Source of the DNA: Alphaproteobacteria bacterium
GTDB lineage: Bacteria; Pseudomonadota; Alphaproteobacteria; Rickettsiales; UBA998
Assembly (NCBI GenBank): GCA_004292675.1
Contig: RDXO01000019.1
Location: 1 to 64,000 of the forward strand
Length of the DNA stretch: 64,000 nt
Reading direction: 5' to 3'
In this document: in pieces, positions 1-64,000 of the stretch
Layout of the letters: every line of letters begins with the position of its first letter
Position numbering within the stretch: position 1 is the stretch's first letter
Notes under the pieces: model-generated
The model's input: only the letters and a program-made list of their open reading frames with translations
What the model was told of the DNA's origin: nothing
The model's database searches: none
Translations under genes and position numbers: made by a program

Positions 1-153
1 TGCTGTATCTGTGCCATAGCCCTTCTCCTTTAGCCAGTTGATTACATTCTGCCACATTATGGCATCTGATGCAACCCAACCTGACGGGGATGGACATCTG
101 GGAAATATCCAGAGTTTATTATCACTCACTATATGTAACTCATGTTTACTCAT
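1..153 (-). CDS. Partial small protein in an immunity-gene position (runs off the window)
   Basis: The ATG at 153 overlaps the stop of the upstream toxin tail as ATGA, exactly where the other A-type toxin tails in this array carry their immunity gene. Fifty-one residues are visible before the window edge, beginning MSKHELHIVSDNKLW, with a Cys-Pro-Ser-Pro-Ser stretch near residue 22. It does not resemble the A-type immunity proteins at 1275-1601 and 2787-3059, so if it is an immunity protein it belongs to another family. A short degraded stretch resembling it lies at 34541-34623. The immunity role is inferred from position only. Confidence 0.55.
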   Translation of the reverse strand, partial: MSKHELHIVSDNKLWIFPRCPSPSGWVASDAIMWQNVINWLKEKGYGTDTA

Positions 154-425
154 CGTCTAAAATCTCCTCGCAAATCTTTTCCACCAGGCTTTTTAGCCTT
201 CTCGATAATTTCTTCCCAACTATCACCTCTATTCCTAAAATAATCAATAGTTGGTCCCCATTTGTCACCTGTTTTCTGGATATTTCGTTCAAAAATAGCC
301 TCTGATTTATCAGGAGGTGTCATATCCTTATACTTCACTCCTAACGCTCTGCGTTGTTTGCTTAGTTCTCGCGCAATGGTTTCAACGTCATGACCTTGCT
401 TGCGCATACGACGTTCAACCTGCAC
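150..425 (-). CDS. Orphan A-type toxin tail, copy A1 (probably not independently expressed)
   Basis: This frame repeats the C-terminal part of the MuF-toxin protein at 3029-4177: a charged linker (KQGHDVETIARELSKQRRA) followed by the toxin-like module with KTGDKWGPTIDYFR and KKPGG. It ends differently from copies A2 and A3 (residues RGDFRR). The linker homology continues upstream to about 455, but one base is missing near 450 compared with copy A2. The reading frame can therefore start only at a GTG at 425 with no clear ribosome binding site. I read it as a silent orphan cassette that could be swapped onto the full-length MuF gene by recombination in the linker. The toxic activity is unknown. 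Confidence 0.6.
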   Translation of the reverse strand: MQVERRMRKQGHDVETIARELSKQRRALGVKYKDMTPPDKSEAIFERNIQKTGDKWGPTIDYFRNRGDSWEEIIEKAKKPGGKDLRGDFRR

Positions 426-471
426 AAGATTGCGGACTTCTCGTTCATAGCATCACATAAGAAGAGTAAAT

Positions 472-879
472 TTAAGTGGCACGGGGAAGCTCATCGATAA
501 TATCTACCGTACTTTCAGAACCATCGGACATCAACACCAATGCCAAGGCTTCTGCTGCTTTTTGGCGCACAAGGATCATGCGAGGGTCTGATATAATTTC
601 CTTTGGAGCGCGATAATCATCTATAGGAACAGTTAGATTATACAATTCTTTTAATGCTAAAGTAACTTTCTTGTCGAGGACTATTTCTCCTGCTTCAATC
701 GCATTTATAACTAATGAGTCTTCAAATAATTGAATAAATGCCTCTGTGAATGATGCGACCAATCCTTCTGGATTATCGGTATTTGTCCATATTTTTTCCT
801 GAAAATCCCGATCCGATAACTCTTTAAGACCTTCGATAATAAATTTCTTATATATAGAAGAAATAGAATATGTACTCAT
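472..879 (-). CDS. Putative immunity protein for B-type toxin, copy B1
   Basis: A 135-residue acidic protein whose start overlaps the stop of the B1 toxin tail (ATGA, 876-879), the usual arrangement of toxin and immunity genes. Its last 38 residues (DPRMILVRQKAAEALALVL... to PRAT) are almost identical to those of the immunity protein at 1922-2317, while the N-terminal two thirds are diverged. The pattern WxxxxNPEGLVASFTEAFIQLFED and the DPRM...VRxxAAxALALV end recall the SCO4402-like family from memory; this was not searched. It presumably binds and neutralises the B-type module in the cytoplasm. Confidence 0.65.
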   Translation of the reverse strand: MSTYSISSIYKKFIIEGLKELSDRDFQEKIWTNTDNPEGLVASFTEAFIQLFEDSLVINAIEAGEIVLDKKVTLALKELYNLTVPIDDYRAPKEIISDPRMILVRQKAAEALALVLMSDGSESTVDIIDELPRAT

Positions 880-1193
880 TTGAATAGATCCTTGTTAAAT
901 ATAAAATCTTTTACGGGAATATGCGACTCTGGTGCATTGCTCAATACTTTGTTACCATTTTTGTCAAAATATTGTCCATTCTTTTTCAGCTTTATATAAT
1001 GTTGTTGCTGTAAGGGGTTGGGACTTTTGGGATTACCCTTTTGAATACGGATATCTGTATGCCCCTTGCTTTTAGGATCAACATATTTCACACCATCGCC
1101 TTTTTTACTTAACTCACGTATCCATGTTGCTGGCACACCTTTAGGTCGACGGAATAATCGCTGTGTATGATAGCGTTCTAATTTCTCACGCAC
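876..1193 (-). CDS. Orphan B-type toxin tail, copy B1
   Basis: A 105-residue frame equivalent to the C-terminal half of the protein at 2314-2775. It carries the module KKGDGVKYVDPKSKGHTDIR, then GQYFDKNGN, then SHIPVKDFIFNKDLFK. This layout (GVxY-DP, RIQxGxPxSPN, GQxxDxxGN, SHIxxxDF) is a recurrent C-terminal module of polymorphic toxins of the RHS/CdiA/MuF type. Upstream, the open frame continues into a remnant of the MuF constant region (about 1194-1260, GVATARRGIAAITQRV) but is fused to the preceding immunity gene's stop. Translation would thus need the GTG at 1193. Probably a silent cassette; activity unknown. Confidence 0.6.
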   Translation of the reverse strand: MREKLERYHTQRLFRRPKGVPATWIRELSKKGDGVKYVDPKSKGHTDIRIQKGNPKSPNPLQQQHYIKLKKNGQYFDKNGNKVLSNAPESHIPVKDFIFNKDLFK

Positions 1194-1274
1194 CCGTTGC
1201 GTTATGGCTGCAATTCCTCTGCGTGCTGTTGCAACACCCAGCCAACTGATATATTTAATTTTGATGCACTGATT

Positions 1275-1601
1275 TTAGGAATGAGGAAAGAATATAGGAG
1301 GATTCAATAATCGCTTTTGTAGCTTTTTATCCGTGATTAATGTAGAAAAACGATGATGCAACTGCCTCAAGTCACTCTCCTGTGCAGTATTAGAAAGTAG
1401 AGATATACCGATATAATGTTCATAGTGCAGCGTGATAATATGCATACCCACTTTAAAATCTATGTATGCCTGATCGATGGGATAGGAAAGTTGTTCTAGA
1501 TCATCTTCATTCAGTAAACTATATCCAAGAGCTGAAATGGCATGTATAAAATGGTATGCAAATTTTTTATCTAACGTTTTAGTTAATTGTAATTCATGCA
1601 T
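1275..1601 (-). CDS. Putative immunity protein for A-type toxin, copy A2
   Basis: A 108-residue protein starting 8 bases inside the end of the A2 toxin tail. Its centre matches the protein at 2787-3059: YPIDQAYIDFKVGMHIITLH versus YHMDQLYIDFRIGDHIVTLH, followed by EHYxGIxLLSxTA in both. It is longer at the C-terminus by about 18 residues. A purine-rich AGGGAAATTTT precedes the ATG. Position and similarity to the gene behind the intact MuF toxin support an immunity role against the A-type module. The family is not recognised with certainty. Confidence 0.65.
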   Translation of the reverse strand: MHELQLTKTLDKKFAYHFIHAISALGYSLLNEDDLEQLSYPIDQAYIDFKVGMHIITLHYEHYIGISLLSNTAQESDLRQLHHRFSTLITDKKLQKRLLNPPIFFPHS

Positions 1602-1920
1602 AAAATTTCCCTTTTTTGTTAAATATGTTTCTTAAATCCTCTCCACCAGGCTTTTTAGCCTTCTCGATAATTTCTTCCCAACTATCACCTCTATTTCTAA
1701 AATAGTCAATAGTTGGTCCCCATTTGTCTCCTGTTTTCTGGATATTTCGTTCAAAAATAGCCTCTAATTTATCAGGAGGTGTCATACCTTATACTTCACC
1801 CCTAACGCTCTGCGTTGTTTGCTTAGTTCGCGTGCAATGGTTTCAACGTCATGACCTTGCTTGCGCATACGACGTTCAACCTGCACAAGATTGCGGACTT
1901 CTCGTTCATAGTCATCACAA
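1594..1920 (-). pseudogene. Frameshifted orphan A-type toxin tail, copy A2
   Basis: Translated in two frames this segment gives the whole A-type cassette: linker DYEREVRNLVQVERRMRKQG through ARELSKQRRALGVKY, then MTPPDKLEAIFERNIQKTGDKWGPTIDYFR and KKPGG. Compared with copies A1 and A3, one base is missing near 1787 (CATACC instead of CATATCC), which breaks the frame in the middle. The 3' portion is open from an internal ATG at 1785 and ends with residues NIFNKKGKFYA, unlike A1 and A3. No start is available for the linker part. It is read as a decayed or silent cassette retained next to its immunity gene. Confidence 0.65.
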
Positions 1921-1921
1921 T

Positions 1922-2317
1922 TTAAGTGGCACGGGGAAGCTCGTCAATGATCTCTACAGTACTTTCAGAACCATCGGACATCAACACCAATGCCAATGCT
2001 TCTGCTGCTTTTTGGCGCACAAGGATCATTTGAGGATCATTAATGATTTCGATTTCAGGACGAAATTCGTTAACTAAATCAAGGAGTCTATCTAAATCTC
2101 TGAGGGTTTGAGTAATCTCATGACTTATAATAACCTCATTATTTTCTAGAAGATAACTTATAATTGAATCATCAAACAACATATTTACAGTTTCCACAAA
2201 AGAACCTATTAAATTTTCTGGATTGTTTTGATTTAACCATACGTCTTGTTGATATTCGAGACTCGCTAAATTATGCAACAAGTTCATGATAGTGCTTTTG
2301 AATATTTTGTACTTCAT
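1922..2317 (-). CDS. Putative immunity protein for B-type toxin, copy B2
   Basis: A 131-residue acidic protein, start overlapping the B2 toxin tail stop (2314-2317, ATGA). The C-terminal 38 residues are nearly identical to the B1 immunity protein, differing only at R/Q and D/E. The N-terminal two thirds (MKYKIFKSTIMNLLHNLASL...) have diverged strongly but keep the W-x5-NPENLIGSFVE-x7-FDDSI pattern. Near-identity at the 3' end with divergence in the 5' half suggests recombination or selection for new toxin specificity. Same tentative SCO4402-like affiliation as B1. Confidence 0.65.
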   Translation of the reverse strand: MKYKIFKSTIMNLLHNLASLEYQQDVWLNQNNPENLIGSFVETVNMLFDDSIISYLLENNEVIISHEITQTLRDLDRLLDLVNEFRPEIEIINDPQMILVRQKAAEALALVLMSDGSESTVEIIDELPRAT

Positions 2318-2775
2318 TTGAATAAATCTCGATTAAACGTGAAATCTTTTATATAGATATGAGAGTCTAGTGACTCACCTGAAACAGGATTACCATTTTT
2401 ATCTAACCATTGTCCATTTTTTTTCCATTTCACATAATTTTTTTGTTGTCCTAGATTTGGACTATTGGGATCGCCCTTTTGAATACGGATATCTGTATGC
2501 CCCTTGCTTTTAGGATCAATATATTTCACACCATCGCCTTTTTTACTTGGCTGACGTATCCATGTTGCTGGCACACCCTTAGGTCGGCTGAATAATCGTT
2601 CTGTATGATAGCGGTCTAATTTCTCACGCACCCGTCGTGTTATGGCTGCAATACCCTTGCGTGCTGCTGCAACACTCAAGCCACCAATGCGCCCGATCAG
2701 TAAAAGCGACTCAATAGGATAGACGGGTTCTATCGGCGGATCAACTGCCATCAGTCGTTCGCGTTCTGTTTGCAA
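2314..2775 (-). CDS. Orphan B-type toxin cassette B2 with a MuF constant linker
   Basis: Residues 3-45 copy a stretch of the full-length MuF protein (ERERLMAVDPPIEPVYPIES through SVAAARKGI). At DNA level this is a near-exact duplicate of about 120 bp of 3425-3545. Residues 46-153 carry the B-type toxin module (KKGDGVKYIDPKSKGHTDIR, GQWLDKNGN, SHIYIKDFTFNRDLFK). The only start is a TTG with no ribosome binding site, just downstream of an immunity gene. The shared linker would allow recombination to replace the A-type tail of the MuF gene by this B-type tail, as described for orphan rhs/cdiA tips. Activity of the module is unknown. Confidence 0.65.
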   Translation of the reverse strand: MQTERERLMAVDPPIEPVYPIESLLLIGRIGGLSVAAARKGIAAITRRVREKLDRYHTERLFSRPKGVPATWIRQPSKKGDGVKYIDPKSKGHTDIRIQKGDPNSPNLGQQKNYVKWKKNGQWLDKNGNPVSGESLDSHIYIKDFTFNRDLFK

Positions 2776-2786
2776 GCACTTTGGGG

Positions 2787-3059
2787 TTACTTAATGAAAG
2801 GTTTTACCCCTTCCCAAATCAGTGAAAGTTGCTGTTCAGTCGCGGTATCGGATAATAGGTAAATGCCCGTATAATGCTCCCAGTGCAATGTCACGATATG
2901 ATCACCTATCCGAAAGTCAATATAAAGTTGGTCCATATGATACTTAACTTGATCTCTTCCTTCAAAATCAAGCATCTTTCCTCCATAATGTTCTATAGCA
3001 TCTATAAGCCTAAGACATTGTTTTTTTTCTACACTATTTGTAATATGTATCTCGTGCAT
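2787..3059 (-). CDS. Putative immunity protein for the MuF toxin, copy A3
   Basis: A 90-residue protein whose start lies 31 bases inside the 3' end of the full-length MuF-toxin gene, so the two are probably translated together. A GGGAGG sequence sits about 10 bases before the ATG. It shares the core (DQxYIDFxxGxHIxTLHxEHYxGIxLLS) with the protein at 1275-1601. It is the best candidate for the cognate immunity protein of the one toxin copy in the array that looks expressed. No enzymatic motif is visible, and the small soluble acidic form is typical of immunity proteins. Confidence 0.7.
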   Translation of the reverse strand: MHEIHITNSVEKKQCLRLIDAIEHYGGKMLDFEGRDQVKYHMDQLYIDFRIGDHIVTLHWEHYTGIYLLSDTATEQQLSLIWEGVKPFIK

Positions 3060-4177
3060 TTTCTAAATACCTCCCTTAAATCCTCTCCACCAGGCTTTTT
3101 AGCCTTCTCGATAATTTCTTCCCAACTATATCCTTCATTTCTAAAATACTCAACGGTAGGTCCCCATTTGTCACCTGTTTTCTGGATATTTCGTTCAAAA
3201 ATAGCTTCTAATTTATCTGGAGGAGTTAAATCCTTATATTTCACCCCTAACGCTCTGCGTTGTTTGCTTAGTTCGCGTGCAATAGTTTCAACGTCATGAC
3301 CTTGCTTGCGCATACGATGTTCAACCTGCACAAGATTGCGGACTTCTCGTTCATAGTCACGGCGCAACTTAGGTTGGCGCGCGCGCGCAAGACGATCAGT
3401 GATACGTGCCAAAATAGCAGAGATACCCTTGCGGGCTGCGGCAACACTCAAGCCACCAATGCGCCCGATCAGTAAAAGCGACTCAATGGGATAGACGGGT
3501 TCGATGGGCGGATCGACTGCCATAAGTCGTTCGCGTTCTGCTTGCGTCAGAGCCACGGGAGCTGCACGACAACGACACCCACCTTCGGCTCCGGGATGAG
3601 GTCCGCTTGCCCATAAAAATATCTGCCCGTTGCGTGATGCATGGCTACTCCGCACCCGATCATCCCCCTGAGTTGTCCACATAAAGCGTTCCATTCCCAC
3701 GCCAATCTGTCGCCGCGCATCAAGATGTTGGTTGAGGCGGGTATGGATGTTCTGCTCTTCCTGTATCGCCCGCTTGCCCATCTGCTGCGCAAGAGAAGTT
3801 TTTGGGTCGATCTCCTTCCACTGCATCGCAGCATCAAGCTGTTTCATTGCCTGTGATTCGGGATGATAAAAACTGATGCCTTTTCGATAGTGTTGATGCA
3901 CCATCAAATAACTTTCTGTACGCACGAACAAAGTTTCTAATCGGCGCACTAAAAGATAGGCGGCATTTGCCTGCACCTCTTCCAGATAAGGTTCATGGGG
4001 GAGCGTATCTCGTTCTATACCAACTCTGCGCAATGTCGCTAAGAATTGATGGGTATGCACTTTGGTAGCATCGGAAATGCTTAGCTGAGCGCGATGCATT
4101 GCACCCGCAATCAGGCTAAGTGCATGAAGGACATCATCCTGTGAGAAGACGTGCTTCTTTCTGGTTTGTTTTTTCAT
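3029..4177 (-). CDS. MuF/SPP1 gp7-type phage head protein with C-terminal polymorphic toxin
   Basis: 382 residues. Residues about 120-210 form the MuF (phage Mu gpF / SPP1 gp7) minor head domain, recognised by DDRVRSSHASRNGQIF and the terminal GGCRCRAAPV. A linker with PPIEPVYPIESLLLIGRIGG follows (about 215-260), then a charged coiled stretch, and from about 305 a toxin-like module containing KTGDKWGPTVEYFRNEGYSW and KKPGGEDL. Fusions of MuF domains to variable toxin tails are an established class of polymorphic toxins in temperate phages. The gene follows the capsid gene, as expected for a head-morphogenesis protein, and precedes its putative immunity gene. Linker segments are repeated in the downstream orphan cassettes. 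The toxin's target is not known. Confidence 0.8.
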   Translation of the reverse strand: MKKQTRKKHVFSQDDVLHALSLIAGAMHRAQLSISDATKVHTHQFLATLRRVGIERDTLPHEPYLEEVQANAAYLLVRRLETLFVRTESYLMVHQHYRKGISFYHPESQAMKQLDAAMQWKEIDPKTSLAQQMGKRAIQEEQNIHTRLNQHLDARRQIGVGMERFMWTTQGDDRVRSSHASRNGQIFLWASGPHPGAEGGCRCRAAPVALTQAERERLMAVDPPIEPVYPIESLLLIGRIGGLSVAAARKGISAILARITDRLARARQPKLRRDYEREVRNLVQVEHRMRKQGHDVETIARELSKQRRALGVKYKDLTPPDKLEAIFERNIQKTGDKWGPTVEYFRNEGYSWEEIIEKAKKPGGEDLREVFRKCTRYILQIV

Positions 4178-4203
4178 GAGATTTTACACATCATTTATTT
4201 ACT

Positions 4204-4243
4204 AAACAGTTGGTTAGCCTGAATACAAGCTAACCAACTGTTT
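4204..4243 (-). terminator. Perfect 15-bp inverted repeat between capsid and MuF genes
   Basis: The arms at 4204-4218 and 4229-4243 are perfect reverse complements (AAACAGTTGGTTAGC) around a 10-base loop. It lies about 20 bases after the capsid stop codon on the coding strand. The end of the 3' arm is TTT but no long T-run follows, so it could act as a weak terminator or mRNA-stabilising structure that sets capsid above MuF expression. Function inferred. Confidence 0.5.
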
Positions 4244-4262
4244 GCTTTAGCACTTCACAAAA

Positions 4263-5459
4263 TTAAGCAGCCAATCGCAATAATTTGATGGCGTCCGTAT
4301 TAATAACTTCGCCACCAACACGGCGTGTGGTATAGAACTTCACAAATGGCTTCTCTGTGAACGGATCACGCAAGATGCGTAGTCCTATGCGCTCGACAAT
4401 CAGATAGGCTTGCGTAAAGTCTGCAATCGCCACAGAAAGCGAGTTTGCAGCAGCTATTGGCATATCCGCCGCTTGCGCCACTGGCACTCCGAGTAACGTA
4501 TCAGGCGCACCTGCTGCTAATCCCGGTTGCCATAAATATTGCCCTGTGGTACTTTCTTTCAGTAAACGCACTGATTGAATGGTAGATCGGTTCATCAAGA
4601 AGGTAGCATTGCGCGTATATTCTTCTTGTAGGGCATAGAATAAACGAATCAAGCCATCTCCTGTCACGGTTGCACTCGTTCCCGAATTAATTTGCTGCAC
4701 TTGCCCAAATGCCGTTCCCGCTGTATAGGTCAATATCCCCTTTGGTTGCCCTGTTCCCGTTCCATTGATGAAAGCGGTGGACTCCATGCGTGCAAAGCGA
4801 TCCGCTACCTTATCGGCAACCCATGCCTCAACATCAATAGCAGCATCATCCAGCAATTTTTGTGTTGCTTTAGGTTGTGCATACATTTCATGAACAACGA
4901 TAGTCTTTTTACCAACATCAGGGGTCGTTGTGTCACTCACTGCCCCTGTTTCCGCAACCCATGCAGCTCCCATATCTCCTGCATCTTCAATCACATCTAA
5001 GGAATCAGTGGAAATAATTTGTACGCTTGCCAATGCACGCATAGGAGAGCTATCAAAAATGCGGCGCGCCACACGATCTGATAATTCCTCCGTGACAAAA
5101 TAACCGCCATCTTGGGGCGTTCCCACGCTTAGGGCTTTGGTGTGCAACGCCTCTAAGCCTGCATCCATGCCTTTGCGTAAGTACGTGCAGAATGCCTGCT
5201 TATACTCATTATTGCGGGTATGGTGCGGATATTCTGCTGCACTCATGGCAGGGCGTGCCATGGCTGTTTCAAGGCGATCCATGCGTGATTTTTGCTGATC
5301 CATATGCGCATTAATACGGCGCAAATGCTCATCATAGAGCGGATCGGCACTGCCTTTGCGCTCTAATTCATTGAGGCGATGATCATTCACCTGCTTAAAT
5401 TGTTCCCACGCATTGCCAAGTGCATAGACTGTTTCTGTTGCTTCTTGATAGTCTGTCAT
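4263..5459 (-). CDS. Phage major capsid protein, HK97 gp5 family
   Basis: About 398 residues from the ATG at 5459, preceded by AAAGG ten bases upstream; a TTG at 5477 would add six residues. The N-terminal 100 residues are charged and coiled (the delta/scaffold region, with LNELERKGSADPLYDEHLRR). The HK97-fold shell domain then begins with KALSVGTPQDGGYFVTEELS and continues through GTGTGQPKGIL, FLMNRSTIQSVRLLK and the C-terminal KFYTTRRVGGEVI. The family forms the icosahedral shell after the scaffold region is removed by the prohead protease encoded upstream. Order portal, protease, capsid is canonical for HK97-like phages and gene transfer agents. Confidence 0.93.
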   Translation of the reverse strand: MTDYQEATETVYALGNAWEQFKQVNDHRLNELERKGSADPLYDEHLRRINAHMDQQKSRMDRLETAMARPAMSAAEYPHHTRNNEYKQAFCTYLRKGMDAGLEALHTKALSVGTPQDGGYFVTEELSDRVARRIFDSSPMRALASVQIISTDSLDVIEDAGDMGAAWVAETGAVSDTTTPDVGKKTIVVHEMYAQPKATQKLLDDAAIDVEAWVADKVADRFARMESTAFINGTGTGQPKGILTYTAGTAFGQVQQINSGTSATVTGDGLIRLFYALQEEYTRNATFLMNRSTIQSVRLLKESTTGQYLWQPGLAAGAPDTLLGVPVAQAADMPIAAANSLSVAIADFTQAYLIVERIGLRILRDPFTEKPFVKFYTTRRVGGEVINTDAIKLLRLAA

Positions 5460-5501
5460 AATGATTAAACCTTTCAACGTTGAAGTAAGATTTTAATATT
5501 A

Positions 5502-5550
5502 TACAGCGCGACCTTCTCTTTATGCATCATCATAAAGAGAACGCGCTGTA
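5502..5550 (-). other. Strong hairpin between prohead protease and capsid genes
   Basis: The sequence TACAGCGCG...TTCTCTTTATG pairs with CATAAAGAGAA followed by CGCGCTGTA, a stem of about 20 bp with one 3-base bulge and a 6-base loop. It sits 40-90 bases before the capsid start on the coding strand, with no T-run. Such a structure could protect the 5' end of a processed capsid mRNA or partly terminate readthrough from the protease gene. Role inferred. Confidence 0.5.
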
Positions 5551-5613
5551 CTAGCACATCATGCTTCTAAGCATAATGTATTCTGCCATAAGTCATACCT
5601 ACGACAAGAATTC

Positions 5614-6138
5614 TTAAAGGGATAAAACTCCCATAGCGCGACGACATGCTGCCATAAAGGCACGTCTTCCATCATCACGCGCCTTGACAACCGTCACCCG
5701 CGCTTGCTCATTGGCGGGGAATGTCACAAGGCTAATTTCGCGCAAATCAATCGCGCTGATCATGCGTATGCCCGAATCAGGATCAATACGGTAGCGTGTG
5801 GGGGTGTAGCCAATGCTCAAGCCTGTCACTGCCCCAGATTTCAGCAAAGCATACGCCTCGCGGGCGCGCTCCACTTCCAACAGCAACCGCCCACGCACAT
5901 AAAGCCCGCGCACATCCTCTTTCAATTCTTCAATCACCCCGATAGGTTCGTGCATGGCATGTTGCCATAAAAGTTTGATGCCCTGTGTGCCTTGCTGGAT
6001 GGAATCGTGAAACGCGCCACGTTTCACTACATCACGCTGCCCATCCACCACATCAAATACGCTGGCATAACCACAAAAAACGCCTTGAGTATCCAACTCT
6101 TTTAATTGCCATAATGCGGCATGATGTGTCTTATGCAT
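5614..6138 (-). CDS. Prohead protease, HK97 family (peptidase U35-like)
   Basis: 174 residues from the ATG at 6138, which has GGAGGA five bases upstream; a longer frame from 6177 lacks such a site. It contains FCGYASVFDVVDGQRDVVKR, the typical start of the fold, the conserved KLLWQHAMHEPIG (catalytic His region), GLYVRGRL, and SGAVTGLSIGY (catalytic Ser region), then LREISLVTFPANEQARV. The enzyme cleaves the scaffold region of the capsid protein during head maturation. Its start overlaps the end of the portal gene by 8 bases, indicating translational coupling. Confidence 0.92.
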   Translation of the reverse strand: MHKTHHAALWQLKELDTQGVFCGYASVFDVVDGQRDVVKRGAFHDSIQQGTQGIKLLWQHAMHEPIGVIEELKEDVRGLYVRGRLLLEVERAREAYALLKSGAVTGLSIGYTPTRYRIDPDSGIRMISAIDLREISLVTFPANEQARVTVVKARDDGRRAFMAACRRAMGVLSL

Positions 6139-7387
6139 GATCTTCCTCCATGATTGGGTCAAAGCCAAGCATCGCACGTTTTTCTGCTACGCTTAAGAAA
6201 TCCGCATTGCTCACTTGTTGCCATAAATGATCCCGCTTCGCACTGAGTGCTGGGATGCTATCCATATCCATTTTAAGCTGTATGTTTGATCCAAACATTG
6301 GATTTAGCCACATGCTAAGTTCATCTAGTACGCGTTTTTGTAGCGGTATAATCGTTTGCTCCCACAAGGCAAGCCGTGCTTCCGCAAGGTTTGAGTAGGT
6401 ACTATCCCCTGCAATGCCAAGTAATTGTGGCGGTACACCAAAAGCAAGCGCAATATCACGTGCGGAGGAATGTTTAATGTTGAGAAAATCCATATCACGT
6501 GGGCTTAAGCTCATTTCTTTCCACTCTAAGCCTCCCTCAAGCAAGAGTGGTCTCCCTGCATTGTTTGCGCCACTAAACTGATCTTCTATTTGTTGCTTTA
6601 AGCGATAATACTGATCTTCCGTGAGTTTACCTCCCTGCCCTTCAGACATACGCACCATTAATGCCCCGCTTGGACGTGCGCCATTTTGCAGCAATGCCTG
6701 ATTCCATACCGCAGCTTGATTATGCTGATCAATGCTGTAGGCGGCAGCCTCAATGGGTGCCATACCGTACCAATCACTCAGTGGGTGAAAATTCCGCAGA
6801 TGCATAATGCGTGATGCACCGTGCGCGGGATGTACAGGGAATAATGTTTCATGCTCCCCCACCTTATAGCGATAGGCTTTTGGCATTCCATATTCCCCTG
6901 CAATCACCTGTACACGATCGGGGCGCAGTACATGGAGTTCACGCGGTCGCTCCCCTGCAATCCCCACGGCTTGTACGTAAGCATTGCCTGAGAGCAAATA
7001 ATAATGCACAAGAGTCTCAACAAATCCTGCATAGCTTTGGCGCGGATTAGGGCGTGCAAGCAAGTTGCTGATAGGATGATTAGGCACTTCCGTTCCATCC
7101 CTTTCATAGGCAAGCACATCAATGCTTGCAGCCCCTGATGCAATCATGCCCATCGCACGATTAGCCACTACATTTTTACGGTAGGCTTCTTCTGCAAATT
7201 TGGGATAATCCCGCGCTGTCCATGTGGCATTGCCCATAGGTTGCACATAGGATTGAATCCCGCTATACCATGATGGAATGGCTGCTTTGGTTTCTGATGT
7301 GGATGATGAAGATGAAGATGAAGATGAAGAAGAAAAAAACTTTTGCCACCATGATGTGGTAGCCTGAGCAGAAGGTAATGTTGGCAT
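6131..7387 (-). CDS. Phage portal protein, HK97 family
   Basis: About 418 residues. The ATG at 7387 is preferred because GGGAG lies six bases upstream; the frame is open further upstream without support. The N-terminus has an unusual run of serines (11 in a row). The family is shown by PISNLLARPNPRQSYAGFVE, LHVLRPDRVQVIAGEYG, HLRNFHPLSDWYGMAPIEAA, ERGGLEWK-like LLLEGGLEWKEMSLSPRDM, and ARDIALAFGVPPQLLGIAGD. It forms the dodecameric DNA entry pore at one capsid vertex. No terminase gene lies upstream on this strand; the next gene is divergent, so the packaging part of the prophage is missing or elsewhere. Confidence 0.92.
   Translation of the reverse strand: MPTLPSAQATTSWWQKFFSSSSSSSSSSSTSETKAAIPSWYSGIQSYVQPMGNATWTARDYPKFAEEAYRKNVVANRAMGMIASGAASIDVLAYERDGTEVPNHPISNLLARPNPRQSYAGFVETLVHYYLLSGNAYVQAVGIAGERPRELHVLRPDRVQVIAGEYGMPKAYRYKVGEHETLFPVHPAHGASRIMHLRNFHPLSDWYGMAPIEAAAYSIDQHNQAAVWNQALLQNGARPSGALMVRMSEGQGGKLTEDQYYRLKQQIEDQFSGANNAGRPLLLEGGLEWKEMSLSPRDMDFLNIKHSSARDIALAFGVPPQLLGIAGDSTYSNLAEARLALWEQTIIPLQKRVLDELSMWLNPMFGSNIQLKMDMDSIPALSAKRDHLWQQVSNADFLSVAEKRAMLGFDPIMEEDHA
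7302..7334. repeat. In-frame hexanucleotide repeat encoding a serine run
   Basis: Repeats of GATGAA on the plus strand, TTCATC on the coding strand, encode most of the poly-serine stretch near the N-terminus of the portal protein. Because the unit is six bases, slippage would change serine number but not frame. Confidence 0.7.
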
Positions 7388-7557
7388 AAATGCTCCCTTA
7401 ATTGATGATGGAAGCATAAAAATGAAATCGATCTTCTGGAAGGGGGGAAATACGTATTTTTGAAGATAGGGCAGTATTCTGTGATGGACATTTGTGTGAT
7501 TATGTGATTTAATAACCAAAAGAGGTTCAAAATCATAAAAAAAATGAGATTAGTTTT

Positions 7558-7992
7558 ATGAATTTCAAAGAAAAAATAAATGCTCTTTCTCCGCGTGACG
7601 TTGGATTTTCCTTGGCATCAGGATTACTAGGTTCGTCTGTAGCGTGGAATATGGCGGTATGGGATAAACAACAGAGTTTCATGAGTGATCTACCAAAAGT
7701 GATTGAACCATATTTTACTGCAATGACAAGCAATGATTCCTCTAAGTTAACGGCAAAATTAATCACGCAATCCCTATATGATCCTACCTTGGGGAGCATA
7801 AAAAATATATGTGATGCGTATAAAGAGCCATCTACATGGCAAAATTATGCTTTTATTGGCGGTGCGTTCGTGGCGATGGCATGTGTTGGTCTTGTTGCAT
7901 CGCGTATATTGAGCGATGAAAAAACATCTTCACCTGCCACGACCATCGATGGATCGTCTGCGCATCGAGAATCATCAAAAAAAAATGGATAA
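7558..7992 (+). CDS. Small membrane protein of unknown function
   Basis: 144 residues, transcribed divergently from the prophage head genes. A weakly hydrophobic segment lies near residues 17-34 (GFSLASGLLGSSVAWNMAVW) and a clear transmembrane helix near 96-114 (NYAFIGGAFVAMACVGLVAS). The tail is short, Ser/Lys-rich and hydrophilic. No family is recognised. Two helices and its location beside phage genes are compatible with a phage accessory (moron or holin-like) membrane protein, but nothing proves it. No good ribosome binding site is visible (GAGATTAGTTTT before the ATG). Confidence 0.55.
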   Translation: MNFKEKINALSPRDVGFSLASGLLGSSVAWNMAVWDKQQSFMSDLPKVIEPYFTAMTSNDSSKLTAKLITQSLYDPTLGSIKNICDAYKEPSTWQNYAFIGGAFVAMACVGLVASRILSDEKTSSPATTIDGSSAHRESSKKNG

Positions 7993-8018
7993 TATTGCGC
8001 TATCTGTCGCTTCTAAAT

Positions 8019-8062
8019 AACAGGCATCATGCCATAAAAAAACAGGCATCATGCCATAAAAA
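8019..8062. repeat. Two perfect 22-bp tandem repeats, each with a small palindrome
   Basis: The unit AACAGGCATCATGCCATAAA plus two further A occurs twice without gap. Each unit contains GGCAT-C-ATGCC. The repeat lies between two convergent genes and next to a terminator. Confidence 0.75.
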
Positions 8063-8086
8063 AAGGTTGCACCTAAAGATGCAACC
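8058..8086 (-). terminator. Rho-independent terminator for the gene at 8111-8902
   Basis: On the minus strand GGTTGCA pairs with TGCAACC around an 8-base loop and is followed by seven T residues. It lies 25 bases after the stop codon of the minus-strand gene. Confidence 0.8.
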
Positions 8087-8110
8087 CCAAATCTGGTTAT
8101 TTTGAAGATT

Positions 8111-8902
8111 CTACGAATTTTTCAAATAACCTTGAACATCCGATAGCAGTTCTTGCATTGATGCAATACGTGCTTCGATAACAGAGATTTTCTTGGAATC
8201 TGGAACAGTTTTATTGTATTCAGAAAATCCGTGAGTAGTCATGGCTGCGCCAGCGGCGATAGCAGCAGGACCAAGCCCAAGAAAACCGCCAAAAACTAAT
8301 GCAACACCAACGCCCGCTTCAACGATACCTGCGTTTGCTTTAGCAGTTGCAACAATGCCAGGGTGTTCCATTGCTCTCCGCTCATTTTGCAAAAATACAA
8401 TCGCATTGTTTGCAGTTGCATGAGCTTTGATAACATTATCGCAAGCTAGCGAAGGACTTGCTTTTATTGCCCAACAACAGGCAAGCACCAAATGTGCTTC
8501 TGCTAGGTAGTCTTGTAGCAGCGGCAAATTCACCAAACCTGCACAAGCATACTCTAAACTTCCGACAGCTCGATCAATCGATTTGACACGTTCTGAAAAA
8601 ACAATATCCCTTGCGAACGCACTGTGTAAAGCAATTTTTGCCGATCCAATATGCGAGAGCAAAAGATTATCGACTTTTTCATCGACAATATCTAACTTTT
8701 CTTCAATGCGTTGGACTGTTTCAAGTATTGCATCAGAATTATCTTCAGCAATTTCAAATAGAACATTTTCATCCAACGTTCCAGATAAAAGGGAGAGCAT
8801 CGTAACGACTTTACTCGCCATAATCAGACCATCCTTAGTATTATAGACATCGAAACCGACATGAAGCCAACTGCTGTTACGTAGTTGGAACGATAAACGC
8901 AC
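8111..8902 (-). CDS. Unknown protein with coiled coil and glycine/alanine-rich membrane segment
   Basis: 263 residues from a GTG at 8902; an ATG at 8821 (MASKVVTMLS) with AAGGA ten bases upstream may be the true start, giving 236 residues. A predicted coiled coil (ETVQRIEEKLDIVDEKVDNL) is followed by a helical middle and a Gly/Ala-rich hydrophobic stretch (GVGVALVFGGFLGLGPAAIA). The last part is another amphipathic helix (IEARIASMQELLSDVQGYLK). The family is not recognised. The layout of coiled coil plus hydrophobic hairpin resembles pore-forming or membrane-associated effectors in general form only. It has its own terminator and is separated from rmuC by 310 bases. Confidence 0.6.
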   Translation of the reverse strand: MRLSFQLRNSSWLHVGFDVYNTKDGLIMASKVVTMLSLLSGTLDENVLFEIAEDNSDAILETVQRIEEKLDIVDEKVDNLLLSHIGSAKIALHSAFARDIVFSERVKSIDRAVGSLEYACAGLVNLPLLQDYLAEAHLVLACCWAIKASPSLACDNVIKAHATANNAIVFLQNERRAMEHPGIVATAKANAGIVEAGVGVALVFGGFLGLGPAAIAAGAAMTTHGFSEYNKTVPDSKKISVIEARIASMQELLSDVQGYLKNS

Positions 8903-9146
8903 ATAAAATCTTATGCGTTCTTGAGCGTTAGTTCACTTTGCGTGACCATAGAATGCACAACACATGGTTGGCATCAGATAAATGGGTGCGAATCAGGTTG
9001 AATCGTATAGGCAAGGTGAACACAAAATATACCGTTTTTTTTTTTTTCGACAGTCAAGGAAAAAATGCATTTTTTCTTTAGAACCTCTGTGAATAGAGCC
9101 TCATAACATGCGCTTAGGAAAATAGATTGCATGATTGATGATTTTC

Positions 9147-9175
9147 TTGTTCACTTTTGTGTAAAACCGTTTTAT
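9147..9175 (+). promoter_or_regulatory. Possible sigma70-type promoter for rmuC
   Basis: The 310-base gap 8903-9212 holds no gene that I can support. It contains a 13-base T run (9035-9047) and, close to rmuC, TTGTTC and TTTTAT separated by 17 bases, about 38 bases before the ATG. Each box matches the consensus at four of six positions, so this is weak. Confidence 0.3.
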
Positions 9176-9212
9176 GGTGATGGTGAATAAACTTTGTTCG
9201 AGAGCTTAATCT

Positions 9213-10754
9213 ATGGAACTTATTCTGCATTTTAGTCATTTATTGCCCTACGCCTTCATCGGTGCATTGTTTTTAGCATGTGGTGTTGCGATTCTTGCAC
9301 TCATAAGCAGCAAAAAAATGCATTTACGTTTGAAGGAATATGAGATTGCCCTTGCCACAGCCCAGGCAACGCTCGACAATGCGCATCATCAAAGTGATGA
9401 ATATGATGCCATGCGCCGATCGCATGATTTATTAATCGCGGATAAAGCACGCGCTCTTGCAGAAAAAGATGAGCTTGGTAAACAAGTGGATGAATTGCGT
9501 CGTGAACGTGATATTGCCATTAAAAGCCGTGAACGCGCTGATTTTTTGAAAAATGAAGCTGAGCGAAAAATGCAACTCACCGAGCAAAAGATGCAGGATG
9601 TGGAACTTCGCATGATTGATTGGGAGCGACAAAAAGAAGAATCAGTGCAAGCAGCACGCGCTGCGATCTTAAAAGCGGGTGGTGAAATGTCCAATAAATT
9701 ATTGGAAGATCATAAGCGTGAAATGGAAGAAGCCAAGAAGCATAGCGAAGAACGCGTGCGCAAAACAACCGAACAATTAATGACACAATTTGATATGATT
9801 GCCAAAACAGTCTATTCTCTGCGTGATTCAACATTGCATACGCGTGAGCAAATGGAATTGGTGATGCGTTCCCTCAGTAATCCTGCGGGCGTGGGGCAAA
9901 TGGCTGAGATTGGCTTGGAAAATTCATTGAAAAACATTGGCTTAGTCAAAGGTCGTGATTTTATCATTCAATATCATGTCAACCAAGAAGAAGGTCGCAA
10001 TGTGCGCCCTGATGCCGTGATTTTCTTGCCGCAAGATACGGTGATGGTGATTGACTGCAAAGCATCAAAATCATTGCTTGAGCTTGCCAAAGCATCCGAT
10101 GAAGACACCAAAAAAATTGCTATCACCGCGTTGAAAAAGACGATGAATGAACATGTACGCGCCCTTGCTGGCAAAGATTATCGTGCGGCGGTACTTCAAA
10201 GTTTCCGTGATTCAGGTAAAAGCGATAAGGTAGGGCATATTTTTAATGTCATGTATCTTCCTAGTGAATCTGCTATTGAACAAGTGCGCGATGCTGATGC
10301 AGAATTTGATGCGAAACTGCAAAAACATAATATCATACTGGCAGGTCCTTCGAGCCTAGCAGGTTTATTCTCTCTTGCGAAAATGAATATTGCAGCAGCA
10401 CATCAAGCAGAAAATGAGAAAATAATCGTGCATTTAGTATCAGAATTGATGGAAAGCGTGATTAATTCCCTCGCCCATGTTGAACGTGTTGGTAAAGGTA
10501 TTAAGTCTGCAGCAGAAAGTTATGATGCATTCAGCAAATCCATCAATGCGCGCCTCTTACCTCGGATGCGTAGTTTGAAGGAATTGGGCGTGTCTCCTGC
10601 GCGTAATAAAGATATTCCTGCGCCATTGCCTAGCTATGATATACGTCGTATTGAACAAACGCTTGTGGTGCAACCTGATGCACATGAAGAAGAATTGCTG
10701 GATGATGAAGTCTTGGTTGCATCGCCAAGTCTTGCATTAAAACATGCGATATAA
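9213..10754 (+). CDS. rmuC: DNA recombination protein RmuC
   Basis: 513 residues. A single N-terminal membrane helix (about 8-30, PYAFIGALFLACGVAILALI) is followed by a long charged coiled coil (30-190) and the RmuC domain (about 195-440). The latter shows TLHTREQMELVMRSLSNPAG, the fold's nuclease-like strand VRPDAVIFLPQDTVMVIDCK (D-x-K, PD-(D/E)XK-like), and HVRALAGKDY. RmuC proteins limit inversions and rearrangements at short inverted repeats; their exact biochemistry is unsettled. The last 70 residues are a variable tail. It is followed 24 bases later by xthA, so the two DNA-maintenance genes may be co-transcribed. Confidence 0.92.
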   Translation: MELILHFSHLLPYAFIGALFLACGVAILALISSKKMHLRLKEYEIALATAQATLDNAHHQSDEYDAMRRSHDLLIADKARALAEKDELGKQVDELRRERDIAIKSRERADFLKNEAERKMQLTEQKMQDVELRMIDWERQKEESVQAARAAILKAGGEMSNKLLEDHKREMEEAKKHSEERVRKTTEQLMTQFDMIAKTVYSLRDSTLHTREQMELVMRSLSNPAGVGQMAEIGLENSLKNIGLVKGRDFIIQYHVNQEEGRNVRPDAVIFLPQDTVMVIDCKASKSLLELAKASDEDTKKIAITALKKTMNEHVRALAGKDYRAAVLQSFRDSGKSDKVGHIFNVMYLPSESAIEQVRDADAEFDAKLQKHNIILAGPSSLAGLFSLAKMNIAAAHQAENEKIIVHLVSELMESVINSLAHVERVGKGIKSAAESYDAFSKSINARLLPRMRSLKELGVSPARNKDIPAPLPSYDIRRIEQTLVVQPDAHEEELLDDEVLVASPSLALKHAI

Positions 10755-10778
10755 TAAGACGCATTATTTGATCGACTC

Positions 10779-11582
10779 ATGCAGCACACATCGCACCATT
10801 TTGTCACATGGAACGTCAATTCATTGCGGTCACGCATGGTGCATGTGCTTGATTTCATCAAAGAACATCGCCCCGATGTTGTGATGTTGCAAGAACTAAA
10901 ATGTCAAGACGAGCAATTTCCGTGGGAAGCCATGGAAGATGCAGGTTATCAATGCGCTGTGTATGGTCAAAAGAGCTATAATGGCGTTGCAATCATGAGT
11001 CGCACTGGTTTGGAAGATGTGCGCCGTGGGCTACATGCTGATGATGAACAAACGCGTTATATTGAAGCCATCACTGTGCTTGATGGCACGGCGTACCGTG
11101 TTGCCTCCGTCTATGTACCCAATGGCAATGAAGTTGGGTCTGATAAATTTCACTATAAATTAGATTTTTTTCATCATCTTCGTCATCGTCTCACGGAGAT
11201 AGCTCCCTATGAGGAATCCGTCATCATCGGTGGGGATTATAATTGCGCCTATCTTCCGCAGGATGTGTATGATGCTGATCGCCTCGAGGGGACATTATGC
11301 TTTCATCCTCAGGAGCGTGAAGCGATGTGGCGCATACTCCATGATGGCTATTATGATGCCGTGCGAATGCAGCATCCTCATGAGCCACTCTTTAGTTGGT
11401 GGGATTATCGCGCAGGTGCATTCGCCCGCAATCATGGTATGCGGATTGACCATCTTTTGCTATCACCTAAAGCAGCTAATAGCCTAAGCCAAGTGCGTAT
11501 TTTTTCTGAAGAACGAGCCAAGGACAAGCCTTCGGATCACGCCCCCGTGGGATGTATGCTTATCGCACGTGAAGATGCGTAG
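10779..11582 (+). CDS. xthA: Exodeoxyribonuclease III (AP endonuclease, xthA/exoA family)
   Basis: 267 residues with all family motifs: WNVNSLRSR (Asn for Mg2+), LQELKCQDEQFP (catalytic Glu), NGVAIMSR, SVYVPNGNEVGSDKF (Tyr), IIGGDYNCAY (Asp-Asn pair), RIDHLLLSP, and SDHAPVG (Asp-His). It cleaves the backbone 5' of abasic sites in base-excision repair and removes 3' blocking groups. Length is normal for the bacterial ExoA group. The final 27 bases including the stop (11556-11582) resemble one arm of the palindromic repeat found at 45.9 and 57.2 kb. Confidence 0.95.
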   Translation: MQHTSHHFVTWNVNSLRSRMVHVLDFIKEHRPDVVMLQELKCQDEQFPWEAMEDAGYQCAVYGQKSYNGVAIMSRTGLEDVRRGLHADDEQTRYIEAITVLDGTAYRVASVYVPNGNEVGSDKFHYKLDFFHHLRHRLTEIAPYEESVIIGGDYNCAYLPQDVYDADRLEGTLCFHPQEREAMWRILHDGYYDAVRMQHPHEPLFSWWDYRAGAFARNHGMRIDHLLLSPKAANSLSQVRIFSEERAKDKPSDHAPVGCMLIAREDA

Positions 11583-11601
11583 TATCAATGCGTATTCTTC
11601 A

Positions 11602-12837
11602 TTAAACAGAAATAGTCTTTGATTCCAAGTGCGGAGGCAGCACAATCGGTGTAGAAGACGGTTGAACGGGTGCATTAGCATCCACCGTTTGTGCAGGGGA
11701 AACAGCAGGTTGATTTTTCTGCGTCTCATTTTTCGCTTCTTGCTGCGCTGGTGTCGTAGTTGGCTGCGCTGTAGTTGGCTGCGCTGGTGTTGCGGTTGGC
11801 GTAGAGGCAGTGGTGGACACAGGAGCAACTTGTGGTCGTGCTTGCGCTATTTCATTCGCCGTGGTTTTTATGCGCGCCTTCGTCTCCCCAACGTCAATCT
11901 GTATATTGATTTTTTCTTTCACCTCTTTGCCAACTAATTCTGTTGCCACATTTCCTATTAGTTGCGAGAAGTTGGGATGGTATCCAAGTTTTGTAAGATC
12001 TGCAATAACCCTTCTAGAGCGTTCCACTAAAAAATCCTCCATATATTGTTCAGGGGAATGACTCATAACGCCAGTAAAAGCTGTAACACCCGCTTGAACA
12101 CTTGCCATAAATTTCTGCCCAATATCACCTTGATGCTGATTCCATGTGTGCATAAATTGTTCTCTTCCTTGATTGAACGCCATACCTACACGCTGCATGA
12201 CGTTAGAACCAAGCTGAAGCGCGGCATTGCCTTTATCTTGAATATCATGCGTATGATCATGGATGATTTTCGCAATGGCATATGCCCCCCCCTGCAAATC
12301 TTGGCTGTTCCCAAATGCGACATCGCCTTTTTCAAATATTGCAATATTTTTTGCTATTTCGCGTTGCTGTGCAGGAGGTAATTTAGGGAAGGTTTCTTCG
12401 TAAAATTTCTTTACTTCCGCTGATTTACCTTGCCATGCTCGAAGATTTTCTTCCGTTGTGAGAACATCAACAGCCAAACCTAATTCACCGCTAAACTTAG
12501 CAATCTGAGCTTGGAAATCTTGTTGATTCCCATCTATTTTTGGCTTACTTGCTTCTTCTTGTTGAATTTTAGTGATAGCATCTTTCGTTTTTTGCCCTGC
12601 TGGTGAAAGCGGTTCATCTGTATTCGTCAGCGTTTGCAATCGATTACCAAGATACCCTAAGCCTTTTTGAATGTTCTGAACAAGATCTTGCTTGCCATCA
12701 GCCTGCTTTTGGCTAAATTGCGCAACCTCATTACCAGAACCACTAAAGTGCTTTAGTGCTTGTTCTGCCCTACCCACGAGGTTTGAAAAAAATCTCCCTA
12801 CAGGGTTTCCGCTATCTTGTTGTGCTTTGTCGTTCAT
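11602..12837 (-). CDS. Unknown protein with Pro/Thr/Ala-rich C-terminal tail
   Basis: About 411 residues from the ATG at 12837; a TTG two codons earlier is possible. No signal peptide or membrane helix is visible. Residues 1-320 are mostly helical and charged, with KLPPAQQREIAKNIAIFEKG and IHDHTHDIQDKGNAALQLGS. From about 330 to the end the protein is low complexity (repeats of TTAQPTTTPAQ, then SPAQTVDANAPVQPSSTP). No family is recognised. The flexible tail and lack of export signal would fit a secreted effector or a surface-attached protein, but this is speculation. It stands alone between convergent xthA and ffh. Confidence 0.6.
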   Translation of the reverse strand: MNDKAQQDSGNPVGRFFSNLVGRAEQALKHFSGSGNEVAQFSQKQADGKQDLVQNIQKGLGYLGNRLQTLTNTDEPLSPAGQKTKDAITKIQQEEASKPKIDGNQQDFQAQIAKFSGELGLAVDVLTTEENLRAWQGKSAEVKKFYEETFPKLPPAQQREIAKNIAIFEKGDVAFGNSQDLQGGAYAIAKIIHDHTHDIQDKGNAALQLGSNVMQRVGMAFNQGREQFMHTWNQHQGDIGQKFMASVQAGVTAFTGVMSHSPEQYMEDFLVERSRRVIADLTKLGYHPNFSQLIGNVATELVGKEVKEKINIQIDVGETKARIKTTANEIAQARPQVAPVSTTASTPTATPAQPTTAQPTTTPAQQEAKNETQKNQPAVSPAQTVDANAPVQPSSTPIVLPPHLESKTISV

Positions 12838-12942
12838 AATCAACTAACCTATTGAACCATTATTCAATCTAAAAGATTCTATATTTATCTGATACTACCA
12901 TGGAACTATTACAAAATGATGACGAAAGAATCGTTTTGCAGC

Positions 12943-13089
12943 TAGGTTGTGTTGAGTTTTCGCTGATGCGTTAGCGAAAATGGCAGGTTTGCGAGAACCG
13001 CAACGGAATGTACTTAAGGTACATGAGTAGCGGAATCGCAGCAAAACGTCATTTGCAGCCAGCAGCAGTAGAAAAATCAACACAACCTA
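12943..13089. repeat. 147-bp palindromic element overlapping the ffh stop codon
   Basis: The outer arms TAGGTTGTGTTGA (12943-12955) and TCAACACAACCTA (13077-13089) are perfect complements, extending with one mismatch to about 18 bp. Within are further palindromes: CGCTGATGCGTTAGCG, an ATGTAC-TTAAG-GTACAT hairpin near 13013-13029, and scattered TTGCGAGAACCGCA / GCGGAATCGCA segments. The right arm supplies the ffh stop codon (TAG). Size, palindromy and position at a gene end resemble REP-like or Rickettsia-type palindromic elements. The ends are as I see them, not confirmed by another copy. Confidence 0.6.
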
Positions 13090-14442
13090 ACGCATATCAC
13101 GGAATAATTGCTCCATCCCCCCACGCATCATGCCTTTTTTGCCAATTTTTTTCATTTTTTTGATCATTTTTTCCATTTGTTGATGCTGTTTCATGAGTTT
13201 ATTCACTTCTTCAACTGAAACACCTGCCCCCGCTGCAATACGACGACGACGTGATCCATTCAGTAAATTAGGAAATTGCCGTTCTTTTTTAGTCATGGAG
13301 AGAATAATCGCTTCTTGACGCTTAAAAACAGATTCGTCAAAGCCAGAACTAGCAATCGCCTCTTTCAGTTGCCCCATGCCGGGCAGAAGTTTCATCATCG
13401 AACCCATGCCCCCCATTTTTTTCATATTTTGCAGTTGCGAGAGCATGTCATTCAAATCAAACTTGCCGTCTTTCATGCGTAACGCCATTTTTTCTGCCTC
13501 CGCCTGATCCACGGCTTCAGCGGCACGCTCAACAAGCGAGACAATATCGCCCATATCCAAAATACGTGATGCGATACGCTCAGGGTGAAACGGTTCAAAA
13601 TCTTTGATTTTTTCACCCGTACCCATAAATTTAATGGGCGCACCTGTCACATGTTTTAAGCTAAGGGCCGCACCGCCACGTGCATCGCCATCAATACGGG
13701 TGAGAATCGTCCCCGTAATACCAATGCGTTCATGAAAAGTGCGTCCAATCTGCACGGCATCTTGTCCTGTGAGGGCATCAGCCACAAGGATGGTTTCAAT
13801 CGGTTGCGCGGCTGATTTTACCTCTGCCAACTCCTCCATCAAGGCTTCATCGATATGTAGCCGCCCTGCACTATCGAGCAACAAGACATCATAGGCTTCA
13901 AGCTGTGCCGCTTTGAGGGCGCGCCCCGTGATCTGTTGGGGCATTTCCCCCTCAATAATCGGCAAGGATGCTACCGATGCTTGCTCCGCTACAACCGCTA
14001 ATTGCTGTTGCGCCGCAGGACGGTACACATCTAAGGATGCAACCAGAACCTTTTTATTGTGTTTTTGCGTTAGATAATACGCTAACTTCGCGGTGGATGT
14101 TGTCTTTCCTGATCCTTGCAATCCCACCATCAACACCACAGCAGGCGGGCGTGTCGCAAGATCGATGCCTTGATGCTCACTGCCCAAAATATGAGTCAGT
14201 TGATCTTGCACCAACTTCACCACCATATTTGCGGGAGAGATGCTTTTGATAATTTCTGCACCAACAGCACGTTCTTTGAGTGTTGCAATAAATTCCTTCA
14301 CCACAGGCAAGGCAACATCTGCCTCTAATAACGCAATGCGCACTTCACGCATCGCACTATCAATATCTTCTTCGCTCAAGCGTCCTTGTCGACGCATTTT
14401 ACTAAAAATGCCACCAAGACGTTCATTCAGAGATTCAAACAT
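13087..14442 (-). CDS. ffh: Signal recognition particle GTPase Ffh (SRP54)
   Basis: About 451 residues from the ATG at 14442, with GAGGA six bases upstream. The N domain (MFESLNERLGGIFSKMRRQG) is followed by the GTPase G domain with GLQGSGKTTSTAKLA (P-loop), DVYRPAAQQQL, LLLDSAGRLHIDE (G3) and TRIDGDARGGAAL (TKxD-type G4). The methionine-rich M domain follows, with GKFDLNDMLSQLQNMKKMGG, LLPGM and NGSRRRRIAAGAG, which binds 4.5S RNA. It targets ribosomes making membrane proteins to FtsY. The C-terminus ends in KKGMMRGGMEQLFRDMR. Confidence 0.97.
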   Translation of the reverse strand: MFESLNERLGGIFSKMRRQGRLSEEDIDSAMREVRIALLEADVALPVVKEFIATLKERAVGAEIIKSISPANMVVKLVQDQLTHILGSEHQGIDLATRPPAVVLMVGLQGSGKTTSTAKLAYYLTQKHNKKVLVASLDVYRPAAQQQLAVVAEQASVASLPIIEGEMPQQITGRALKAAQLEAYDVLLLDSAGRLHIDEALMEELAEVKSAAQPIETILVADALTGQDAVQIGRTFHERIGITGTILTRIDGDARGGAALSLKHVTGAPIKFMGTGEKIKDFEPFHPERIASRILDMGDIVSLVERAAEAVDQAEAEKMALRMKDGKFDLNDMLSQLQNMKKMGGMGSMMKLLPGMGQLKEAIASSGFDESVFKRQEAIILSMTKKERQFPNLLNGSRRRRIAAGAGVSVEEVNKLMKQHQQMEKMIKKMKKIGKKGMMRGGMEQLFRDMR

Positions 14443-14606
14443 AAAAATTCCTCGGTTCATGTTGTGCTTTGTGCCACCCTATACAAGTGCTGATGCGGAT
14501 ACAAGAAAAAATGCCAAAGATACGCTTGCGTTTACATAAGAAATTTTGTACGTTGATGCTTAACTAGGCAACATAAATTAGAACCATTCTTTATATACGT
14601 ACCATT

Positions 14607-14840
14607 ATGACCCAAGAAATAACGACCATGAGCTTTGAACATGCAATGCAGGAACTAGAGCAAATCGTTCGACGCATGGAAACAGGAGAAGCGACGCTAG
14701 AGCAATCACTCAATGATTATGCACGTGGAACGGCACTACGCGCCCATTGTCAGACGCTCCTTGGTGATGCTAAACTGAAAGTAGAACAAATGATGAATGA
14801 CGGGGGCAACCTTTCCACGCAACCATTTGAGAACGCATAA
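14607..14840 (+). CDS. xseB: Exodeoxyribonuclease VII small subunit
   Basis: 77 residues with the family pattern SFEHAMQELEQIVRRMETGE followed by LEQSLNDYARGTALRAHCQ and LGDAKLKVEQM. With XseA (not in this window) it forms the enzyme that degrades single-stranded DNA to oligonucleotides. It is first in a plus-strand cluster with ispA and tlyA, an order common in Proteobacteria. An in-frame ATG seven codons downstream is an alternative start. Confidence 0.93.
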   Translation: MTQEITTMSFEHAMQELEQIVRRMETGEATLEQSLNDYARGTALRAHCQTLLGDAKLKVEQMMNDGGNLSTQPFENA

Positions 14841-14879
14841 AAACATACATATAATCACTCGAATCACATAGGATATTTC

Positions 14880-15860
14880 ATGACTGTCACTTTGCAAAGT
14901 ACTGCTATTCTCGATATGCACGCATCCCTTGAAGAAGTGGGAAAAGCATTAGAAGCTAAAATGGATGAGATATTGCCACGCCCCGATGGCTTAGAAAGCA
15001 ACATTATCAGCTTGCATGATGGGCATATGCAGACACAGTCTTCTTCGGTTGGCGATGAAGGCATTGTGATGGAAGCCATGCGTTATGCTTCCCTTTCAGG
15101 CGGAAAAAGATTGCGTCCTTTTTTGACGGTTACATGCGCTAATATCTTTGGCGTAAGCCAACATGCAGCCTTACTTGCCGCATCTGCGATTGAGTTCATC
15201 CATACCTATTCATTGGTGCATGATGATTTACCCGCGATGGATGATGATGATTTGCGTCGTGGTAAACCAAGCTGTCACGTAAAGTTTGGTGAAGCGGTGG
15301 CGATTTTGGCAGGGGATGCCTTGCAAGCCTTCGCATTTCAGATTCTCTCAAGCCAAGAAGTTCATTCCGATCCCTATGTACGTTGTGAATTAGTGCGCAC
15401 AGTTGCCAAAGCGGCAGGTGCGAATGGGCTTGTCGGTGGGCAAATGTTAGATTTAGCAGCAGAGAAAAAACATCTTTCTGTTGATGAAATCATCAGATTG
15501 CAACGCTTAAAAACGGGTGAGATTTTCGCGGTATCATGTGAGGTCGGTGCGATGCTTGGTAAAGCCGCTCCTAATTTGCGCAATGCTTTGCGTCGTTATG
15601 CGCATGATTTAGGGCTTGCGTTCCAAATCACCGATGATTTGCTTGATGCAGAAGGCACGCGTGAAGAAACGGGCAAGCATGTGCGCAAAGATGAACAACG
15701 TGGCAAAGCAACCTTAGTGAAAGAAATGGGCATAGATCGTGCGCGTGCGCAAGCGCAAACATTAGCACAGCAAGCGATTGCACATCTGGAAGTGTTTGAT
15801 ACCAAGCATGTGCGTCATTTGCAAGCATTGGCAGAATATGTGGTGACACGTAAGCAATAA
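14880..15860 (+). CDS. ispA: Farnesyl diphosphate synthase (polyprenyl synthetase)
   Basis: 326 residues, with AGGA six bases before the ATG. Motifs are GGKRLRPF (isopentenyl-diphosphate binding), the first aspartate-rich motif VHDDLPAMDDDDLRRGKP (from about residue 114), GGQMLDL, LKTGEIF, and the second aspartate-rich motif FQITDDLLD with GKHVRKDEQRGKATLV. It condenses IPP with DMAPP/GPP to make farnesyl diphosphate for undecaprenol and quinones. About 25 residues longer at the N-terminus than E. coli IspA. The isoprenoid pathway is of the MEP type, as ispG at 36.2 kb shows. Confidence 0.95.
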   Translation: MTVTLQSTAILDMHASLEEVGKALEAKMDEILPRPDGLESNIISLHDGHMQTQSSSVGDEGIVMEAMRYASLSGGKRLRPFLTVTCANIFGVSQHAALLAASAIEFIHTYSLVHDDLPAMDDDDLRRGKPSCHVKFGEAVAILAGDALQAFAFQILSSQEVHSDPYVRCELVRTVAKAAGANGLVGGQMLDLAAEKKHLSVDEIIRLQRLKTGEIFAVSCEVGAMLGKAAPNLRNALRRYAHDLGLAFQITDDLLDAEGTREETGKHVRKDEQRGKATLVKEMGIDRARAQAQTLAQQAIAHLEVFDTKHVRHLQALAEYVVTRKQ

Positions 15861-15863
15861 GCA

Positions 15864-16637
15864 GTGGCAGTGGCGCAAGAAAAAGCAAACAAAACGCGTC
15901 TTGATCAGCTATTGACTGATCAGGGGCTTGTTGAATCGCGTGCAAAAGCTCAGGCCTTAATTATGGCGGGATTAGTGCTAGTGGATGATGTTCCCATCAC
16001 GAAATCAGGGCATATGGTTCGTGATGATGCAGCCATACGCATTAAAGGGCAAGAGCATCCATGGGTCTCACGCGGTGGGGTGAAGCTCGCTTCTGCCATA
16101 GAACAATTTGCGATTGATCCAACGGGACACATTATTGCAGATATTGGTGCATCCACAGGTGGCTTTACGGATGTGTTGTTGCATCATGGTGCAGCAAAAG
16201 TCTATGCTGTGGATGTTGGGCATGGGCAACTCGCATGGAGCATCCGCAGCGATGTGCGCGTGGTGGTGATGGAACAAACCAATGCCCGCTATTTGGATAG
16301 CACTCATATTCCTGAATTGTTGGATGGCGTAGTATGCGATGCAAGTTTTATCAGCTTAAAAATAGTACTTCCTGCCATATTAGCACGAACACACGATAAC
16401 GCATGGCTTTGCGCGCTCATCAAACCGCAATTTGAAGCTGGAAGGGAGCATGTCGGCAAAGGCGGAGTTGTGCGCGACGCAGCAGTGCATGAACGCGTCT
16501 GTAATGAGATAAAAACATGGATGACGGATCAAGGATGGCATGTCGTGGGCATAAGCGAAAGCCCCATCACAGGTCCGAAAGGCAACAAAGAGTTTTTACT
16601 CTATGCTCGCAGAAACAGAATTCTTTCCACGCCTTAA
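15864..16637 (+). CDS. tlyA: TlyA family rRNA 2'-O-methyltransferase
   Basis: 257 residues from a GTG three bases after the ispA stop, suggesting coupled translation. An N-terminal S4 RNA-binding domain (about 10-70, RLDQLLTDQGLVESRAKAQA) precedes an FtsJ-like methyltransferase domain: WVSRGGVKLASAIEQF, DIGASTGGFTDVLL (SAM loop), VYAVDVGHGQLAW, and ALIKPQFEAGREHVGKGGVV. Family members methylate 16S/23S rRNA; some are reported as hemolysins. In many relatives dxs lies between ispA and tlyA; here it is absent. The 3' end overlaps convergent lgt by 42 bases. Confidence 0.93.
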   Translation: MAVAQEKANKTRLDQLLTDQGLVESRAKAQALIMAGLVLVDDVPITKSGHMVRDDAAIRIKGQEHPWVSRGGVKLASAIEQFAIDPTGHIIADIGASTGGFTDVLLHHGAAKVYAVDVGHGQLAWSIRSDVRVVVMEQTNARYLDSTHIPELLDGVVCDASFISLKIVLPAILARTHDNAWLCALIKPQFEAGREHVGKGGVVRDAAVHERVCNEIKTWMTDQGWHVVGISESPITGPKGNKEFLLYARRNRILSTP

Positions 16638-17429
16638 TGCCCATATTATCAAACCGCACCCTGTCACAATCATAGGAACACACAACCATTGCCCCATGCT
16701 CAAACCTGCATTAAGCAATCCAAGATGTTCATCAGGTTCACGCACAAACTCCACCATAAAACGCGCCGTGCCATAGCCTAACAAAAACACCCCTGAAAGC
16801 AATGAAGGATAATGCAGCGCACGTGTACGCACCGCAAGCACGAATAAAATCACGAACAATACTGCCCCTTCAAGAGCTGCTTCATAGAGTTGGCTCGGAT
16901 GGCGTAAAAATGGTCCACCATGCGGGAATACCATACCCCACTCAGAATCAGTCATACGCCCATAAAGCTCACCATTAATAAAATTGGCAAGTCGCCCGAA
17001 AAACAAACCTATGGGTACAGCGCAGCAAATACGATCCATCAAGCCAAGATACGGAATCTTCTTCACTCGACTAAACACAAAAAATGCGATAATAACCCCA
17101 AGCGTGCCACCATGAAAACTCATGCCACCATTCCACATTTTAAGCGCATCAAGAGGATGCTCCAGATAATAGGGCAAATTATAAAATAAGGTATAGCCCA
17201 AGCGTCCACCCAACACTACGCCCACTACACCATAGACGATCATATCGTCACGCAATAATTTATTCAATAAGGCGGGGGGTCTTTTGCGTTCTATCCAGCC
17301 AATATACCACCACGCCCCTATAATGCCTGCAATATAGGCGAGTGCATACCACCTAATAGCAAGAGGACCAATAGCAATCGCTACAGGGTCGATATTGGGG
17401 AAAGTGAGTGCAAGTACCGCATAATTCAT
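16596..17429 (-). CDS. lgt: Prolipoprotein diacylglyceryl transferase
   Basis: 277 residues, a multi-spanning inner-membrane protein. Motifs are FHGGTLGVI, the Lgt signature GLFFGRLANFINGELYGR, HPSQLYEAALEG and GTARFMVEFVREPDEHLG. It transfers diacylglycerol from phosphatidylglycerol to the lipobox cysteine of prolipoproteins, for example the BON protein at 55.1 kb. It runs convergent with tlyA and overlaps its last 42 bases. Confidence 0.96.
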   Translation of the reverse strand: MNYAVLALTFPNIDPVAIAIGPLAIRWYALAYIAGIIGAWWYIGWIERKRPPALLNKLLRDDMIVYGVVGVVLGGRLGYTLFYNLPYYLEHPLDALKMWNGGMSFHGGTLGVIIAFFVFSRVKKIPYLGLMDRICCAVPIGLFFGRLANFINGELYGRMTDSEWGMVFPHGGPFLRHPSQLYEAALEGAVLFVILFVLAVRTRALHYPSLLSGVFLLGYGTARFMVEFVREPDEHLGLLNAGLSMGQWLCVPMIVTGCGLIIWALRRGKNSVSASIE

Positions 17430-17509
17430 AAAACGGACTATACATCACTTAATCAAAAAGTTCTATAAAAACATCTAGACTTTTCATTAAAAATGTCTAA
17501 ACTTCTCGG

Positions 17510-18565
17510 ATGATTTTTCGCACATTATCTAACCCTAATGACAGCCCTCTGCCTGATGTTGCCACAATGCAACGCGGTCTATCGCGTTATTGTGCGGCAT
17601 CGTACCAAAGAGAAAAAACAGATTATCCGCTTTTATGGCGCAAGGGCAATGTCTCCCTATATCAGATTTGCACACCATCATCCCCCCTACTCGATCCTCA
17701 CGCACCCCTCATCTTATGCATCCCCTCACTCATCAATCGCAATTATATTCTTGATTTAAGTGAACATTTAAGCCTAATGCGTTATCTTGCGCAGCAAGGC
17801 TATCGTGTATGCATGGTGGATTGGGGTGTGCCACAATCTCATGATGCAGATTGCAGTGCGAGTGATTATATTTCAGAGTATCTTGAACCCATGATGTATT
17901 CTTTATACGCAACCTACTCTATGCCCATTACCCTGATGGGCTATTGCGTGGGTGGGCTTCTTGCCCTTGCTTGTGCGCAGCATAATCCGCATTGGGTCAA
18001 GCGCATGGTGTTGATGGCAACCCCGTGGGATTTTTCGCATCATGCGACAGCCAAAACGGGGACAGGCGCATACCAAGCTGCTACCATAGAAGCATGGTGT
18101 CGCGCTGAACCGCTTCTGCCCGGTGCGTATGTCTCATGGCTATTTTACCTTGCCGATCCTATGCGTTGCGCTGATAAATATACGCATTTTGCTTCATTGG
18201 ATGATACAAGTGAGGCATATCATCGCTTTATCGCGGTGGAACATTGGGTGAACGATACCGTACCTCTCACACGCGCATTTGCACGTACATGTTTGATTGA
18301 ATGGGCAGTGCATAACAGCACCCATCGCTTGCAATGGAAGATTCAAGGGGAAACGGTGCGCCCTGCTGAAATCAGCACCCCTACCCTCATCATCGCTCCT
18401 AAGAGAGATCATATTGTACCCTCGGCAAGTGCGTGTGCATTAGCACAACTCTTGCCTCATGTCGATGTGATGAATCCCGATTCAGGGCATATTGGCATGA
18501 TCATTGGGGGCAATCGCCTGCAAACATTATGGCAACCATTGCAGCAATGGCTTCATTGCCATTAA
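17510..18565 (+). CDS. PHA synthase-like alpha/beta hydrolase (class III PhaC type)
   Basis: 351 residues, the size of class III PhaC. The lipase-like box GYCVGG holds the candidate nucleophile Cys146, with Asp300 in PKRDHIVP and His327 in DSGHIGMIIGG completing the triad. The stretches CIPSLINRNYILDL, GYRVCMVDWG and MATPWDFSHH are typical of PhaC. PHA synthases polymerise hydroxyacyl-CoA into storage polyester granules. No phaE, phaA, phaB or phasin gene is adjacent, so partner supply must be elsewhere. A divergent acyltransferase role cannot be excluded. Confidence 0.8.
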   Translation: MIFRTLSNPNDSPLPDVATMQRGLSRYCAASYQREKTDYPLLWRKGNVSLYQICTPSSPLLDPHAPLILCIPSLINRNYILDLSEHLSLMRYLAQQGYRVCMVDWGVPQSHDADCSASDYISEYLEPMMYSLYATYSMPITLMGYCVGGLLALACAQHNPHWVKRMVLMATPWDFSHHATAKTGTGAYQAATIEAWCRAEPLLPGAYVSWLFYLADPMRCADKYTHFASLDDTSEAYHRFIAVEHWVNDTVPLTRAFARTCLIEWAVHNSTHRLQWKIQGETVRPAEISTPTLIIAPKRDHIVPSASACALAQLLPHVDVMNPDSGHIGMIIGGNRLQTLWQPLQQWLHCH

Positions 18566-18613
18566 TATGCAGCGACAATGTGAAAAAAGATGGCATATAG
18601 ATGCAATTTATGC

Positions 18614-18642
18614 TTGACTTCATCAGCTAAAATGATCATATT
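18614..18642 (+). promoter_or_regulatory. Promoter of tRNA-Glu
   Basis: TTGACT (18614) and CATATT (18637) are 17 bases apart and are followed by a C-rich discriminator (CCCCACAC), typical of stable-RNA promoters under stringent control. The tRNA begins about 40 bases further. Confidence 0.5.
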
Positions 18643-18681
18643 CCCCACACAGCCAAGAAAGGCAAAAATGCTTTTTCCTAT

Positions 18682-18756
18682 GGCCCCTTCGTCTAACGGT
18701 TAGGACACCGCCCTTTCACGGCGGCAATACGGGTTCGAATCCCGTAGGGGTCACCA
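18682..18756 (+). tRNA. tRNA-Glu (anticodon UUC)
   Basis: A complete cloverleaf: acceptor GGCCCCT pairs with AGGGGTC, the anticodon stem CCGCC/GGCGG encloses loop CTTTCAC with anticodon TTC, the T arm is CGGGTTCGAATCCCG, and CCA is encoded. The D arm contains TCTAACGGTTAGGA. It marks the left border of the defence island starting 200 bases downstream. Confidence 0.97.
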
Positions 18757-18887
18757 CTGCTCCGATAAGCAAGTCTCTCGAATATCTCGCTCATTTTTGA
18801 TACATTTCATAGTTGAATGGATGACAAGAATTCTTGCCTTATGTGCAGGGCATATCGCACGAGCAAGAACGAAATCACAATCTTTGA

Positions 18888-18915
18888 TTGTATTATCCAT
18901 TTTTTCCAGTATAGT
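18888..18915 (+). promoter_or_regulatory. Possible promoter for the zor operon
   Basis: TTGTAT and TATAGT are 16 bases apart and lie 38 bases before the zorA start. The -10 box matches at five of six positions, the -35 at four. The 18757-18952 gap otherwise shows no gene I can support. Confidence 0.35.
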
Positions 18916-18952
18916 TTGATGCTGCACTACAGCTATGATGAGAGGATGCACG

Positions 18953-20851
18953 ATGGTTCACATATATTTTATGCAAGGAATAGATTGGCTTCTGCATATC
19001 TTGGCACGTTGGGATTATACCATCATAAGTTTTCTTGCGGTATTGATCGGCATGTTTATATGGGGGTATCGCGGGTCATTGCGTCTTGCAAAGCAAGCAA
19101 AGGGTGCTTTTCGTAACGCAAGTGAAGTCATTAAAAACCATGCTCCTGATGCAAAAACACATGGTCAATTTTATGATCATTATGACATTATCGGAGAAGA
19201 AATTCAACGCATCCCCATGATGGAGCATGTGTGGCATGAATTTTCAGAGAGTACATTTCCAGATGAGCCAAACAAGCAGATTTGCCTTTCCGTTCGTCCT
19301 AATACCTATTTCAATAAACACGCTGCATTATCGATCAAAGGCAATATAAAACAGATACAGGCATTTCCTAATTATTTGATTGGTGTAGGATTGTTTTTCA
19401 CCTTCTTAGGACTCGCTTCTGCGTTGAGCATTGCGCAAGCGGGGTTAGGATCAGCGGATCAGAGCCAGCAAGCATTGCAAGATTTGCTAAAAACGGCATC
19501 GGTAAAATTCATTAGTTCCCTTGTGGCGATTGCCCTCAGTCTTTTATTATCGGTTCTGCAAAGAAGATGGTTTCATCAATGCGGTACTTCGGTATATGGT
19601 TTTTGTTGCCTGATTGAAGAACGCACCGAGTTTTTACCTTCAGAAAAGCTTCTGATGCGCACCTTGGATGTGCAACATAAGCAGCTTGTAGCCCAAGAAA
19701 GTATGGCATTCAACATTTCTGAAAAACTAGGAGAAATGCTTGCGAAAAGTCTTCCTGATAGTGTGATACAAGGGTTATCTCCGCTTACGAACGAAATAAC
19801 AGAGCTATCGAAGGAAATGAAAAATATTGCTAACGGTATGAAAGAAATTGCAAAACAATCAAAAGAAGTTGATAAAGATGCATTGCATAAAGTGCTACAA
19901 GAATTCCTTAAGCAGTTAAAAGGCAGCACAGGCAGCGATATGGATGCATTGGTTGCAAGCATTCAGACGCTGAAAGATGGGCTAGAAGTATTGGTACGCA
20001 ATATTCAAGGAATGGGAGCTAATTTTGGAGAAGATACACGGCAATCAAGCGCATTATTGACCAGCACATTACACAATTTTGTTGAGGCATTCCAACCTGT
20101 GCAAGAAGGCATGGCACATTTTGGTGCAACACTTGGCGCATTGGAGCGTATATCTATGCAGATTGATCAAGCAGGGGGTAGCATCCATGGTGCAGCCACG
20201 ACCAATGCAGAGTCGGTGGCACATTTAGCGCAAACGGTGACTGGGGTATCTGACCATATCATGCCATTGAAAGAGGCAATGACGCATCTGCAAGCATCCC
20301 TTCAGGTTGTAGCAGATACGTCCCATATGATGCAGCAGGCAGGCAGAACGATTGGTGAAGCAGCACGAGGCTTTCACGATTCTGCCGACAAAATGGGCAA
20401 TAGTTTGCAGCACTTCACCAAAACGGCAGATAGCATTTCTCATACAGCAACGATACTCGATCAGGCATCCGCGCATGTGAGCAATGCCGCCTCACCTCTA
20501 GCGCGTGCATCTGATGGGGTAACGCAGGTTGCATCTGCCATTATGCAGACAGAAACACGGATGCGCGAAGGTCAATCGATACTGCATCACATGCTGGAGC
20601 AGATTCAAGCAGCGGAACATAATATACCACGTATTTTGCAGGAATATGAGCAACGTTTTGGTAAAGTGGATGAGGATTTGAGCAATGCATTTACGCAGAT
20701 GAATGAGGGAAGTCAATCGTTCCAAGCAGCAATGGCAAAAGTTGTGAAAGAATTGGATAATAGTTTTGAGAAAGCATTAGCGACGTTAGCCGCTAAAATA
20801 GAAGAATTGGCAGATGCAGCAGATTTCAAAAACACTAAAAATGGCGCATAG
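18953..20851 (+). CDS. zorA: Zorya defence protein ZorA (MotA/TolQ-like stator subunit with long tail)
   Basis: 632 residues from the ATG at 18953, with AGAGGA six bases upstream; ATGs at 18935 and 18938 are in frame but poorly placed. Three membrane segments are seen (about 15-38; FPNYLIGVGLFFTFLGLASA near 145; FISSLVAIALSLLLSVLQ near 190), the MotA/TolQ-like core. From about 250 to the end there is a long helical tail rich in heptads (EITELSKEMKNIANGMKEIA). In type I Zorya, ZorA5ZorB2 forms an ion-driven motor whose tail senses phage infection and recruits ZorC/ZorD. Followed by zorB after 11 bases. Confidence 0.9.
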   Translation: MVHIYFMQGIDWLLHILARWDYTIISFLAVLIGMFIWGYRGSLRLAKQAKGAFRNASEVIKNHAPDAKTHGQFYDHYDIIGEEIQRIPMMEHVWHEFSESTFPDEPNKQICLSVRPNTYFNKHAALSIKGNIKQIQAFPNYLIGVGLFFTFLGLASALSIAQAGLGSADQSQQALQDLLKTASVKFISSLVAIALSLLLSVLQRRWFHQCGTSVYGFCCLIEERTEFLPSEKLLMRTLDVQHKQLVAQESMAFNISEKLGEMLAKSLPDSVIQGLSPLTNEITELSKEMKNIANGMKEIAKQSKEVDKDALHKVLQEFLKQLKGSTGSDMDALVASIQTLKDGLEVLVRNIQGMGANFGEDTRQSSALLTSTLHNFVEAFQPVQEGMAHFGATLGALERISMQIDQAGGSIHGAATTNAESVAHLAQTVTGVSDHIMPLKEAMTHLQASLQVVADTSHMMQQAGRTIGEAARGFHDSADKMGNSLQHFTKTADSISHTATILDQASAHVSNAASPLARASDGVTQVASAIMQTETRMREGQSILHHMLEQIQAAEHNIPRILQEYEQRFGKVDEDLSNAFTQMNEGSQSFQAAMAKVVKELDNSFEKALATLAAKIEELADAADFKNTKNGA

Positions 20852-20862
20852 GAACGTAGCTT

Positions 20863-21621
20863 ATGAGCGCGATGGAAGATGATACCGCAGAAGAACATGA
20901 TGAAGGCTATTTTGCTTCATTCACTGATTTGTTGGTGGGCATATTATTCGTGTTTATCATCTTGCTGATGGTCTTTGCGAGTAATTTCAATAAACAGACG
21001 CAACAAACACGTGAGGCAACAGAAGCCATCACAGGGATGACAGAATCGCGCAATAAGGTATTGGAAGAAATTCAACGTTCGTTGCAAGAATCAGGGGTTG
21101 CCGTGCGCGTGGATTTGAAGCAAGGGATTTTGCGCTTGCCCGAAAGCGTGTTGTTTGATGTAGGGAAATATGAACTAAATGAAGGCGGAGTGGATGCACT
21201 CACGAAACTGGCGCATGTACTCAACATCTATGTGCCGTGCCTTGCAAAAACAAAAGAACCCACGGTTGCGACAGAAAAAACATGTGATCAAATGCAACTT
21301 AAAAGCCGTGATGGTTTAGAAACCTTACTGATCGAGGGGCATACGGATCATCAAGGAAGTGATACGGGATTTGATAATTGGGGGCTTTCTGCCCGACGCG
21401 CTATTAGCGTTTTTCAACAAATTACCCATGCCGTACCTGCGCTTGATCATGGAATTGTGAATATGCAAGATATTCCTGTATTGGCTGTGAGTGGTTATGA
21501 AGCGCGCCGTCCTGTGAGTACCACCGATTTGAAGCCTAATCGTCGTATTGATCTACGGTTTATTATGCGCTCCCCTACCCCAGAAGATGTGGAACGACTA
21601 CAGAAAAAGTTGGGGAACTAA
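20863..21621 (+). CDS. zorB: Zorya defence protein ZorB (MotB/OmpA-like)
   Basis: 252 residues. One membrane helix (about 20-41) begins FASFTDLLVGILFVFIILLM; its Asp22 corresponds to the ion-binding aspartate of MotB-like stators. The C-terminal OmpA-like peptidoglycan-binding domain has VLFDVGKYELNEGG, IEGHTDHQG, NWGLSARRAISVF, VSGYEARRPV and PNRRIDLRFIM. It anchors the ZorAB motor to the cell wall. The zorA-zorB-zorC-zorD order is that of type I Zorya. Confidence 0.92.
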   Translation: MSAMEDDTAEEHDEGYFASFTDLLVGILFVFIILLMVFASNFNKQTQQTREATEAITGMTESRNKVLEEIQRSLQESGVAVRVDLKQGILRLPESVLFDVGKYELNEGGVDALTKLAHVLNIYVPCLAKTKEPTVATEKTCDQMQLKSRDGLETLLIEGHTDHQGSDTGFDNWGLSARRAISVFQQITHAVPALDHGIVNMQDIPVLAVSGYEARRPVSTTDLKPNRRIDLRFIMRSPTPEDVERLQKKLGN

Positions 21622-21624
21622 AGG

Positions 21625-23025
21625 ATGCCTGCATTGCTCAAAGAAAAACTCATGGAATATAGACGATTTTCGCTGCAACTTCCCAAATTCCCCGATGAGT
21701 TGCAAACGGAACAATTAGCACGCGAACTTGGAGGTTTGGATCGTCAAAAGCAGTTGTCGCGGGTTGATCTGGAGGCTGTGTATCGTCTATTTTTGGATGC
21801 CATAGATCATAATAAGTGGCACGCTCTTTCTCTGAAAGATTGGAAAAATGTGGCGTATATTATGTGGTATTCAGAGCGCATGATTGCATTGGAGGCTTCT
21901 TTTAGAAGCCATTATTATACTCAACTGCAACAACAAGCGCGTGGATTGCGTTGGAAATCGTTTATACGCGCTTATTTAGTGCATTTTGATCTGCATGAGG
22001 AATATCCTGAAATCTATAGAGAATTTGCGGGATGGATAGTGCAGGAAGGGCTAAAACATTCCGTGTGTGATGTATGGAAGCAACATCATCAGCAGTTCGG
22101 CTTGTTTCGTGCAGATTTTTCCGTGGATCAGATGGCTGCATTTTTTATGGGTGCATGTGCAAGTGATTGGGATGTGTTTATCCAAAAAACCAGTATGACA
22201 GGAGAGCTTGCGGTATCGGGTTATATGCGTGCTGTAGCGTTGCGTTTAGTGCAGAATATGCATCATCATCCAGAAACTGCATTCCACGTGTTACCATTTT
22301 TTGTCGATGAAAATTCAGGGGAACGACGTTTTACCGCATTGCGCTTTCAATTAATCGACGCATTATTATTGCCGTGGATTCATAAAAAACCACCAGAAAA
22401 ACATCAGCGTGATGTACAAAATTGGTTGCTGGATCAGTTTGGTGATCCACGCTTAATCGCTCGTCGCCATCAGTGGAGTGGCGCATCTGAAGATGCAAAA
22501 GCGGTGATGCGCAAATGGCTGATTGGTGAAACGCTCAGGCAATTTTTTGAGATTATTGATCAGGTCGCGCATGTTGAACACTGGAAATATCGAAAAGCCT
22601 TTTGGCTAGCCTATTACGATCAGGGGCATATTGATGATGCGTGGGTAATAGTGGGAGATGATGCTGCTCGTTATGCCAGAAGATCATTTGGAAGAAATTT
22701 TACCGCAGGGCATCTTGTGAGTGGTAGAAGGGATAAAAACCATTCCGTACTGCTTCTTCGCATAGGGGATTATGTGTTTGCTGAATGGAGTAACAATGGG
22801 AAATGCAGGGCGTGGCACAAGCATGATAAATTTTGTCCAACATTTGGGGTGGCTGAATATGATGCAGATGAATTCCGCACGCCATCCATGCAGATTGTTC
22901 AAAAATATACTGAAGATGGTATCAAGCATATACATAGTGAAAAATATTATTGGCAACCGAAACTTGCCGCATTTATTCACCATCATACAGGGGTAAAGGT
23001 AGCTGACCATGCGTATCAGATTTAA
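21625..23025 (+). CDS. zorC: Zorya defence protein ZorC (EH-signature protein)
   Basis: 466 residues, starting three bases after the zorB stop. The EH-signature region covers about residues 260-460: WLLDQFGDPRLIARRHQWSG, MRKWLIGETLRQFFEIID, WKYRKAFWLAYYDQGHIDDA and LRIGDYVFAEWSNNGKCRAW. Published work on type I Zorya describes ZorC as a DNA-binding effector needed for phage defence. The N-terminal half is helical with no motif I recognise. It overlaps zorD by 17 bases. Confidence 0.87.
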   Translation: MPALLKEKLMEYRRFSLQLPKFPDELQTEQLARELGGLDRQKQLSRVDLEAVYRLFLDAIDHNKWHALSLKDWKNVAYIMWYSERMIALEASFRSHYYTQLQQQARGLRWKSFIRAYLVHFDLHEEYPEIYREFAGWIVQEGLKHSVCDVWKQHHQQFGLFRADFSVDQMAAFFMGACASDWDVFIQKTSMTGELAVSGYMRAVALRLVQNMHHHPETAFHVLPFFVDENSGERRFTALRFQLIDALLLPWIHKKPPEKHQRDVQNWLLDQFGDPRLIARRHQWSGASEDAKAVMRKWLIGETLRQFFEIIDQVAHVEHWKYRKAFWLAYYDQGHIDDAWVIVGDDAARYARRSFGRNFTAGHLVSGRRDKNHSVLLLRIGDYVFAEWSNNGKCRAWHKHDKFCPTFGVAEYDADEFRTPSMQIVQKYTEDGIKHIHSEKYYWQPKLAAFIHHHTGVKVADHAYQI

Positions 23026-26000
23026 GCGCACCATAGCAACGAGCGAACGCTTAGAGCATCGTCTGAGTGAGGATGCCATTCATTTTACGCTCAAACGTGG
23101 TGATGCGATCATACCGCTCAAAGATTGGGAGCAATCTCAGCATCGTGGCGCAAAGGCATTAGTGCAGTACATGCACGATCAGCCTACACCTTTGCATAGG
23201 GACGATGCATCAATCCACATAACCCATGAAGCCCTCATGCGCTGGTGTGATGGGCAAGAACATTATGTGCAGTCCTTGTTGGAGTTACCTCCCTTATATA
23301 GTGGAAGCATTCAAATCGAAAGCAGCGGTATGTTTCATATTCCTGAGTTCACTCTATCCTATGCATGGTTGAAACCAAGCGGTGGTAATCGCTATACTTC
23401 CGCAAAAGAACAAGGGTGTTTTCTCACCGTCGGGGGGAGTACCTATATGTTACCTGCCCATGCATGGCGATTGAAAAACGCCGTGCAAGCGGTGCAGATG
23501 CGATTAAAAGAGCGTACTGAAGCAACACAGCGTATGCTGGATTGGCATGAGGTGCAGCACTTACTGGATGCCTTACCCGAAGATGAACGACAGAAAACAT
23601 TGCAATCTTCTTCCCTGAGCAATGTACGCCTTTATTACGCCAATGCGTTTAGGTTAGAGGCTTTGCCAACGCCAAACGGTGCTTATGATATTATGCCCGT
23701 TTTGATGCGTCAAAAAAATTCCATGAGTGCTACAGAAGATAGCCCACCTGCACATGAAGCACTTCTAACCCCTGCCATGCAAGAGAACTATGCCAAGCAT
23801 TATGCGAATGCTAATAGTATCTCACGGTGCTATTCTTTAGATGTTGGTCGCTATGTTATCCTTGGGGAGGATGTACATCGCGTGCTAACACATGTTCAAG
23901 AGGTACGCAAACGCTCCCCCGAAGAACGGTTGGAGTTTCTAAAAAACCCACGTGCTGCCTTGATGCAGGAGTTTGAACATAGCATTCCAGAGGAAGTCTT
24001 TGTTGCCATGCTTTCGGAGCGCGTCACGGGTTTAGGTGTATGGCAGCAAAAAATTGTACCTTATATCCAGATGAAGGGGCAACAATGGCTTCCTGATGGG
24101 AAATTGCCTGAAGGAATTGAGCGTGGCATCAAAATAGGCGATAAGTTACTTCCGATTGATTCAGAAGAAGATGCGCGTGACATAATACGTGTTGTGGAGG
24201 AAGCACGCAAAAAAGGAAAGGATCATTTCACCATCAAAGGAGAAGAATACCCCATGCAGGATGGGATTTTGCAGGCAGTGCAACAATCATTTCCTCCCGT
24301 GAGACCCCTCCCCCTACCCAAAGAAACATCGAAAGGTAACGATAAAGCCCCCCCTTACGCGATCGTGATTAAAGATAACTTCAATGAATTATTATATGAG
24401 GTACATGCGACACCACGTTCTCAAATTCCTCGCAATAATCACCTTCCCGAACAGGTAAAATCTACCCTTAAGCCCCATCAAATAGAGGGTTTTGATTGGT
24501 TGTGTCGTCACTACTGCACAGGATCGCATGGCGCACTTCTTGCTGATGATATGGGGCTTGGTAAAACATTGCAAGCCCTTGTCTTTTTAGCATGGCTAAA
24601 ACAGGGCATGGATGATAGACATATGGATCGCGCTCCTTTATTGATTGTCGCACCTACAGGATTATTGGAGAACTGGAAGCAGGAAATTAAGACGCATTTG
24701 AAAGATGGCTTGGGAAATTCTATCTATGCTTATGGCGCATCCTTATCTGCCTATAAAAATGAAAAAATATTGGATACGCAGAAATTGCAGAGTGCCGATC
24801 TTATTCTCACGACCTATGAAACCCTCAATAACTATCAAACCAGTTTTGCCCTAGTTCGCTGTGCCGCTGTGGTATTTGATGAAATGCAGAAAGTGAAAAA
24901 TCCTGCATCACAAATCACCAATGCCGTCAGTAGCATCTATGCAGATTTTTGGTTGGGCATGACAGGCACGCCCGTTGAAAATCGTTTATGTGACTTATGG
25001 TGCATTACCGATATTCTACAACCCGGTTGGATGGGGAGCATTAAGCATTTTAGTGAACGCTTTGAAAAACCCCTTACACAGACTCCCGTCTGCTATAAGA
25101 ATCTGCAAGAATTAAACAGACGTATCACCCTTGATACCCCCGATAAGCCTGCCTATATGATGCGGCGCATGAAATCTGATGGGATTGTCACTATGCCCAA
25201 TAAAATAGAACATCCTTGGCGTGAGGAGATGCCACCACAGCAAGCAGATGCTTATGATCGTGCCATTACTAAAGCGAAAGAAGGCAAGAAAGGCGATGCG
25301 CTCATGGCATTGCAACAAATGCGTGCTATTTCATTGCATCCTGATTACCAACGCACAGGCGTATGTAGCGATGAAGTGTTTATCAACGCATCGGCACGCC
25401 TGAAAAAATGCTTCCACATTTTAGAAGACATCAAAAAGAACCAAGAAAAAGCACTGATCTTTGTGGAATATGATCTGTGGCATAAGTTTTTGCCTGATAT
25501 GATTGCACAATATTTTGGTATTATGCGCCCCTTAAGCATCAATGGTTCTGTGAATGGACAAGACCGCCAAAAGCGTGTCGAGCATTTTCAGAAGGTAGAT
25601 GATGGTTTTGATGTGATGCTCCTAAGTCCCAAAGCGGGTGGAGTGGGTTTAACGCTCACGGCTGCAAATCATGTGATTCATTTAACGCGTTGGTGGAATC
25701 CTGCCGTTGAAGATCAAGCAACCGATCGCGCATATAGAATTGGTCAACAGAAAGAGGTGCATGTACATTACCCTATGGCGATTCACCCTGATATAGGAGA
25801 AAAAAGCCATGATATTATTTTGTATGAATTATTGGAACACAAGCGTCTGCTAAGCAAGAAGTCCCTTATTCCCCTGATGGATGAGGCAGCAGACTGTAGC
25901 CATCTATTTGATGCAGCAGTGTGGCAAGGAAAAAATGCGACGATGGATAAGCAAAGCATCGATAGCCTAACAGGTCAAGAATTCCAGCATTTTGTCACCC

Positions 26001-26359
26001 AACGACTTCAGCGCGTTGCAGGGCAATATGGTCTTGTCGTGCGCTCTGCCATAGGCGCATGGGATGGTGGGGCTGATATAATAATCGAAACACATGATGG
26101 CGATATGCTGGCAATTATTCAATGCAAGCATAGTGGTAATCCAGAGAGTGCCACGACTTCTAGCCCTGATATTATCCGCGCATTTGCGCGTTATGGACTA
26201 CGCGATGGTTTTGGTATCGCGATCACCAATGCGCGTGCATCTGCTATGGATTATGCGTGGCAGAAAGAGAATCCTGATAAACATATGGTGCTTGAGGGTC
26301 TTGCCTCTCTTACCCCCGAAATAATATTGCCACGATTAGCTGAAAAAACTATGTATTGA
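23009..26359 (+). CDS. zorD: Zorya defence protein ZorD (SNF2-type ATPase with nuclease domain)
   Basis: 1116 residues. The N-terminal 480 residues have no motif I recognise. The SNF2-type ATPase begins LKPHQIEGFDWLCRHY; Walker A is DDMGLGKT (Lys519), motif II is FDEMQKVKN (Asp624, DEMQ rather than DEAH), motif III MTGTPVENR, and the C-terminal lobe carries GGVGLTLTAANHVIHL and QATDRAYRIGQ. Residues about 985-1116 form an Mrr-like restriction nuclease domain (GGADIII with Asp1023, then IIQCKHS with Lys1040). It is the nucleolytic effector of type I Zorya. Active-site residues look intact. Confidence 0.9.
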   Translation: MRIRFKRTIATSERLEHRLSEDAIHFTLKRGDAIIPLKDWEQSQHRGAKALVQYMHDQPTPLHRDDASIHITHEALMRWCDGQEHYVQSLLELPPLYSGSIQIESSGMFHIPEFTLSYAWLKPSGGNRYTSAKEQGCFLTVGGSTYMLPAHAWRLKNAVQAVQMRLKERTEATQRMLDWHEVQHLLDALPEDERQKTLQSSSLSNVRLYYANAFRLEALPTPNGAYDIMPVLMRQKNSMSATEDSPPAHEALLTPAMQENYAKHYANANSISRCYSLDVGRYVILGEDVHRVLTHVQEVRKRSPEERLEFLKNPRAALMQEFEHSIPEEVFVAMLSERVTGLGVWQQKIVPYIQMKGQQWLPDGKLPEGIERGIKIGDKLLPIDSEEDARDIIRVVEEARKKGKDHFTIKGEEYPMQDGILQAVQQSFPPVRPLPLPKETSKGNDKAPPYAIVIKDNFNELLYEVHATPRSQIPRNNHLPEQVKSTLKPHQIEGFDWLCRHYCTGSHGALLADDMGLGKTLQALVFLAWLKQGMDDRHMDRAPLLIVAPTGLLENWKQEIKTHLKDGLGNSIYAYGASLSAYKNEKILDTQKLQSADLILTTYETLNNYQTSFALVRCAAVVFDEMQKVKNPASQITNAVSSIYADFWLGMTGTPVENRLCDLWCITDILQPGWMGSIKHFSERFEKPLTQTPVCYKNLQELNRRITLDTPDKPAYMMRRMKSDGIVTMPNKIEHPWREEMPPQQADAYDRAITKAKEGKKGDALMALQQMRAISLHPDYQRTGVCSDEVFINASARLKKCFHILEDIKKNQEKALIFVEYDLWHKFLPDMIAQYFGIMRPLSINGSVNGQDRQKRVEHFQKVDDGFDVMLLSPKAGGVGLTLTAANHVIHLTRWWNPAVEDQATDRAYRIGQQKEVHVHYPMAIHPDIGEKSHDIILYELLEHKRLLSKKSLIPLMDEAADCSHLFDAAVWQGKNATMDKQSIDSLTGQEFQHFVTQRLQRVAGQYGLVVRSAIGAWDGGADIIIETHDGDMLAIIQCKHSGNPESATTSSPDIIRAFARYGLRDGFGIAITNARASAMDYAWQKENPDKHMVLEGLASLTPEIILPRLAEKTMY

Positions 26360-26373
26360 TTTTTTGAACATCT

Positions 26374-26484
26374 CTATTTATAACCTTGGGATGCGTATTC
26401 TTTCATGTAGATGAAATAATCATAGAAGCGTTTCTTATCCATCAGAATATATAGTGCTTTGCCTTTATCATTGCCCATATTCAT
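26374..26484 (-). CDS. Doubtful 36-residue open frame between Zorya and the RM operon
   Basis: A frame of 36 residues (MNMGNDKGKALYILMDKKRF...) rich in Tyr and Lys, opposite to both neighbouring operons. There is no ribosome binding site and no recognised family. It may be the remnant of a gene lost when the two defence modules were joined, or chance. Confidence 0.2.
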   Translation of the reverse strand: MNMGNDKGKALYILMDKKRFYDYFIYMKEYASQGYK

Positions 26485-26570
26485 AGGGACTGAACAGTTA
26501 CGCACTATAGTAAGACAACAAAACAATACTTTGATTCATCCGCGTGAATCTCTGCCAAAATGGGTCGTAC

Positions 26571-29537
26571 ATGAAAGAAAACCAGATAGAGCAAGATTTA
26601 ATCGACAAGCTAAGTGATCTGAAATACATTTATCGCGATGACATACGCGACCGAGCCGCATTAGAAAGGAATTTCCGCGAAAAGTTTCAAGAACTCAATA
26701 GAGTAAGCCTAATGGATGGCGAGTTCACGCGCTTGCTTGAAAGCATCATTACGCCCGATGTTTTTACCGCTGCCCGCATTTTGCGTGAACGGGGTGGCTT
26801 TGAGCGCGATGATGGAACGCCGCTAAACTACACTCTGGTAAACATTAAGGACTGGTGCAAAAACACCTTTGAGGTTATCAATCAGCTGCGAATCAATACC
26901 GACAACAGCCACCATCGCTATGATGTAATCTTGCTAATCAACGGCGTGCCAGTGGTTCAGATTGAGCTAAAAACATTGAAAATAGCTCCACATCGCGCCA
27001 TGCAGCAGATTGTCGATTATAAGAACGATCTAGGCAATGGCTATAGCAAAACCTTGATGTGCTTCTTACAGCTCTTCATCGTCAGCAACCGCAGCGACAC
27101 TTGGTACTTTGCCAATAATAACAGCCGCCACTTTAGCTTTGATGCGAATGAGCAATTCTTACCGCTGTATCAATTTGCCACCGAAGATAACAAAAAAATC
27201 ACCCAACTTGATAGCTTTGCAGAAAAGTTCCTCGCCAAATGCACACTTGGGCAGATGATAAGCCGTTATATGGTTCTGGTAGCTAGTGAGCAAAAACTTC
27301 TGATGATGCGCCCGTACCAAATTTATGCGGTGAAAGCGATTGTGGATTGCATTCACCAGCGTTGTGGAAATGGCTATATCTGGCACACTACGGGCAGCGG
27401 AAAAACACTCACATCGTTCAAAGCCTCAACCCTGCTCAAGGATAATCCCGACATTGAGAAATGCCTGTTTGTCGTCGATAGGAAAGACCTCGACCGTCAA
27501 ACTCGTGAAGAGTTCAACCGCTTCCAAGAAGGCTGTGTTGAAGAAAATATCAACACGGAAACACTGGTGCAAAGGCTGCTTTCCGATGACTATGCCGACA
27601 AGGTAATCGTTACCACCATTCAGAAGCTTGGTCTCGCCTTGGATGAACGCCACAAACGAAACTACAAAGAACGCCTTGAGCCACTCCGCAATAAGCGCAT
27701 GGCATTTATTTTTGATGAATGCCATCGCTCCCAATTCGGTGAGAACCATAAAGCAATTAAGGAGTTCTTCCCTAACGCCCAGCATTTTGGTTTCACTGGA
27801 ACGCCAATTTTTGAGCAAAACGCCACCTATCAGCACATTGAAGGTGAGCAGGCATCGTACAAAACAACGGCGGATATTTTCCAAACCGAGTTGCACGCTT
27901 ACACCATCACCCACGCGATTGAAGACCGCAACGTCCTGCGCTTCCATATTGATTATTACAAGCCCGAAGGTAAAAACACACCGAAGGCAGGCGAACCTCT
28001 GGCAAAGAATGCTATTGTCGAGGCAATATTAGAAAAACATGATACAGCGAGTAATAGGCGCAAATTCAATGCGATACTCGCCACCGCGTCCATCAATGAT
28101 GCCATTGCCTACCACGATCTATTCAAGACGATGCAATCAGAAAAGCTGATAGCAAATCCTGACTTCAAACCGCTGAATGTCGCGTGCGTGTTCTCCCCGC
28201 CTGCCGAGGGCAATAAGGATGTGCAGCAGATTCAGGAAGACTTACCGCAGGAAAAGCTGGATAACTCCGTCGCGCCAGATGAAAAGAAAGCTGCCTTGAA
28301 ATCCATCATTGCCGATTATAATGCGCGTTACAAAACGAACCACAGCATTGGCGAGTTCGACCTTTATTATCAGGATGTGCAGAAGCGCATCAAAGACCAA
28401 CAATATCCTAACCAAGATTTGCCACACGCACAGAAAATCGACGTGGTGATCGTGGTGGATATGCTGCTTACGGGCTTTGATTCCAAATATCTAAACACTC
28501 TCTATGTGGACAAAAATCTCAAGCACCACGGGCTAATTCAGGCATTCTCACGCACCAACCGCGTGCTGAATGATACCAAGCCTTATGGCAACATCCTCGA
28601 CTTCCGCCAGCAGCAAGACTCGGTAAACGAAGCTATTGCCCTATTCTCTGGCGCAAGCATAGAAAAAGCCAAAGAAATATGGTTAGTTGACCAAGCTCCA
28701 ATCGTGATCGGCAAACTCGATAATGCTGTGAAGAAACTGGATGAATTTATGAAGTCGCAAGGACTGGAAAACAAACCTGAAGAAGTGGCTAACCTCAGAG
28801 GTGATGCCGCACGCAGTCAATTCATTCACCTGTTTAAGGATGTGCAACGCCTCAAAACCCAACTAGATCAATACACAGACCTGAGCGTTGAGCATAAGAA
28901 CGCAATAGAGCAGGTGATTCCGAAGGAACAACTGCAAGGCTTCAAGGGCATGTATCTGGAAACGGCTTGGCGTTTGAAGGCGCAGCAAGAAAAAGCCACC
29001 GAGAATATCCCGCCAGAGGTTCAACAGCTTGATTTTGAATTTGTGCTGTTTGCTTCTACCGTCATTGATTATGATTACATTATGGGGCTGATAGCTAAAT
29101 TCTCAGGCGAGAAACCAGGCAAACAAAAAATGACCCGCGCCCAGCTGATTGGGCTCATTCAGTCCGATGCCAAGTTCATGGACGAGCGTGACGACATTGC
29201 CGCCTATATCGACACCCTGCAAGCAGGCGAAGGACTCAGCGAAAAAGAGATTCGCCAAGGTTTTGATGCGTTCAAAGCAGAAAAGCACGCTTTAGCATTA
29301 GCCGCTATTGCCACAACGCACGGGTTGGAGGTGGCGAGCCTAAAAACCTTTGTGGACGGCATTATTCGCCGCATGATCTTTGATGGTGAGAAGTTAAGCG
29401 AGCTTCTTGAACCGCTTGGGTTGGGCTGGAGGGCGCGCACAAGTAAAGAACTGGCGTTGATGGAAGACCTCATCCCGATATTGCATAAACTTAGTGCTGG
29501 GCGCACCATTTCGGGGTTGAACGCGTATGAGCAATAA
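26571..29537 (+). CDS. hsdR: Type I restriction enzyme, R subunit (HsdR)
   Basis: About 988 residues from the ATG at 26571; a GTG at 26544 is possible. The N-terminal PD-(D/E)XK nuclease is seen at RYDVILLINGVPVVQIELKT (Asp118, Glu132, Lys134). The DEAD-like translocase has WHTTGSGKTLTSFK (Walker A Lys278), FIFDECHRSQFG (DECH, Asp382), GFTGTPIF, VVVDMLLTGFDS and QAFSRTNRV. The C-terminal helical region binds the methylase core. It translocates unmethylated DNA and cleaves at a distance. Codon choice (more C-ending codons) looks different from the neighbouring chromosome, which suggests transfer. Confidence 0.95.
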   Translation: MKENQIEQDLIDKLSDLKYIYRDDIRDRAALERNFREKFQELNRVSLMDGEFTRLLESIITPDVFTAARILRERGGFERDDGTPLNYTLVNIKDWCKNTFEVINQLRINTDNSHHRYDVILLINGVPVVQIELKTLKIAPHRAMQQIVDYKNDLGNGYSKTLMCFLQLFIVSNRSDTWYFANNNSRHFSFDANEQFLPLYQFATEDNKKITQLDSFAEKFLAKCTLGQMISRYMVLVASEQKLLMMRPYQIYAVKAIVDCIHQRCGNGYIWHTTGSGKTLTSFKASTLLKDNPDIEKCLFVVDRKDLDRQTREEFNRFQEGCVEENINTETLVQRLLSDDYADKVIVTTIQKLGLALDERHKRNYKERLEPLRNKRMAFIFDECHRSQFGENHKAIKEFFPNAQHFGFTGTPIFEQNATYQHIEGEQASYKTTADIFQTELHAYTITHAIEDRNVLRFHIDYYKPEGKNTPKAGEPLAKNAIVEAILEKHDTASNRRKFNAILATASINDAIAYHDLFKTMQSEKLIANPDFKPLNVACVFSPPAEGNKDVQQIQEDLPQEKLDNSVAPDEKKAALKSIIADYNARYKTNHSIGEFDLYYQDVQKRIKDQQYPNQDLPHAQKIDVVIVVDMLLTGFDSKYLNTLYVDKNLKHHGLIQAFSRTNRVLNDTKPYGNILDFRQQQDSVNEAIALFSGASIEKAKEIWLVDQAPIVIGKLDNAVKKLDEFMKSQGLENKPEEVANLRGDAARSQFIHLFKDVQRLKTQLDQYTDLSVEHKNAIEQVIPKEQLQGFKGMYLETAWRLKAQQEKATENIPPEVQQLDFEFVLFASTVIDYDYIMGLIAKFSGEKPGKQKMTRAQLIGLIQSDAKFMDERDDIAAYIDTLQAGEGLSEKEIRQGFDAFKAEKHALALAAIATTHGLEVASLKTFVDGIIRRMIFDGEKLSELLEPLGLGWRARTSKELALMEDLIPILHKLSAGRTISGLNAYEQ

Positions 29538-29547
29538 CAATCATCAG

Positions 29548-29577
29548 ATAAGACTCTCGGCAGTGCTGAGGTCTTAT
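29548..29577 (+). terminator. Hairpin after hsdR
   Basis: ATAAGAC pairs with GTCTTAT, with an inner CTC/GAG stem. It lies between hsdR and the HEPN gene and lacks a T-run, so it may only attenuate or protect the transcript. Confidence 0.35.
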
Positions 29578-29609
29578 AACCTTACCCACATGCATAGGAG
29601 CAACGCATA

Positions 29610-30038
29610 ATGAATAACACACCAACAGACATTCGCTGGAAACAACGCTTTGATAATTTTCAACGCGCCTACCACAATTTGCACGAAGCTGTCATGCTTG
29701 CGGATGCTCGTCCACTTTCAAAACTGGAAGAACAGGGATTAATTCAGATTTTTGAATATACGCATGAACTTGCTTGGAAAGTGTTAAAAGACTACCTAGA
29801 AGAACAAGGCTTTACGGATGTAGTTGGTTCAAAAAACGCCACTCGCATAGCCTTTAAGGAAGGGCTCATCCAACATGGAGAGGTCTGGATGCAGATGATT
29901 GAAGCCAGAAATCAAACATCCCATAGTTACAACATAGAAATCGCCGCAACTATTTCACAGAAGATTCGTACCCTATATTATGCAGAATTCAATGAATTTG
30001 TTGCATTTTTCCAAAATTTGCAGGATAAAAATCTATGA
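29610..30038 (+). CDS. HEPN-like protein, nucleotidyltransferase substrate-binding (HI0074) family
   Basis: 142 residues, all helical. It has the family pattern LSKLEEQGLIQIFEYTHELAW, then KVLKDYLEEQG, then the HEPN-type motif EARNQTSHSYN (Arg-x4-His). In HEPN/MNT pairs this protein is an RNase toxin whose HEPN motif is neutralised by nucleotide modification from the MNT partner. The partner gene overlaps it by four bases. Insertion of this pair between hsdR and hsdS suggests an addiction or back-up abortive-infection module within the RM operon. Confidence 0.85.
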   Translation: MNNTPTDIRWKQRFDNFQRAYHNLHEAVMLADARPLSKLEEQGLIQIFEYTHELAWKVLKDYLEEQGFTDVVGSKNATRIAFKEGLIQHGEVWMQMIEARNQTSHSYNIEIAATISQKIRTLYYAEFNEFVAFFQNLQDKNL

Positions 30039-30358
30039 AATTTGGATTATCTGATGCCGCCATTGCAACCATACACGCAGCGTTCAAAAAATATCCCGCC
30101 ATTGAAAGGGCGGTGATTTATGGTTCACGCGCAAAGGGCAACTATAAGCAGGGATCGGATATTGATCTCACCTTGTTTGGAGAAGGGCTGACCGCAGATA
30201 TCCTGATGCGGATTGCTCAAGTGCTGGATGATTCTATGTTGCCGTATTTGGTAGATATTTCAGTATTTGACCATCTGGATAATGCCAATTTGAGGGAGCA
30301 TATCCTGCGCGTAGGGTTGGTTTTTTATGAATGGTCGGAGGCGCAAGATGAGCAATAA
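30035..30358 (+). CDS. MNT-type minimal nucleotidyltransferase (putative antitoxin)
   Basis: 107 residues. The nucleotidyltransferase signature is complete: YGSRAKGNYKQGSDIDLTLF, i.e. GSRAxG followed by DxD, with a third acidic position near VDISVFD. Such proteins act as antitoxins by adding AMP to the HEPN partner. The start overlaps the HEPN stop (ATGA) and the end overlaps hsdS by 11 bases. Confidence 0.87.
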   Translation: MKFGLSDAAIATIHAAFKKYPAIERAVIYGSRAKGNYKQGSDIDLTLFGEGLTADILMRIAQVLDDSMLPYLVDISVFDHLDNANLREHILRVGLVFYEWSEAQDEQ

Positions 30359-31625
30359 AAAAAAGATTGCGTCGCAAGGTGTGCAGCCCAAGCTGCGTTT
30401 TCCTGAGTTTCGGGATGCGGGTGATTGGGAGGAAAAGGAATTAAGTGAATTAGGAAAACTAGTATCTGGCTTAACATACAGCCCAGATGATGTTCGAGAT
30501 ACTGGGCTGTTGGTTTTAAGATCATCCAACATTCAGAATGGAACAATCAGTCTTGATGATAAGGTATATGTTACTCATGATGTAAAGGGTGTGAATAAAT
30601 CTCAGCTTAACGACATTCTTATTTGCGTGAGGAATGGATCAAAAGCTCTAATAGGAAAAAATGCATTAATTCCCGAAGGTATGCCTACCTGCACCCATGG
30701 TGCGTTTATGACTGTCTTCAGGTCGAGTTCTTGGAAGTTTGTTTTTCAGCTCTTTCAAACCAAGGCATATCAAAAACAAGTCGATGGGGATCTTGGGGCA
30801 ACTATTAATTCAATTAATGGTCGCCAATTCATGAAGTATAAGTTTATTGTCCCATCAGCAAATGAACAACAGCGCATTGCCGATTGCCTATCATCGCTGG
30901 ATGAGTTGATCGACGCAGAAGACCAAAAACTGAAAGCTCTTCGTGCGCACAAAAAAGGGCTAATGCAAGAACTTTTCCCTGCCGATGGTGAAACCCTCCC
31001 AAAACGCCGTTTTCCTGAGTTCAAAAATGCCCCTGAGTGGAAAGAAATAGAAGTTGGTGAATTATTTAACCTGCAAGATGGATATGCTTTTTCATCAAGT
31101 GATTTTGTCGATTTTGCCATCGATACAGTTCAGGTCATCCGCATTACAGATATAAACAACCACAACAAGAATGAAAGCAAGGTTTACATTCCAAAGTCCT
31201 CAATCGAAGACATGAAGCTAACCAAGTTTTGGGTTGAGCAAGGCGACTTACTGCTCAGTCTGACAGGTGCTGCTGGGTTTAACTTCTTTGCGTGGGATTC
31301 AGAACCTGCACTGATCAACCAAAGAACTATGAAAATTACGCTTAAGAATCGCGCTAACGCTGCAATGAAGATTCTGTTGAGTTCTCTAATTTATGACAAA
31401 ATCAACGTGCATGGTTCAGGGCAAAATAACAATCTGTCGAAAGAATCGTTGAAAGCTATCAAGCTCTTGATGCCAAAGCCAGACGAACAACAACGCATTG
31501 CCGATTGCCTATCCTCTATCGACGAACTCATCACCGCCCAAAGCCAAAAGCTAGATGCGCTACGTGCGCACAAAAAAGGACTAATGCAGCAGCTCTTCCC
31601 CACCACTCACGAGGAAACACCATGA
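30348..31625 (+). CDS. hsdS: Type I restriction enzyme, specificity subunit (HsdS)
   Basis: 425 residues from the ATG at 30348, with GGAGG six bases upstream, inside the end of the MNT gene. Two target-recognition domains (about 15-165 and 225-370) are each followed by the same helical spacer: EQQRIADCLSSLDELIDAED with KALRAHKKGLMQELFP, and EQQRIADCLSSIDELITAQS with DALRAHKKGLMQQLFP. The TRDs differ, predicting a bipartite recognition sequence. It directs HsdM and HsdR to that sequence. It overlaps the next gene by four bases. Confidence 0.95.
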   Translation: MSNKKKIASQGVQPKLRFPEFRDAGDWEEKELSELGKLVSGLTYSPDDVRDTGLLVLRSSNIQNGTISLDDKVYVTHDVKGVNKSQLNDILICVRNGSKALIGKNALIPEGMPTCTHGAFMTVFRSSSWKFVFQLFQTKAYQKQVDGDLGATINSINGRQFMKYKFIVPSANEQQRIADCLSSLDELIDAEDQKLKALRAHKKGLMQELFPADGETLPKRRFPEFKNAPEWKEIEVGELFNLQDGYAFSSSDFVDFAIDTVQVIRITDINNHNKNESKVYIPKSSIEDMKLTKFWVEQGDLLLSLTGAAGFNFFAWDSEPALINQRTMKITLKNRANAAMKILLSSLIYDKINVHGSGQNNNLSKESLKAIKLLMPKPDEQQRIADCLSSIDELITAQSQKLDALRAHKKGLMQQLFPTTHEETP

Positions 31626-32647
31626 CCAGTCAGATGCTGATCTATCAAACCGAAGATGGCAAACTCACGATACAAACACGGCTTGAAGGAGAAACCGTGT
31701 GGCTGACGCAAAACCAGATGGCGGAGTTATTTCACACCACGCAACAAAATATCAGCCTGCATTTGCAAAACATTTACGCCGAGGGTGAGTTGCGGGAAGA
31801 AGCAACTCACAAGGTTTTCTTGTCAGTTCGCCAAGAGGGAGTACGCGAAGTATCCCGTAACCTTGATCACTACAACCTTGATGCGATTATCTCTGTAGGA
31901 TATCGCGTGAAAAGTGCTGTTGCCACGCGCTTTCGCATCTGGGCAACGCAGCATCTGAGGGAGTTTATCATCAAGGGCTTTGTGCTAGATGACGAACGCC
32001 TGAAAAACCCTGACACACCATTTGACTATTTTGATGAGTTACTGGCGCGGATTCAAGATATCCGCACCTCTGAACGGCGATTTTATCAGAAAATCACGGA
32101 TATTTATGCCACCAGTATTGACTATGACCCCACCCAACCACAAAGTATTGCGTTTTTTCAAACCGTGCAGAACAAAATGCACTGGGCGATTACAGGGCAA
32201 ACAGCGACAGAGATTATCCATGCACGAGCCGATAAAGATAAGCCGAATATGGGGTTGACCAGCTGGAGAGGCAGCAAACCACGCAAAGCCGATGTGAGCA
32301 TTGCAAAAAACTATCTGAACGCAGAAGAGCTTGCCGCGCTGAATAACCTTGTAGAGCAATATCTGGTATTTGCTGAAGGGCAAGCAATGCGCCGTATACC
32401 AATGAATATGAGCGATTGGATTACTAAGCTGCATGGGTTCTTGACTATCAACGACCGCGCCATCCTTACCCATGCGGGGAAAATATCGCATGAACTGGCA
32501 AAATCTTTTGCTGAAGAACATTATGATAGCTACCGCTTACAGCAGATCGCTATCGCAGATCAGCATGAAACTGATTTTGATAAAGCTATCAAAGAACTGC
32601 CACCTATTTCCCCTAAGAAAGCAAAGCAATACAAGGATAAAACATGA
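31622..32647 (+). CDS. RhuM-like protein
   Basis: 341 residues, start at ATGA overlap with hsdS and GAGGAAACACC upstream. The N-terminal half has the RhuM family pattern: TVWLTQNQMAELFHTTQQNI, YNLDAIISVGYRVKS, TRFRIWATQHLREFIIKGFV and DERLKNP. The C-terminal half resembles a Fic/DOC-associated domain region (RADKDKPNMGLTSWRG, KNYLNAEELAALNNLVEQYL). RhuM-like proteins are often found in type I RM operons and pathogenicity islands; their biochemical role is unknown. Coupling to hsdS and hsdM suggests a role within this defence operon. Confidence 0.85.
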   Translation: MTSQMLIYQTEDGKLTIQTRLEGETVWLTQNQMAELFHTTQQNISLHLQNIYAEGELREEATHKVFLSVRQEGVREVSRNLDHYNLDAIISVGYRVKSAVATRFRIWATQHLREFIIKGFVLDDERLKNPDTPFDYFDELLARIQDIRTSERRFYQKITDIYATSIDYDPTQPQSIAFFQTVQNKMHWAITGQTATEIIHARADKDKPNMGLTSWRGSKPRKADVSIAKNYLNAEELAALNNLVEQYLVFAEGQAMRRIPMNMSDWITKLHGFLTINDRAILTHAGKISHELAKSFAEEHYDSYRLQQIAIADQHETDFDKAIKELPPISPKKAKQYKDKT

Positions 32648-34257
32648 CCATCGAGCAACAAAAAGAATTGGGAAAAATCCTCTGGGCAATCGCGGATCAG
32701 TTGCGTGGCGCAATGAATGCGGATGATTTTCGTGATTATATGCTTTCATTCCTATTTTTGCGCTATTTGTCAGATAACTATGAGCAAGCTGCCAAAAAAG
32801 AGCTAGGCAATGAATATCCTGAAGCCAACGGTCACATCACCCCGCTGCAACATTGGTATGAAGAAAACCCTGATGATGTCAGTGCGTTTGAGGATCTGCT
32901 ACGCCGCCGTGTGCATTATGTCATCAAGCCTGACTATCTATGGGGCAATATCGCAGACATGGCGCGCAGGCAGAATGATGAATTACTAAATACCCTACAA
33001 AAAGCATTTAAGTTCATCGAAACAGAATCATTCGATAGCACCTTTCAAGGGCTTTTCTCTGAAATTAACCTGAGTTCTGAGAAGCTGGGCAAACGCTTCA
33101 AGGAACGCAATGATAATCTTTGCAAAATCATCACCAAGATTGCTGAAGGCCTATCGCGCTTCTCCAACGAGAAAGACACTCTGGGCGATGCCTATGAGTA
33201 CCTTATTGGTCAATTCGCTGCAGGTTCTGGCAAAAAAGCGGGTGAGTTTTATACCCCGCAACAGATTTCAAGCATCCTATCTGCCATCGTTACCCTAGAC
33301 GGCCAAGACCCCACCACGGGAAAAAAGAAGCATTTAGAGAGCGTGTTCGACTTTGCTTGTGGTTCTGGCTCGCTATTGCTGAATGTGCGCCGCGAAATAA
33401 AAGAGGCAGGCGGAAGCATTGGTAAGATTTACGGGCAGGAAAAGAATATCACCACCTACAACCTTGCACGCATGAACATGCTGCTGCACGGGGTAAAGGA
33501 TTCTGAATTTGAGATATTCCACGGTGATACCTTATCGAATGATTGGGATAGCTTACGCGAAGCCAACCCTGCCAAAAAGCCTTCATTCGATGCCATTGTA
33601 GCAAATCCGCCTTTCAGCTATCGCTGGGAGCCGTCGGAAGCTATGGGAGAAGATGCCCGTTTCAAAAGCTATGGGCTTGCGCCGAAGTCAGCGGCTGATT
33701 TTGCTTTTCTGCTGCATGGCTTTCACTATCTGAAAGAACAAGGCACGATGGCAATTATCTTGCCGCATGGCGTGCTGTTCCGTGGCGGCGCGGAGGAACG
33801 CATCCGCCGCAAGCTCCTTGATGACGGACATATTGACACAGTCATCGGATTGCCTGCCAATCTCTTTTACTCCACGGGCATTCCCGTATGTATTCTGGTG
33901 CTGAAAAAATGCAAAAAGCCCGATGATGTGCTTTTTATCAATGCCAGTGAATATTTTGAAAAAGGCAAAAGGCAGAATCAACTGCGCATGGATGATATTG
34001 AAAAAATTATCACTACCTATCAATTCCGCAAAGAAGAAGATCGCTATTCCAAGCGCGTATCAATGGAAGAAATAGCACAGAAGCATGATTATAACCTGAA
34101 CATCTCACGCTATATCACCACTTCTGCACCCGAAGAGGTAATAAGTTTAGAGGACGTGCATCAAACTCTTGATGAGCTTGAAAAGAAAATCGTGACAGCT
34201 CTCAACAAGCACAATGAATTTCTGAAAGAGCTGGGTTTGCTGCTTCTGCCGAAATAG
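32644..34257 (+). CDS. hsdM: Type I restriction enzyme, methyltransferase subunit (HsdM)
   Basis: 537 residues, start overlapping the rhuM-like stop. An N-terminal helical domain (LGKILWAIADQLRGAMNADD, FLFLRYLSDNYE) precedes the N6-adenine methyltransferase: KAGEFYTPQQISSIL, SVFDFACGSGSLLLN (SAM loop near 236-242) and IVANPPFSYRW (catalytic NPPF at Asn321). Together with HsdS it methylates adenine in both strands of the target. The gene order R, S, M with S before M is less common than R-M-S. Confidence 0.95.
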   Translation: MTIEQQKELGKILWAIADQLRGAMNADDFRDYMLSFLFLRYLSDNYEQAAKKELGNEYPEANGHITPLQHWYEENPDDVSAFEDLLRRRVHYVIKPDYLWGNIADMARRQNDELLNTLQKAFKFIETESFDSTFQGLFSEINLSSEKLGKRFKERNDNLCKIITKIAEGLSRFSNEKDTLGDAYEYLIGQFAAGSGKKAGEFYTPQQISSILSAIVTLDGQDPTTGKKKHLESVFDFACGSGSLLLNVRREIKEAGGSIGKIYGQEKNITTYNLARMNMLLHGVKDSEFEIFHGDTLSNDWDSLREANPAKKPSFDAIVANPPFSYRWEPSEAMGEDARFKSYGLAPKSAADFAFLLHGFHYLKEQGTMAIILPHGVLFRGGAEERIRRKLLDDGHIDTVIGLPANLFYSTGIPVCILVLKKCKKPDDVLFINASEYFEKGKRQNQLRMDDIEKIITTYQFRKEEDRYSKRVSMEEIAQKHDYNLNISRYITTSAPEEVISLEDVHQTLDELEKKIVTALNKHNEFLKELGLLLLPK

Positions 34258-34290
34258 ATGCAATAGACCAATTTCTGAAAGAAATAATAT

Positions 34291-34524
34291 AGGACTTACG
34301 TAATTAATTTTTGGTATTGACAGATACGATTAATTATGTATCTGTGTTGCATGGATAAATTACTAAATTATGTAAAATACCTCATTAGTTCACAGGTGAA
34401 CTATACGCAAAGTTACATGGGCGATCATCATGATAGCTTGAATCATGATCAAGTCAATCGTTTGATGCGAGGCGAGAAGCTCCGTCCTCGACATTTATGG
34501 CAGGCGGTACGTGGGGATATATAG
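34291..34524 (+). mobile_element. Truncated transposase fragment (insertion sequence remnant)
   Basis: From the ATG at 34351 a frame of 57 residues (MDKLLNYVKYLISSQVNYTQ..., SHDQVNRLMRGEKLRPRHLW-like, VRGDI) resembles the N-terminal part of a DDE-type transposase and then stops. The AGGACTTACGTAA at 34291 could be the left terminal repeat. No catalytic part or right end is present. It marks the right edge of the defence island. The IS family is not assigned. Confidence 0.55.
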
Positions 34525-34540
34525 CGCTTCAATTTTATAA

Positions 34541-34623
34541 TTCCCCATCTTGGATAGGTGTCCATCCCCGTCAGAGCGCGTTGCATTAGATTGCACATAA
34601 TGCCCCATCCAATCAACATGCTA
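34541..34623 (+). pseudogene. Degraded fragment resembling the small gene at 1-153
   Basis: TGTCCATCCCCGTCAG at 34559-34574 is identical to the reverse complement of 81-96. The similarity goes on (GTTGCATTAGAT versus GTTGCATCAGAT, ATAATG, ATCAAC...CTA) with indels. In translation RCPSPSERVALDC parallels RCPSPSGWVASDA, followed by a stop and a frame change. It lies directly after the truncated transposase. A short similarity, so chance is not fully excluded. Confidence 0.4.
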
Positions 34624-34627
34624 CCAC

Positions 34628-36016
34628 TTAAATATGAATAGGTTTTGCAAATGCACCGAGTGCAGCCTCTTTCAGTGCTTCGTTCATCGTAGGATGCGCA
34701 TGGCATGTGCGCGCTAAATCCTCAGAAGATGCACCAAACTCCATTGCTAAGACTGCTTCCGCAATCATCGTGCCGGCATCTGCCCCAATAATATGCACGC
34801 CTAAAATGCGATCTGTGGCTTTATCTGCCAAAATCTTAACAAACCCTTGAGTATTCCCTGTGGCACGCGCACGGCTATTAGCGAGGAACGGGAATTTACT
34901 TGAATTATAGGCAACACCTGCGAGTTTGAGTTCTTCTTCTGTTTTTCCAACCGTGGCAACTTCAGGCCATGTATAAACCACTCCCGGAATCGTATCATAA
35001 TTAATATGCGGTTTTTGTCCTGCAAGCATCTCCACACACGCTACGCCCTCTTCTTCGGCTTTATGCGCTAACATTGCCCCCTGCACTACATCACCAATGG
35101 CATAAATTGTTGGAACATTGGTGCGGAAATGATGATCAATCGCAATGCGCCCACGATCATCACATTGCACGCCCACTTCATGCAATCCAAGCCCTTCGGT
35201 GTGGGGTTTGCGCCCTATTGCCATCAACACAACATCGGCATTCAATATCTCACTTGCGCCACCTGCTGCCGGTTCTACAGTGACGGATACGCTATCACCT
35301 TTGCGCACCACTTCGTTCACTTTCGTGCTTAACTTAAAAGTAAATCCTTGTTTTTCTAGTATTTTCTTAAATTCTTTACGTATATCACCATCCATAGCAG
35401 GTACGATGCTATCGGCATATTCCACGACTTCTACCTGCGCTCCTAATCTGCCCCATACTGTTCCCATTTCAAGTCCAATATAGCCACCGCCAATCACAAT
35501 GAGTTTTTTCGGCACGCTAGCTAAGGTTAATGCACCCGTGGATGAGACAATGCGCTCTTCATCAATCGTAACATTTGGTAAGCCAGCTACTTCCGAACCT
35601 GTCGCAATCAGGATGTTTTTCGCGCTATAGTGCGTGCCTTCAACTTCAACATTTGTGGGGCTTGCAAGACGAGCAGAACCTTTGATCCATGTCACTTTAT
35701 TTTTGGCAAAAAGCCCTTCAATCCCTTTGGTAAGCCCTGAGACCACCTCATCTTTACGAGCGAGCATCTTTTTTACATCAATATTAATGCCATTTGCGGT
35801 GAAGCCATGATCCGCTGCATGTTTCATTTCTTCATAAAGTTCAGAGGATTGCAGCAATGCTTTTGAGGGAATGCATCCGACATTAAGGCATGTACCACCG
35901 AGTGTGCTACGTTTTTCAACACATGCAACCTTCATTCCTAATTGCGCTGCTTTGATGGATGCAACATATCCCCCAGGGCCAGCACCAATAACAATCAGAT
36001 CAAATGTATCAGACAT
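34628..36016 (-). CDS. lpdA: Dihydrolipoamide dehydrogenase (E3)
   Basis: 462 residues, with GGAG nine bases before the ATG. FAD-binding IGAGPGGYVASIKAAQLG, the redox-active disulfide GGTCLNVGCIPSK, NAD-binding VIGGGYIGLEMG, and the C-terminal dimer motif HAHPTMNEALKEA (catalytic His-Glu) are all present. It reoxidises lipoamide in pyruvate and 2-oxoglutarate dehydrogenase complexes. Other complex subunits are not in this window. The gene stands alone next to the defence-island border. Confidence 0.97.
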   Translation of the reverse strand: MSDTFDLIVIGAGPGGYVASIKAAQLGMKVACVEKRSTLGGTCLNVGCIPSKALLQSSELYEEMKHAADHGFTANGINIDVKKMLARKDEVVSGLTKGIEGLFAKNKVTWIKGSARLASPTNVEVEGTHYSAKNILIATGSEVAGLPNVTIDEERIVSSTGALTLASVPKKLIVIGGGYIGLEMGTVWGRLGAQVEVVEYADSIVPAMDGDIRKEFKKILEKQGFTFKLSTKVNEVVRKGDSVSVTVEPAAGGASEILNADVVLMAIGRKPHTEGLGLHEVGVQCDDRGRIAIDHHFRTNVPTIYAIGDVVQGAMLAHKAEEEGVACVEMLAGQKPHINYDTIPGVVYTWPEVATVGKTEEELKLAGVAYNSSKFPFLANSRARATGNTQGFVKILADKATDRILGVHIIGADAGTMIAEAVLAMEFGASSEDLARTCHAHPTMNEALKEAALGAFAKPIHI

Positions 36017-36158
36017 AGAAAATCACTCCACTTTATTTTTTTGATCTTACTTATACCCTATTTCCTGATGCGTGCCATCTTTTATTGCGTATAGTACTGA
36101 TAAATGCTTTTGATTTTCGTGAGGGATGTAAAAAATGCAACTTATAGTGCTTATAGTG

Positions 36159-36212
36159 TTATAGTCGTTCTTTGACATAAAAAATGAGTAATTTTTTGTC
36201 AAACGACTATAA
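36159..36212. repeat. Inverted repeat overlapping the ispG stop codon
   Basis: TTATAGTCGTT-CT-TTGACA (36159-36177) pairs with TGTCAAACGACTATAA (36197-36212), and the loop itself can pair (AAAAAT / ATTTTT). The right arm contains the ispG stop (TAG on the minus strand). Next to it CTTATAGTG is repeated (36141, 36150). It may act as the ispG transcript end or be a small palindromic element. Confidence 0.6.
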
Positions 36213-37424
36213 TGACTGATAATGCGAGCGCACATAGGCCTCAACGCGGGATTTAAATTCTTCCGTGATTGAATCACCGCGTAAAGTTACCGTTTTTTCG
36301 CCATCCTCAAACACAGGTGCAACAGGGTTTTCTCCCGTGCCGGGCAAGGAAATTCCGATATTCGCATGACGTGATTCACCTGGCCCATTGACAATGCAGC
36401 CCATCACCGCAACGGACATATCTTCCACGCCAATATAATGTTTTTTCCATTCAGGCATCTGAGCGCGTAACCATGATTGTATATCACTAGCAAGTTGTTG
36501 AAAATAGGTGCTAGTAGTACGCCCGCATCCCGGACATGCCGTCACCAGTGGCATGAAGGAACGTATGCCCATCGTTTGTAAAATCTCTTGCGCGACAATA
36601 ACTTCTTCGGTGCGTGATTCATCAGGGCGCGGCGTAAGTGAAACGCGAATCGTATCGCCAATACCTTCTTGTAACAAAATCGCTAATGCAGCCGTGGAAG
36701 CAACAATCCCCTTCGAGCCAATCCCTGCTTCAGTTAAACCAAGATGCAGCGGATAATCACACCGCGAGGCAAGTGAGCGATAGACACGAATCAATGGTTG
36801 CACTTCACTCACTTTGCATGAAAGTAAAATCTGATTATGCAACAACCCGATTTTTTCTGCAAATGCAGCACTTTCTAAAGCGGAGACGATCAATGCTTCT
36901 TCGCTCACCTCCGATGCAGATTTAGGTTGCGCTGCTTGTCCATTGGCATCCATCAATCTCGCTAAGATATTTTGATCCAGACTTCCCCAATTTACCCCGA
37001 TGCGCACAGGTTTTCGATGCTCAATCGCACATTCCACAATGGCAGCAAATTGTGCATCTTGCTTCGCGCCAAAACCAACATTTCCCGGATTAATGCGATA
37101 TTTGGCAAGGGCTTGTGCCATATCTGGCACGTCCTTCAATAAGGTATGCCCATTATAATGAAAATCACCTACCAATGGAACATAGATTCCCATGCCATCA
37201 AGCTGTTCACGAATTTTAGGAACGGCACGCGCTGAGGCATCATTATTCACGGTAATGCGTACTACCTCAGAACCTGCTTGATGAAGTTGCTGTATTTGCG
37301 TTACTGTGGAGGCAATATCCGCAGTGTCCGTATTGGTCATGGATTGCACCACCACAGGCGCGCCCCCACCAACGGTTACATTCCCTACACGTACAGCAAC
37401 AGAATGTCGGCGTGGCTGTGTCAT
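36207..37424 (-). CDS. ispG: 4-hydroxy-3-methylbut-2-enyl diphosphate synthase IspG (GcpE)
   Basis: 405 residues, start overlapping the upstream HTH-membrane gene (ATGA). It has [47 protein letters not shown], and the [4Fe-4S] ligands in ACPGCGRTT and [11 protein letters not shown]. It performs the reductive dehydroxylation step of the MEP isoprenoid pathway, supplying precursors to IspA. The inverted repeat at its end may be its terminator. Confidence 0.97.
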
Positions 37425-38149
37425 GAATCTACCCCACGAACCAACATCATATAGGGGGATGATTGCCCATGCAGCGGACGATATAGAGAACTTGTGCGCA
37501 TCTGAAATTCGCTATGATAACGCAATGGTGCGTAACATTCCCATGTCGTCACCATATCAGGCAATAGAGTGCCATGCAGACAATTCCACCAAAAAGCACG
37601 GGTCATATCTTGATCAAGTATATAATGCTTGAGATTATCCGGGATAGGCTCAACCTTAGCCTGCCTCATAGAGGGTTGTTGCCCCTGCATCAGAAGAATC
37701 ACGATGGCAATAATCGCAAAAAGTGCAGCCATCGCAAGCATGATCCAATGGCTCATTTGTGATTTTTCTAGGGTGCTTTTCCGCAATACGGGAGTTGCTG
37801 TAGGTTGTTGCGGGCTAGCCATGGGAGTCTGTAACTTGGTCGTCATGACCTTATAATCCAGCCCTAAATAATCCGCGTAATTACGCAAATAACCGCGTGC
37901 ATAGACATCACTATTCGCAAAAGACCAATCGCCTAACTCAAGCGCACGAATGCGATCAGGATGCACATAAAGTTCTCCTGCCACATGCTCCACGGTTAAG
38001 CGAAAAGATTCGCGCGATTTTTTGAGGGTTGCACCAATTTCACGCAAACGTTCTTCTTCAAACGCTGTACGCTTGTTGTTTAATGCTGCACCCATTGCCC
38101 CATAATGGCTTACGCCACGTAATGTTGTTTTTGCTCCAAAAATTGACAT
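37421..38149 (-). CDS. RodZ-like HTH and transmembrane protein
   Basis: 242 residues. A cytoplasmic HTH of the RodZ/HTH_25 type (residues about 35-100: [47 protein letters not shown]) is followed by a membrane helix ([20 protein letters not shown]) and a short periplasmic part. RodZ links MreB to the wall machinery; in Alphaproteobacteria such genes often sit before ispG. The periplasmic region is shorter than in E. coli RodZ. It overlaps the preceding gene by 40 bases; an ATG at 38095 is an alternative start. Confidence 0.75.
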
Positions 38150-39135
38150 GCCTGTTCAAGTAACTCCTCTATAATTTCTTGCGTTGGTTGAATGCGTTGC
38201 ACCATACCTACACTTTGCCCTGCCATAACAGAACCTTCCTCGATATTGCCATCAACAACGGCAGCACGTAATGCTCCTGCCCAAAAATGCTCGATTTTAA
38301 GCTGTGCCTCCTTTTTATCCAGTTCGCCACTACGGTATTGCGCGATCACTTCTGCTTGGGTGCGCATGAACAAATCCGTTGCCTTATTCGCAATCGCCCG
38401 CACGGGAATCACAGGAAAATCAGGATCAAGCTGCACAGAAGCAACCGCATCCCGTGACGAACTTTTGATGAATAATTGCTTGAAATTATTATGCGCAATC
38501 GATTCCGTGGCGCATACGAAGCGTGTACCAAGCTGCACACCCGATGCCCCCATTTCCAGATAGGACACGATCGTTTCACCGCGCCCAATGCCCCCTGCCA
38601 CAAATACAGGTACATCACGTATTTCAGGAAGAATCTCTTGCGCCAACACCGACGTAGAAACAGGACCAATATGCCCCCCTGCTTCCGCTCCTTCAATGAC
38701 TAATGCATCTGCTCCCATCTGCACAAGTTTTTGTGCAATCCGTGCCGAAGGCGCAAAGCATATCACACGAGCAAATTGCTTGATTTTTTCAATGGTACTT
38801 CCCTTGGGTATTCCTCCTGCAAGGATGATATGCGATACGGATTGCACACGGCATACATCAATTAAGGCATCAAGCTCAGGGTGCATCAAAATCAAATTCA
38901 CCCCAAAAGGCTTGGATGTCAAGGCTTTGGTGGCTTGAATCTCTTTTTCTAAAAGACTAGGAGGCATCGAACCGCAAGCAAGCACGCCAAATGCACCCGC
39001 ATTTGAGAGTGCGGATACTAAATTACGTTCCGATACCCACGACATTGCTCCGCCCATAATGGCATAGTCCGTACCAAGAACGGCACAACCACGTTCCCAG
39101 AGATGATGAAGATGTGCGCTTGTGTTCAAGATCAT
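38110..39135 (-). CDS. Nitronate monooxygenase / FabK-like flavoenzyme
   Basis: 341 residues from the ATG at 39135, four bases after the lysC stop and with AGGG upstream; a longer frame runs inside lysC. TIM-barrel FMN protein with MGGAMSWVSERNLVSALSNA, FGVNLIL, VIEGAEAGGHIGP (FMN/substrate loop with the His), VFVAGGIGRGETI and GASGVQLGTRFV. Family members are nitronate monooxygenases or FabK-type enoyl-ACP reductases; sequence alone does not decide. It sits between lysC and the RodZ-like gene. Confidence 0.85.
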   Translation of the reverse strand: MILNTSAHLHHLWERGCAVLGTDYAIMGGAMSWVSERNLVSALSNAGAFGVLACGSMPPSLLEKEIQATKALTSKPFGVNLILMHPELDALIDVCRVQSVSHIILAGGIPKGSTIEKIKQFARVICFAPSARIAQKLVQMGADALVIEGAEAGGHIGPVSTSVLAQEILPEIRDVPVFVAGGIGRGETIVSYLEMGASGVQLGTRFVCATESIAHNNFKQLFIKSSSRDAVASVQLDPDFPVIPVRAIANKATDLFMRTQAEVIAQYRSGELDKKEAQLKIEHFWAGALRAAVVDGNIEEGSVMAGQSVGMVQRIQPTQEIIEELLEQACQFLEQKQHYVA

Positions 39136-39139
39136 GCGT

Positions 39140-40381
39140 TTACCCTTTTTCCACGACTGCATGAAGACCATAGGCATCATGCAAGGCGCGTAGTGCTAAT
39201 TCAATGTAGGATTCTTCAATCAAGACGCTGATCTTAATCTCAGACGTTGTAATCACGATAATGTTAATGCCTTTTTCTGCCAATGTGCGGAACATTTCTT
39301 GCGCCACCCCTGCATGAGAACGCATCCCCACACCGACTGCTGAGAGTTTTGCGACATTCGCATCTTGATGAATCGCCTGATAGCCAATTTTTTCGCAGTG
39401 CGCTTCTAGGGCAGAAAGTGCGAGCGCAAGATCACCCTTCGTTACCGTGAAGGTGACATCCGTCTTTTTGCCATCGGGTGTGACGTTCTGCACAATCATA
39501 TCAACATTAATGTTAGCATCTGCTAATGGACCAAAAATCGCAGCAGAAATACCAGGGCGATCATCAACATTTGATAAAGTGATACGCGCTTCATCCCGAC
39601 TATAGGCAAGCCCTGTCACACGTTGTTTTTCCATAAGATCCTCTTCTTTCACTAAAATCGTACCCGCTTCTTCAGAAAAGCTGGTACGCACTTGCAAGCG
39701 CACATGATGATTCATTGCCATTTCAACGGAACGCGTTTGCAGAACTTTTGCCCCTGCTGAAGCCAACTCTAACATCTCCTCATAGGAAACATAATCAAGT
39801 TTACGGGCATTTTTCACAATGCGCGGATCGGTTGTGTACACACCATCCACATCAGTATAAATATCACAACGCTCCGCACCAAACGCTGCCGCTATTGCGA
39901 CGGCGGATGTATCCGAGCCACCGCGTCCAAGAGTTGTAATGCGTTGTTCCCGCGTCATGCCTTGAAACCCTGTTATGACGGCAACACGCCCATTGGCAAG
40001 GCTTTTGCGAATATTATCGGTCTCAATTTCTTCAATCCGCGCTTTGCCATACGCATCGGTTGTCCAGATTGGCACTTGCCACCCTGCCCATGCGCGTGCG
40101 GGAATCCCCATCGAGCGAAGGCGCAATGCTAATAATCCCGCCGTTACTTGCTCACCTGATGATACCACCAGATCGTGATCCGCATAGGCTTCCACTTCAT
40201 CAAGCAAGGAAACATCGCGCACATAGCCCACTAAACTATCCGTCACGCCCGACATAGCAGAGACCACCACAATCACTTGATGCCCTGCACGAATTTCACG
40301 CGCCACATGCGACGACACGTTACGAATACGCTCCGTCGTTGCCACAGATGTGCCACCAAATTTTTGAACAATTAATCCCAT
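39140..40381 (-). CDS. lysC: Aspartate kinase
   Basis: 413 residues from the ATG at 40381 (MGLIVQKFGGTSVA). The kinase domain shows KFGGTSV, VVSAMSGVTDSL, VVSSGEQVTAGLLA, TTLGRGGSDTSAVA and YTDVDGVYTTDPR. Two C-terminal ACT domains follow (about 265-410; VDDRPGISAAIFGPLADANI and VGVGMRSHAGVAQEMFRTLA) and bind lysine/threonine for feedback control. First step to lysine, threonine and methionine, and to diaminopimelate for the wall. Confidence 0.96.
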   Translation of the reverse strand: MGLIVQKFGGTSVATTERIRNVSSHVAREIRAGHQVIVVVSAMSGVTDSLVGYVRDVSLLDEVEAYADHDLVVSSGEQVTAGLLALRLRSMGIPARAWAGWQVPIWTTDAYGKARIEEIETDNIRKSLANGRVAVITGFQGMTREQRITTLGRGGSDTSAVAIAAAFGAERCDIYTDVDGVYTTDPRIVKNARKLDYVSYEEMLELASAGAKVLQTRSVEMAMNHHVRLQVRTSFSEEAGTILVKEEDLMEKQRVTGLAYSRDEARITLSNVDDRPGISAAIFGPLADANINVDMIVQNVTPDGKKTDVTFTVTKGDLALALSALEAHCEKIGYQAIHQDANVAKLSAVGVGMRSHAGVAQEMFRTLAEKGINIIVITTSEIKISVLIEESYIELALRALHDAYGLHAVVEKG

Positions 40382-40458
40382 ATAGTTTCGTTTAAGATAG
40401 TTAGAATGAAAATGCAATCACTAAAATCACTAGGCATTAGGATTTCACAAGGCAATCA

Positions 40459-41241
40459 TTAGCTAATCAGCTTTAAGCCTTTGAGTATATTATATTCTTC
40501 ATCCTCATCATCGGCGTGCAATAAGGTGTTTTTTTGCCTCCCACCATAAGGGGTGCTGGATGACGAAACGGGAATAGTATTCATCGTTTCATGCGGATTG
40601 GATGGGATAGATTGGGTGATGTTCTTTTCTATGCGATCTTCATCGAAAGATTCAGGGGCATAGCCTGCATGATCATCGCTAAGATACTCAGGTGAAGCTT
40701 CCTCACTATGAGCGTCCTCATAGGGCGCATAATTCGCATCATAGACAGGGGCAGGATCAACGGGTTGCGCTTGAATGGCTTGTAATAACGCCATATAGGC
40801 ACTGCCAGATTCATTGGATGCTTCACGACTATTTTGTTCTATTGGCTTAAATTGCGCATTAATATAAGCACCATCTTCAACCATGACGGTACGATGAATC
40901 ACCACCCCTTCAATATGCGCGGTTGGGTAAATGCATACGCGTTGCGCCCGCACCACACCATGCACCGATCCGAAAATATGGGCTTCGCTTTGTGCGACAA
41001 TATCCCCCGTAATCATACCATTAACACGGATATAAACGACCGATGCAGTGATATTGCCCTCCACTTGCGCATCGACATCCAACACACCTTCACCAATGAT
41101 ATTCCCAAGCAATCGCACATCCGATGCGATAATGGTGGGGGAGATTTTACGCGCTGCCACAACCTCTTGACGCAATGAAGATGCATCCTCTTTGTTAATG
41201 GAAGTCTTGGGAGTTTTTTTATTGGAACGTCTTTGAAACAT
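40459..41241 (-). CDS. Bactofilin (polymer-forming cytoskeletal protein)
   Basis: 260 residues from the ATG at 41241. The bactofilin beta-helix covers about residues 35-130: PTIIASDVRLLGNIIGEGVL, VDAQVEGNITASVVYIRVNG, GDIVAQSEAHIFGSVHGVVR and YPTAHIEGVVIHRTVMVEDG. The rest is a long acidic, low-complexity tail. Bactofilins polymerise into filaments that scaffold wall enzymes. The start lies 23 bases inside the end of the M23 peptidase gene, a pairing known in several bacteria where both shape the cell. Confidence 0.9.
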   Translation of the reverse strand: MFQRRSNKKTPKTSINKEDASSLRQEVVAARKISPTIIASDVRLLGNIIGEGVLDVDAQVEGNITASVVYIRVNGMITGDIVAQSEAHIFGSVHGVVRAQRVCIYPTAHIEGVVIHRTVMVEDGAYINAQFKPIEQNSREASNESGSAYMALLQAIQAQPVDPAPVYDANYAPYEDAHSEEASPEYLSDDHAGYAPESFDEDRIEKNITQSIPSNPHETMNTIPVSSSSTPYGGRQKNTLLHADDEDEEYNILKGLKLIS

Positions 41242-42403
41242 AGTGACCTGCCTTGACAAATTTTGCTGGATTTAAGGGTCGTCCCCGATAGCGCACTTCA
41301 TAATGCAAATGACTTCCCGTCGATCGACCAGAATTCCCTTGCAATCCAATAATATCATTGCGCTTTATGGTTTGTCCACGACGAACTAGAATTTTCGATA
41401 AATGCCCGTAGCGTGTTGTAAACCCTCCGCCATGCGATACATCAACCGCATACCCATATGCCCCTTGATAACCTGCATAAATCACCCGTCCATTCCCCGT
41501 GCCTCGCACAGGCGAGCCATGCGCTGCCGAAAAATCCATACCCGTATGGTTTGCTAATCGTTGATCAAACGGATCAAATCTACGCCCAAATCCACTGGTG
41601 ATACGCGCCATATTCATCGGCGTTCCCATGGGAATATGCTCCATCACATCCAACATTTCAGTAACATACGCTACCTCCCCAAGAACAAGCTCCTCAGATA
41701 ATGCCGTTGCTTCGGTTTTTAGCTTCGCGTCAACAGGATGGAATGGACCTCCCTGCCCTACCTCTGCATCTGAAGATGCAACGTGTGCATGATGCATATT
41801 TTGAAATTCCTTGCGAGCAGGGGCAAGAATCTGCGAGATTTCTTTGCTCATACCCGTCATATCAAAAGCACGTTCCAATAATTTTTTATGATCTTGGGCG
41901 AGCAGATGTAATGTTTCAATAAATTGCTTATGTTCAAAACGTTCACGTTTCAACTCATATTCAAGTGCGTGCAATCGCTCCAACACTTTGCCGTTAGCGG
42001 ATGCAGTATCCTCACTGCTCAGACCGACATTATCTGCTTCATCATTTTGGTGCTGCTCAATAACGAATTGCGCATAATCACTCAATTCATCCCCTTCTTT
42101 ATCCATACGCATCAAATCGCGTTTCAGTAAAACATATTCATTATGCAGACGCACTTTGTCAGAAAGCGCGGTTTCTATCGTCTCATCTTGCTCCGCGATG
42201 GTTTGTTGCGCCTCAATATAGCGACCCGTTGAAAAAGAGGCAGCTCCCACAACAGAAAGTAGGATCACCAACAAGAGAAGTTGGGTGCGAAAGGAGAGCG
42301 CGTAATGATCGACATTGTGCTGTGACACAATAACAACATTTTTCGCGTGAAAAACACGTTTTATGCGTTTTATGATGGGGTGATTGCTATAATTTCTTGC
42401 CAT
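41219..42403 (-). CDS. Membrane-anchored M23 family endopeptidase
   Basis: 394 residues from the ATG at 42403. A cytoplasmic basic N-terminus, one membrane helix (QLLLLVILLSVVGAASFSTG), a periplasmic coiled coil (about 65-180), then the LytM/M23 domain (about 265-385): SGFGRRFDPFDQRLANHTGM with the metal-binding His-x3-Asp, GGGFTTRYGHLSKILV, and SGRSTGSHLHYEVRYRGRPL with HLH. It cuts peptidoglycan cross-bridges, or activates amidases if degenerate; here the metal ligands are present. Coupled to the bactofilin gene. Confidence 0.92.
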   Translation of the reverse strand: MARNYSNHPIIKRIKRVFHAKNVVIVSQHNVDHYALSFRTQLLLLVILLSVVGAASFSTGRYIEAQQTIAEQDETIETALSDKVRLHNEYVLLKRDLMRMDKEGDELSDYAQFVIEQHQNDEADNVGLSSEDTASANGKVLERLHALEYELKRERFEHKQFIETLHLLAQDHKKLLERAFDMTGMSKEISQILAPARKEFQNMHHAHVASSDAEVGQGGPFHPVDAKLKTEATALSEELVLGEVAYVTEMLDVMEHIPMGTPMNMARITSGFGRRFDPFDQRLANHTGMDFSAAHGSPVRGTGNGRVIYAGYQGAYGYAVDVSHGGGFTTRYGHLSKILVRRGQTIKRNDIIGLQGNSGRSTGSHLHYEVRYRGRPLNPAKFVKAGHYVSKTFQ

Positions 42404-42503
42404 AATCAAAACTTCATTGAGCAAACCATAGCCAAAAATCATCCTTTAATCAACCATTAACTGCACCTTAGACGTGATAAAACACATATGTTATGATAAA
42501 TCA

Positions 42504-43421
42504 TTAGCTTAGATTCTGTTGTTTCTTTGGGCGCACCCCGATTAAATGACATATGGTTTTGGTGAGCATGGAGCGGTTCAATGTATAAAAATGGAAGTCT
42601 TCCACGCCCTCCAACCGTAGGCGACGGCACAATGACGCGGTAACATAAGCGGCTGTTTGGTTATATAAATCGCGATCCCCTTCATCAATATCATCAAATA
42701 ATCCACTCATCCATGCGGGAACTTCTGCGCCACATGCATGGGCAAATTTTTTCAACTGCACAATGTTCGTCACGGGTAAAATCCCCGGAACAATCGGAAC
42801 TTCAATACCAGCTTTACGTACCTGATCTAAAAAACGCAAATAGGTATCCGCATGAAAGAAAAATTGCGTGATGGCACGTGTTGCGCCAGCATCAATTTTT
42901 CGCTTCAAATAATCAATATCAGCCTGCATGGATTGTGCTTGCGGGTGCATTTCTGGATAGGCGGCCACGCTAATTTCAAACCCACCAATGCGGGCTAATC
43001 CTTCCACCAAATCAACAGCATAATCATAACCTTGGGGATGTGGCTGATAGGGCAACCCTTGTGGCATATCACCCCGCAACGCAACAATATGGCGTACACC
43101 TGCCTGTGCATAGGCATGTGCCACCTCATCCACCTCACTGCGCGATGCACCGACACAGGTAAGATGGGCAGCGGGGGTTAAATCCGTTTCTTGAAGCAAG
43201 CGCGTGATGGTGGCATGAGTGCGCGCCCGCGTACTTCCCCCTGCGCCATAGGTCACAGAAACAAAAGCAGGGTTAAGTGGTGCGAGTGCTTGAATGGAAT
43301 CCCAAAGCGATGCTTCTGCCGTGGCATCTTTGGGAGGAAAAAATTCAAATGATACAGCGCGAGGTGGTGTGCTGTAAAAACTATAAAGTTGTTCTTGTAG
43401 TGCCTCATGAAAAAGGGTCAT
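42504..43421 (-). CDS. metF: 5,10-methylenetetrahydrofolate reductase
   Basis: 305 residues, GGAA six bases before the ATG. FAD TIM-barrel motifs are AVSFEFFPPKDATAEASLWD, PAFVSVTYGAGGSTR, HLTCVGASRSEVDEV, IVALRGDMPQG, and ATRAITQFFFHADTYLRF. It makes 5-methyl-THF for methionine synthesis. I saw no convincing SAM riboswitch in the 167 bases upstream. Confidence 0.96.
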   Translation of the reverse strand: MTLFHEALQEQLYSFYSTPPRAVSFEFFPPKDATAEASLWDSIQALAPLNPAFVSVTYGAGGSTRARTHATITRLLQETDLTPAAHLTCVGASRSEVDEVAHAYAQAGVRHIVALRGDMPQGLPYQPHPQGYDYAVDLVEGLARIGGFEISVAAYPEMHPQAQSMQADIDYLKRKIDAGATRAITQFFFHADTYLRFLDQVRKAGIEVPIVPGILPVTNIVQLKKFAHACGAEVPAWMSGLFDDIDEGDRDLYNQTAAYVTASLCRRLRLEGVEDFHFYTLNRSMLTKTICHLIGVRPKKQQNLS

Positions 43422-43588
43422 AATCGTTCCAATGTAAAAGTGATCATCTGCTTAGTCGCTATTAATTCAAGAATTACCAGCACACGTCAAGTTTTTGTTT
43501 TATGTATTATGTTGCAAATGCAAATTTTACTAGAATTTTGTTCTATAACTGTATAGAAAGGGAAAAATAACACCTAAGTATTTCTTTT

Positions 43589-44299
43589 ATGATCTTTATG
43601 CAGTTTCGCCACATCTTATCTATCGCCACGCTTATGGCATCATGTTCGGTGCAGTCGCTCCATGCGGCTGAGATCGCCGATCCGCTTGAGCCGATGAATC
43701 GCGGGGTATTCACCTTCAATGAATATGCCGATATGCTGGTGATGAAGCCGGTGACGCAAGCCTATGATTACGTTGTGCCAGATGAAGGAAAACAGGGCGT
43801 TAGCAATGTCATTCGCAATTTACAAATGCCCGTCTATTTTGCCAATTCTGTATTGCAAGGGGATGCTGAAAACGCCTTCGCATCCGTGTGGAGTTTTATG
43901 CTCAATAGCACCTTCGGTGTAGCTGGATTTTTTGATTTTGCGGGTGCAACGGGTTTGCATGTGCGCAATGAAGATTTTGGACAAACGCTTGGTGTGTGGG
44001 GCGTAGGGCGCGGGCCTTATATCGTTCTTCCCTTCTTTGGTCCTTCATCTGTACGGGATAGCACAGGCATAACAGGAGATTTTTTCTTTGATCCCTACAA
44101 CATGATCAAATCCAATGAATTTATTATTGCGCGTATTGGGCTGATTGGCTTAGATACGCGTTACCGTAATGCCACAGTCATTGATGATATTATGGAACAA
44201 TCTTTTGATCCGTATGCGACATTTCGCAGTGCCTATGATCAACAACGTCAGGCAGCCATCGTAAATACCACAAGTAATGATTTTATTGGAGAAGAATAA
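43589..44299 (+). CDS. mlaA: MlaA (VacJ) family outer-membrane lipid asymmetry protein
   Basis: 236 residues. Signal sequence with possible lipobox MASC (Cys19) or cleavage after LHAA. MlaA motifs follow: DPLEPMNRGVFTFNEYAD, VSNVIRNLQMPVYFANSVLQ, STFGVAGFFDFAG, EDFGQTLGVWGVGRGPYIVL and FFGPSSVRDSTG. MlaA removes surface phospholipids from the outer membrane and passes them to MlaC, encoded by the next, overlapping gene. Confidence 0.93.
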   Translation: MIFMQFRHILSIATLMASCSVQSLHAAEIADPLEPMNRGVFTFNEYADMLVMKPVTQAYDYVVPDEGKQGVSNVIRNLQMPVYFANSVLQGDAENAFASVWSFMLNSTFGVAGFFDFAGATGLHVRNEDFGQTLGVWGVGRGPYIVLPFFGPSSVRDSTGITGDFFFDPYNMIKSNEFIIARIGLIGLDTRYRNATVIDDIMEQSFDPYATFRSAYDQQRQAAIVNTTSNDFIGEE

Positions 44300-44940
44300 T
44301 GACCCGTTCCTTTTTAATGATAGCAAGCACCGTTGCATGTTTGTCGGGTGCAATGATGGTGCATTATCCCGCTCATGCCACCCCAGCTAATGCGAGCGCG
44401 CCCGCCGAACAGCAAACAGCGGAACAAGCATTTGTTCATAAGGTATCCAAAGAAGTTCTGAATGTGCTTCATAAGAAATTGAGTGCCGAAGAGACTCAAA
44501 AGCAGCTTGAAGTTGTGTTCAATGATAATGTGGATATTGATTGGGTGGGACGTTTTGTGCTTGCACGCCACTGGAATAGCACCTCGCCCGCACAACAGCA
44601 AAAATTTTTACAAAGCTATCGCGCTTTTATGACAGGCAATTACACCAAACGCTTACGGGATTATGCGGGTGAACATTATACCATATCAACACCACGTATT
44701 ATTGGTAATGGGCGTTCCGTATTAACGATGAAGGTGCAAAGCCCTAATGGTGGCGCACCTTTGATTATTGATTATAAAATACGCCAATCATCTGATGGTT
44801 TTAAGATTTACGATCTCGTCGTTGAAGGCATAAGCCTTATTTCAACCCAACGTTCGGAATTTGATGCTGTGATTAATCGTAAAGGCATTGATTTCTTGAT
44901 TGATGCATTAAATAAAAAAGCTCAAAACGCGAAAGAATAG
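44299..44940 (+). CDS. mlaC: MlaC family periplasmic phospholipid-binding protein
   Basis: 213 residues; start overlaps the mlaA stop (ATGA). Signal peptide (to about residue 30, MVHYPAHA). Family features are FNDNVDIDWVGRFVLARHWN, FLQSYRAFMTGNYTKRLRDY, LTMKVQSPNGGAPLIIDYKI and YDLVVEGISLISTQRSEFDA. It shuttles phospholipids between the outer-membrane MlaA complex and the inner-membrane MlaFEDB transporter, which is not in this window. Confidence 0.92.
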   Translation: MTRSFLMIASTVACLSGAMMVHYPAHATPANASAPAEQQTAEQAFVHKVSKEVLNVLHKKLSAEETQKQLEVVFNDNVDIDWVGRFVLARHWNSTSPAQQQKFLQSYRAFMTGNYTKRLRDYAGEHYTISTPRIIGNGRSVLTMKVQSPNGGAPLIIDYKIRQSSDGFKIYDLVVEGISLISTQRSEFDAVINRKGIDFLIDALNKKAQNAKE

Positions 44941-44955
44941 CGATCCCTCCTCCCC

Positions 44956-45369
44956 TCATCGAATTTGCGTACATTCTCGAAGATTCATGCCTTCGGAACG
45001 CTTTTTTATTGCCTTCTCACTTGTTCCAGGTGGTAGCCTCCATACGCAATCGCGTTGTAGGGCGCGCTGTACCATCAGGCGGACAAATTCAGGTTCAAAT
45101 CCTGCATAATGGCAGACCATGAGGAAGTCTTGACTTTTACCACGCAACCATATCAACGCCTCTTCTTTCCATTGAATATTTTCCTTTTTTTTACTGTTCG
45201 ATGAAGCATCCATGAGTGCTTGAACGAGGACGGCACGCCAGATACTTTGTTCTGTTGCGGCATAATTTGTCGGTGTAATCAAAATAGGATCACAGACACT
45301 TCCACACCTTTTAGTTGATTTTTGTTTTTTTGCTAAATTCGCATCTATCATTGTCATAAGCCTATCCAT
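44956..45369 (-). CDS. Conserved hypothetical protein
   Basis: 137 residues, convergent with mlaC. It has IWRAVLVQALMDASSNSKKK, then EEALIWLRGKSQDFLMVCHY and AGFEPEFVRLMVQRAL. The pattern (W-AVL-QA--DA, A--WL-S-DF--VC--AG--P--V) is one I have seen in small alphaproteobacterial proteins of unknown function. Likely soluble, basic. No operon partner. Confidence 0.65.
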   Translation of the reverse strand: MDRLMTMIDANLAKKQKSTKRCGSVCDPILITPTNYAATEQSIWRAVLVQALMDASSNSKKKENIQWKEEALIWLRGKSQDFLMVCHYAGFEPEFVRLMVQRALQRDCVWRLPPGTSEKAIKKRSEGMNLRECTQIR

Positions 45370-45509
45370 TTATGTATAAATTGTATCATTTTGCACCTAT
45401 CTCAAAGCGCAAACCTTGTTTTGCACTAGAAATCTATAAGGAATGGTTAGTACGGGAAGTGAAAAAATGCATCCTTCCCGAATGTTTTTTTCTATGATAG
45501 GTAGAAATC

Positions 45510-45971
45510 ATGACAGATGAACACCTTTTAGACTTACGTAACAAAATCTTAGAGCAGCAACAGATGGTCACGACGTTGCTAAAATTATTATTGGGTGCAA
45601 CGCCTAATATAGATGTTACCCTACCCTCATGTCATGAGCATAGACGGGTAAATAATAGCATACCATCAACCTATGGCGAAATTCTCCATGCCTTTGAACA
45701 ACGCAAACACCATGATGCTTCCGTGCGTGAATTACGCCAGATGATCACAACAAGTGAAAAAGAACCGCCTTCAGCCTTATTTATAAAACTTTCGCAAATG
45801 ATGCTTAAATGGTCGGAATGTGAACTAGCGGTACTCAAAGAGCTACGCCGTGACGCATCGAACGCTTCGGAGGATGCATCCCAAAAGCCTCTAAGCCTAG
45901 AAGAATGGGATATTATGCGTCATTATTTGGATATACCCACTTCACTTCAAGAAGTTGAGCCGTTGAAGTGA
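45510..45971 (+). CDS. Hypothetical protein; 3' end formed by a palindromic repeat
   Basis: 153 residues, mostly helical, starting MTDEHLLDLRNKILEQQQM, with a conserved-looking KLSQMMLKWSECELAVLKEL. No family recognised. The last 13 codons (from about 45932, residues IPTSLQEVEPLK) lie inside the repeat copy at 45932-46048, so the repeat has probably replaced or extended the original C-terminus. Confidence 0.55.
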   Translation: MTDEHLLDLRNKILEQQQMVTTLLKLLLGATPNIDVTLPSCHEHRRVNNSIPSTYGEILHAFEQRKHHDASVRELRQMITTSEKEPPSALFIKLSQMMLKWSECELAVLKELRRDASNASEDASQKPLSLEEWDIMRHYLDIPTSLQEVEPLK

Positions 45972-46048
45972 AGGTAAGGGTATATCTTATTAAAAATACT
46001 CATCTTTTCCACATTGCGATGCTGCGCATCTTCATGTGCGATGAGTAT
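45932..46048. repeat. Bipartite palindromic repeat, copy 1
   Basis: About 117 bp with two hairpins. Hairpin 1: ATATACCC, inner TTCACTTCAA, ..., TTGAAGTGAA, GGGTATAT. Hairpin 2: ATACTCATC, CACAT, GATGC...GCATC, ATGTG, GATGAGTAT. TCTTATTAAAA joins them. An inverted copy lies at 57232-57350; in the joined part 70 of about 76 bases agree. It occupies the gap before ettA together with 100 further bases lacking genes. Confidence 0.75.
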
Positions 46049-46148
46049 GCAACTCAGAGCGCATCAAATGACATATGCAAATAATCGATTGACCAATGGA
46101 ATAGAATCAGTCTAATATGCAGCAATTCATCTCAATGTGTTGTAACCT

Positions 46149-47831
46149 ATGTCAGAAAAATTTATCTATTATATCAAAGACCTCAGTAAGACCTATCCCG
46201 GGGGCAAGACGGTGTTGAAAAACATCTATCTTTCTTTTTACCCAGGAGCAAAAATCGGCGTGCTTGGGCATAATGGTTCAGGAAAATCTACCTTGCTTAA
46301 AATCATGGCAGGACGCGATACCGAATTTAACGGGGAGGCATGGGCAGCGAAAGGAACGCGCATTGGCTATTTAGAGCAAGAACCGCATTTGGATGAGAAT
46401 AAAAATGTCTTTGAAAATGTGATGGATGGCTTGCGCGAGAAAAAAAAATTATTAGATCAGTTCAATGCGTTATCCATGCAGCTTTGTGAAGTGATGGATG
46501 ATGATGAAATGAACCGCCTTCTTGAAGAACAAGGCAATCTGCAAGAGCGCATTGATGCGATGAATGCATGGAATCTTGATAATGACATTGAAATAGCGAT
46601 GGAAGCACTGCGTTGTCCCCCTGCTGATTCAGATGTGCGGATGCTTTCAGGCGGTGAACGTCGTCGCGTGGCATTGGCACGCTTATTATTAGAAAAGCCC
46701 GATATGCTGCTTCTTGATGAACCAACCAACCACTTAGACGCGGAATCCGTGGCATGGTTGCAACGGTTTTTGAAAGAATATGAGGGAACTGTGGTGATGG
46801 TGACGCATGATCGCTATTTCCTTGATCATGTGACAGGGTGGATTTTAGAGCTTGATCGTGGTGAAGGTATCCCGTATGAGGGGAATTATTCTTCATGGCT
46901 AGATCAAAAACAAAAACGCTTGAAGCAAGAAGAAAAAGAGGAGTCATCCCGTCAGAAGCAGATTGCAGAGGAATTGGAATGGGTCAAACAATCCCCCAAA
47001 GCACGTCAGGCGAAATCCAAAGCACGTATTAAGGCGTTTGATGATTTGGTCAATCGTTCCAAAGAAAAACGTAATGGTACAGCACAAATCATTATTCCTG
47101 TAGCGGATCGCTTAGGTGATGTTGTGATTAAAGCGGATCGCGTGGGCAAGTCTTTTGGGGAAAAATATTTGATTGATAATCTCTCCTTCACCCTACCGCC
47201 AGGGGGGATTATCGGTGTCATTGGTCCGAATGGCGCGGGTAAATCGACGCTATTTCGCATGATCACCAAACAAGAAACGCCTGATGTGGGTACATTCACT
47301 ATTGGGGATACCGTACATCTTGGTTATGTTGATCAATCGCGTGACTCGTTGAATGATAAAAACAGCGTATGGCAAGAAATATCGGGTGGTGATGAAGAAA
47401 TTATCCTTGGCGGGCAAACGGTAAAAAGCCGTGCTTATTGCTCTTCTTTCAACTTCAAAGGCGCGGATCAGCAAAAAACCATCGGTATGCTCTCAGGCGG
47501 AGAACGCAATCGCGTGCATATGGCAAAGATGTTGAAGCAAGGTGCGAATGTGATTCTTCTCGATGAACCAACCAATGATCTCGATGTAGAAACATTGCGC
47601 GCCCTTGAAGATGCATTGCTAGATTTTGCAGGCTGTGCAGTGATTATTTCGCATGATCGTTGGTTTTTGGATCGTATTGCAACCCATATTCTTGCTTTTG
47701 AAGGGGATAGCCATGTGGAATGGTTTGAGGGTAATTATCAAGAATATGAAGAAGATCGCAAACGTCGCCTTGGTGATAGTGCGCTGAATCCCACACGTAT
47801 CAAATATAAACCCATTTCTCGAGCAGCTTAG
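46149..47831 (+). CDS. ettA: ABC-F protein EttA (energy-dependent translational throttle)
   Basis: 560 residues, two ABC domains and no membrane part. Domain 1: [17 protein letters not shown], signature [37 protein letters not shown]. Domain 2: [53 protein letters not shown]. The opening [20 protein letters not shown] and the arm region match EttA. It binds the ribosomal E site and gates the first peptide bond according to ATP/ADP ratio. Length as in E. coli (555). Confidence 0.94.
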
Positions 47832-47922
47832 CATCTAAAGATTGTGTGAATCTTACTTTTGTGATAAGAACGATTTTATATTTTATGTTTGGAGCAATTA
47901 ACCCTATGAATAGAAAGCATCT

Positions 47923-48447
47923 ATGAGTCAAAACGACAACACGCGTATTAATGAGCAAATTAGAGTCCCTAAAATCCGTTTAATTGATGCGGATGGCGAG
48001 ATGATCGGAGTAGTCACAGTACGAGAAGGCATAGAAATGGCTCGTGCAGCAGGATTGGATTTGGTGGAAGTGTCACCTAATGCAGAACCGCCTGTGTGTA
48101 AAGTGTTGGATTATGGCAAATATAAATATATGCAACAAAAACGTGCAAGTGAAGCGCGTAAAAAACAAAAAATCATTCAGGTAAAAGAGATTAAATTACG
48201 TCCCGGCATTGATGATCATGATCTTGAAGTCAAAATCCGTGCTGTGCATAAATTTCTTGAAGAAGGTGATAAGGTCAAATTAACACTACGTTTCCGTGGT
48301 CGTGAGATGGCGCACCAAGAATTGGGGATGAAATTGCTTGTGGAAATCCGAGATCGCTTAGGTGAAGCCGTAAAGGTGGAACATCAACCGAAACTCGAGG
48401 GCAAGCAGATGATTATGGTCATTGCTCCTGCCCAAGCAAAAACCTAA
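47923..48447 (+). CDS. infC: Translation initiation factor IF-3
   Basis: 174 residues. N domain: [37 protein letters not shown]-type stretch ([20 protein letters not shown]) and [21 protein letters not shown] domain: [39 protein letters not shown]. It prevents premature 50S joining and checks the start codon. ATG start here. The next ribosomal genes (rpmI, rplT), often downstream, are absent; a SURF1 gene follows. Confidence 0.97.
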
Positions 48448-48457
48448 GCAAAAACCT
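48434..48457. repeat. 12-bp tandem duplication at the infC stop
   Basis: AAGCAAAAACCT occurs twice in direct succession. The first copy leads into the infC stop, the second repeats the last codons and gives a second in-frame TAA. Confidence 0.8.
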
Positions 48458-48495
48458 AATTTTTGAGTTCCAAACCCTGATGGGGGCATTTATTC

Positions 48496-49239
48496 ATGAC
48501 ACGCCCTAGCACGCGTTCTTCTTCTCGGCAATGGCATAAGCCCCATCCTCTTGCATGGGCGTTCATTATTTTAGCATCCGCTTTGCTCTTTGGGTTATGC
48601 ATTTGGCAAATGCAGCGATTGCAGTGGAAGTTGGGGTTGATTGAACGTATTAGCCAAGGGCAGATTCATGAACCGCTCGCAGCATTGCCCACTAATGATG
48701 AACTGATGCGCAAGGATTATGGTTTTGCACGCATCTATGTTACGGGTGAGTTTCTGCATGATCAAGAGATTCATCTTGCGCCGCGTTATTATCATAGCCA
48801 ATTAGGATACCATATCCTTACCCCCTTTCGCTTAACCGATGGGCGTATCATTCTTCTTAATCGCGGTTGGGTGATGGCGGATCACAAAGATGCATCGTAT
48901 CGTCTTGAGGGGCAAACACAAGGAATGCATCATTTTGTGGTTATGCTGCGCACCGATCCCGATCGCAATTATTTCACACCGAAACATGACCCAAAAAAAA
49001 ATATCTGGTTTTGGCGTGATCGCGCTGCCATTGCCAAGCATTTAGGGCTAGCATTAGTGCCTGTTGATGCGGATATATTATACGGAGCGCGCACGCATAC
49101 CGCCCCTATTGCTTCCGACGGACTCATCACTTTGCGCAACGATCACCTTGGTTATGCCCTCACATGGTTGTTGGTGGGCATAAGTGGCATTGTGATTTTT
49201 GTATTATTTCATTGGCGTAGTTCCAGCATCAACGAATAA
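48496..49239 (+). CDS. SURF1 family cytochrome c oxidase assembly protein
   Basis: 247 residues with two membrane helices (about 17-36, LAWAFIILASALLFGLCIWQ; and 220-238, ALTWLLVGISGIVIFVLFHW) flanking a periplasmic domain. SURF1 signs are IWQMQRLQWKLGLIERI, DYGFARIYVTGEFLHDQEIH, GYHILTPFRLTDGRIILLNR and GWVMADHK. SURF1 proteins help insert heme a into oxidase subunit I, which implies aerobic respiration with an aa3-type oxidase. Leads into the M20 gene nine bases later. Confidence 0.92.
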   Translation: MTRPSTRSSSRQWHKPHPLAWAFIILASALLFGLCIWQMQRLQWKLGLIERISQGQIHEPLAALPTNDELMRKDYGFARIYVTGEFLHDQEIHLAPRYYHSQLGYHILTPFRLTDGRIILLNRGWVMADHKDASYRLEGQTQGMHHFVVMLRTDPDRNYFTPKHDPKKNIWFWRDRAAIAKHLGLALVPVDADILYGARTHTAPIASDGLITLRNDHLGYALTWLLVGISGIVIFVLFHWRSSSINE

Positions 49240-49248
49240 GGTGATCCC

Positions 49249-50472
49249 ATGCAGCATCATGAAGCCCTATCCTTTATTGAAACGCAAGAAGAACATATGA
49301 AGCACCTTGTGTGGCAATGGTCTTCCATTAATTCAGGGAGTTATCATCGTGCAGGGCTTGATCGTATGCGTGCAGCGTTGGCAGATAATTTCCTATGGTT
49401 GCATGGTGACATGGAAGAAGTTCCGCTGCAACCCATGACGCACATCAATGCGCGTGGTGAGGTGCAAATGATTGAGCTTGCCCCTGCATTACGCATACGA
49501 AAACGCTCGGATGCACCGATAAAGATTTTTTTATGCGGGCATTATGATACAGTTTTTGGTGAAGAACATCCGTTCCAAGCTCCTCGTCTTGTTGATTCCA
49601 ATACCATCAATGGTCCCGGTGTGGCAGATCTCAAAGGCGGTTTGGTGGTGATGCTCAAAGCCTTAGAAACATTAGAACGCTCTCCTTTGGCATCGCAGAT
49701 CGGTTGGGAGATATTGCTCAATCCCGATGAAGAAATTGGTTCGATTGGTTCTGATCCGCTACTCAAAGAAGCAGCGCAGCGCAACCATATTGGCTTGATT
49801 TATGAACCATCGCTTCCTGATGGCACGATTGTTTCGGGGCGCAAAGGAACGGGCAATTTTTCTATAGTGATGCATGGCAAGGCTGCCCATGCAGGGAGAG
49901 AGCATCATTTGGGGCGCAATGCGATTGTTAAATTAGCGGAATTGACGATTGCATGTGATGCACTCAATGGGGCGCGTCCTGATGTAACGATTAATGCGGG
50001 GGTTATTGAGGGGGGAGTCGCGCTGAATGTTGTGCCAGATGTTGCAGTGATGCGCTTTAATGTGCGCATTGGCACAGTTGAGGATCAGCACTGGGTAGAG
50101 CAACAAATCACACGGATTCTTGAGGAATTTAACCAACGCCACGCGCCCGATTATCGCGCAGAAATTCATGGGCGTTTTACCCGTCCTCCTAAAATCATTA
50201 CGCATAAGGATCGCGCTTTGTGGGATGGGCTAGAAAGTTCTGGTGCGATGCTTGGTTTAACCATTAAAAGCCAACCATCGGGCGGATGCTGTGATGGCAA
50301 TAACCTTGCTGCCTATGGATTGAGTAACATTGATACATTGGGTGTGCGTGGTGGTCATATCCACTCCGATCAAGAATATGTTTTATTGGATTCCCTAGTG
50401 GAACGCGCCAAACTTTCCGCCTTGTTGCTGTTGCGTATAGCTAATGGCGAAATTGTTCTTTCATCCTCGTAA
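49249..50472 (+). CDS. M20 family metallo-hydrolase
   Basis: 407 residues. Metal site motifs: IFLCGHYDTVFG (His-x-Asp), GPGVADLKGGLVVML (bridging Asp), LLNPDEEIGSIGS (catalytic Glu-Glu), and a C-terminal GVRGGHIHSDQEYVLL. The middle lid/dimer domain holds GTGNFSIVMHGKAAHAGREH. Family members are carboxypeptidase G2-like, ArgE/DapE-like amidohydrolases. Position directly before astA suggests it acts on an N-acylated amino acid, possibly a succinyl derivative, but the substrate is not known. Confidence 0.88.
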   Translation: MQHHEALSFIETQEEHMKHLVWQWSSINSGSYHRAGLDRMRAALADNFLWLHGDMEEVPLQPMTHINARGEVQMIELAPALRIRKRSDAPIKIFLCGHYDTVFGEEHPFQAPRLVDSNTINGPGVADLKGGLVVMLKALETLERSPLASQIGWEILLNPDEEIGSIGSDPLLKEAAQRNHIGLIYEPSLPDGTIVSGRKGTGNFSIVMHGKAAHAGREHHLGRNAIVKLAELTIACDALNGARPDVTINAGVIEGGVALNVVPDVAVMRFNVRIGTVEDQHWVEQQITRILEEFNQRHAPDYRAEIHGRFTRPPKIITHKDRALWDGLESSGAMLGLTIKSQPSGGCCDGNNLAAYGLSNIDTLGVRGGHIHSDQEYVLLDSLVERAKLSALLLLRIANGEIVLSSS

Positions 50473-50483
50473 GGAATGTTTTT

Positions 50484-51500
50484 ATGTATATTCGTCCTGT
50501 AACCCGCGATGATCTCGATGCTGTGTTAATGATTGCCCGAGCTGCTGGCATAGGCATGACATCCCTTCCTGCTGATACTGAAGTGCTGCATGAAAAAATC
50601 GAGCGTGCCGCAAAAACTTTTGATATGAGCCTCAAAAATCCTGAAGATGCTTTGTATTTTTTTGTGATGGAGGATGAGGAAACACAACAAATTGTTGGAA
50701 CATGCGGGATAGAAGCCTTTGTGGGGCTGCGTCGTCCGATGTTCTCCTATAAAATCATTACGGTGACACGTCATTCGGAGACGCTCAATAAATTAGTGCG
50801 TAATGAAATGTTGCATATGGTCAATGATTATACGGGCGTTTCTGAAATTGGTTCATTGTTTTTATTACCCGAATATCGCCGTGATCGCTTAGGGCGTTTT
50901 CTTTCACGGATGCGCTTGCAATTTATGGCAATTTTTCGTGAACGGTTTGGTGAAAAAGTCATTGCTGAGATTCGAGGATGGCACGATGGCAAAGGCAATT
51001 CCCCATTTTATGATAGCTTAGCCAAGAATTTTTTCCATATTGATTTTACCGAAGCCGATTGGATTTGCGCCACTCAAGGCAATCGCTTCATTTCTGAACT
51101 CATGCCAACCTATCCTATTTATGTGGATTTGCTCCCCATAGAAGCCCAAAATGTGATTGGTGTGCCGTATGTCAATAGTGAACCTGCAAAGGCTATGCTC
51201 GAACGTGAAGGGTTTAAGTTCAATAAATATGTTGATGTTTTTGATGGTGGGCCGACCTTAGAAGCGGATATTGATAATTTACGTATTGTACGCGATATTA
51301 CCCGCGCACCCATTCGCTCGATTGTGGCACAAAAAGATGATATGCAGCGAAAAATGCTGATGACTACTGATTTCGCACGCCTACGCGCTGTCTTAGGATG
51401 GATAGAAGAACATGACGATGGCACTATTTCTCTTGATCGCCATAGTGCAGAACTCCTGCATCTGCACCTAGGCGATGTGGTTGCGATTAGTGGTGCTTAA
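50484..51500 (+). CDS. astA: Arginine N-succinyltransferase (AstA family)
   Basis: 338 residues. Begins MYIRPVTRDDLDAVLMIARA and contains FSYKIITVTRHSETLNKL, LFLLPEYRRDRLGRFLSRMR, EIRGWHDGKGNSPFYDSLA, FHIDFTEADWICATQG and LEREGFKFNKYVDVFDGGP, all typical of AstA. It transfers succinyl from succinyl-CoA to arginine, the first step of the AST catabolic pathway. The other ast genes (astB-E) are not next to it. Overlaps convergent lon by 14 bases. Confidence 0.93.
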   Translation: MYIRPVTRDDLDAVLMIARAAGIGMTSLPADTEVLHEKIERAAKTFDMSLKNPEDALYFFVMEDEETQQIVGTCGIEAFVGLRRPMFSYKIITVTRHSETLNKLVRNEMLHMVNDYTGVSEIGSLFLLPEYRRDRLGRFLSRMRLQFMAIFRERFGEKVIAEIRGWHDGKGNSPFYDSLAKNFFHIDFTEADWICATQGNRFISELMPTYPIYVDLLPIEAQNVIGVPYVNSEPAKAMLEREGFKFNKYVDVFDGGPTLEADIDNLRIVRDITRAPIRSIVAQKDDMQRKMLMTTDFARLRAVLGWIEEHDDGTISLDRHSAELLHLHLGDVVAISGA

Positions 51501-53892
51501 CCGTAGATTCTGAGGTGGAAGTTGCTAATGCTGCAGCTTCACTATGCACTACTTCCCACTCAATGGGAACGATGGGTTCTGCTAATGCATGAATTAACAC
51601 TTCATCTACATGTGAAACGCAGATAATGTTCAAACCACGTTTTACATGTTCTGGAATTTCCTCAAGGTCTTTTTCATTTTCAGCAGGGATTAACACGGTT
51701 GTGATGCCACCACGCAATGCTGCTAAAAGTTTTTCTTTTAGCCCACCAATGGCAAGAACACGCCCGCGCAAGGTGACTTCCCCCGTCATGGCAACGGAAC
51801 GCTTCACAGGAATACCCGTGAGTACAGAGATCATCGTCGTACACATTGCAATACCCGCAGATGGACCATCTTTCGGGGTTGCACCTTCGGGTACGTGAAT
51901 ATGAATCTCACGATCCTTCATCATCGCTTCCTTAATGCCAAAAGAAGGCGCACGCGAACGCACATAGCTATAGGCGGCTTGTACCGATTCTTGCATGACA
52001 TCACCCAATTTACCTGTATAGGTAATTTTGCTTTTTCCTGCAATCGTCACCGCTTCAATCGTTAATAAATCCCCGCCTGCTTCCGTATAAGCAAGCCCCG
52101 TTGTCATGCCAACAACATCTTCATGTTCTGCCTGACCAAAACTATATTTACGCACGCCCAACATCGTACCAAGGTTGCGTGCCGTAATTTGTACTTTCTT
52201 CGGTTGTTTGCTGGTAACAATTTTGCGCACCGTCTTACGCGCTAGGGAGGCAATTTCACGTTCCAAACCACGCACCCCAGCTTCACGCGTATAATAACGG
52301 ATCATATCACGCAGAGCTTCAGTAGAAATCTGCCATTCATCCTTGTGCAATCCGTGATCTTTGGCTTTTTTCGTGATGATATAATTTTGGGCAATGTTGA
52401 TTTTTTCTTCCTCTGTGTAACCGGGGATACGAATAATCTCCATACGATCCATCAAAGGACGTGGCATATTCATAGAGTTAGCGGTCGCGATAAACATCAC
52501 ATCCGATAGATCATAATCCACTTCCAGATAATGATCATTAAAGTTGCTATTTTGCTCAGGGTCTAACACTTCCAATAATGCCGCAGCAGGATCGCCACGA
52601 AAATCATTGCTCATTTTATCAATTTCATCAAGCAAAATCAACGGGTTATTTGCCTTAGCTTTTTTCATCGATTGGATGATTTTTCCAGGCATTGATCCAA
52701 TATAGGTACGACGATGACCACGTATCTCAGATTCATCGCGCACACCGCCAAGCGATATTTTGATATATTGCCTGCCAGTTGCACGCGCAATAGATTTTGC
52801 CAGTGACGTTTTACCTACCCCCGGAGGGCCAACCAAGCACAAAATAGGACCTTTCAAATCCTTCGTGCGCTCATGCACCGCAAGATATTCAATCACGCGC
52901 TCTTTTACCTTATCCAAACCATAATGATCTTGATCCAGAATCTTTATTGCTTTGCGTGTATCGTGAGAAATACGGGATTTCTTAGCCCACGGCAAGGAAG
53001 CGAGCCAATCCAGATAATTACGAATCACTGATGCTTCCGCTGACATCATATTCATAGAACGAAGTTTTTTCAGCTCAGATTTCGCTTTTTCTTGCGCTTC
53101 TTTGCTCATTTTAGCGTTTTTCAGACGTTCTTCCAGCTCGCCGATCTCATCCTTACCTTCTTCAATTTCACCCAATTCCTTTTGAATCGCCTTCATCTGT
53201 TCATTGAGGTAATATTCGCGCTGTGTTTTTTCCATTTGTTTTTTAACACGAGTGCGGATACGTTTTTCCGTATTCATGACGCTAATTTCGCTTTCCATCA
53301 AGCTATAGACATATTCCAAACGTTCAATCGCTGAAAGCGTCTCCAAGATTTTTTGTTTTGCGGCAATATCAATTTGAATATGTGCAGCGAGCGTATCCGC
53401 CAATTCCGCAGGCGTTGTGATTTTATGAATAGCACTCACAGTTTCGGGCTGCAATTTTTTATTGAGTTTTACATATTCTTCAAAATGCGACACGGCAGAG
53501 CGTATCAAAGCCTTTTGTTCTTCTGTATAGGGGGGTTCATTTTCCTCGATAAGTTCCGCCGTGACATGATAAAAATCAGAACCTTCAATCGCTTCCACAA
53601 TACGGGCGCGTTTTTTACCTTCCACAAGCACCTTCACCGTACCGTCAGGAAGGCGTAAAAGTTGCAAGACTTGTGCAATCGTGCCTATTTCATAGACATC
53701 GTCAAGTGACGGATCATCTTGCAGACCATCTTTTTGTGTCACAAGCATAATACGATTATCATCTGTCGCCATGTGATCCAGTGCTTTAACTGATTTCTCA
53801 CGTCCAACAAAAAGCGGCACAACCATCCCCGGAAATACAACAATATCTCGAAGTGGGAGTACAGATATAATAGTATGCTGAGTACTTGTCAT
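51487..53892 (-). CDS. lon: ATP-dependent protease Lon
   Basis: 801 residues. LAN substrate domain (LPLRDIVVFPGMVVPLFVGR), coiled coil (EKTQREYYLNEQMKAIQKEL), AAA+ module with GPPGVGKTSLAKSIA (Walker A), LILLDEIDKMSNDFRGDPAA (Walker B), then the protease domain with the Ser of TPKDGPSAGIAM and Lys of the KEKLLAALRGGI region. It degrades misfolded and short-lived regulatory proteins; in many systems also antitoxins, of which this window encodes at least one. Full length. Confidence 0.97.
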   Translation of the reverse strand: MTSTQHTIISVLPLRDIVVFPGMVVPLFVGREKSVKALDHMATDDNRIMLVTQKDGLQDDPSLDDVYEIGTIAQVLQLLRLPDGTVKVLVEGKKRARIVEAIEGSDFYHVTAELIEENEPPYTEEQKALIRSAVSHFEEYVKLNKKLQPETVSAIHKITTPAELADTLAAHIQIDIAAKQKILETLSAIERLEYVYSLMESEISVMNTEKRIRTRVKKQMEKTQREYYLNEQMKAIQKELGEIEEGKDEIGELEERLKNAKMSKEAQEKAKSELKKLRSMNMMSAEASVIRNYLDWLASLPWAKKSRISHDTRKAIKILDQDHYGLDKVKERVIEYLAVHERTKDLKGPILCLVGPPGVGKTSLAKSIARATGRQYIKISLGGVRDESEIRGHRRTYIGSMPGKIIQSMKKAKANNPLILLDEIDKMSNDFRGDPAAALLEVLDPEQNSNFNDHYLEVDYDLSDVMFIATANSMNMPRPLMDRMEIIRIPGYTEEEKINIAQNYIITKKAKDHGLHKDEWQISTEALRDMIRYYTREAGVRGLEREIASLARKTVRKIVTSKQPKKVQITARNLGTMLGVRKYSFGQAEHEDVVGMTTGLAYTEAGGDLLTIEAVTIAGKSKITYTGKLGDVMQESVQAAYSYVRSRAPSFGIKEAMMKDREIHIHVPEGATPKDGPSAGIAMCTTMISVLTGIPVKRSVAMTGEVTLRGRVLAIGGLKEKLLAALRGGITTVLIPAENEKDLEEIPEHVKRGLNIICVSHVDEVLIHALAEPIVPIEWEVVHSEAAALATSTSESTVKHH

Positions 53893-54022
53893 GAGCGCCT
53901 ACATTTGATAAGTATTTATTAAGTGATGTGTGGTAGGTTTTCTGTGTACCTATGTGTACATACAATACTGCATTACCATACTATCAATAATATATCATCT
54001 TTTGCTCGAATTGCTAGGGTTT

Positions 54023-54871
54023 ATGACAAAAAAAATAGTAATCACTGCATTTTCTCGACATGCATTACCAAAACCCCACCAGCATGGATTTTCGCTTTTT
54101 GAAGCAGCCGTGGTTTTGGCTATTATCGGAATCCTTATTACAGGGGTGATGGCAGGAAGAGATCTGCTTACGGCATCAAAACATCGCAACATTGCCACAA
54201 AAGCGTATGAATATGTTGATGCTGTTGAAAAATTTCACGATAAATTTCAAGCATTGCCCGGTGATATGCCCCATGCAACACGCATATGGGGGCGCGCTGA
54301 TGGTCATGCGAGTGTGGATCAACAATGTGCCTCCCCTGCATTGAATAACAGCAATCCTCAAGGCACATGCAATGGCGATGGCGATGGCAGCATTGCACGC
54401 CATGCATCCCCCCTCACCGTCTATGAAATGTTTCGTGCATGGCAACAGCTTTCTCTTGGTGGATATATTCAGGGCAACTTTACGGGCATTGCGGGGGCGA
54501 GTGGATGGTTTCATGCCCAAGCGGGAAGCAATATTCCTGCCTCAGATGTTCGTGCTTCGGGGTATGATCTGGTGTATCTTGACGAATCCTCTCTTACGTC
54601 ACGGCATTTTACGGGGATAAATTATAACCATGTGCTGCATTTTGGGCGCAATCAAACAGGGAATAATTTAGCGCATGGCGTTACTATTCCCGTAGTGGAG
54701 GCACGCAATATCGATAAAAAATTTGATGATGCTATGCCGGGCATGGGCAAAATTGTAGCATTCACGGATACTTCATGTGTCACCACACCAGTTGCATCTT
54801 CCGCAGATTATATACGAAACGATCAAAAAGAGGTGCGGCATTGCGCTTTAATCTTCATTACAGGATTTTAG
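54023..54871 (+). CDS. Prepilin-like protein with N-terminal methylation motif
   Basis: 282 residues from the ATG at 54023. The leader of about 21 residues ends in HG, followed by FSLFEAAVVLAIIGILITGV: cleavage after Gly, Phe+1, Glu+5, and a hydrophobic helix, as in type IV pilins and type II secretion pseudopilins. The large C-terminal head has AYEYVDAVEKFHDKFQALPG and several cysteines. It stands alone, without pilus assembly genes in this window. Function may be adhesion or a minor pseudopilin. Confidence 0.82.
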   Translation: MTKKIVITAFSRHALPKPHQHGFSLFEAAVVLAIIGILITGVMAGRDLLTASKHRNIATKAYEYVDAVEKFHDKFQALPGDMPHATRIWGRADGHASVDQQCASPALNNSNPQGTCNGDGDGSIARHASPLTVYEMFRAWQQLSLGGYIQGNFTGIAGASGWFHAQAGSNIPASDVRASGYDLVYLDESSLTSRHFTGINYNHVLHFGRNQTGNNLAHGVTIPVVEARNIDKKFDDAMPGMGKIVAFTDTSCVTTPVASSADYIRNDQKEVRHCALIFITGF

Positions 54872-55110
54872 AACCGAGGAGAGAACCGCGTGACCGTTGA
54901 CGAGTAAGCCACTTTCGGCACTCATGTTAAGGTGGGCGCATTATACTATAAACCACGGTTCATAGCAGGGAACACACCCGAGAGAAAGGTATTAGCCCAA
55001 GGGTCATAATGTCTAACGCGTCACGCAGTAGATTTTATTCTAATGCAAAAAATCCAATAACGCAACAATTTTACTTGCATCTTTTTGTGCCTCACGCCTA
55101 TTATGCGTGC

Positions 55111-55761
55111 ATGAAAAAAAATATTTCTCTTTTTGCAAGTGCATCCGTGATTATGTTTTCTCTAACGGGATGTTTGGGAGCGATCATTGGTGGCGTTGGT
55201 TCAGTGGGGCAAGCGGCTGTCGAAGAGCGTTCGATTGGAACGAACATTGATGATCGTACCATCAGTGCTGCCATTAATCGCTATTTTATGCAATCCGAAG
55301 TGCCGGGGGTATTCAAAGATGTGCAAATCCGTGTGCATGAAGGGCGTGTATTATTGCTTGGTAAAACCAATAATCAGCAAATTGCGATGGAAGCGGTACG
55401 TCTTGCATGGCTTGCGGGCGGTGTACGTGAAGTGATGAATGAGATTCAGATTGGTTCAGAAACGACTGGATTGTGGGATTATAGCAAAGACAACGTCATT
55501 GAGAGCCAAATTGAAACACGCTTAATTGCAACCAAGGGTATTAATTCAAGCAATTATACGGTAGAAGTAGTCAATGGTGTTGCCTATTTGCTGGGCGTTG
55601 CGCAAGATGCGAAAGAACGCCATAATGCTGCCTATATCGCATCCGTGACGCGTGGCGTGAACAAGGTAGTAAGCTATGTACGCCTCAAAGATGATCCCAT
55701 TCGCTTAAATGCCACGGGCAAAATGAGCGGTGAACAACAACCTGCCCCACCTGCCTATTAA
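55111..55761 (+). CDS. BON-domain outer-membrane lipoprotein (OsmY/DolP type)
   Basis: 216 residues from the ATG at 55111 (MKKNISLFASASVIMFSLTG then Cys), a good lipoprotein signal with lipobox LTGC. Two BON domains follow: about 55-120 (TISAAINRYFMQSEVPGVFK, VHEGRVLLLGKTNNQQIAM) and 135-200 (ESQIETRLIATKGINSSNYT, VVNGVAYLLGVAQDAKER). Such lipoproteins support outer-membrane integrity. The tail is Pro-rich. It ends two bases before bioD. Confidence 0.9.
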   Translation: MKKNISLFASASVIMFSLTGCLGAIIGGVGSVGQAAVEERSIGTNIDDRTISAAINRYFMQSEVPGVFKDVQIRVHEGRVLLLGKTNNQQIAMEAVRLAWLAGGVREVMNEIQIGSETTGLWDYSKDNVIESQIETRLIATKGINSSNYTVEVVNGVAYLLGVAQDAKERHNAAYIASVTRGVNKVVSYVRLKDDPIRLNATGKMSGEQQPAPPAY

Positions 55762-55763
55762 AA

Positions 55764-56465
55764 ATGCCACGCTACTTTGTTACATCCACGGGTACGGATA
55801 TAGGCAAAACCTACGTCACCTCATTGTTGGTGCGTTCATTGCTTGTGCATGGATATGCTGCAAAAGCCTATAAACCCATCATGAGCGGTGTTGCGCAGTG
55901 GGATTCTAATGACGCAGCGGAGTTATTAAAGGCGCAAGGTATAGCGGTTACCCCTGAAGATACTACCGCCATTGCTCCGTGGCAATTTTCTCACCCACTT
56001 TCGCCCCATCGTGCTGCAGAATATGCGCAGCGTCCCATTGACCCTGCATCGCTTGTGGCGTGGTGTCGTGATCAGTGCGCACTAAGCAATGCTGATGATT
56101 ATATTTTTATTGAGGGCGTAGGCGGTGTGATGGTGCCTATTACCCGAGATTATACGGTACTCGATTGGATGCGCGCACTTAACTATCCCGTCCTTCTTGT
56201 GGTGGGTGATTATTTAGGCACACTTTCGCATAGCCTTAGCGCACTTCATGTGCTACATCATGCCAATATTGCGGTGCATGGCGTGGTGGTTAATAGCAGC
56301 CCCTCCCCCGTTGAGCATAAAGATGCCTGCCGTACTCTTTGCGAACTAAGCCCCTATCCTACTATGTCCATGCTTTCCGTGGCACGAAAGCATCATGAGG
56401 GTGCAGCTTATCATGCTAATATTCTATCAAAAAACGAACTTGATAGATTTTTTCTTCATAGTTGA
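55764..56465 (+). CDS. bioD: Dethiobiotin synthetase
   Basis: 233 residues. P-loop YFVTSTGTDIGKTYVTSLLV, AYKPIMSGV (substrate Lys), TTAIAPWQFSHPLSPHRAAE, IEGVGGVMVPITRDYTVLDW (Mg2+ loop). It carboxylates and closes the ring of diaminopelargonate in biotin synthesis. No other bio gene is adjacent. Overlaps or touches the following RDD gene. Confidence 0.93.
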   Translation: MPRYFVTSTGTDIGKTYVTSLLVRSLLVHGYAAKAYKPIMSGVAQWDSNDAAELLKAQGIAVTPEDTTAIAPWQFSHPLSPHRAAEYAQRPIDPASLVAWCRDQCALSNADDYIFIEGVGGVMVPITRDYTVLDWMRALNYPVLLVVGDYLGTLSHSLSALHVLHHANIAVHGVVVNSSPSPVEHKDACRTLCELSPYPTMSMLSVARKHHEGAAYHANILSKNELDRFFLHS

Positions 56466-56473
56466 TCACTCTG

Positions 56474-57145
56474 ATGGTTATGAAACAAAAATCCAAAGAC
56501 CCTCAAAAAAAAGACCGTCCTGCCCCTCCCGCATGGCTTGCGACATTAGAGCGTGGTATGCAGCGCGCTAATCAGCATATCAAAACAACAAGCCCACTTT
56601 CGCGCAGAACGCATGATGCATCGAAACCTCATTATGCATCCTTTAATGATCGGGTGTTTGCGGTATCCATTGATGTGGGCATACTTTCCATCACAGTTGC
56701 CCCATTATTCACATGGTTGTTCGGCATGTTCTTCCCTAATCAATCGCGTATAAATCCGCCCAATGTGTCTGCTGGGCAGATGATCATGTGGTTTTTTGAG
56801 AACATTCCCGCAACTCTCGTCATTCATTATATTGTTCTCTATATCATCTTAGGGGGTATTTATCTATGGTGTTGGAATAAAAGTGCGGCAACCCCGGGTA
56901 AATGGTTGTTGCGCATGAGAATTGTCGATGCGCAGACATTCCGCAAACCAACCTCGAAACAATTATTCTATCGTTATTTAGGCTATCTTATTTCCGTACC
57001 TCCTTTAACCATCGGATGTATGTGGGCGATGCTGAGTCGTAGGCAGCGCACATGGCATGATATGATTGCGGGTACGGTTGTGGTAAAAGTGAAACATTGG
57101 CGTTGGCATGATGATGGTATCACTCCACATGCACCCACCAAGTAG
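56474..57145 (+). CDS. RDD family membrane protein
   Basis: About 223 residues from the ATG at 56474 (a TTG at 56462 overlaps the bioD stop). A basic N-terminus is followed by the RDD domain: FNDRVFAVSIDVGILSITVA with Arg-Asp in the first helix, two or three further helices (LVIHYIVLYIILGGIYLWCW), KSAATPGKWLLRMRIVDA and RRQRTWHDMIAGTVVV. RDD proteins are small integral membrane proteins, some linked to ion transport; role unknown here. Confidence 0.85.
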   Translation: MVMKQKSKDPQKKDRPAPPAWLATLERGMQRANQHIKTTSPLSRRTHDASKPHYASFNDRVFAVSIDVGILSITVAPLFTWLFGMFFPNQSRINPPNVSAGQMIMWFFENIPATLVIHYIVLYIILGGIYLWCWNKSAATPGKWLLRMRIVDAQTFRKPTSKQLFYRYLGYLISVPPLTIGCMWAMLSRRQRTWHDMIAGTVVVKVKHWRWHDDGITPHAPTK

Positions 57146-57231
57146 TACCCGCACTATAGTTGCGTAATGATTGAAATAATCGCTGGATTTATTGCAAAGA
57201 TAGTATTATAATTAATTCTATACTAAATAGT

Positions 57232-57350
57232 ATACTCATCGCACATGAAGATGCGTAGCATCAAAATGTGGAAACGATGAGTATTTTTAATAAGATATAC
57301 CCTTAATTTCACTTGCAAGGACTTGAGTCCTTAAAGTGAAATGGGTATAT
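57232..57350. repeat. Bipartite palindromic repeat, copy 2 (inverted)
   Basis: About 119 bp, the reverse complement of the element at 45932-46048. Both hairpins are kept: ATACTCATC...GATGAGTAT with inner CACAT/ATGTG and GATGC/GCATC, and GGGTATAT...ATATACCC enclosing TTTCACTT...AAGTGAAA. Hairpin-1 loop sequences differ between copies while the stems pair. It fills most of the 304-base gap 57146-57449, in which I see no gene. Confidence 0.75.
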
Positions 57351-57449
57351 TTATTTATTCTTATAGCCTAAGGTGTGATTTTTTCTGTTGCTGTATCAAC
57401 TAATTCAGTGAATCTTTGTGCTATAATCCATGAATAGATATAACCAAAA

Positions 57450-59873
57450 ATGAGCAGCATTATGCGATGGATCAACAAATCACCGACTATTTTTATCATG
57501 AGCTTCTTGTTTGTGATGGGCATAACCGAATCTTCTCATGCATTATTTCAGTTCACCAGCATGGTGAATGTTCCCCCAGCAGCGCGTGCGTATCTCAAAG
57601 AGATCAAGCGCATGACGATGGATATTAATTATTCGATTGCAAAAGGTCCGTATCAATCCGCTAAAACTCCCGGCGAAGATAGGGAATTAGATGATGCATG
57701 TTTTAAGGGAAGTGCCGAGCAAAATCCTGAAGCAGCAAAGGAAGATAATCTACGCGAAGAAAGCACCATCGCAACAGAAATTGAGGTTATTGCAGGGTCA
57801 CAACCAACAGAATGTATGAAAAGTCGTGAGACGCGCAAATTTTCTCCGCTTGATTTGAATCCGTGGTATTTGACGGGGGTGATTGATAAAGAAAAAGAAC
57901 GCGCTTATTACCAAGGGCGCGGTTATCGCACCGATCGCAACCCGATTAAAGAAGCAGCGCGTTTGGTTGCACCGTCACGCACCATGCAAATGGGATGCGC
58001 ACCTCAGCAAATGGTATCACCCGTTGGTGGATTCACAGGCGAGAATGAGGGGCTTGATGATCCTATCTGGATGCGCCGAGAAATGGATAATTGCACCAAC
58101 CAATATATCCTTCAACATCAACGCTTTATTCGTGATCCTGATGATGCGGCGGGCGAGTTATTTGGGGTAAATACAGGGATGTGCCAACCTCTCAGACTAG
58201 AAAAACCGCCCTCAATGCATGAACTTTATGAATATCTTCCTAGTGAATATTTAGGGGCAGCATGGTCAAAATTGCTGGTGGATGAAACCTATCTTTTGCG
58301 TAAAGATAAAGCTCCCAAAGAGCCAAACTATGAAAAAGATTCACAGGTGCAGATTGATAAATCCATCCCCATTCCTGCCCAACAATTTGGTATGATTATG
58401 GTAGAAGATTTGCTTGAAAAAAGTGAATCAACAGGCACAGATGCCGTGAATCTACATTTTGAAAAAATTGTTGATCCCTCCCATCCCTATACGCCACGAT
58501 GGGACTTTGAAGTGGATGATCGCTCCTACAGCCCTGACACCGTCATCTATGGTGGCAATCCAACCAATGCGGTACGTTGCCATAGTTCTGTGAAAGTAGA
58601 TTTGCTCTCATTCCGTCAACATATGTTTGAGGCGTGGGTTCCGAAGAAAATTAATTGGAATAAAAAATGCTTCCTCGATAAATCACCCAAAGGATGTTAT
58701 AATCGCATATGGCGTCCCTTGCAATGCTCAGGGGATCAGCCCTGCTGTTCCACCCGTTGGGATCAGAAGGATAAGATTCCTGCACCATTAAACCGTGTGT
58801 TCTGTGGCGTGCCAATGCAAGAAGTGTGTGACTATGTGGCGCGCCCGCTTACCCCGATGAATACGCTCAAAATGCGTAAAGTGTCCGATGAAGTCTTCCC
58901 CGAAGGTGCGCCTGAAGGCTATAGTTTCAAAGAATATTTTGAGGATCACAAGCCCTATATGCGTTGTTGGGATACGGGAACGGAATGCGGAACGGATAAG
59001 CAAATATTTCCACAACCTCTTGTGAATGGCGGGACGCATCGTTTTATCTATGATCCGCGAGGAACAGAAGGTTCTGAATTTGCCATTGTGGGTGCAGGTC
59101 GAGAAAAAGCTACTTGTGCGATTGGTGGAGGCAAAGGGGAAGGCGGTGTTGCTGCCGTTGATCCCATCACTAGTTGGTCTGAGTTGAAACTCTATTATAC
59201 GCGAGGGATTCGCATGGGGGCAAACTGCATAGGAACATTTGAAAAAATGTTCAAACCTTTGACGGCTGAAGATTTATTACTCACGCAGATGGGAGGAACA
59301 TATCAAGCGAAATTAAAATCCCACTCGGGGCATGAGCAAATACGTTCGTTTCGTTGGCCGTTTGGCTGGCGTGGTTATGTCAGTGCCTTAGAAAGTGAAG
59401 ATCGCTTCCCGAATGCAGGGAACGGGGCGCAATCAGCAGGTACGGGCTTGGATGACGCGAAAAAAGGTGACATTATTGTTTTTGATGCTGATGTCGTGAT
59501 GAGTGGTTCTGAGGGTACATGGCGCAATCCTTATCTTGGCTATATCACCAATACGCTGAATGAACGCGCACGCGCACGCGGTGGCAATGCTGATGTGATG
59601 GATCCTGAATATGATTCGGTGAAGGTGTTTTTCTATAATCATGGGCGTTATGTCGATGCGTGCGGTATGACGGATGAGGCGGGCATGGGGTCTGATGCTA
59701 CCTTATTCAAAACCAAATTACCCGAACATTATGAGAAAATATTTGAGTCGGATACTTTAGAACATGTGACAGAAGGCACAACGTGCGATGATCCGATGAT
59801 GTCTGCGTGCATTGAACCATTATGGGGCGATATTAAACGCTATCGATTGGAATCAAGCGAGTCAGGCGAGTGA
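57450..59873 (+). CDS. Large secreted Cys-rich protein of unknown function
   Basis: 807 residues. Signal peptide near 12-33 (IFIMSFLFVMGITESSHA). The exported part has many cysteines, often clustered (SGDQPCCSTRWDQ, FCGVPMQEVCDYV, MRCWDTGTECG), suggesting disulfide bonds in the periplasm or outside. Near residues 670-690 KKGDIIVFDADVVM followed by YLGYIT resembles a CHAP/NlpC-type core in outline, but no catalytic Cys-His pair can be assigned. No family is recognised. The next gene overlaps or follows at once and is also exported and Cys-rich, so the two probably act together. Confidence 0.7.
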   Translation: MSSIMRWINKSPTIFIMSFLFVMGITESSHALFQFTSMVNVPPAARAYLKEIKRMTMDINYSIAKGPYQSAKTPGEDRELDDACFKGSAEQNPEAAKEDNLREESTIATEIEVIAGSQPTECMKSRETRKFSPLDLNPWYLTGVIDKEKERAYYQGRGYRTDRNPIKEAARLVAPSRTMQMGCAPQQMVSPVGGFTGENEGLDDPIWMRREMDNCTNQYILQHQRFIRDPDDAAGELFGVNTGMCQPLRLEKPPSMHELYEYLPSEYLGAAWSKLLVDETYLLRKDKAPKEPNYEKDSQVQIDKSIPIPAQQFGMIMVEDLLEKSESTGTDAVNLHFEKIVDPSHPYTPRWDFEVDDRSYSPDTVIYGGNPTNAVRCHSSVKVDLLSFRQHMFEAWVPKKINWNKKCFLDKSPKGCYNRIWRPLQCSGDQPCCSTRWDQKDKIPAPLNRVFCGVPMQEVCDYVARPLTPMNTLKMRKVSDEVFPEGAPEGYSFKEYFEDHKPYMRCWDTGTECGTDKQIFPQPLVNGGTHRFIYDPRGTEGSEFAIVGAGREKATCAIGGGKGEGGVAAVDPITSWSELKLYYTRGIRMGANCIGTFEKMFKPLTAEDLLLTQMGGTYQAKLKSHSGHEQIRSFRWPFGWRGYVSALESEDRFPNAGNGAQSAGTGLDDAKKGDIIVFDADVVMSGSEGTWRNPYLGYITNTLNERARARGGNADVMDPEYDSVKVFFYNHGRYVDACGMTDEAGMGSDATLFKTKLPEHYEKIFESDTLEHVTEGTTCDDPMMSACIEPLWGDIKRYRLESSESGE

Positions 59874-59881
59874 GGAAATTT

Positions 59882-61357
59882 ATGAAAAATCATCTTTTGT
59901 TGCACTATTGTTTATTGTTTGTCACAGCCATGTTGTGGGGGCATGATGCCCATGCCACATGTTCCTTTGATAAGCCTATTAATCAATCCTTCAAGGGCGG
60001 TTTACATGCGGAGCATCCCGTGACAGAATGCCTAAAAGAGGGTGAAGACCCGCTTAAAGGATATTTGCGCAATGAGGGTAATGCCTTTTCACGCACGAAA
60101 TATCATGCCATTTTACCGCGTTCTGTGCGAGCCGCATCAGCATTACCCAATGCGTATAAAAAGCAAGCCTGCGATCCGAAAGAGAAAAAAGCAGGGGGTA
60201 AATCGAGTGAAGGCGCAACCGATCCATGCACAAAAGGTTCGGGTAAGTCATTAACTTCGATACCACCACAAAAAGTCAATGTCCCGATCTGTGAAGATTG
60301 CACCGATTGTGGCGTTGGCTTGCTTGGTGCATTAATCGGCGCGGTAACAGGCGGCGGCGGTGGGATGCCTGATTTATCCAGCACATTTTCTGCTGCGGGC
60401 AATATATCGCGTAATGGCTGTGTTGGCGGTTCGATTGGCATTTGCGGGCTTGGCACGATTGGCGGAAGTGTCTGCCCAAGTTCACTTATCAGCGCAAACG
60501 GGATGCAGCCACCTTCTGCCGTCACCACACGAAGTAATCGTGCGCAATCAGCAAACACAAACCCGAGCTATATTCGCGTGAACACCCCTTCCCTACAGAT
60601 TGCTAGCCCTAAGACGCAGTTGCATAATGGCACGACCAATTATGTGCCTGATGGAGGATTATTGCGCGTATGTTCGGGTACGATGGGTACATGTTATGAT
60701 GTCGTCGTTCCACCCAATGGTCATGTCGTCATCGATGGGGAAGGCGTGTTACGCGTTGGTTGCCCCACCTGCCCTGCTCCCTCAGGAGAGCGCATTATAG
60801 GACGTGCTGGTGGCACAAGCGAAAATAATAATAACAATAATGGCAATTTGGGTCTCATGAATTTGGATGGTCGCCCCGTTGCAGGAAGTGGAGCTGATTT
60901 TAGTAGCCTAAGGAATAACAATAATTCAAATAATAATAGCAGCTTAGCGTTTGACTTAAATGCCGATGATTTTACCGTGACTGTAACCCCTACCGCCAAT
61001 ATGTCTGGAGAATCCTTGGTTCTTGCGGATGAAAATCTTGTGCAAGGTTCGGGGCCGCGTGGTATTAATTCATTAACAAGCAGAGTTGATACGATCAATG
61101 TCAACAGTGAACCGAATGGCAATGGTGAACAACGTCGTCCCGTCACTGAGGTTGTTGATGTCGGGGTAAATACGCGCCTGCCAACGGATCGCACATTAGA
61201 AACCTTGCGTGATGCCGATGTTCCCGAAGGGACATGCCCTGATGGCGGAACATCATGTTTTGTGGGATCATTCGCACCGCTTGCACCAACCGAAAATGAA
61301 ATGCCCTCGGATATTGAACAGCCATACGACAATGACACGCTTACAATCTTAGAGTAG
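59882..61357 (+). CDS. Secreted Cys/Asn-rich protein, partner of the upstream gene
   Basis: 491 residues from the ATG at 59882 with GAGG six bases upstream; a GTG at 59870 overlaps the previous stop. Signal peptide to about residue 26 (HDAHATCSF). A Cys motif ICEDCTDCGVG and a glycine-rich hydrophobic stretch (LLGALIGAVTGGGGGMP) could insert in a membrane. Later VCSGTMGTCYDVVVPPNGHV, two asparagine runs (SENNNNNNGN; NNNNSNNNSS) and an acidic C-terminus follow. No family recognised. Form suggests a surface or envelope component. Its 3' end overlaps the convergent ABC-F gene by 9 bases. Confidence 0.7.
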   Translation: MKNHLLLHYCLLFVTAMLWGHDAHATCSFDKPINQSFKGGLHAEHPVTECLKEGEDPLKGYLRNEGNAFSRTKYHAILPRSVRAASALPNAYKKQACDPKEKKAGGKSSEGATDPCTKGSGKSLTSIPPQKVNVPICEDCTDCGVGLLGALIGAVTGGGGGMPDLSSTFSAAGNISRNGCVGGSIGICGLGTIGGSVCPSSLISANGMQPPSAVTTRSNRAQSANTNPSYIRVNTPSLQIASPKTQLHNGTTNYVPDGGLLRVCSGTMGTCYDVVVPPNGHVVIDGEGVLRVGCPTCPAPSGERIIGRAGGTSENNNNNNGNLGLMNLDGRPVAGSGADFSSLRNNNNSNNNSSLAFDLNADDFTVTVTPTANMSGESLVLADENLVQGSGPRGINSLTSRVDTINVNSEPNGNGEQRRPVTEVVDVGVNTRLPTDRTLETLRDADVPEGTCPDGGTSCFVGSFAPLAPTENEMPSDIEQPYDNDTLTILE

Positions 61358-63205
61358 GGCGCGTTCTTCTAAAAGCAACCAGCGTTCCTCTTGTTGCGCT
61401 AGTTCACTTTTCAGTGCCTCATAACGATTCAACAGATGATGAAATTGTTCTGGGGCGCGCTGGAAAAGCTGCGTATCTTCTAATTGTTCATGAATCTGCG
61501 CCATATCCTGCTCTAATAGACTCAACTTATCGGGCAAGTTTGCTAATTCTAACCGTTCGCTATAAGTAAGTGAACGTATCACAGGTGCTTGTACAATTTT
61601 TTCGACAATCGTTGGCTGCACGGCTTTTTCTATCGGAGCGCGTGCTTTTTGTTGCATCGCCTCTTTTTCACGAATATAATCGGAATAACCACCATAGGTT
61701 ATCTGCACCTGAGCATTACCCTCAAATGCATAGAGTTCAGTCACGCAACGATCCAAGAAATCACGATCATGGCTGACAAGAATCAATGTCCCCTTATACT
61801 CACTCAAAATATCTTGCAGCATATCCAATGTATCCATATCTAAATCATTGGTTGGCTCATCGAGAATCAGCAAATTTCCGGGATTAGCAAGCACCTTCGC
61901 AAGCAATAAGCGATTTTGCTGCCCTCCCGAAAGCGTGCTTACTTTATCCTGCACTTGCGAAGGGTCAAATAAAAACTTTTTCAAATAGCCACATACATGA
62001 ATGGGAAATGGTTCACCATTTTTTCCTGATAAATGCACATGCTGCCCTCCTTCTGGGCAGAGCGTTTCTTGCAAGGTTTTAGCAGGGTTAAGTGCGGCAC
62101 GTTGCTGATCAAAATAGGAAATATCGATCTGTTTACTACGAAATATCGATCCCTTATCCGCTTCTAACTCTCCCGTAATCAACTTAATCACGCTGGATTT
62201 TCCCGAACCATTGCGCCCAATAATCCCAATTTTATCACCCTTCATCACTTTATGGCTGAAATCATGCAAAATCGGAATAGTCCCCCCCTCACGCGTGAAG
62301 GATTTATAGACGTGGCGGAATTCCGCAATCAAGCGCGAATTATTGATGGATGCGACAGGGTCAAGATCAAGTTTTTGCGATCGCTTATTATACGCGTTCT
62401 TATCCTGACGTAGTTTCTCCCGTAATTGTTCCAATTCACGGACACGACGAACATTGCGCTTGCGTCTGCCTGTCACACCGCCCTGCGTCCAATCGATACC
62501 CGCTTGCACTTGCTGCTCTAAATTACGCAATGCCCGTGATTCTTGCTCAATATAGCGTTCCATCCATTCATCAAAATGCCCATATCCATGCGGACATACA
62601 CGAATTTTGTTAGAATCCAACCAATACACACGTTGTGAAATGGCGGTAAGGAACGCCCGATCATGGCTGATACAAATCAACGCCCCACGATAGGATGCAA
62701 GATACTCCTCCAACCATTGAATGACATGCATATCCATATGGTTTGTCGGTTCATCAAGCAATAAAATATCGGGTTCCATCACCAAAGCACGCGCTAAGGC
62801 GGCACGGCGTACTTGCCCCCCTGAGAGCAATTCCATCTTTTGATGCGGATTAAGCTCCAGTGGTGCAATCACCATATCTGCCAGATATTCAAGCGATTCA
62901 ATCGTTTCTTCTGCGGTGCGTGGGGCTATGCCACGTAATACAAATTCTTTGACGGTTTCTTGTGGTTGAAACGGCACGCTTTGCGCCAAATACCCAATAA
63001 CGCAATCAGGATGCACAAAACGTTGCCCCGCATCAGGCTCTAACTCGCCCGTAATCATGCGCATCAAGGTAGTTTTTCCTGCCCCGTTTTTTCCGACCAA
63101 ACAAATGCGATCACGCTGGTGAATCTGCATGGATAATTCCTCAAACAAAGGTTTTCCAGCAATTTCATAATAGACATCATTTAGGCTAAAAATCAACTGA
63201 CTCAT
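61349..63205 (-). CDS. uup: ABC-F ATPase, Uup-like
   Basis: 618 residues, two ABC domains: [53 protein letters not shown]; and [55 protein letters not shown]. The C-terminal coiled coil (LEQDMAQIHEQLEDTQLFQR) fits Uup/Rup-type proteins, which act on ribosomes or branched DNA. Symbol given on overall resemblance. Start overlaps the cimA stop (ATGA), so both are one operon. Confidence 0.85.
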   Translation of the reverse strand: MSQLIFSLNDVYYEIAGKPLFEELSMQIHQRDRICLVGKNGAGKTTLMRMITGELEPDAGQRFVHPDCVIGYLAQSVPFQPQETVKEFVLRGIAPRTAEETIESLEYLADMVIAPLELNPHQKMELLSGGQVRRAALARALVMEPDILLLDEPTNHMDMHVIQWLEEYLASYRGALICISHDRAFLTAISQRVYWLDSNKIRVCPHGYGHFDEWMERYIEQESRALRNLEQQVQAGIDWTQGGVTGRRKRNVRRVRELEQLREKLRQDKNAYNKRSQKLDLDPVASINNSRLIAEFRHVYKSFTREGGTIPILHDFSHKVMKGDKIGIIGRNGSGKSSVIKLITGELEADKGSIFRSKQIDISYFDQQRAALNPAKTLQETLCPEGGQHVHLSGKNGEPFPIHVCGYLKKFLFDPSQVQDKVSTLSGGQQNRLLLAKVLANPGNLLILDEPTNDLDMDTLDMLQDILSEYKGTLILVSHDRDFLDRCVTELYAFEGNAQVQITYGGYSDYIREKEAMQQKARAPIEKAVQPTIVEKIVQAPVIRSLTYSERLELANLPDKLSLLEQDMAQIHEQLEDTQLFQRAPEQFHHLLNRYEALKSELAQQEERWLLLEERALL

Positions 63206-64000
63206 GATACGGTACTCGGATGCAACAACAACATATAATGGATAGCATCATGCAGCGCATTATAGGATGCGTCAATGACGTTGGGGGATACGCCAACCGT
63301 ACTCCAACGATTACCCAGATGATCCATGCTTTCAATAACCACACGCGTCACCGCTGCCGTAGCATCGGAAGATGATATAATCCGCACCTTATAATCCGTC
63401 AAACGCATCTGTGATAAAATAGGAAAACTAGGGATAAGTGCTTTGCGTAATGCCCCATCCAAGGCATTGACAGGACCATTGCCTTCATCAACCACCATAA
63501 TTTTTTCTTGACCAATCAGCAGCTTAATAGTAGCCTCTGAAAGAGTCACCAACTCACCCCGCGCATTCCATCGCCGTTCATCCAGCACACGAAATGAAAT
63601 CATCGAAAAATGATCATCGCGTTGTTGCAACATACGGTGCGCCAAAAGTTCAAAACTTGCAGGTGCTGCCTCATAGGAATAGCCTTGCGTTTCGCGTTGT
63701 TTCACGGTGTGCACCACCTCAGCAATACGGGGATCATCATCGGCAATCACCATGCCAAAATCCTTTAACCGTGATAATATATTAGAACGCCCTGCCTTAT
63801 CCGAGATGATGATCTCGCGTTTATTCCCCACCGATTCAGGAGGGATATGCTCATAGGATTTTGTGCTTTTCGCCATGGCTGATACGTGCAACCCACCTTT
63901 ATGGGCAAACGCCGCCATTCCTACATACGGCGCATGAAGATTGGGGGTGCGATCTAAGCGTTCATCTACCATACGTGATAAGGCGACTAAATGGGCAAGT
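63202..64000 (-). CDS. cimA: (R)-citramalate synthase CimA, C-terminal part (runs off the window)
   Basis: The frame is open to the right edge, so the N-terminal catalytic barrel is outside. Visible are ALSRMVDERLDRTPNLHAPY, FAHKGGLHVSAMAK (metal/active-site His of the LeuA/CimA family), VGNKREIIISDKAGRSNI and the C-terminal regulatory domain (YKVRIISSSDATAAVTRVVI, STVGVSPNVIDASYNALHDA). CimA-type enzymes condense pyruvate and acetyl-CoA for isoleucine synthesis; the pattern fits CimA better than LeuA. Confidence 0.9.
   Translation of the reverse strand, partial: LAHLVALSRMVDERLDRTPNLHAPYVGMAAFAHKGGLHVSAMAKSTKSYEHIPPESVGNKREIIISDKAGRSNILSRLKDFGMVIADDDPRIAEVVHTVKQRETQGYSYEAAPASFELLAHRMLQQRDDHFSMISFRVLDERRWNARGELVTLSEATIKLLIGQEKIMVVDEGNGPVNALDGALRKALIPSFPILSQMRLTDYKVRIISSSDATAAVTRVVIESMDHLGNRWSTVGVSPNVIDASYNALHDAIHYMLLLHPSTVS

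What the first reader, a model, noticed from the sequence alone, without database searches (positions are those of the whole stretch)
45932..46048. Two-hairpin repeat in opposite orientations at 45.9 and 57.2 kb, one copy inside a coding end
Both copies (45932-46048 and 57232-57350) keep the same two stem-loops although loop and some stem bases differ, so the RNA or DNA structure seems to be selected. Copy 1 provides the last codons of the protein at 45510-45971. Inverted copies 11 kb apart could also promote inversion of the intervening segment containing ettA, infC and lon.
Basis: seen in the sequence. Interest (0 to 1): 0.6.

Follow-up and report, generated by a model that had tools for sequence, protein, structure and literature searches.

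The report
Genus-specific mobile two-hairpin DNA repeat
The two sequences are copies of a ~119-letter jumping DNA repeat, found about 30 times in each of two sister bacterial species and nowhere else searched, that lands at TA sites, sometimes in the last codons of a gene; it is a new family of a known kind of element, not a gene-inversion switch.

Summary
Window 45932-46049 (- strand) and 57231-57349 (+) are two of at least 31 full-length copies of a ~119-bp interspersed element in this 1.6-Mb alphaproteobacterial genome. A sister species (RDZH01 MAG, G006) has 26. No true copy was found in 261 further genomes of the order, in plasmids or in phages, and a strict exact-motif scan of 84,980 genomes hit only the sister species. 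Each copy has precise ends (TATACTCATCG...TGGGTATA) and two palindromic arms joined by a T/A-rich linker. Nine sites are shared between the species, 22 are G000-only and 17 are G006-only. About fourteen empty sites could be read and show insertion after a dinucleotide, mostly TA. Both window sites are empty in G006, with identical gene order between them, so there is no inversion. Copy 1 replaced the native C-terminus of the 45510-45971 protein, and other genes show the same effect. Double-sided stem changes exceed shuffles, but G-U and A-C mismatches occur at equal numbers of positions, so no RNA-strand selection is visible. Best reading: a non-autonomous MITE-like palindromic transposable element, closest in anatomy to Caulobacter CIR repeats, whose transposase is unknown.

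The parts
45932..46049 (-). Copy 1 of the two-arm element (target dinucleotide CA on the element strand = TG at 46048-46049)
   Evidence: empty site in sister species
45932..45984 (-). Arm B (hairpin TATACCC..TTCACTT / AAGTGAA..GGGTATA) of copy 1; contains the stop codon of ORF 45510-45971
45996..46048 (-). Arm A (hairpin ATACTCATC / GATGAGTAT with inner stems) of copy 1
45510..45971 (+). 153-aa protein without a Pfam or NCBIfam match; its last 13 codons and stop come from copy 1
57231..57349 (+). Copy 2 of the element, intergenic between an RDD-family gene and an 807-aa unknown gene (57231-57232 = target TA)
   Evidence: empty site in sister species; neighbour identity
57232..57284 (+). Arm A hairpin of copy 2
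57285..57295 (+). Linker TTTTAATAAGA between the arms
57296..57349 (+). Arm B hairpin of copy 2; its loop region carries a GANTC site at 57325-57329
11556..11627 (+). Truncated, decayed left-end fragment of the same family

Best explanation
A genus-restricted, non-autonomous, palindromic mobile element (MITE-like; no transposase gene of its own) of ~117 bp with ends TACTCATCG...GGGTATA. It is inserted as a unit, in either orientation, after a target dinucleotide (usually TA, with C before and T after preferred). SHOWN: multi-copy, precise ends, presence/absence at orthologous sites between two sister species, two conserved palindromic arms, recurrent donation of a new C-terminus and stop to genes. 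INFERRED: a transposase acting in trans on the terminal motif TACYCAT/ATGRGTA and the hairpin ends moves it. Because at three sites the left dinucleotide equals the empty-site dinucleotide (TG, CA, GA) while the right end stays TA, insertion probably makes no target duplication: the left dinucleotide is target, the right TA is element. The arms are most simply the element's own recognition or ssDNA structure. Effects on host genes are by-products of insertion.
For: Copies: 33 strong full or near-full matches in G000; sister species G006; none in 8 other genomes of the family; 57 full copies with exact ends; 56 of 57 end in TA. Mobility: 9 shared sites with flanks mostly 87-97% identical; empty sites; about nine clean single-TA sites; TG, CA and GA sites. 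The GA case (C37:78840) was predicted in note, written in the same turn as search 31 and before its result was seen. Target preference: (T at +1 in 47/57, C at -1 in 28/57). Restriction to the genus. Structure. Insertion into genes; a copy splits an IS transposase gene at G000:C24. Solo arm-A copies, e.g. a 36-bp perfect hairpin in G000 with a near-identical counterpart in G006.
Against: No transposase could be tied to it: no Y1_Tnp in either genome at E<=1, no DDE_3 in either, and the only DDE_Tnp_1 hits lie in G000 and show no matching ends. Both genomes are only 86-87% complete. Without an outgroup, precise excision in one species cannot be told from insertion in the other. Two sites (C44:11018, C16:14476) need one extra substitution under the no-duplication reading, and some 'empty' sites are too diverged to read. 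At several shared sites the two species' copies are less alike than their flanks, so conversion or replacement also happens.
Confidence: 0.88

Rival explanations
1. TA-duplicating MITE of a Tc1/mariner-IS630 (or IS5/IS427-like) transposon: terminal inverted repeat TACYCAT, 2-bp TA target duplication, parent transposon lost.
For: Ends form ATGRGTA/TACYCAT inverted repeats; target mostly TA; about nine empty sites have a single TA where the filled site has one on each side.
Against: At C12:65088, C36:45932 and G006:C37:78840 only the left dinucleotide matches the non-TA target (TG, CA, GA) and the right stays TA. No DDE_3 in either genome. Asymmetric target preference.
Confidence: 0.3
2. REP/REPIN or IS200/IS605-derived element moved by a HUH (Y1) transposase: hairpins at both ends, insertion 3' of a short motif, no target duplication.
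For: Two hairpins, apparent absence of a true duplication, left-flank target motif, right end carrying its own TA.
Against: No Y1_Tnp/RAYT in either genome at E<=1. Stems start at the very ends without the usual spacer. Base preference also downstream of the insertion point.
Confidence: 0.2
3. Structured RNA or transcription-terminator element kept by host selection, for example at 3' ends.
For: Excess of both-sided changes; lower divergence in stems; T-run after arm A.
Against: Sites are divergent 14, tandem 24, convergent 8, with no 3'-end preference and no significant orientation bias (16 v 8). Terminator scan finds none at the two window copies. G-U and A-C mismatches at equal numbers of positions. 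Most sites are not shared between the sister species (9 shared, 39 not).
Confidence: 0.07
4. Inverted copies act as an inversion switch for the ettA-infC-lon segment.
For: Two inverted copies 11 kb apart.
Against: The sister species lacks both copies and has the same order and orientation. Dozens of other copies exist; the pair is not special.
Confidence: 0.02

Closest known systems
CIR (Caulobacter CcrM-associated intergenic repeats), described in PMC2229807
   Same: ~110 bp, Alphaproteobacteria, two stem-loop arms joined by a linker, TA at the termini, GANTC in the terminal loop of one arm (44/55 copies carry a GANTC, almost all in that loop), mechanism of mobility unknown.
   Different: CIR are reported as strictly intergenic; here copies enter gene ends and a transposase gene. 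No full CcrM: the only N6/N4 methylase found in G000 is a 283-aa CcrM-like protein without the C-terminal part.
ERIC / RUP / Correia (TA-terminated bacterial MITEs)
   Same: 100-200 bp, TA at ends, palindromic, mostly intergenic, sometimes in genes.
   Different: Those form one long stem from 5' to 3' end and duplicate the target (PMC2229807, Table 1); here there are two separate arms and apparently no true duplication.
Rickettsia palindromic elements (RPE)
   Same: Alphaproteobacterial palindromic repeats of 105-146 bp that also enter coding sequence; mover unknown.
   Different: RPEs fuse in frame inside proteins; here arms carry stops and only truncate or re-end genes.
Coxiella QMITE1/QMITE2 (PMC5896051)
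   Same: Overlap gene 3' ends by 1-50 bp and give new C-termini.
   Different: Unrelated organism; sequences not compared.

Membership tests
Bacterial MITE (broad sense) | Short, multi-copy, no transposase gene, precise shared ends | tested here: met
   57 full copies, ~119 bp, fixed ends
Bacterial MITE (broad sense) | Presence/absence at orthologous sites (mobility) | tested here: met
   22 + 17 species-specific sites, about 14 readable empty sites
Bacterial MITE (broad sense) | Terminal inverted repeats | tested here: met
   TACYCAT/ATGRGTA at the two ends, 9 of 12 positions alike
Bacterial MITE (broad sense) | Target site duplication | tested here: inconclusive
   TA sites are uninformative; three non-TA sites show left = target, right = TA
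IS630/Tc1-mariner MITE | DDE_3 transposase in the genome | tested here: not met
   none in G000 or G006, genomes 86-87% complete
REP/REPIN (RAYT) or IS200/IS605 | Y1_Tnp transposase in the genome | tested here: not met
   none in G000 or G006 at E<=1
CIR | Two arms plus linker, TA termini | tested here: met
CIR | GANTC in a terminal loop | tested here: met
   a GANTC in 44/55 copies; about 0.44 expected by chance per 119 bp, so weak; absent in window copy 1
CIR | Sequence homology to CIR1-4 and full CcrM in host | tested here: inconclusive
   motif scan of GTDB finds only the genus; only a truncated CcrM-like methylase; CIR sequences not available
CIR | Strictly intergenic | tested here: not met
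   copies inside gene ends and an IS transposase gene
Any Rfam RNA family | Match at gathering score | tested here: not met
   only tRNA and 6S in the window

The most novel reading that the evidence does not exclude
A two-hairpin element that inserts after a dinucleotide without duplicating its target, in genomes with no detectable HUH (Y1) or Tc1/IS630-type transposase: a class of small palindromic mobile DNA moved by an unrecognised recombinase, possibly shared with Caulobacter CIR repeats.
Probability: 0.15. Interest if true: 0.65.

Novelty: new member of a known kind. Interest (0 to 1): 0.35.

Why it matters
It gives a clean natural experiment (two sister species, 9 shared and 39 species-specific sites, readable empty sites) on how two-arm palindromic repeats of Alphaproteobacteria move, which is an open question for CIR and RPE repeats. 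It also shows how such insertions rewrite protein C-termini.

Tried and rejected
(1) Inversion switch: rejected, both sites empty and collinear in the sister species. (2) Hairpin-loop targeting: flank complementarity looked suggestive, but 48 targets against 1470 intergenic TAT controls show no enrichment of enclosing stems (p = 0.51). (3) Terminator or 3'-end function: no placement bias, no terminator hits at the window copies. (4) RNA-strand selection: G-U and A-C mismatches at 20 and 21 positions. (5) RAYT/IS200 and IS630 source: no Y1_Tnp or DDE_3. (6) IS5-type source: the DDE_Tnp_1 genes found carry no matching ends and one is itself split by a copy. (7) Full-length partner carrying the same end: the left-end pattern list gives only known copies, truncated ends, solo arms and a chance match in a gene. 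(8) CcrM link: GANTC in the loop is weak statistically and no full CcrM was found. (9) Virus, plasmid or phage carriers: none convincing.

Full report
Observation. They are there, with exact limits 45932-46049 (- strand) and 57231-57349 (+ strand), and fold far better than shuffles. A whole-genome search gives 33 strong full or near-full matches in G000 plus fragments, and the nearest relative held, G006, has a similar number. G006 is the record RDZH01, 'Alphaproteobacteria bacterium PH2015_06S_46_36': contig lengths 86236, 52266, 191525, 130556 and 82679 agree. Counting only copies with both ends, 31 lie in G000 and 26 in G006. No match was found in 8 other genomes of the family. Of 263 genomes of the order searched (the two host species among them), only one other gave a match, a 31-nt hit at the threshold. 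A strict exact-motif scan of GTDB contigs found only RDZH01, and records of or near the window's own genome may be left out there. Viral contigs, plasmids and phages gave nothing convincing.

Anatomy. Nearly all copies start TATACTCATCG and end TGGGTATA. Arm A is ATACTCATCG...CGATGAGTAT with two inner stems. A linker of about TTTTAATAAGA follows. Arm B is TATACCC...TTTCACTT...AAGTGAAA.GGGTATA. The outer ends are imperfect inverted repeats (TACTCATCGCAC against TACCCATTTCAC), and each arm is bounded by the same motif, so the element looks like two palindromic units side by side. Solo units exist: a 36-bp perfect hairpin TATACTCATCGCACAT-TTCC-ATGTGCGATGAGTATA in G000 (C13:32557) with a near-identical counterpart in G006 (C5:23624), arm A alone at G006:C35:40538, and a 50-bp A/B hybrid at G006:C31:56194.

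Mobility. Flanks of 9 G000 copies match flanks of G006 copies; 22 G000 and 17 G006 sites are species-specific. The flanks of the species-specific sites were searched in the other genome, and about fourteen empty sites could be read. About nine show one TA where the filled site has TA...TA. Three have a non-TA dinucleotide: TG at C12:65088, CA at C36:45932 (window copy 1) and GA at G006:C37:78840. In these the filled site keeps that dinucleotide on its left side and TA on its right. The GA case was predicted in a note written in the same turn as the search, before its result was seen; in that target the next two bases also differ between the species. Two sites (C44:11018, C16:14476) deviate by one substitution, and others (for example C6:8495, C23:14689) are too diverged to read. 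The right dinucleotide is TA in 56 of 57 copies, the left in 51 of 57. The simplest reading is that the left dinucleotide is target and the right TA belongs to the element, with no true duplication. A TA-duplicating transposase followed by later change or excision is not excluded. Base preference is C at -1 (28/57) and T at +1 (47/57).

Copy exchange. At shared sites some copy pairs are 98-100% alike, but at others (C34, C3:23327, C8) the copies differ more than the flanks and resemble other copies more. At C8:13005/G006:C12:31184 the two species carry the element in opposite orientation, one nucleotide apart, within the palindrome TTAGCATAGTATGCTAA. A general preference for palindromic targets was tested and not found.

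Coding ends. Copy 1 gives the 45510-45971 protein the end ...HYLDIPTSLQEVEPLK where the sister species has ...HYLDATERTPNDTCK. The same kind of replacement is seen against an empty site at C44:11018, G006:C16:40966 and G006:C31:70910, and the element also ends ORFs at C6:15205 and C45:29481, where both species carry it. One copy splits an IS transposase gene (G000:C24). Most copies are intergenic without placement or significant orientation bias.

Structure and selection. On 55 aligned copies 91.9% of pair cells are standard, and 9 pairs have both-sided changes (shuffles 3.2 +/- 1.2; slid controls 3-5). Stem columns diverge half as much as unpaired ones. Changes that would be tolerated only in an RNA of the + strand (G-U) and only of the - strand (A-C) occur at 20 and 21 positions. 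Part of the double changes are sub-family differences (11 copies at one pair), so they arose in source copies. This fits DNA-level recognition or hairpin-templated correction as well as selection, and gives no support for a host RNA function.

Inversion. Both window sites are empty in G006 (C22:38866-38970 and C22:27688-27785), on one contig and in collinear order. No inversion of the ettA-infC-lon segment is visible between the species.

Who moves it? No Y1_Tnp and no DDE_3 in either genome, and no DDE_Tnp_1 gene with matching ends. The genomes are 86-87% complete, so the mover may be missing, lost or of another family; other transposase and recombinase families were not searched.

Known relatives. 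By anatomy the closest described kind is the CIR repeat of Caulobacter and Brucella: ~110 bp, two arms plus linker, GANTC in a terminal loop, TA at the termini (PMC2229807). Here 44/55 copies carry a GANTC, almost all in the arm-B loop, but a chance expectation of 0.44 per element makes this weak. CIRs are reported intergenic only, and the only N6/N4 methylase found in G000 is CcrM-like but lacks the C-terminal region. ERIC, RUP and Correia share TA ends but form one long stem. RPEs (PMC2229807) and QMITEs (PMC5896051) share the coding-end effect. I therefore file it as a new family of MITE-like palindromic elements and claim neither CIR nor IS membership.

Noticed in passing
window 151-5477: Prophage-like region: capsid-like ORF 4263-5477 (-) followed by a phage-head-morphogenesis-like ORF 3029-4177 (-) whose conserved stretch (RERLMAVDPPIEPVYPIESLLL...) is repeated nearby with different 3' parts (spacing about 1450 bp, repeats D1-D4); looks like displaced C-terminal cassettes. 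Names are by eye only.
   Followed up: no
G000:C8:13005-13120 and G006:C12:31184-31299: Same site, opposite orientation of the element in two species, insertion points 1 nt apart, within TTAGCATAGTATGCTAA.
   Followed up: partly
G000:C33:17640-17980 and G000:C35:44450-44860: Another repeat with CTCCCCCGCCTGCGGGGGAG palindromes inserted into or beside copies of this element (nested repeats).
   Followed up: no
many places, e.g. G000:C38:4114 and G000:C13:32480-32670: A second dispersed palindrome, GTCATTCCTGCGTAGGCAGGAATGAC type, with more than 20 hits in G000; a third repeat near query 1589-1633 has about 20 copies in G006.
   Followed up: no
L165:1417-2268 (G000:C30, - strand): Solitary CcrM-like adenine methylase of 283 aa without the C-terminal part, encoded between what look like nuoD and nuoE.
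   Followed up: partly
window 54879-55034 (-): 6S RNA (49.3 bits) between a prepilin-like gene and the ORF starting at 55009.
   Followed up: no
shared sites: Copies at orthologous sites are sometimes much less alike than their flanks and closer to other copies: gene conversion or repeated replacement.
   Followed up: partly
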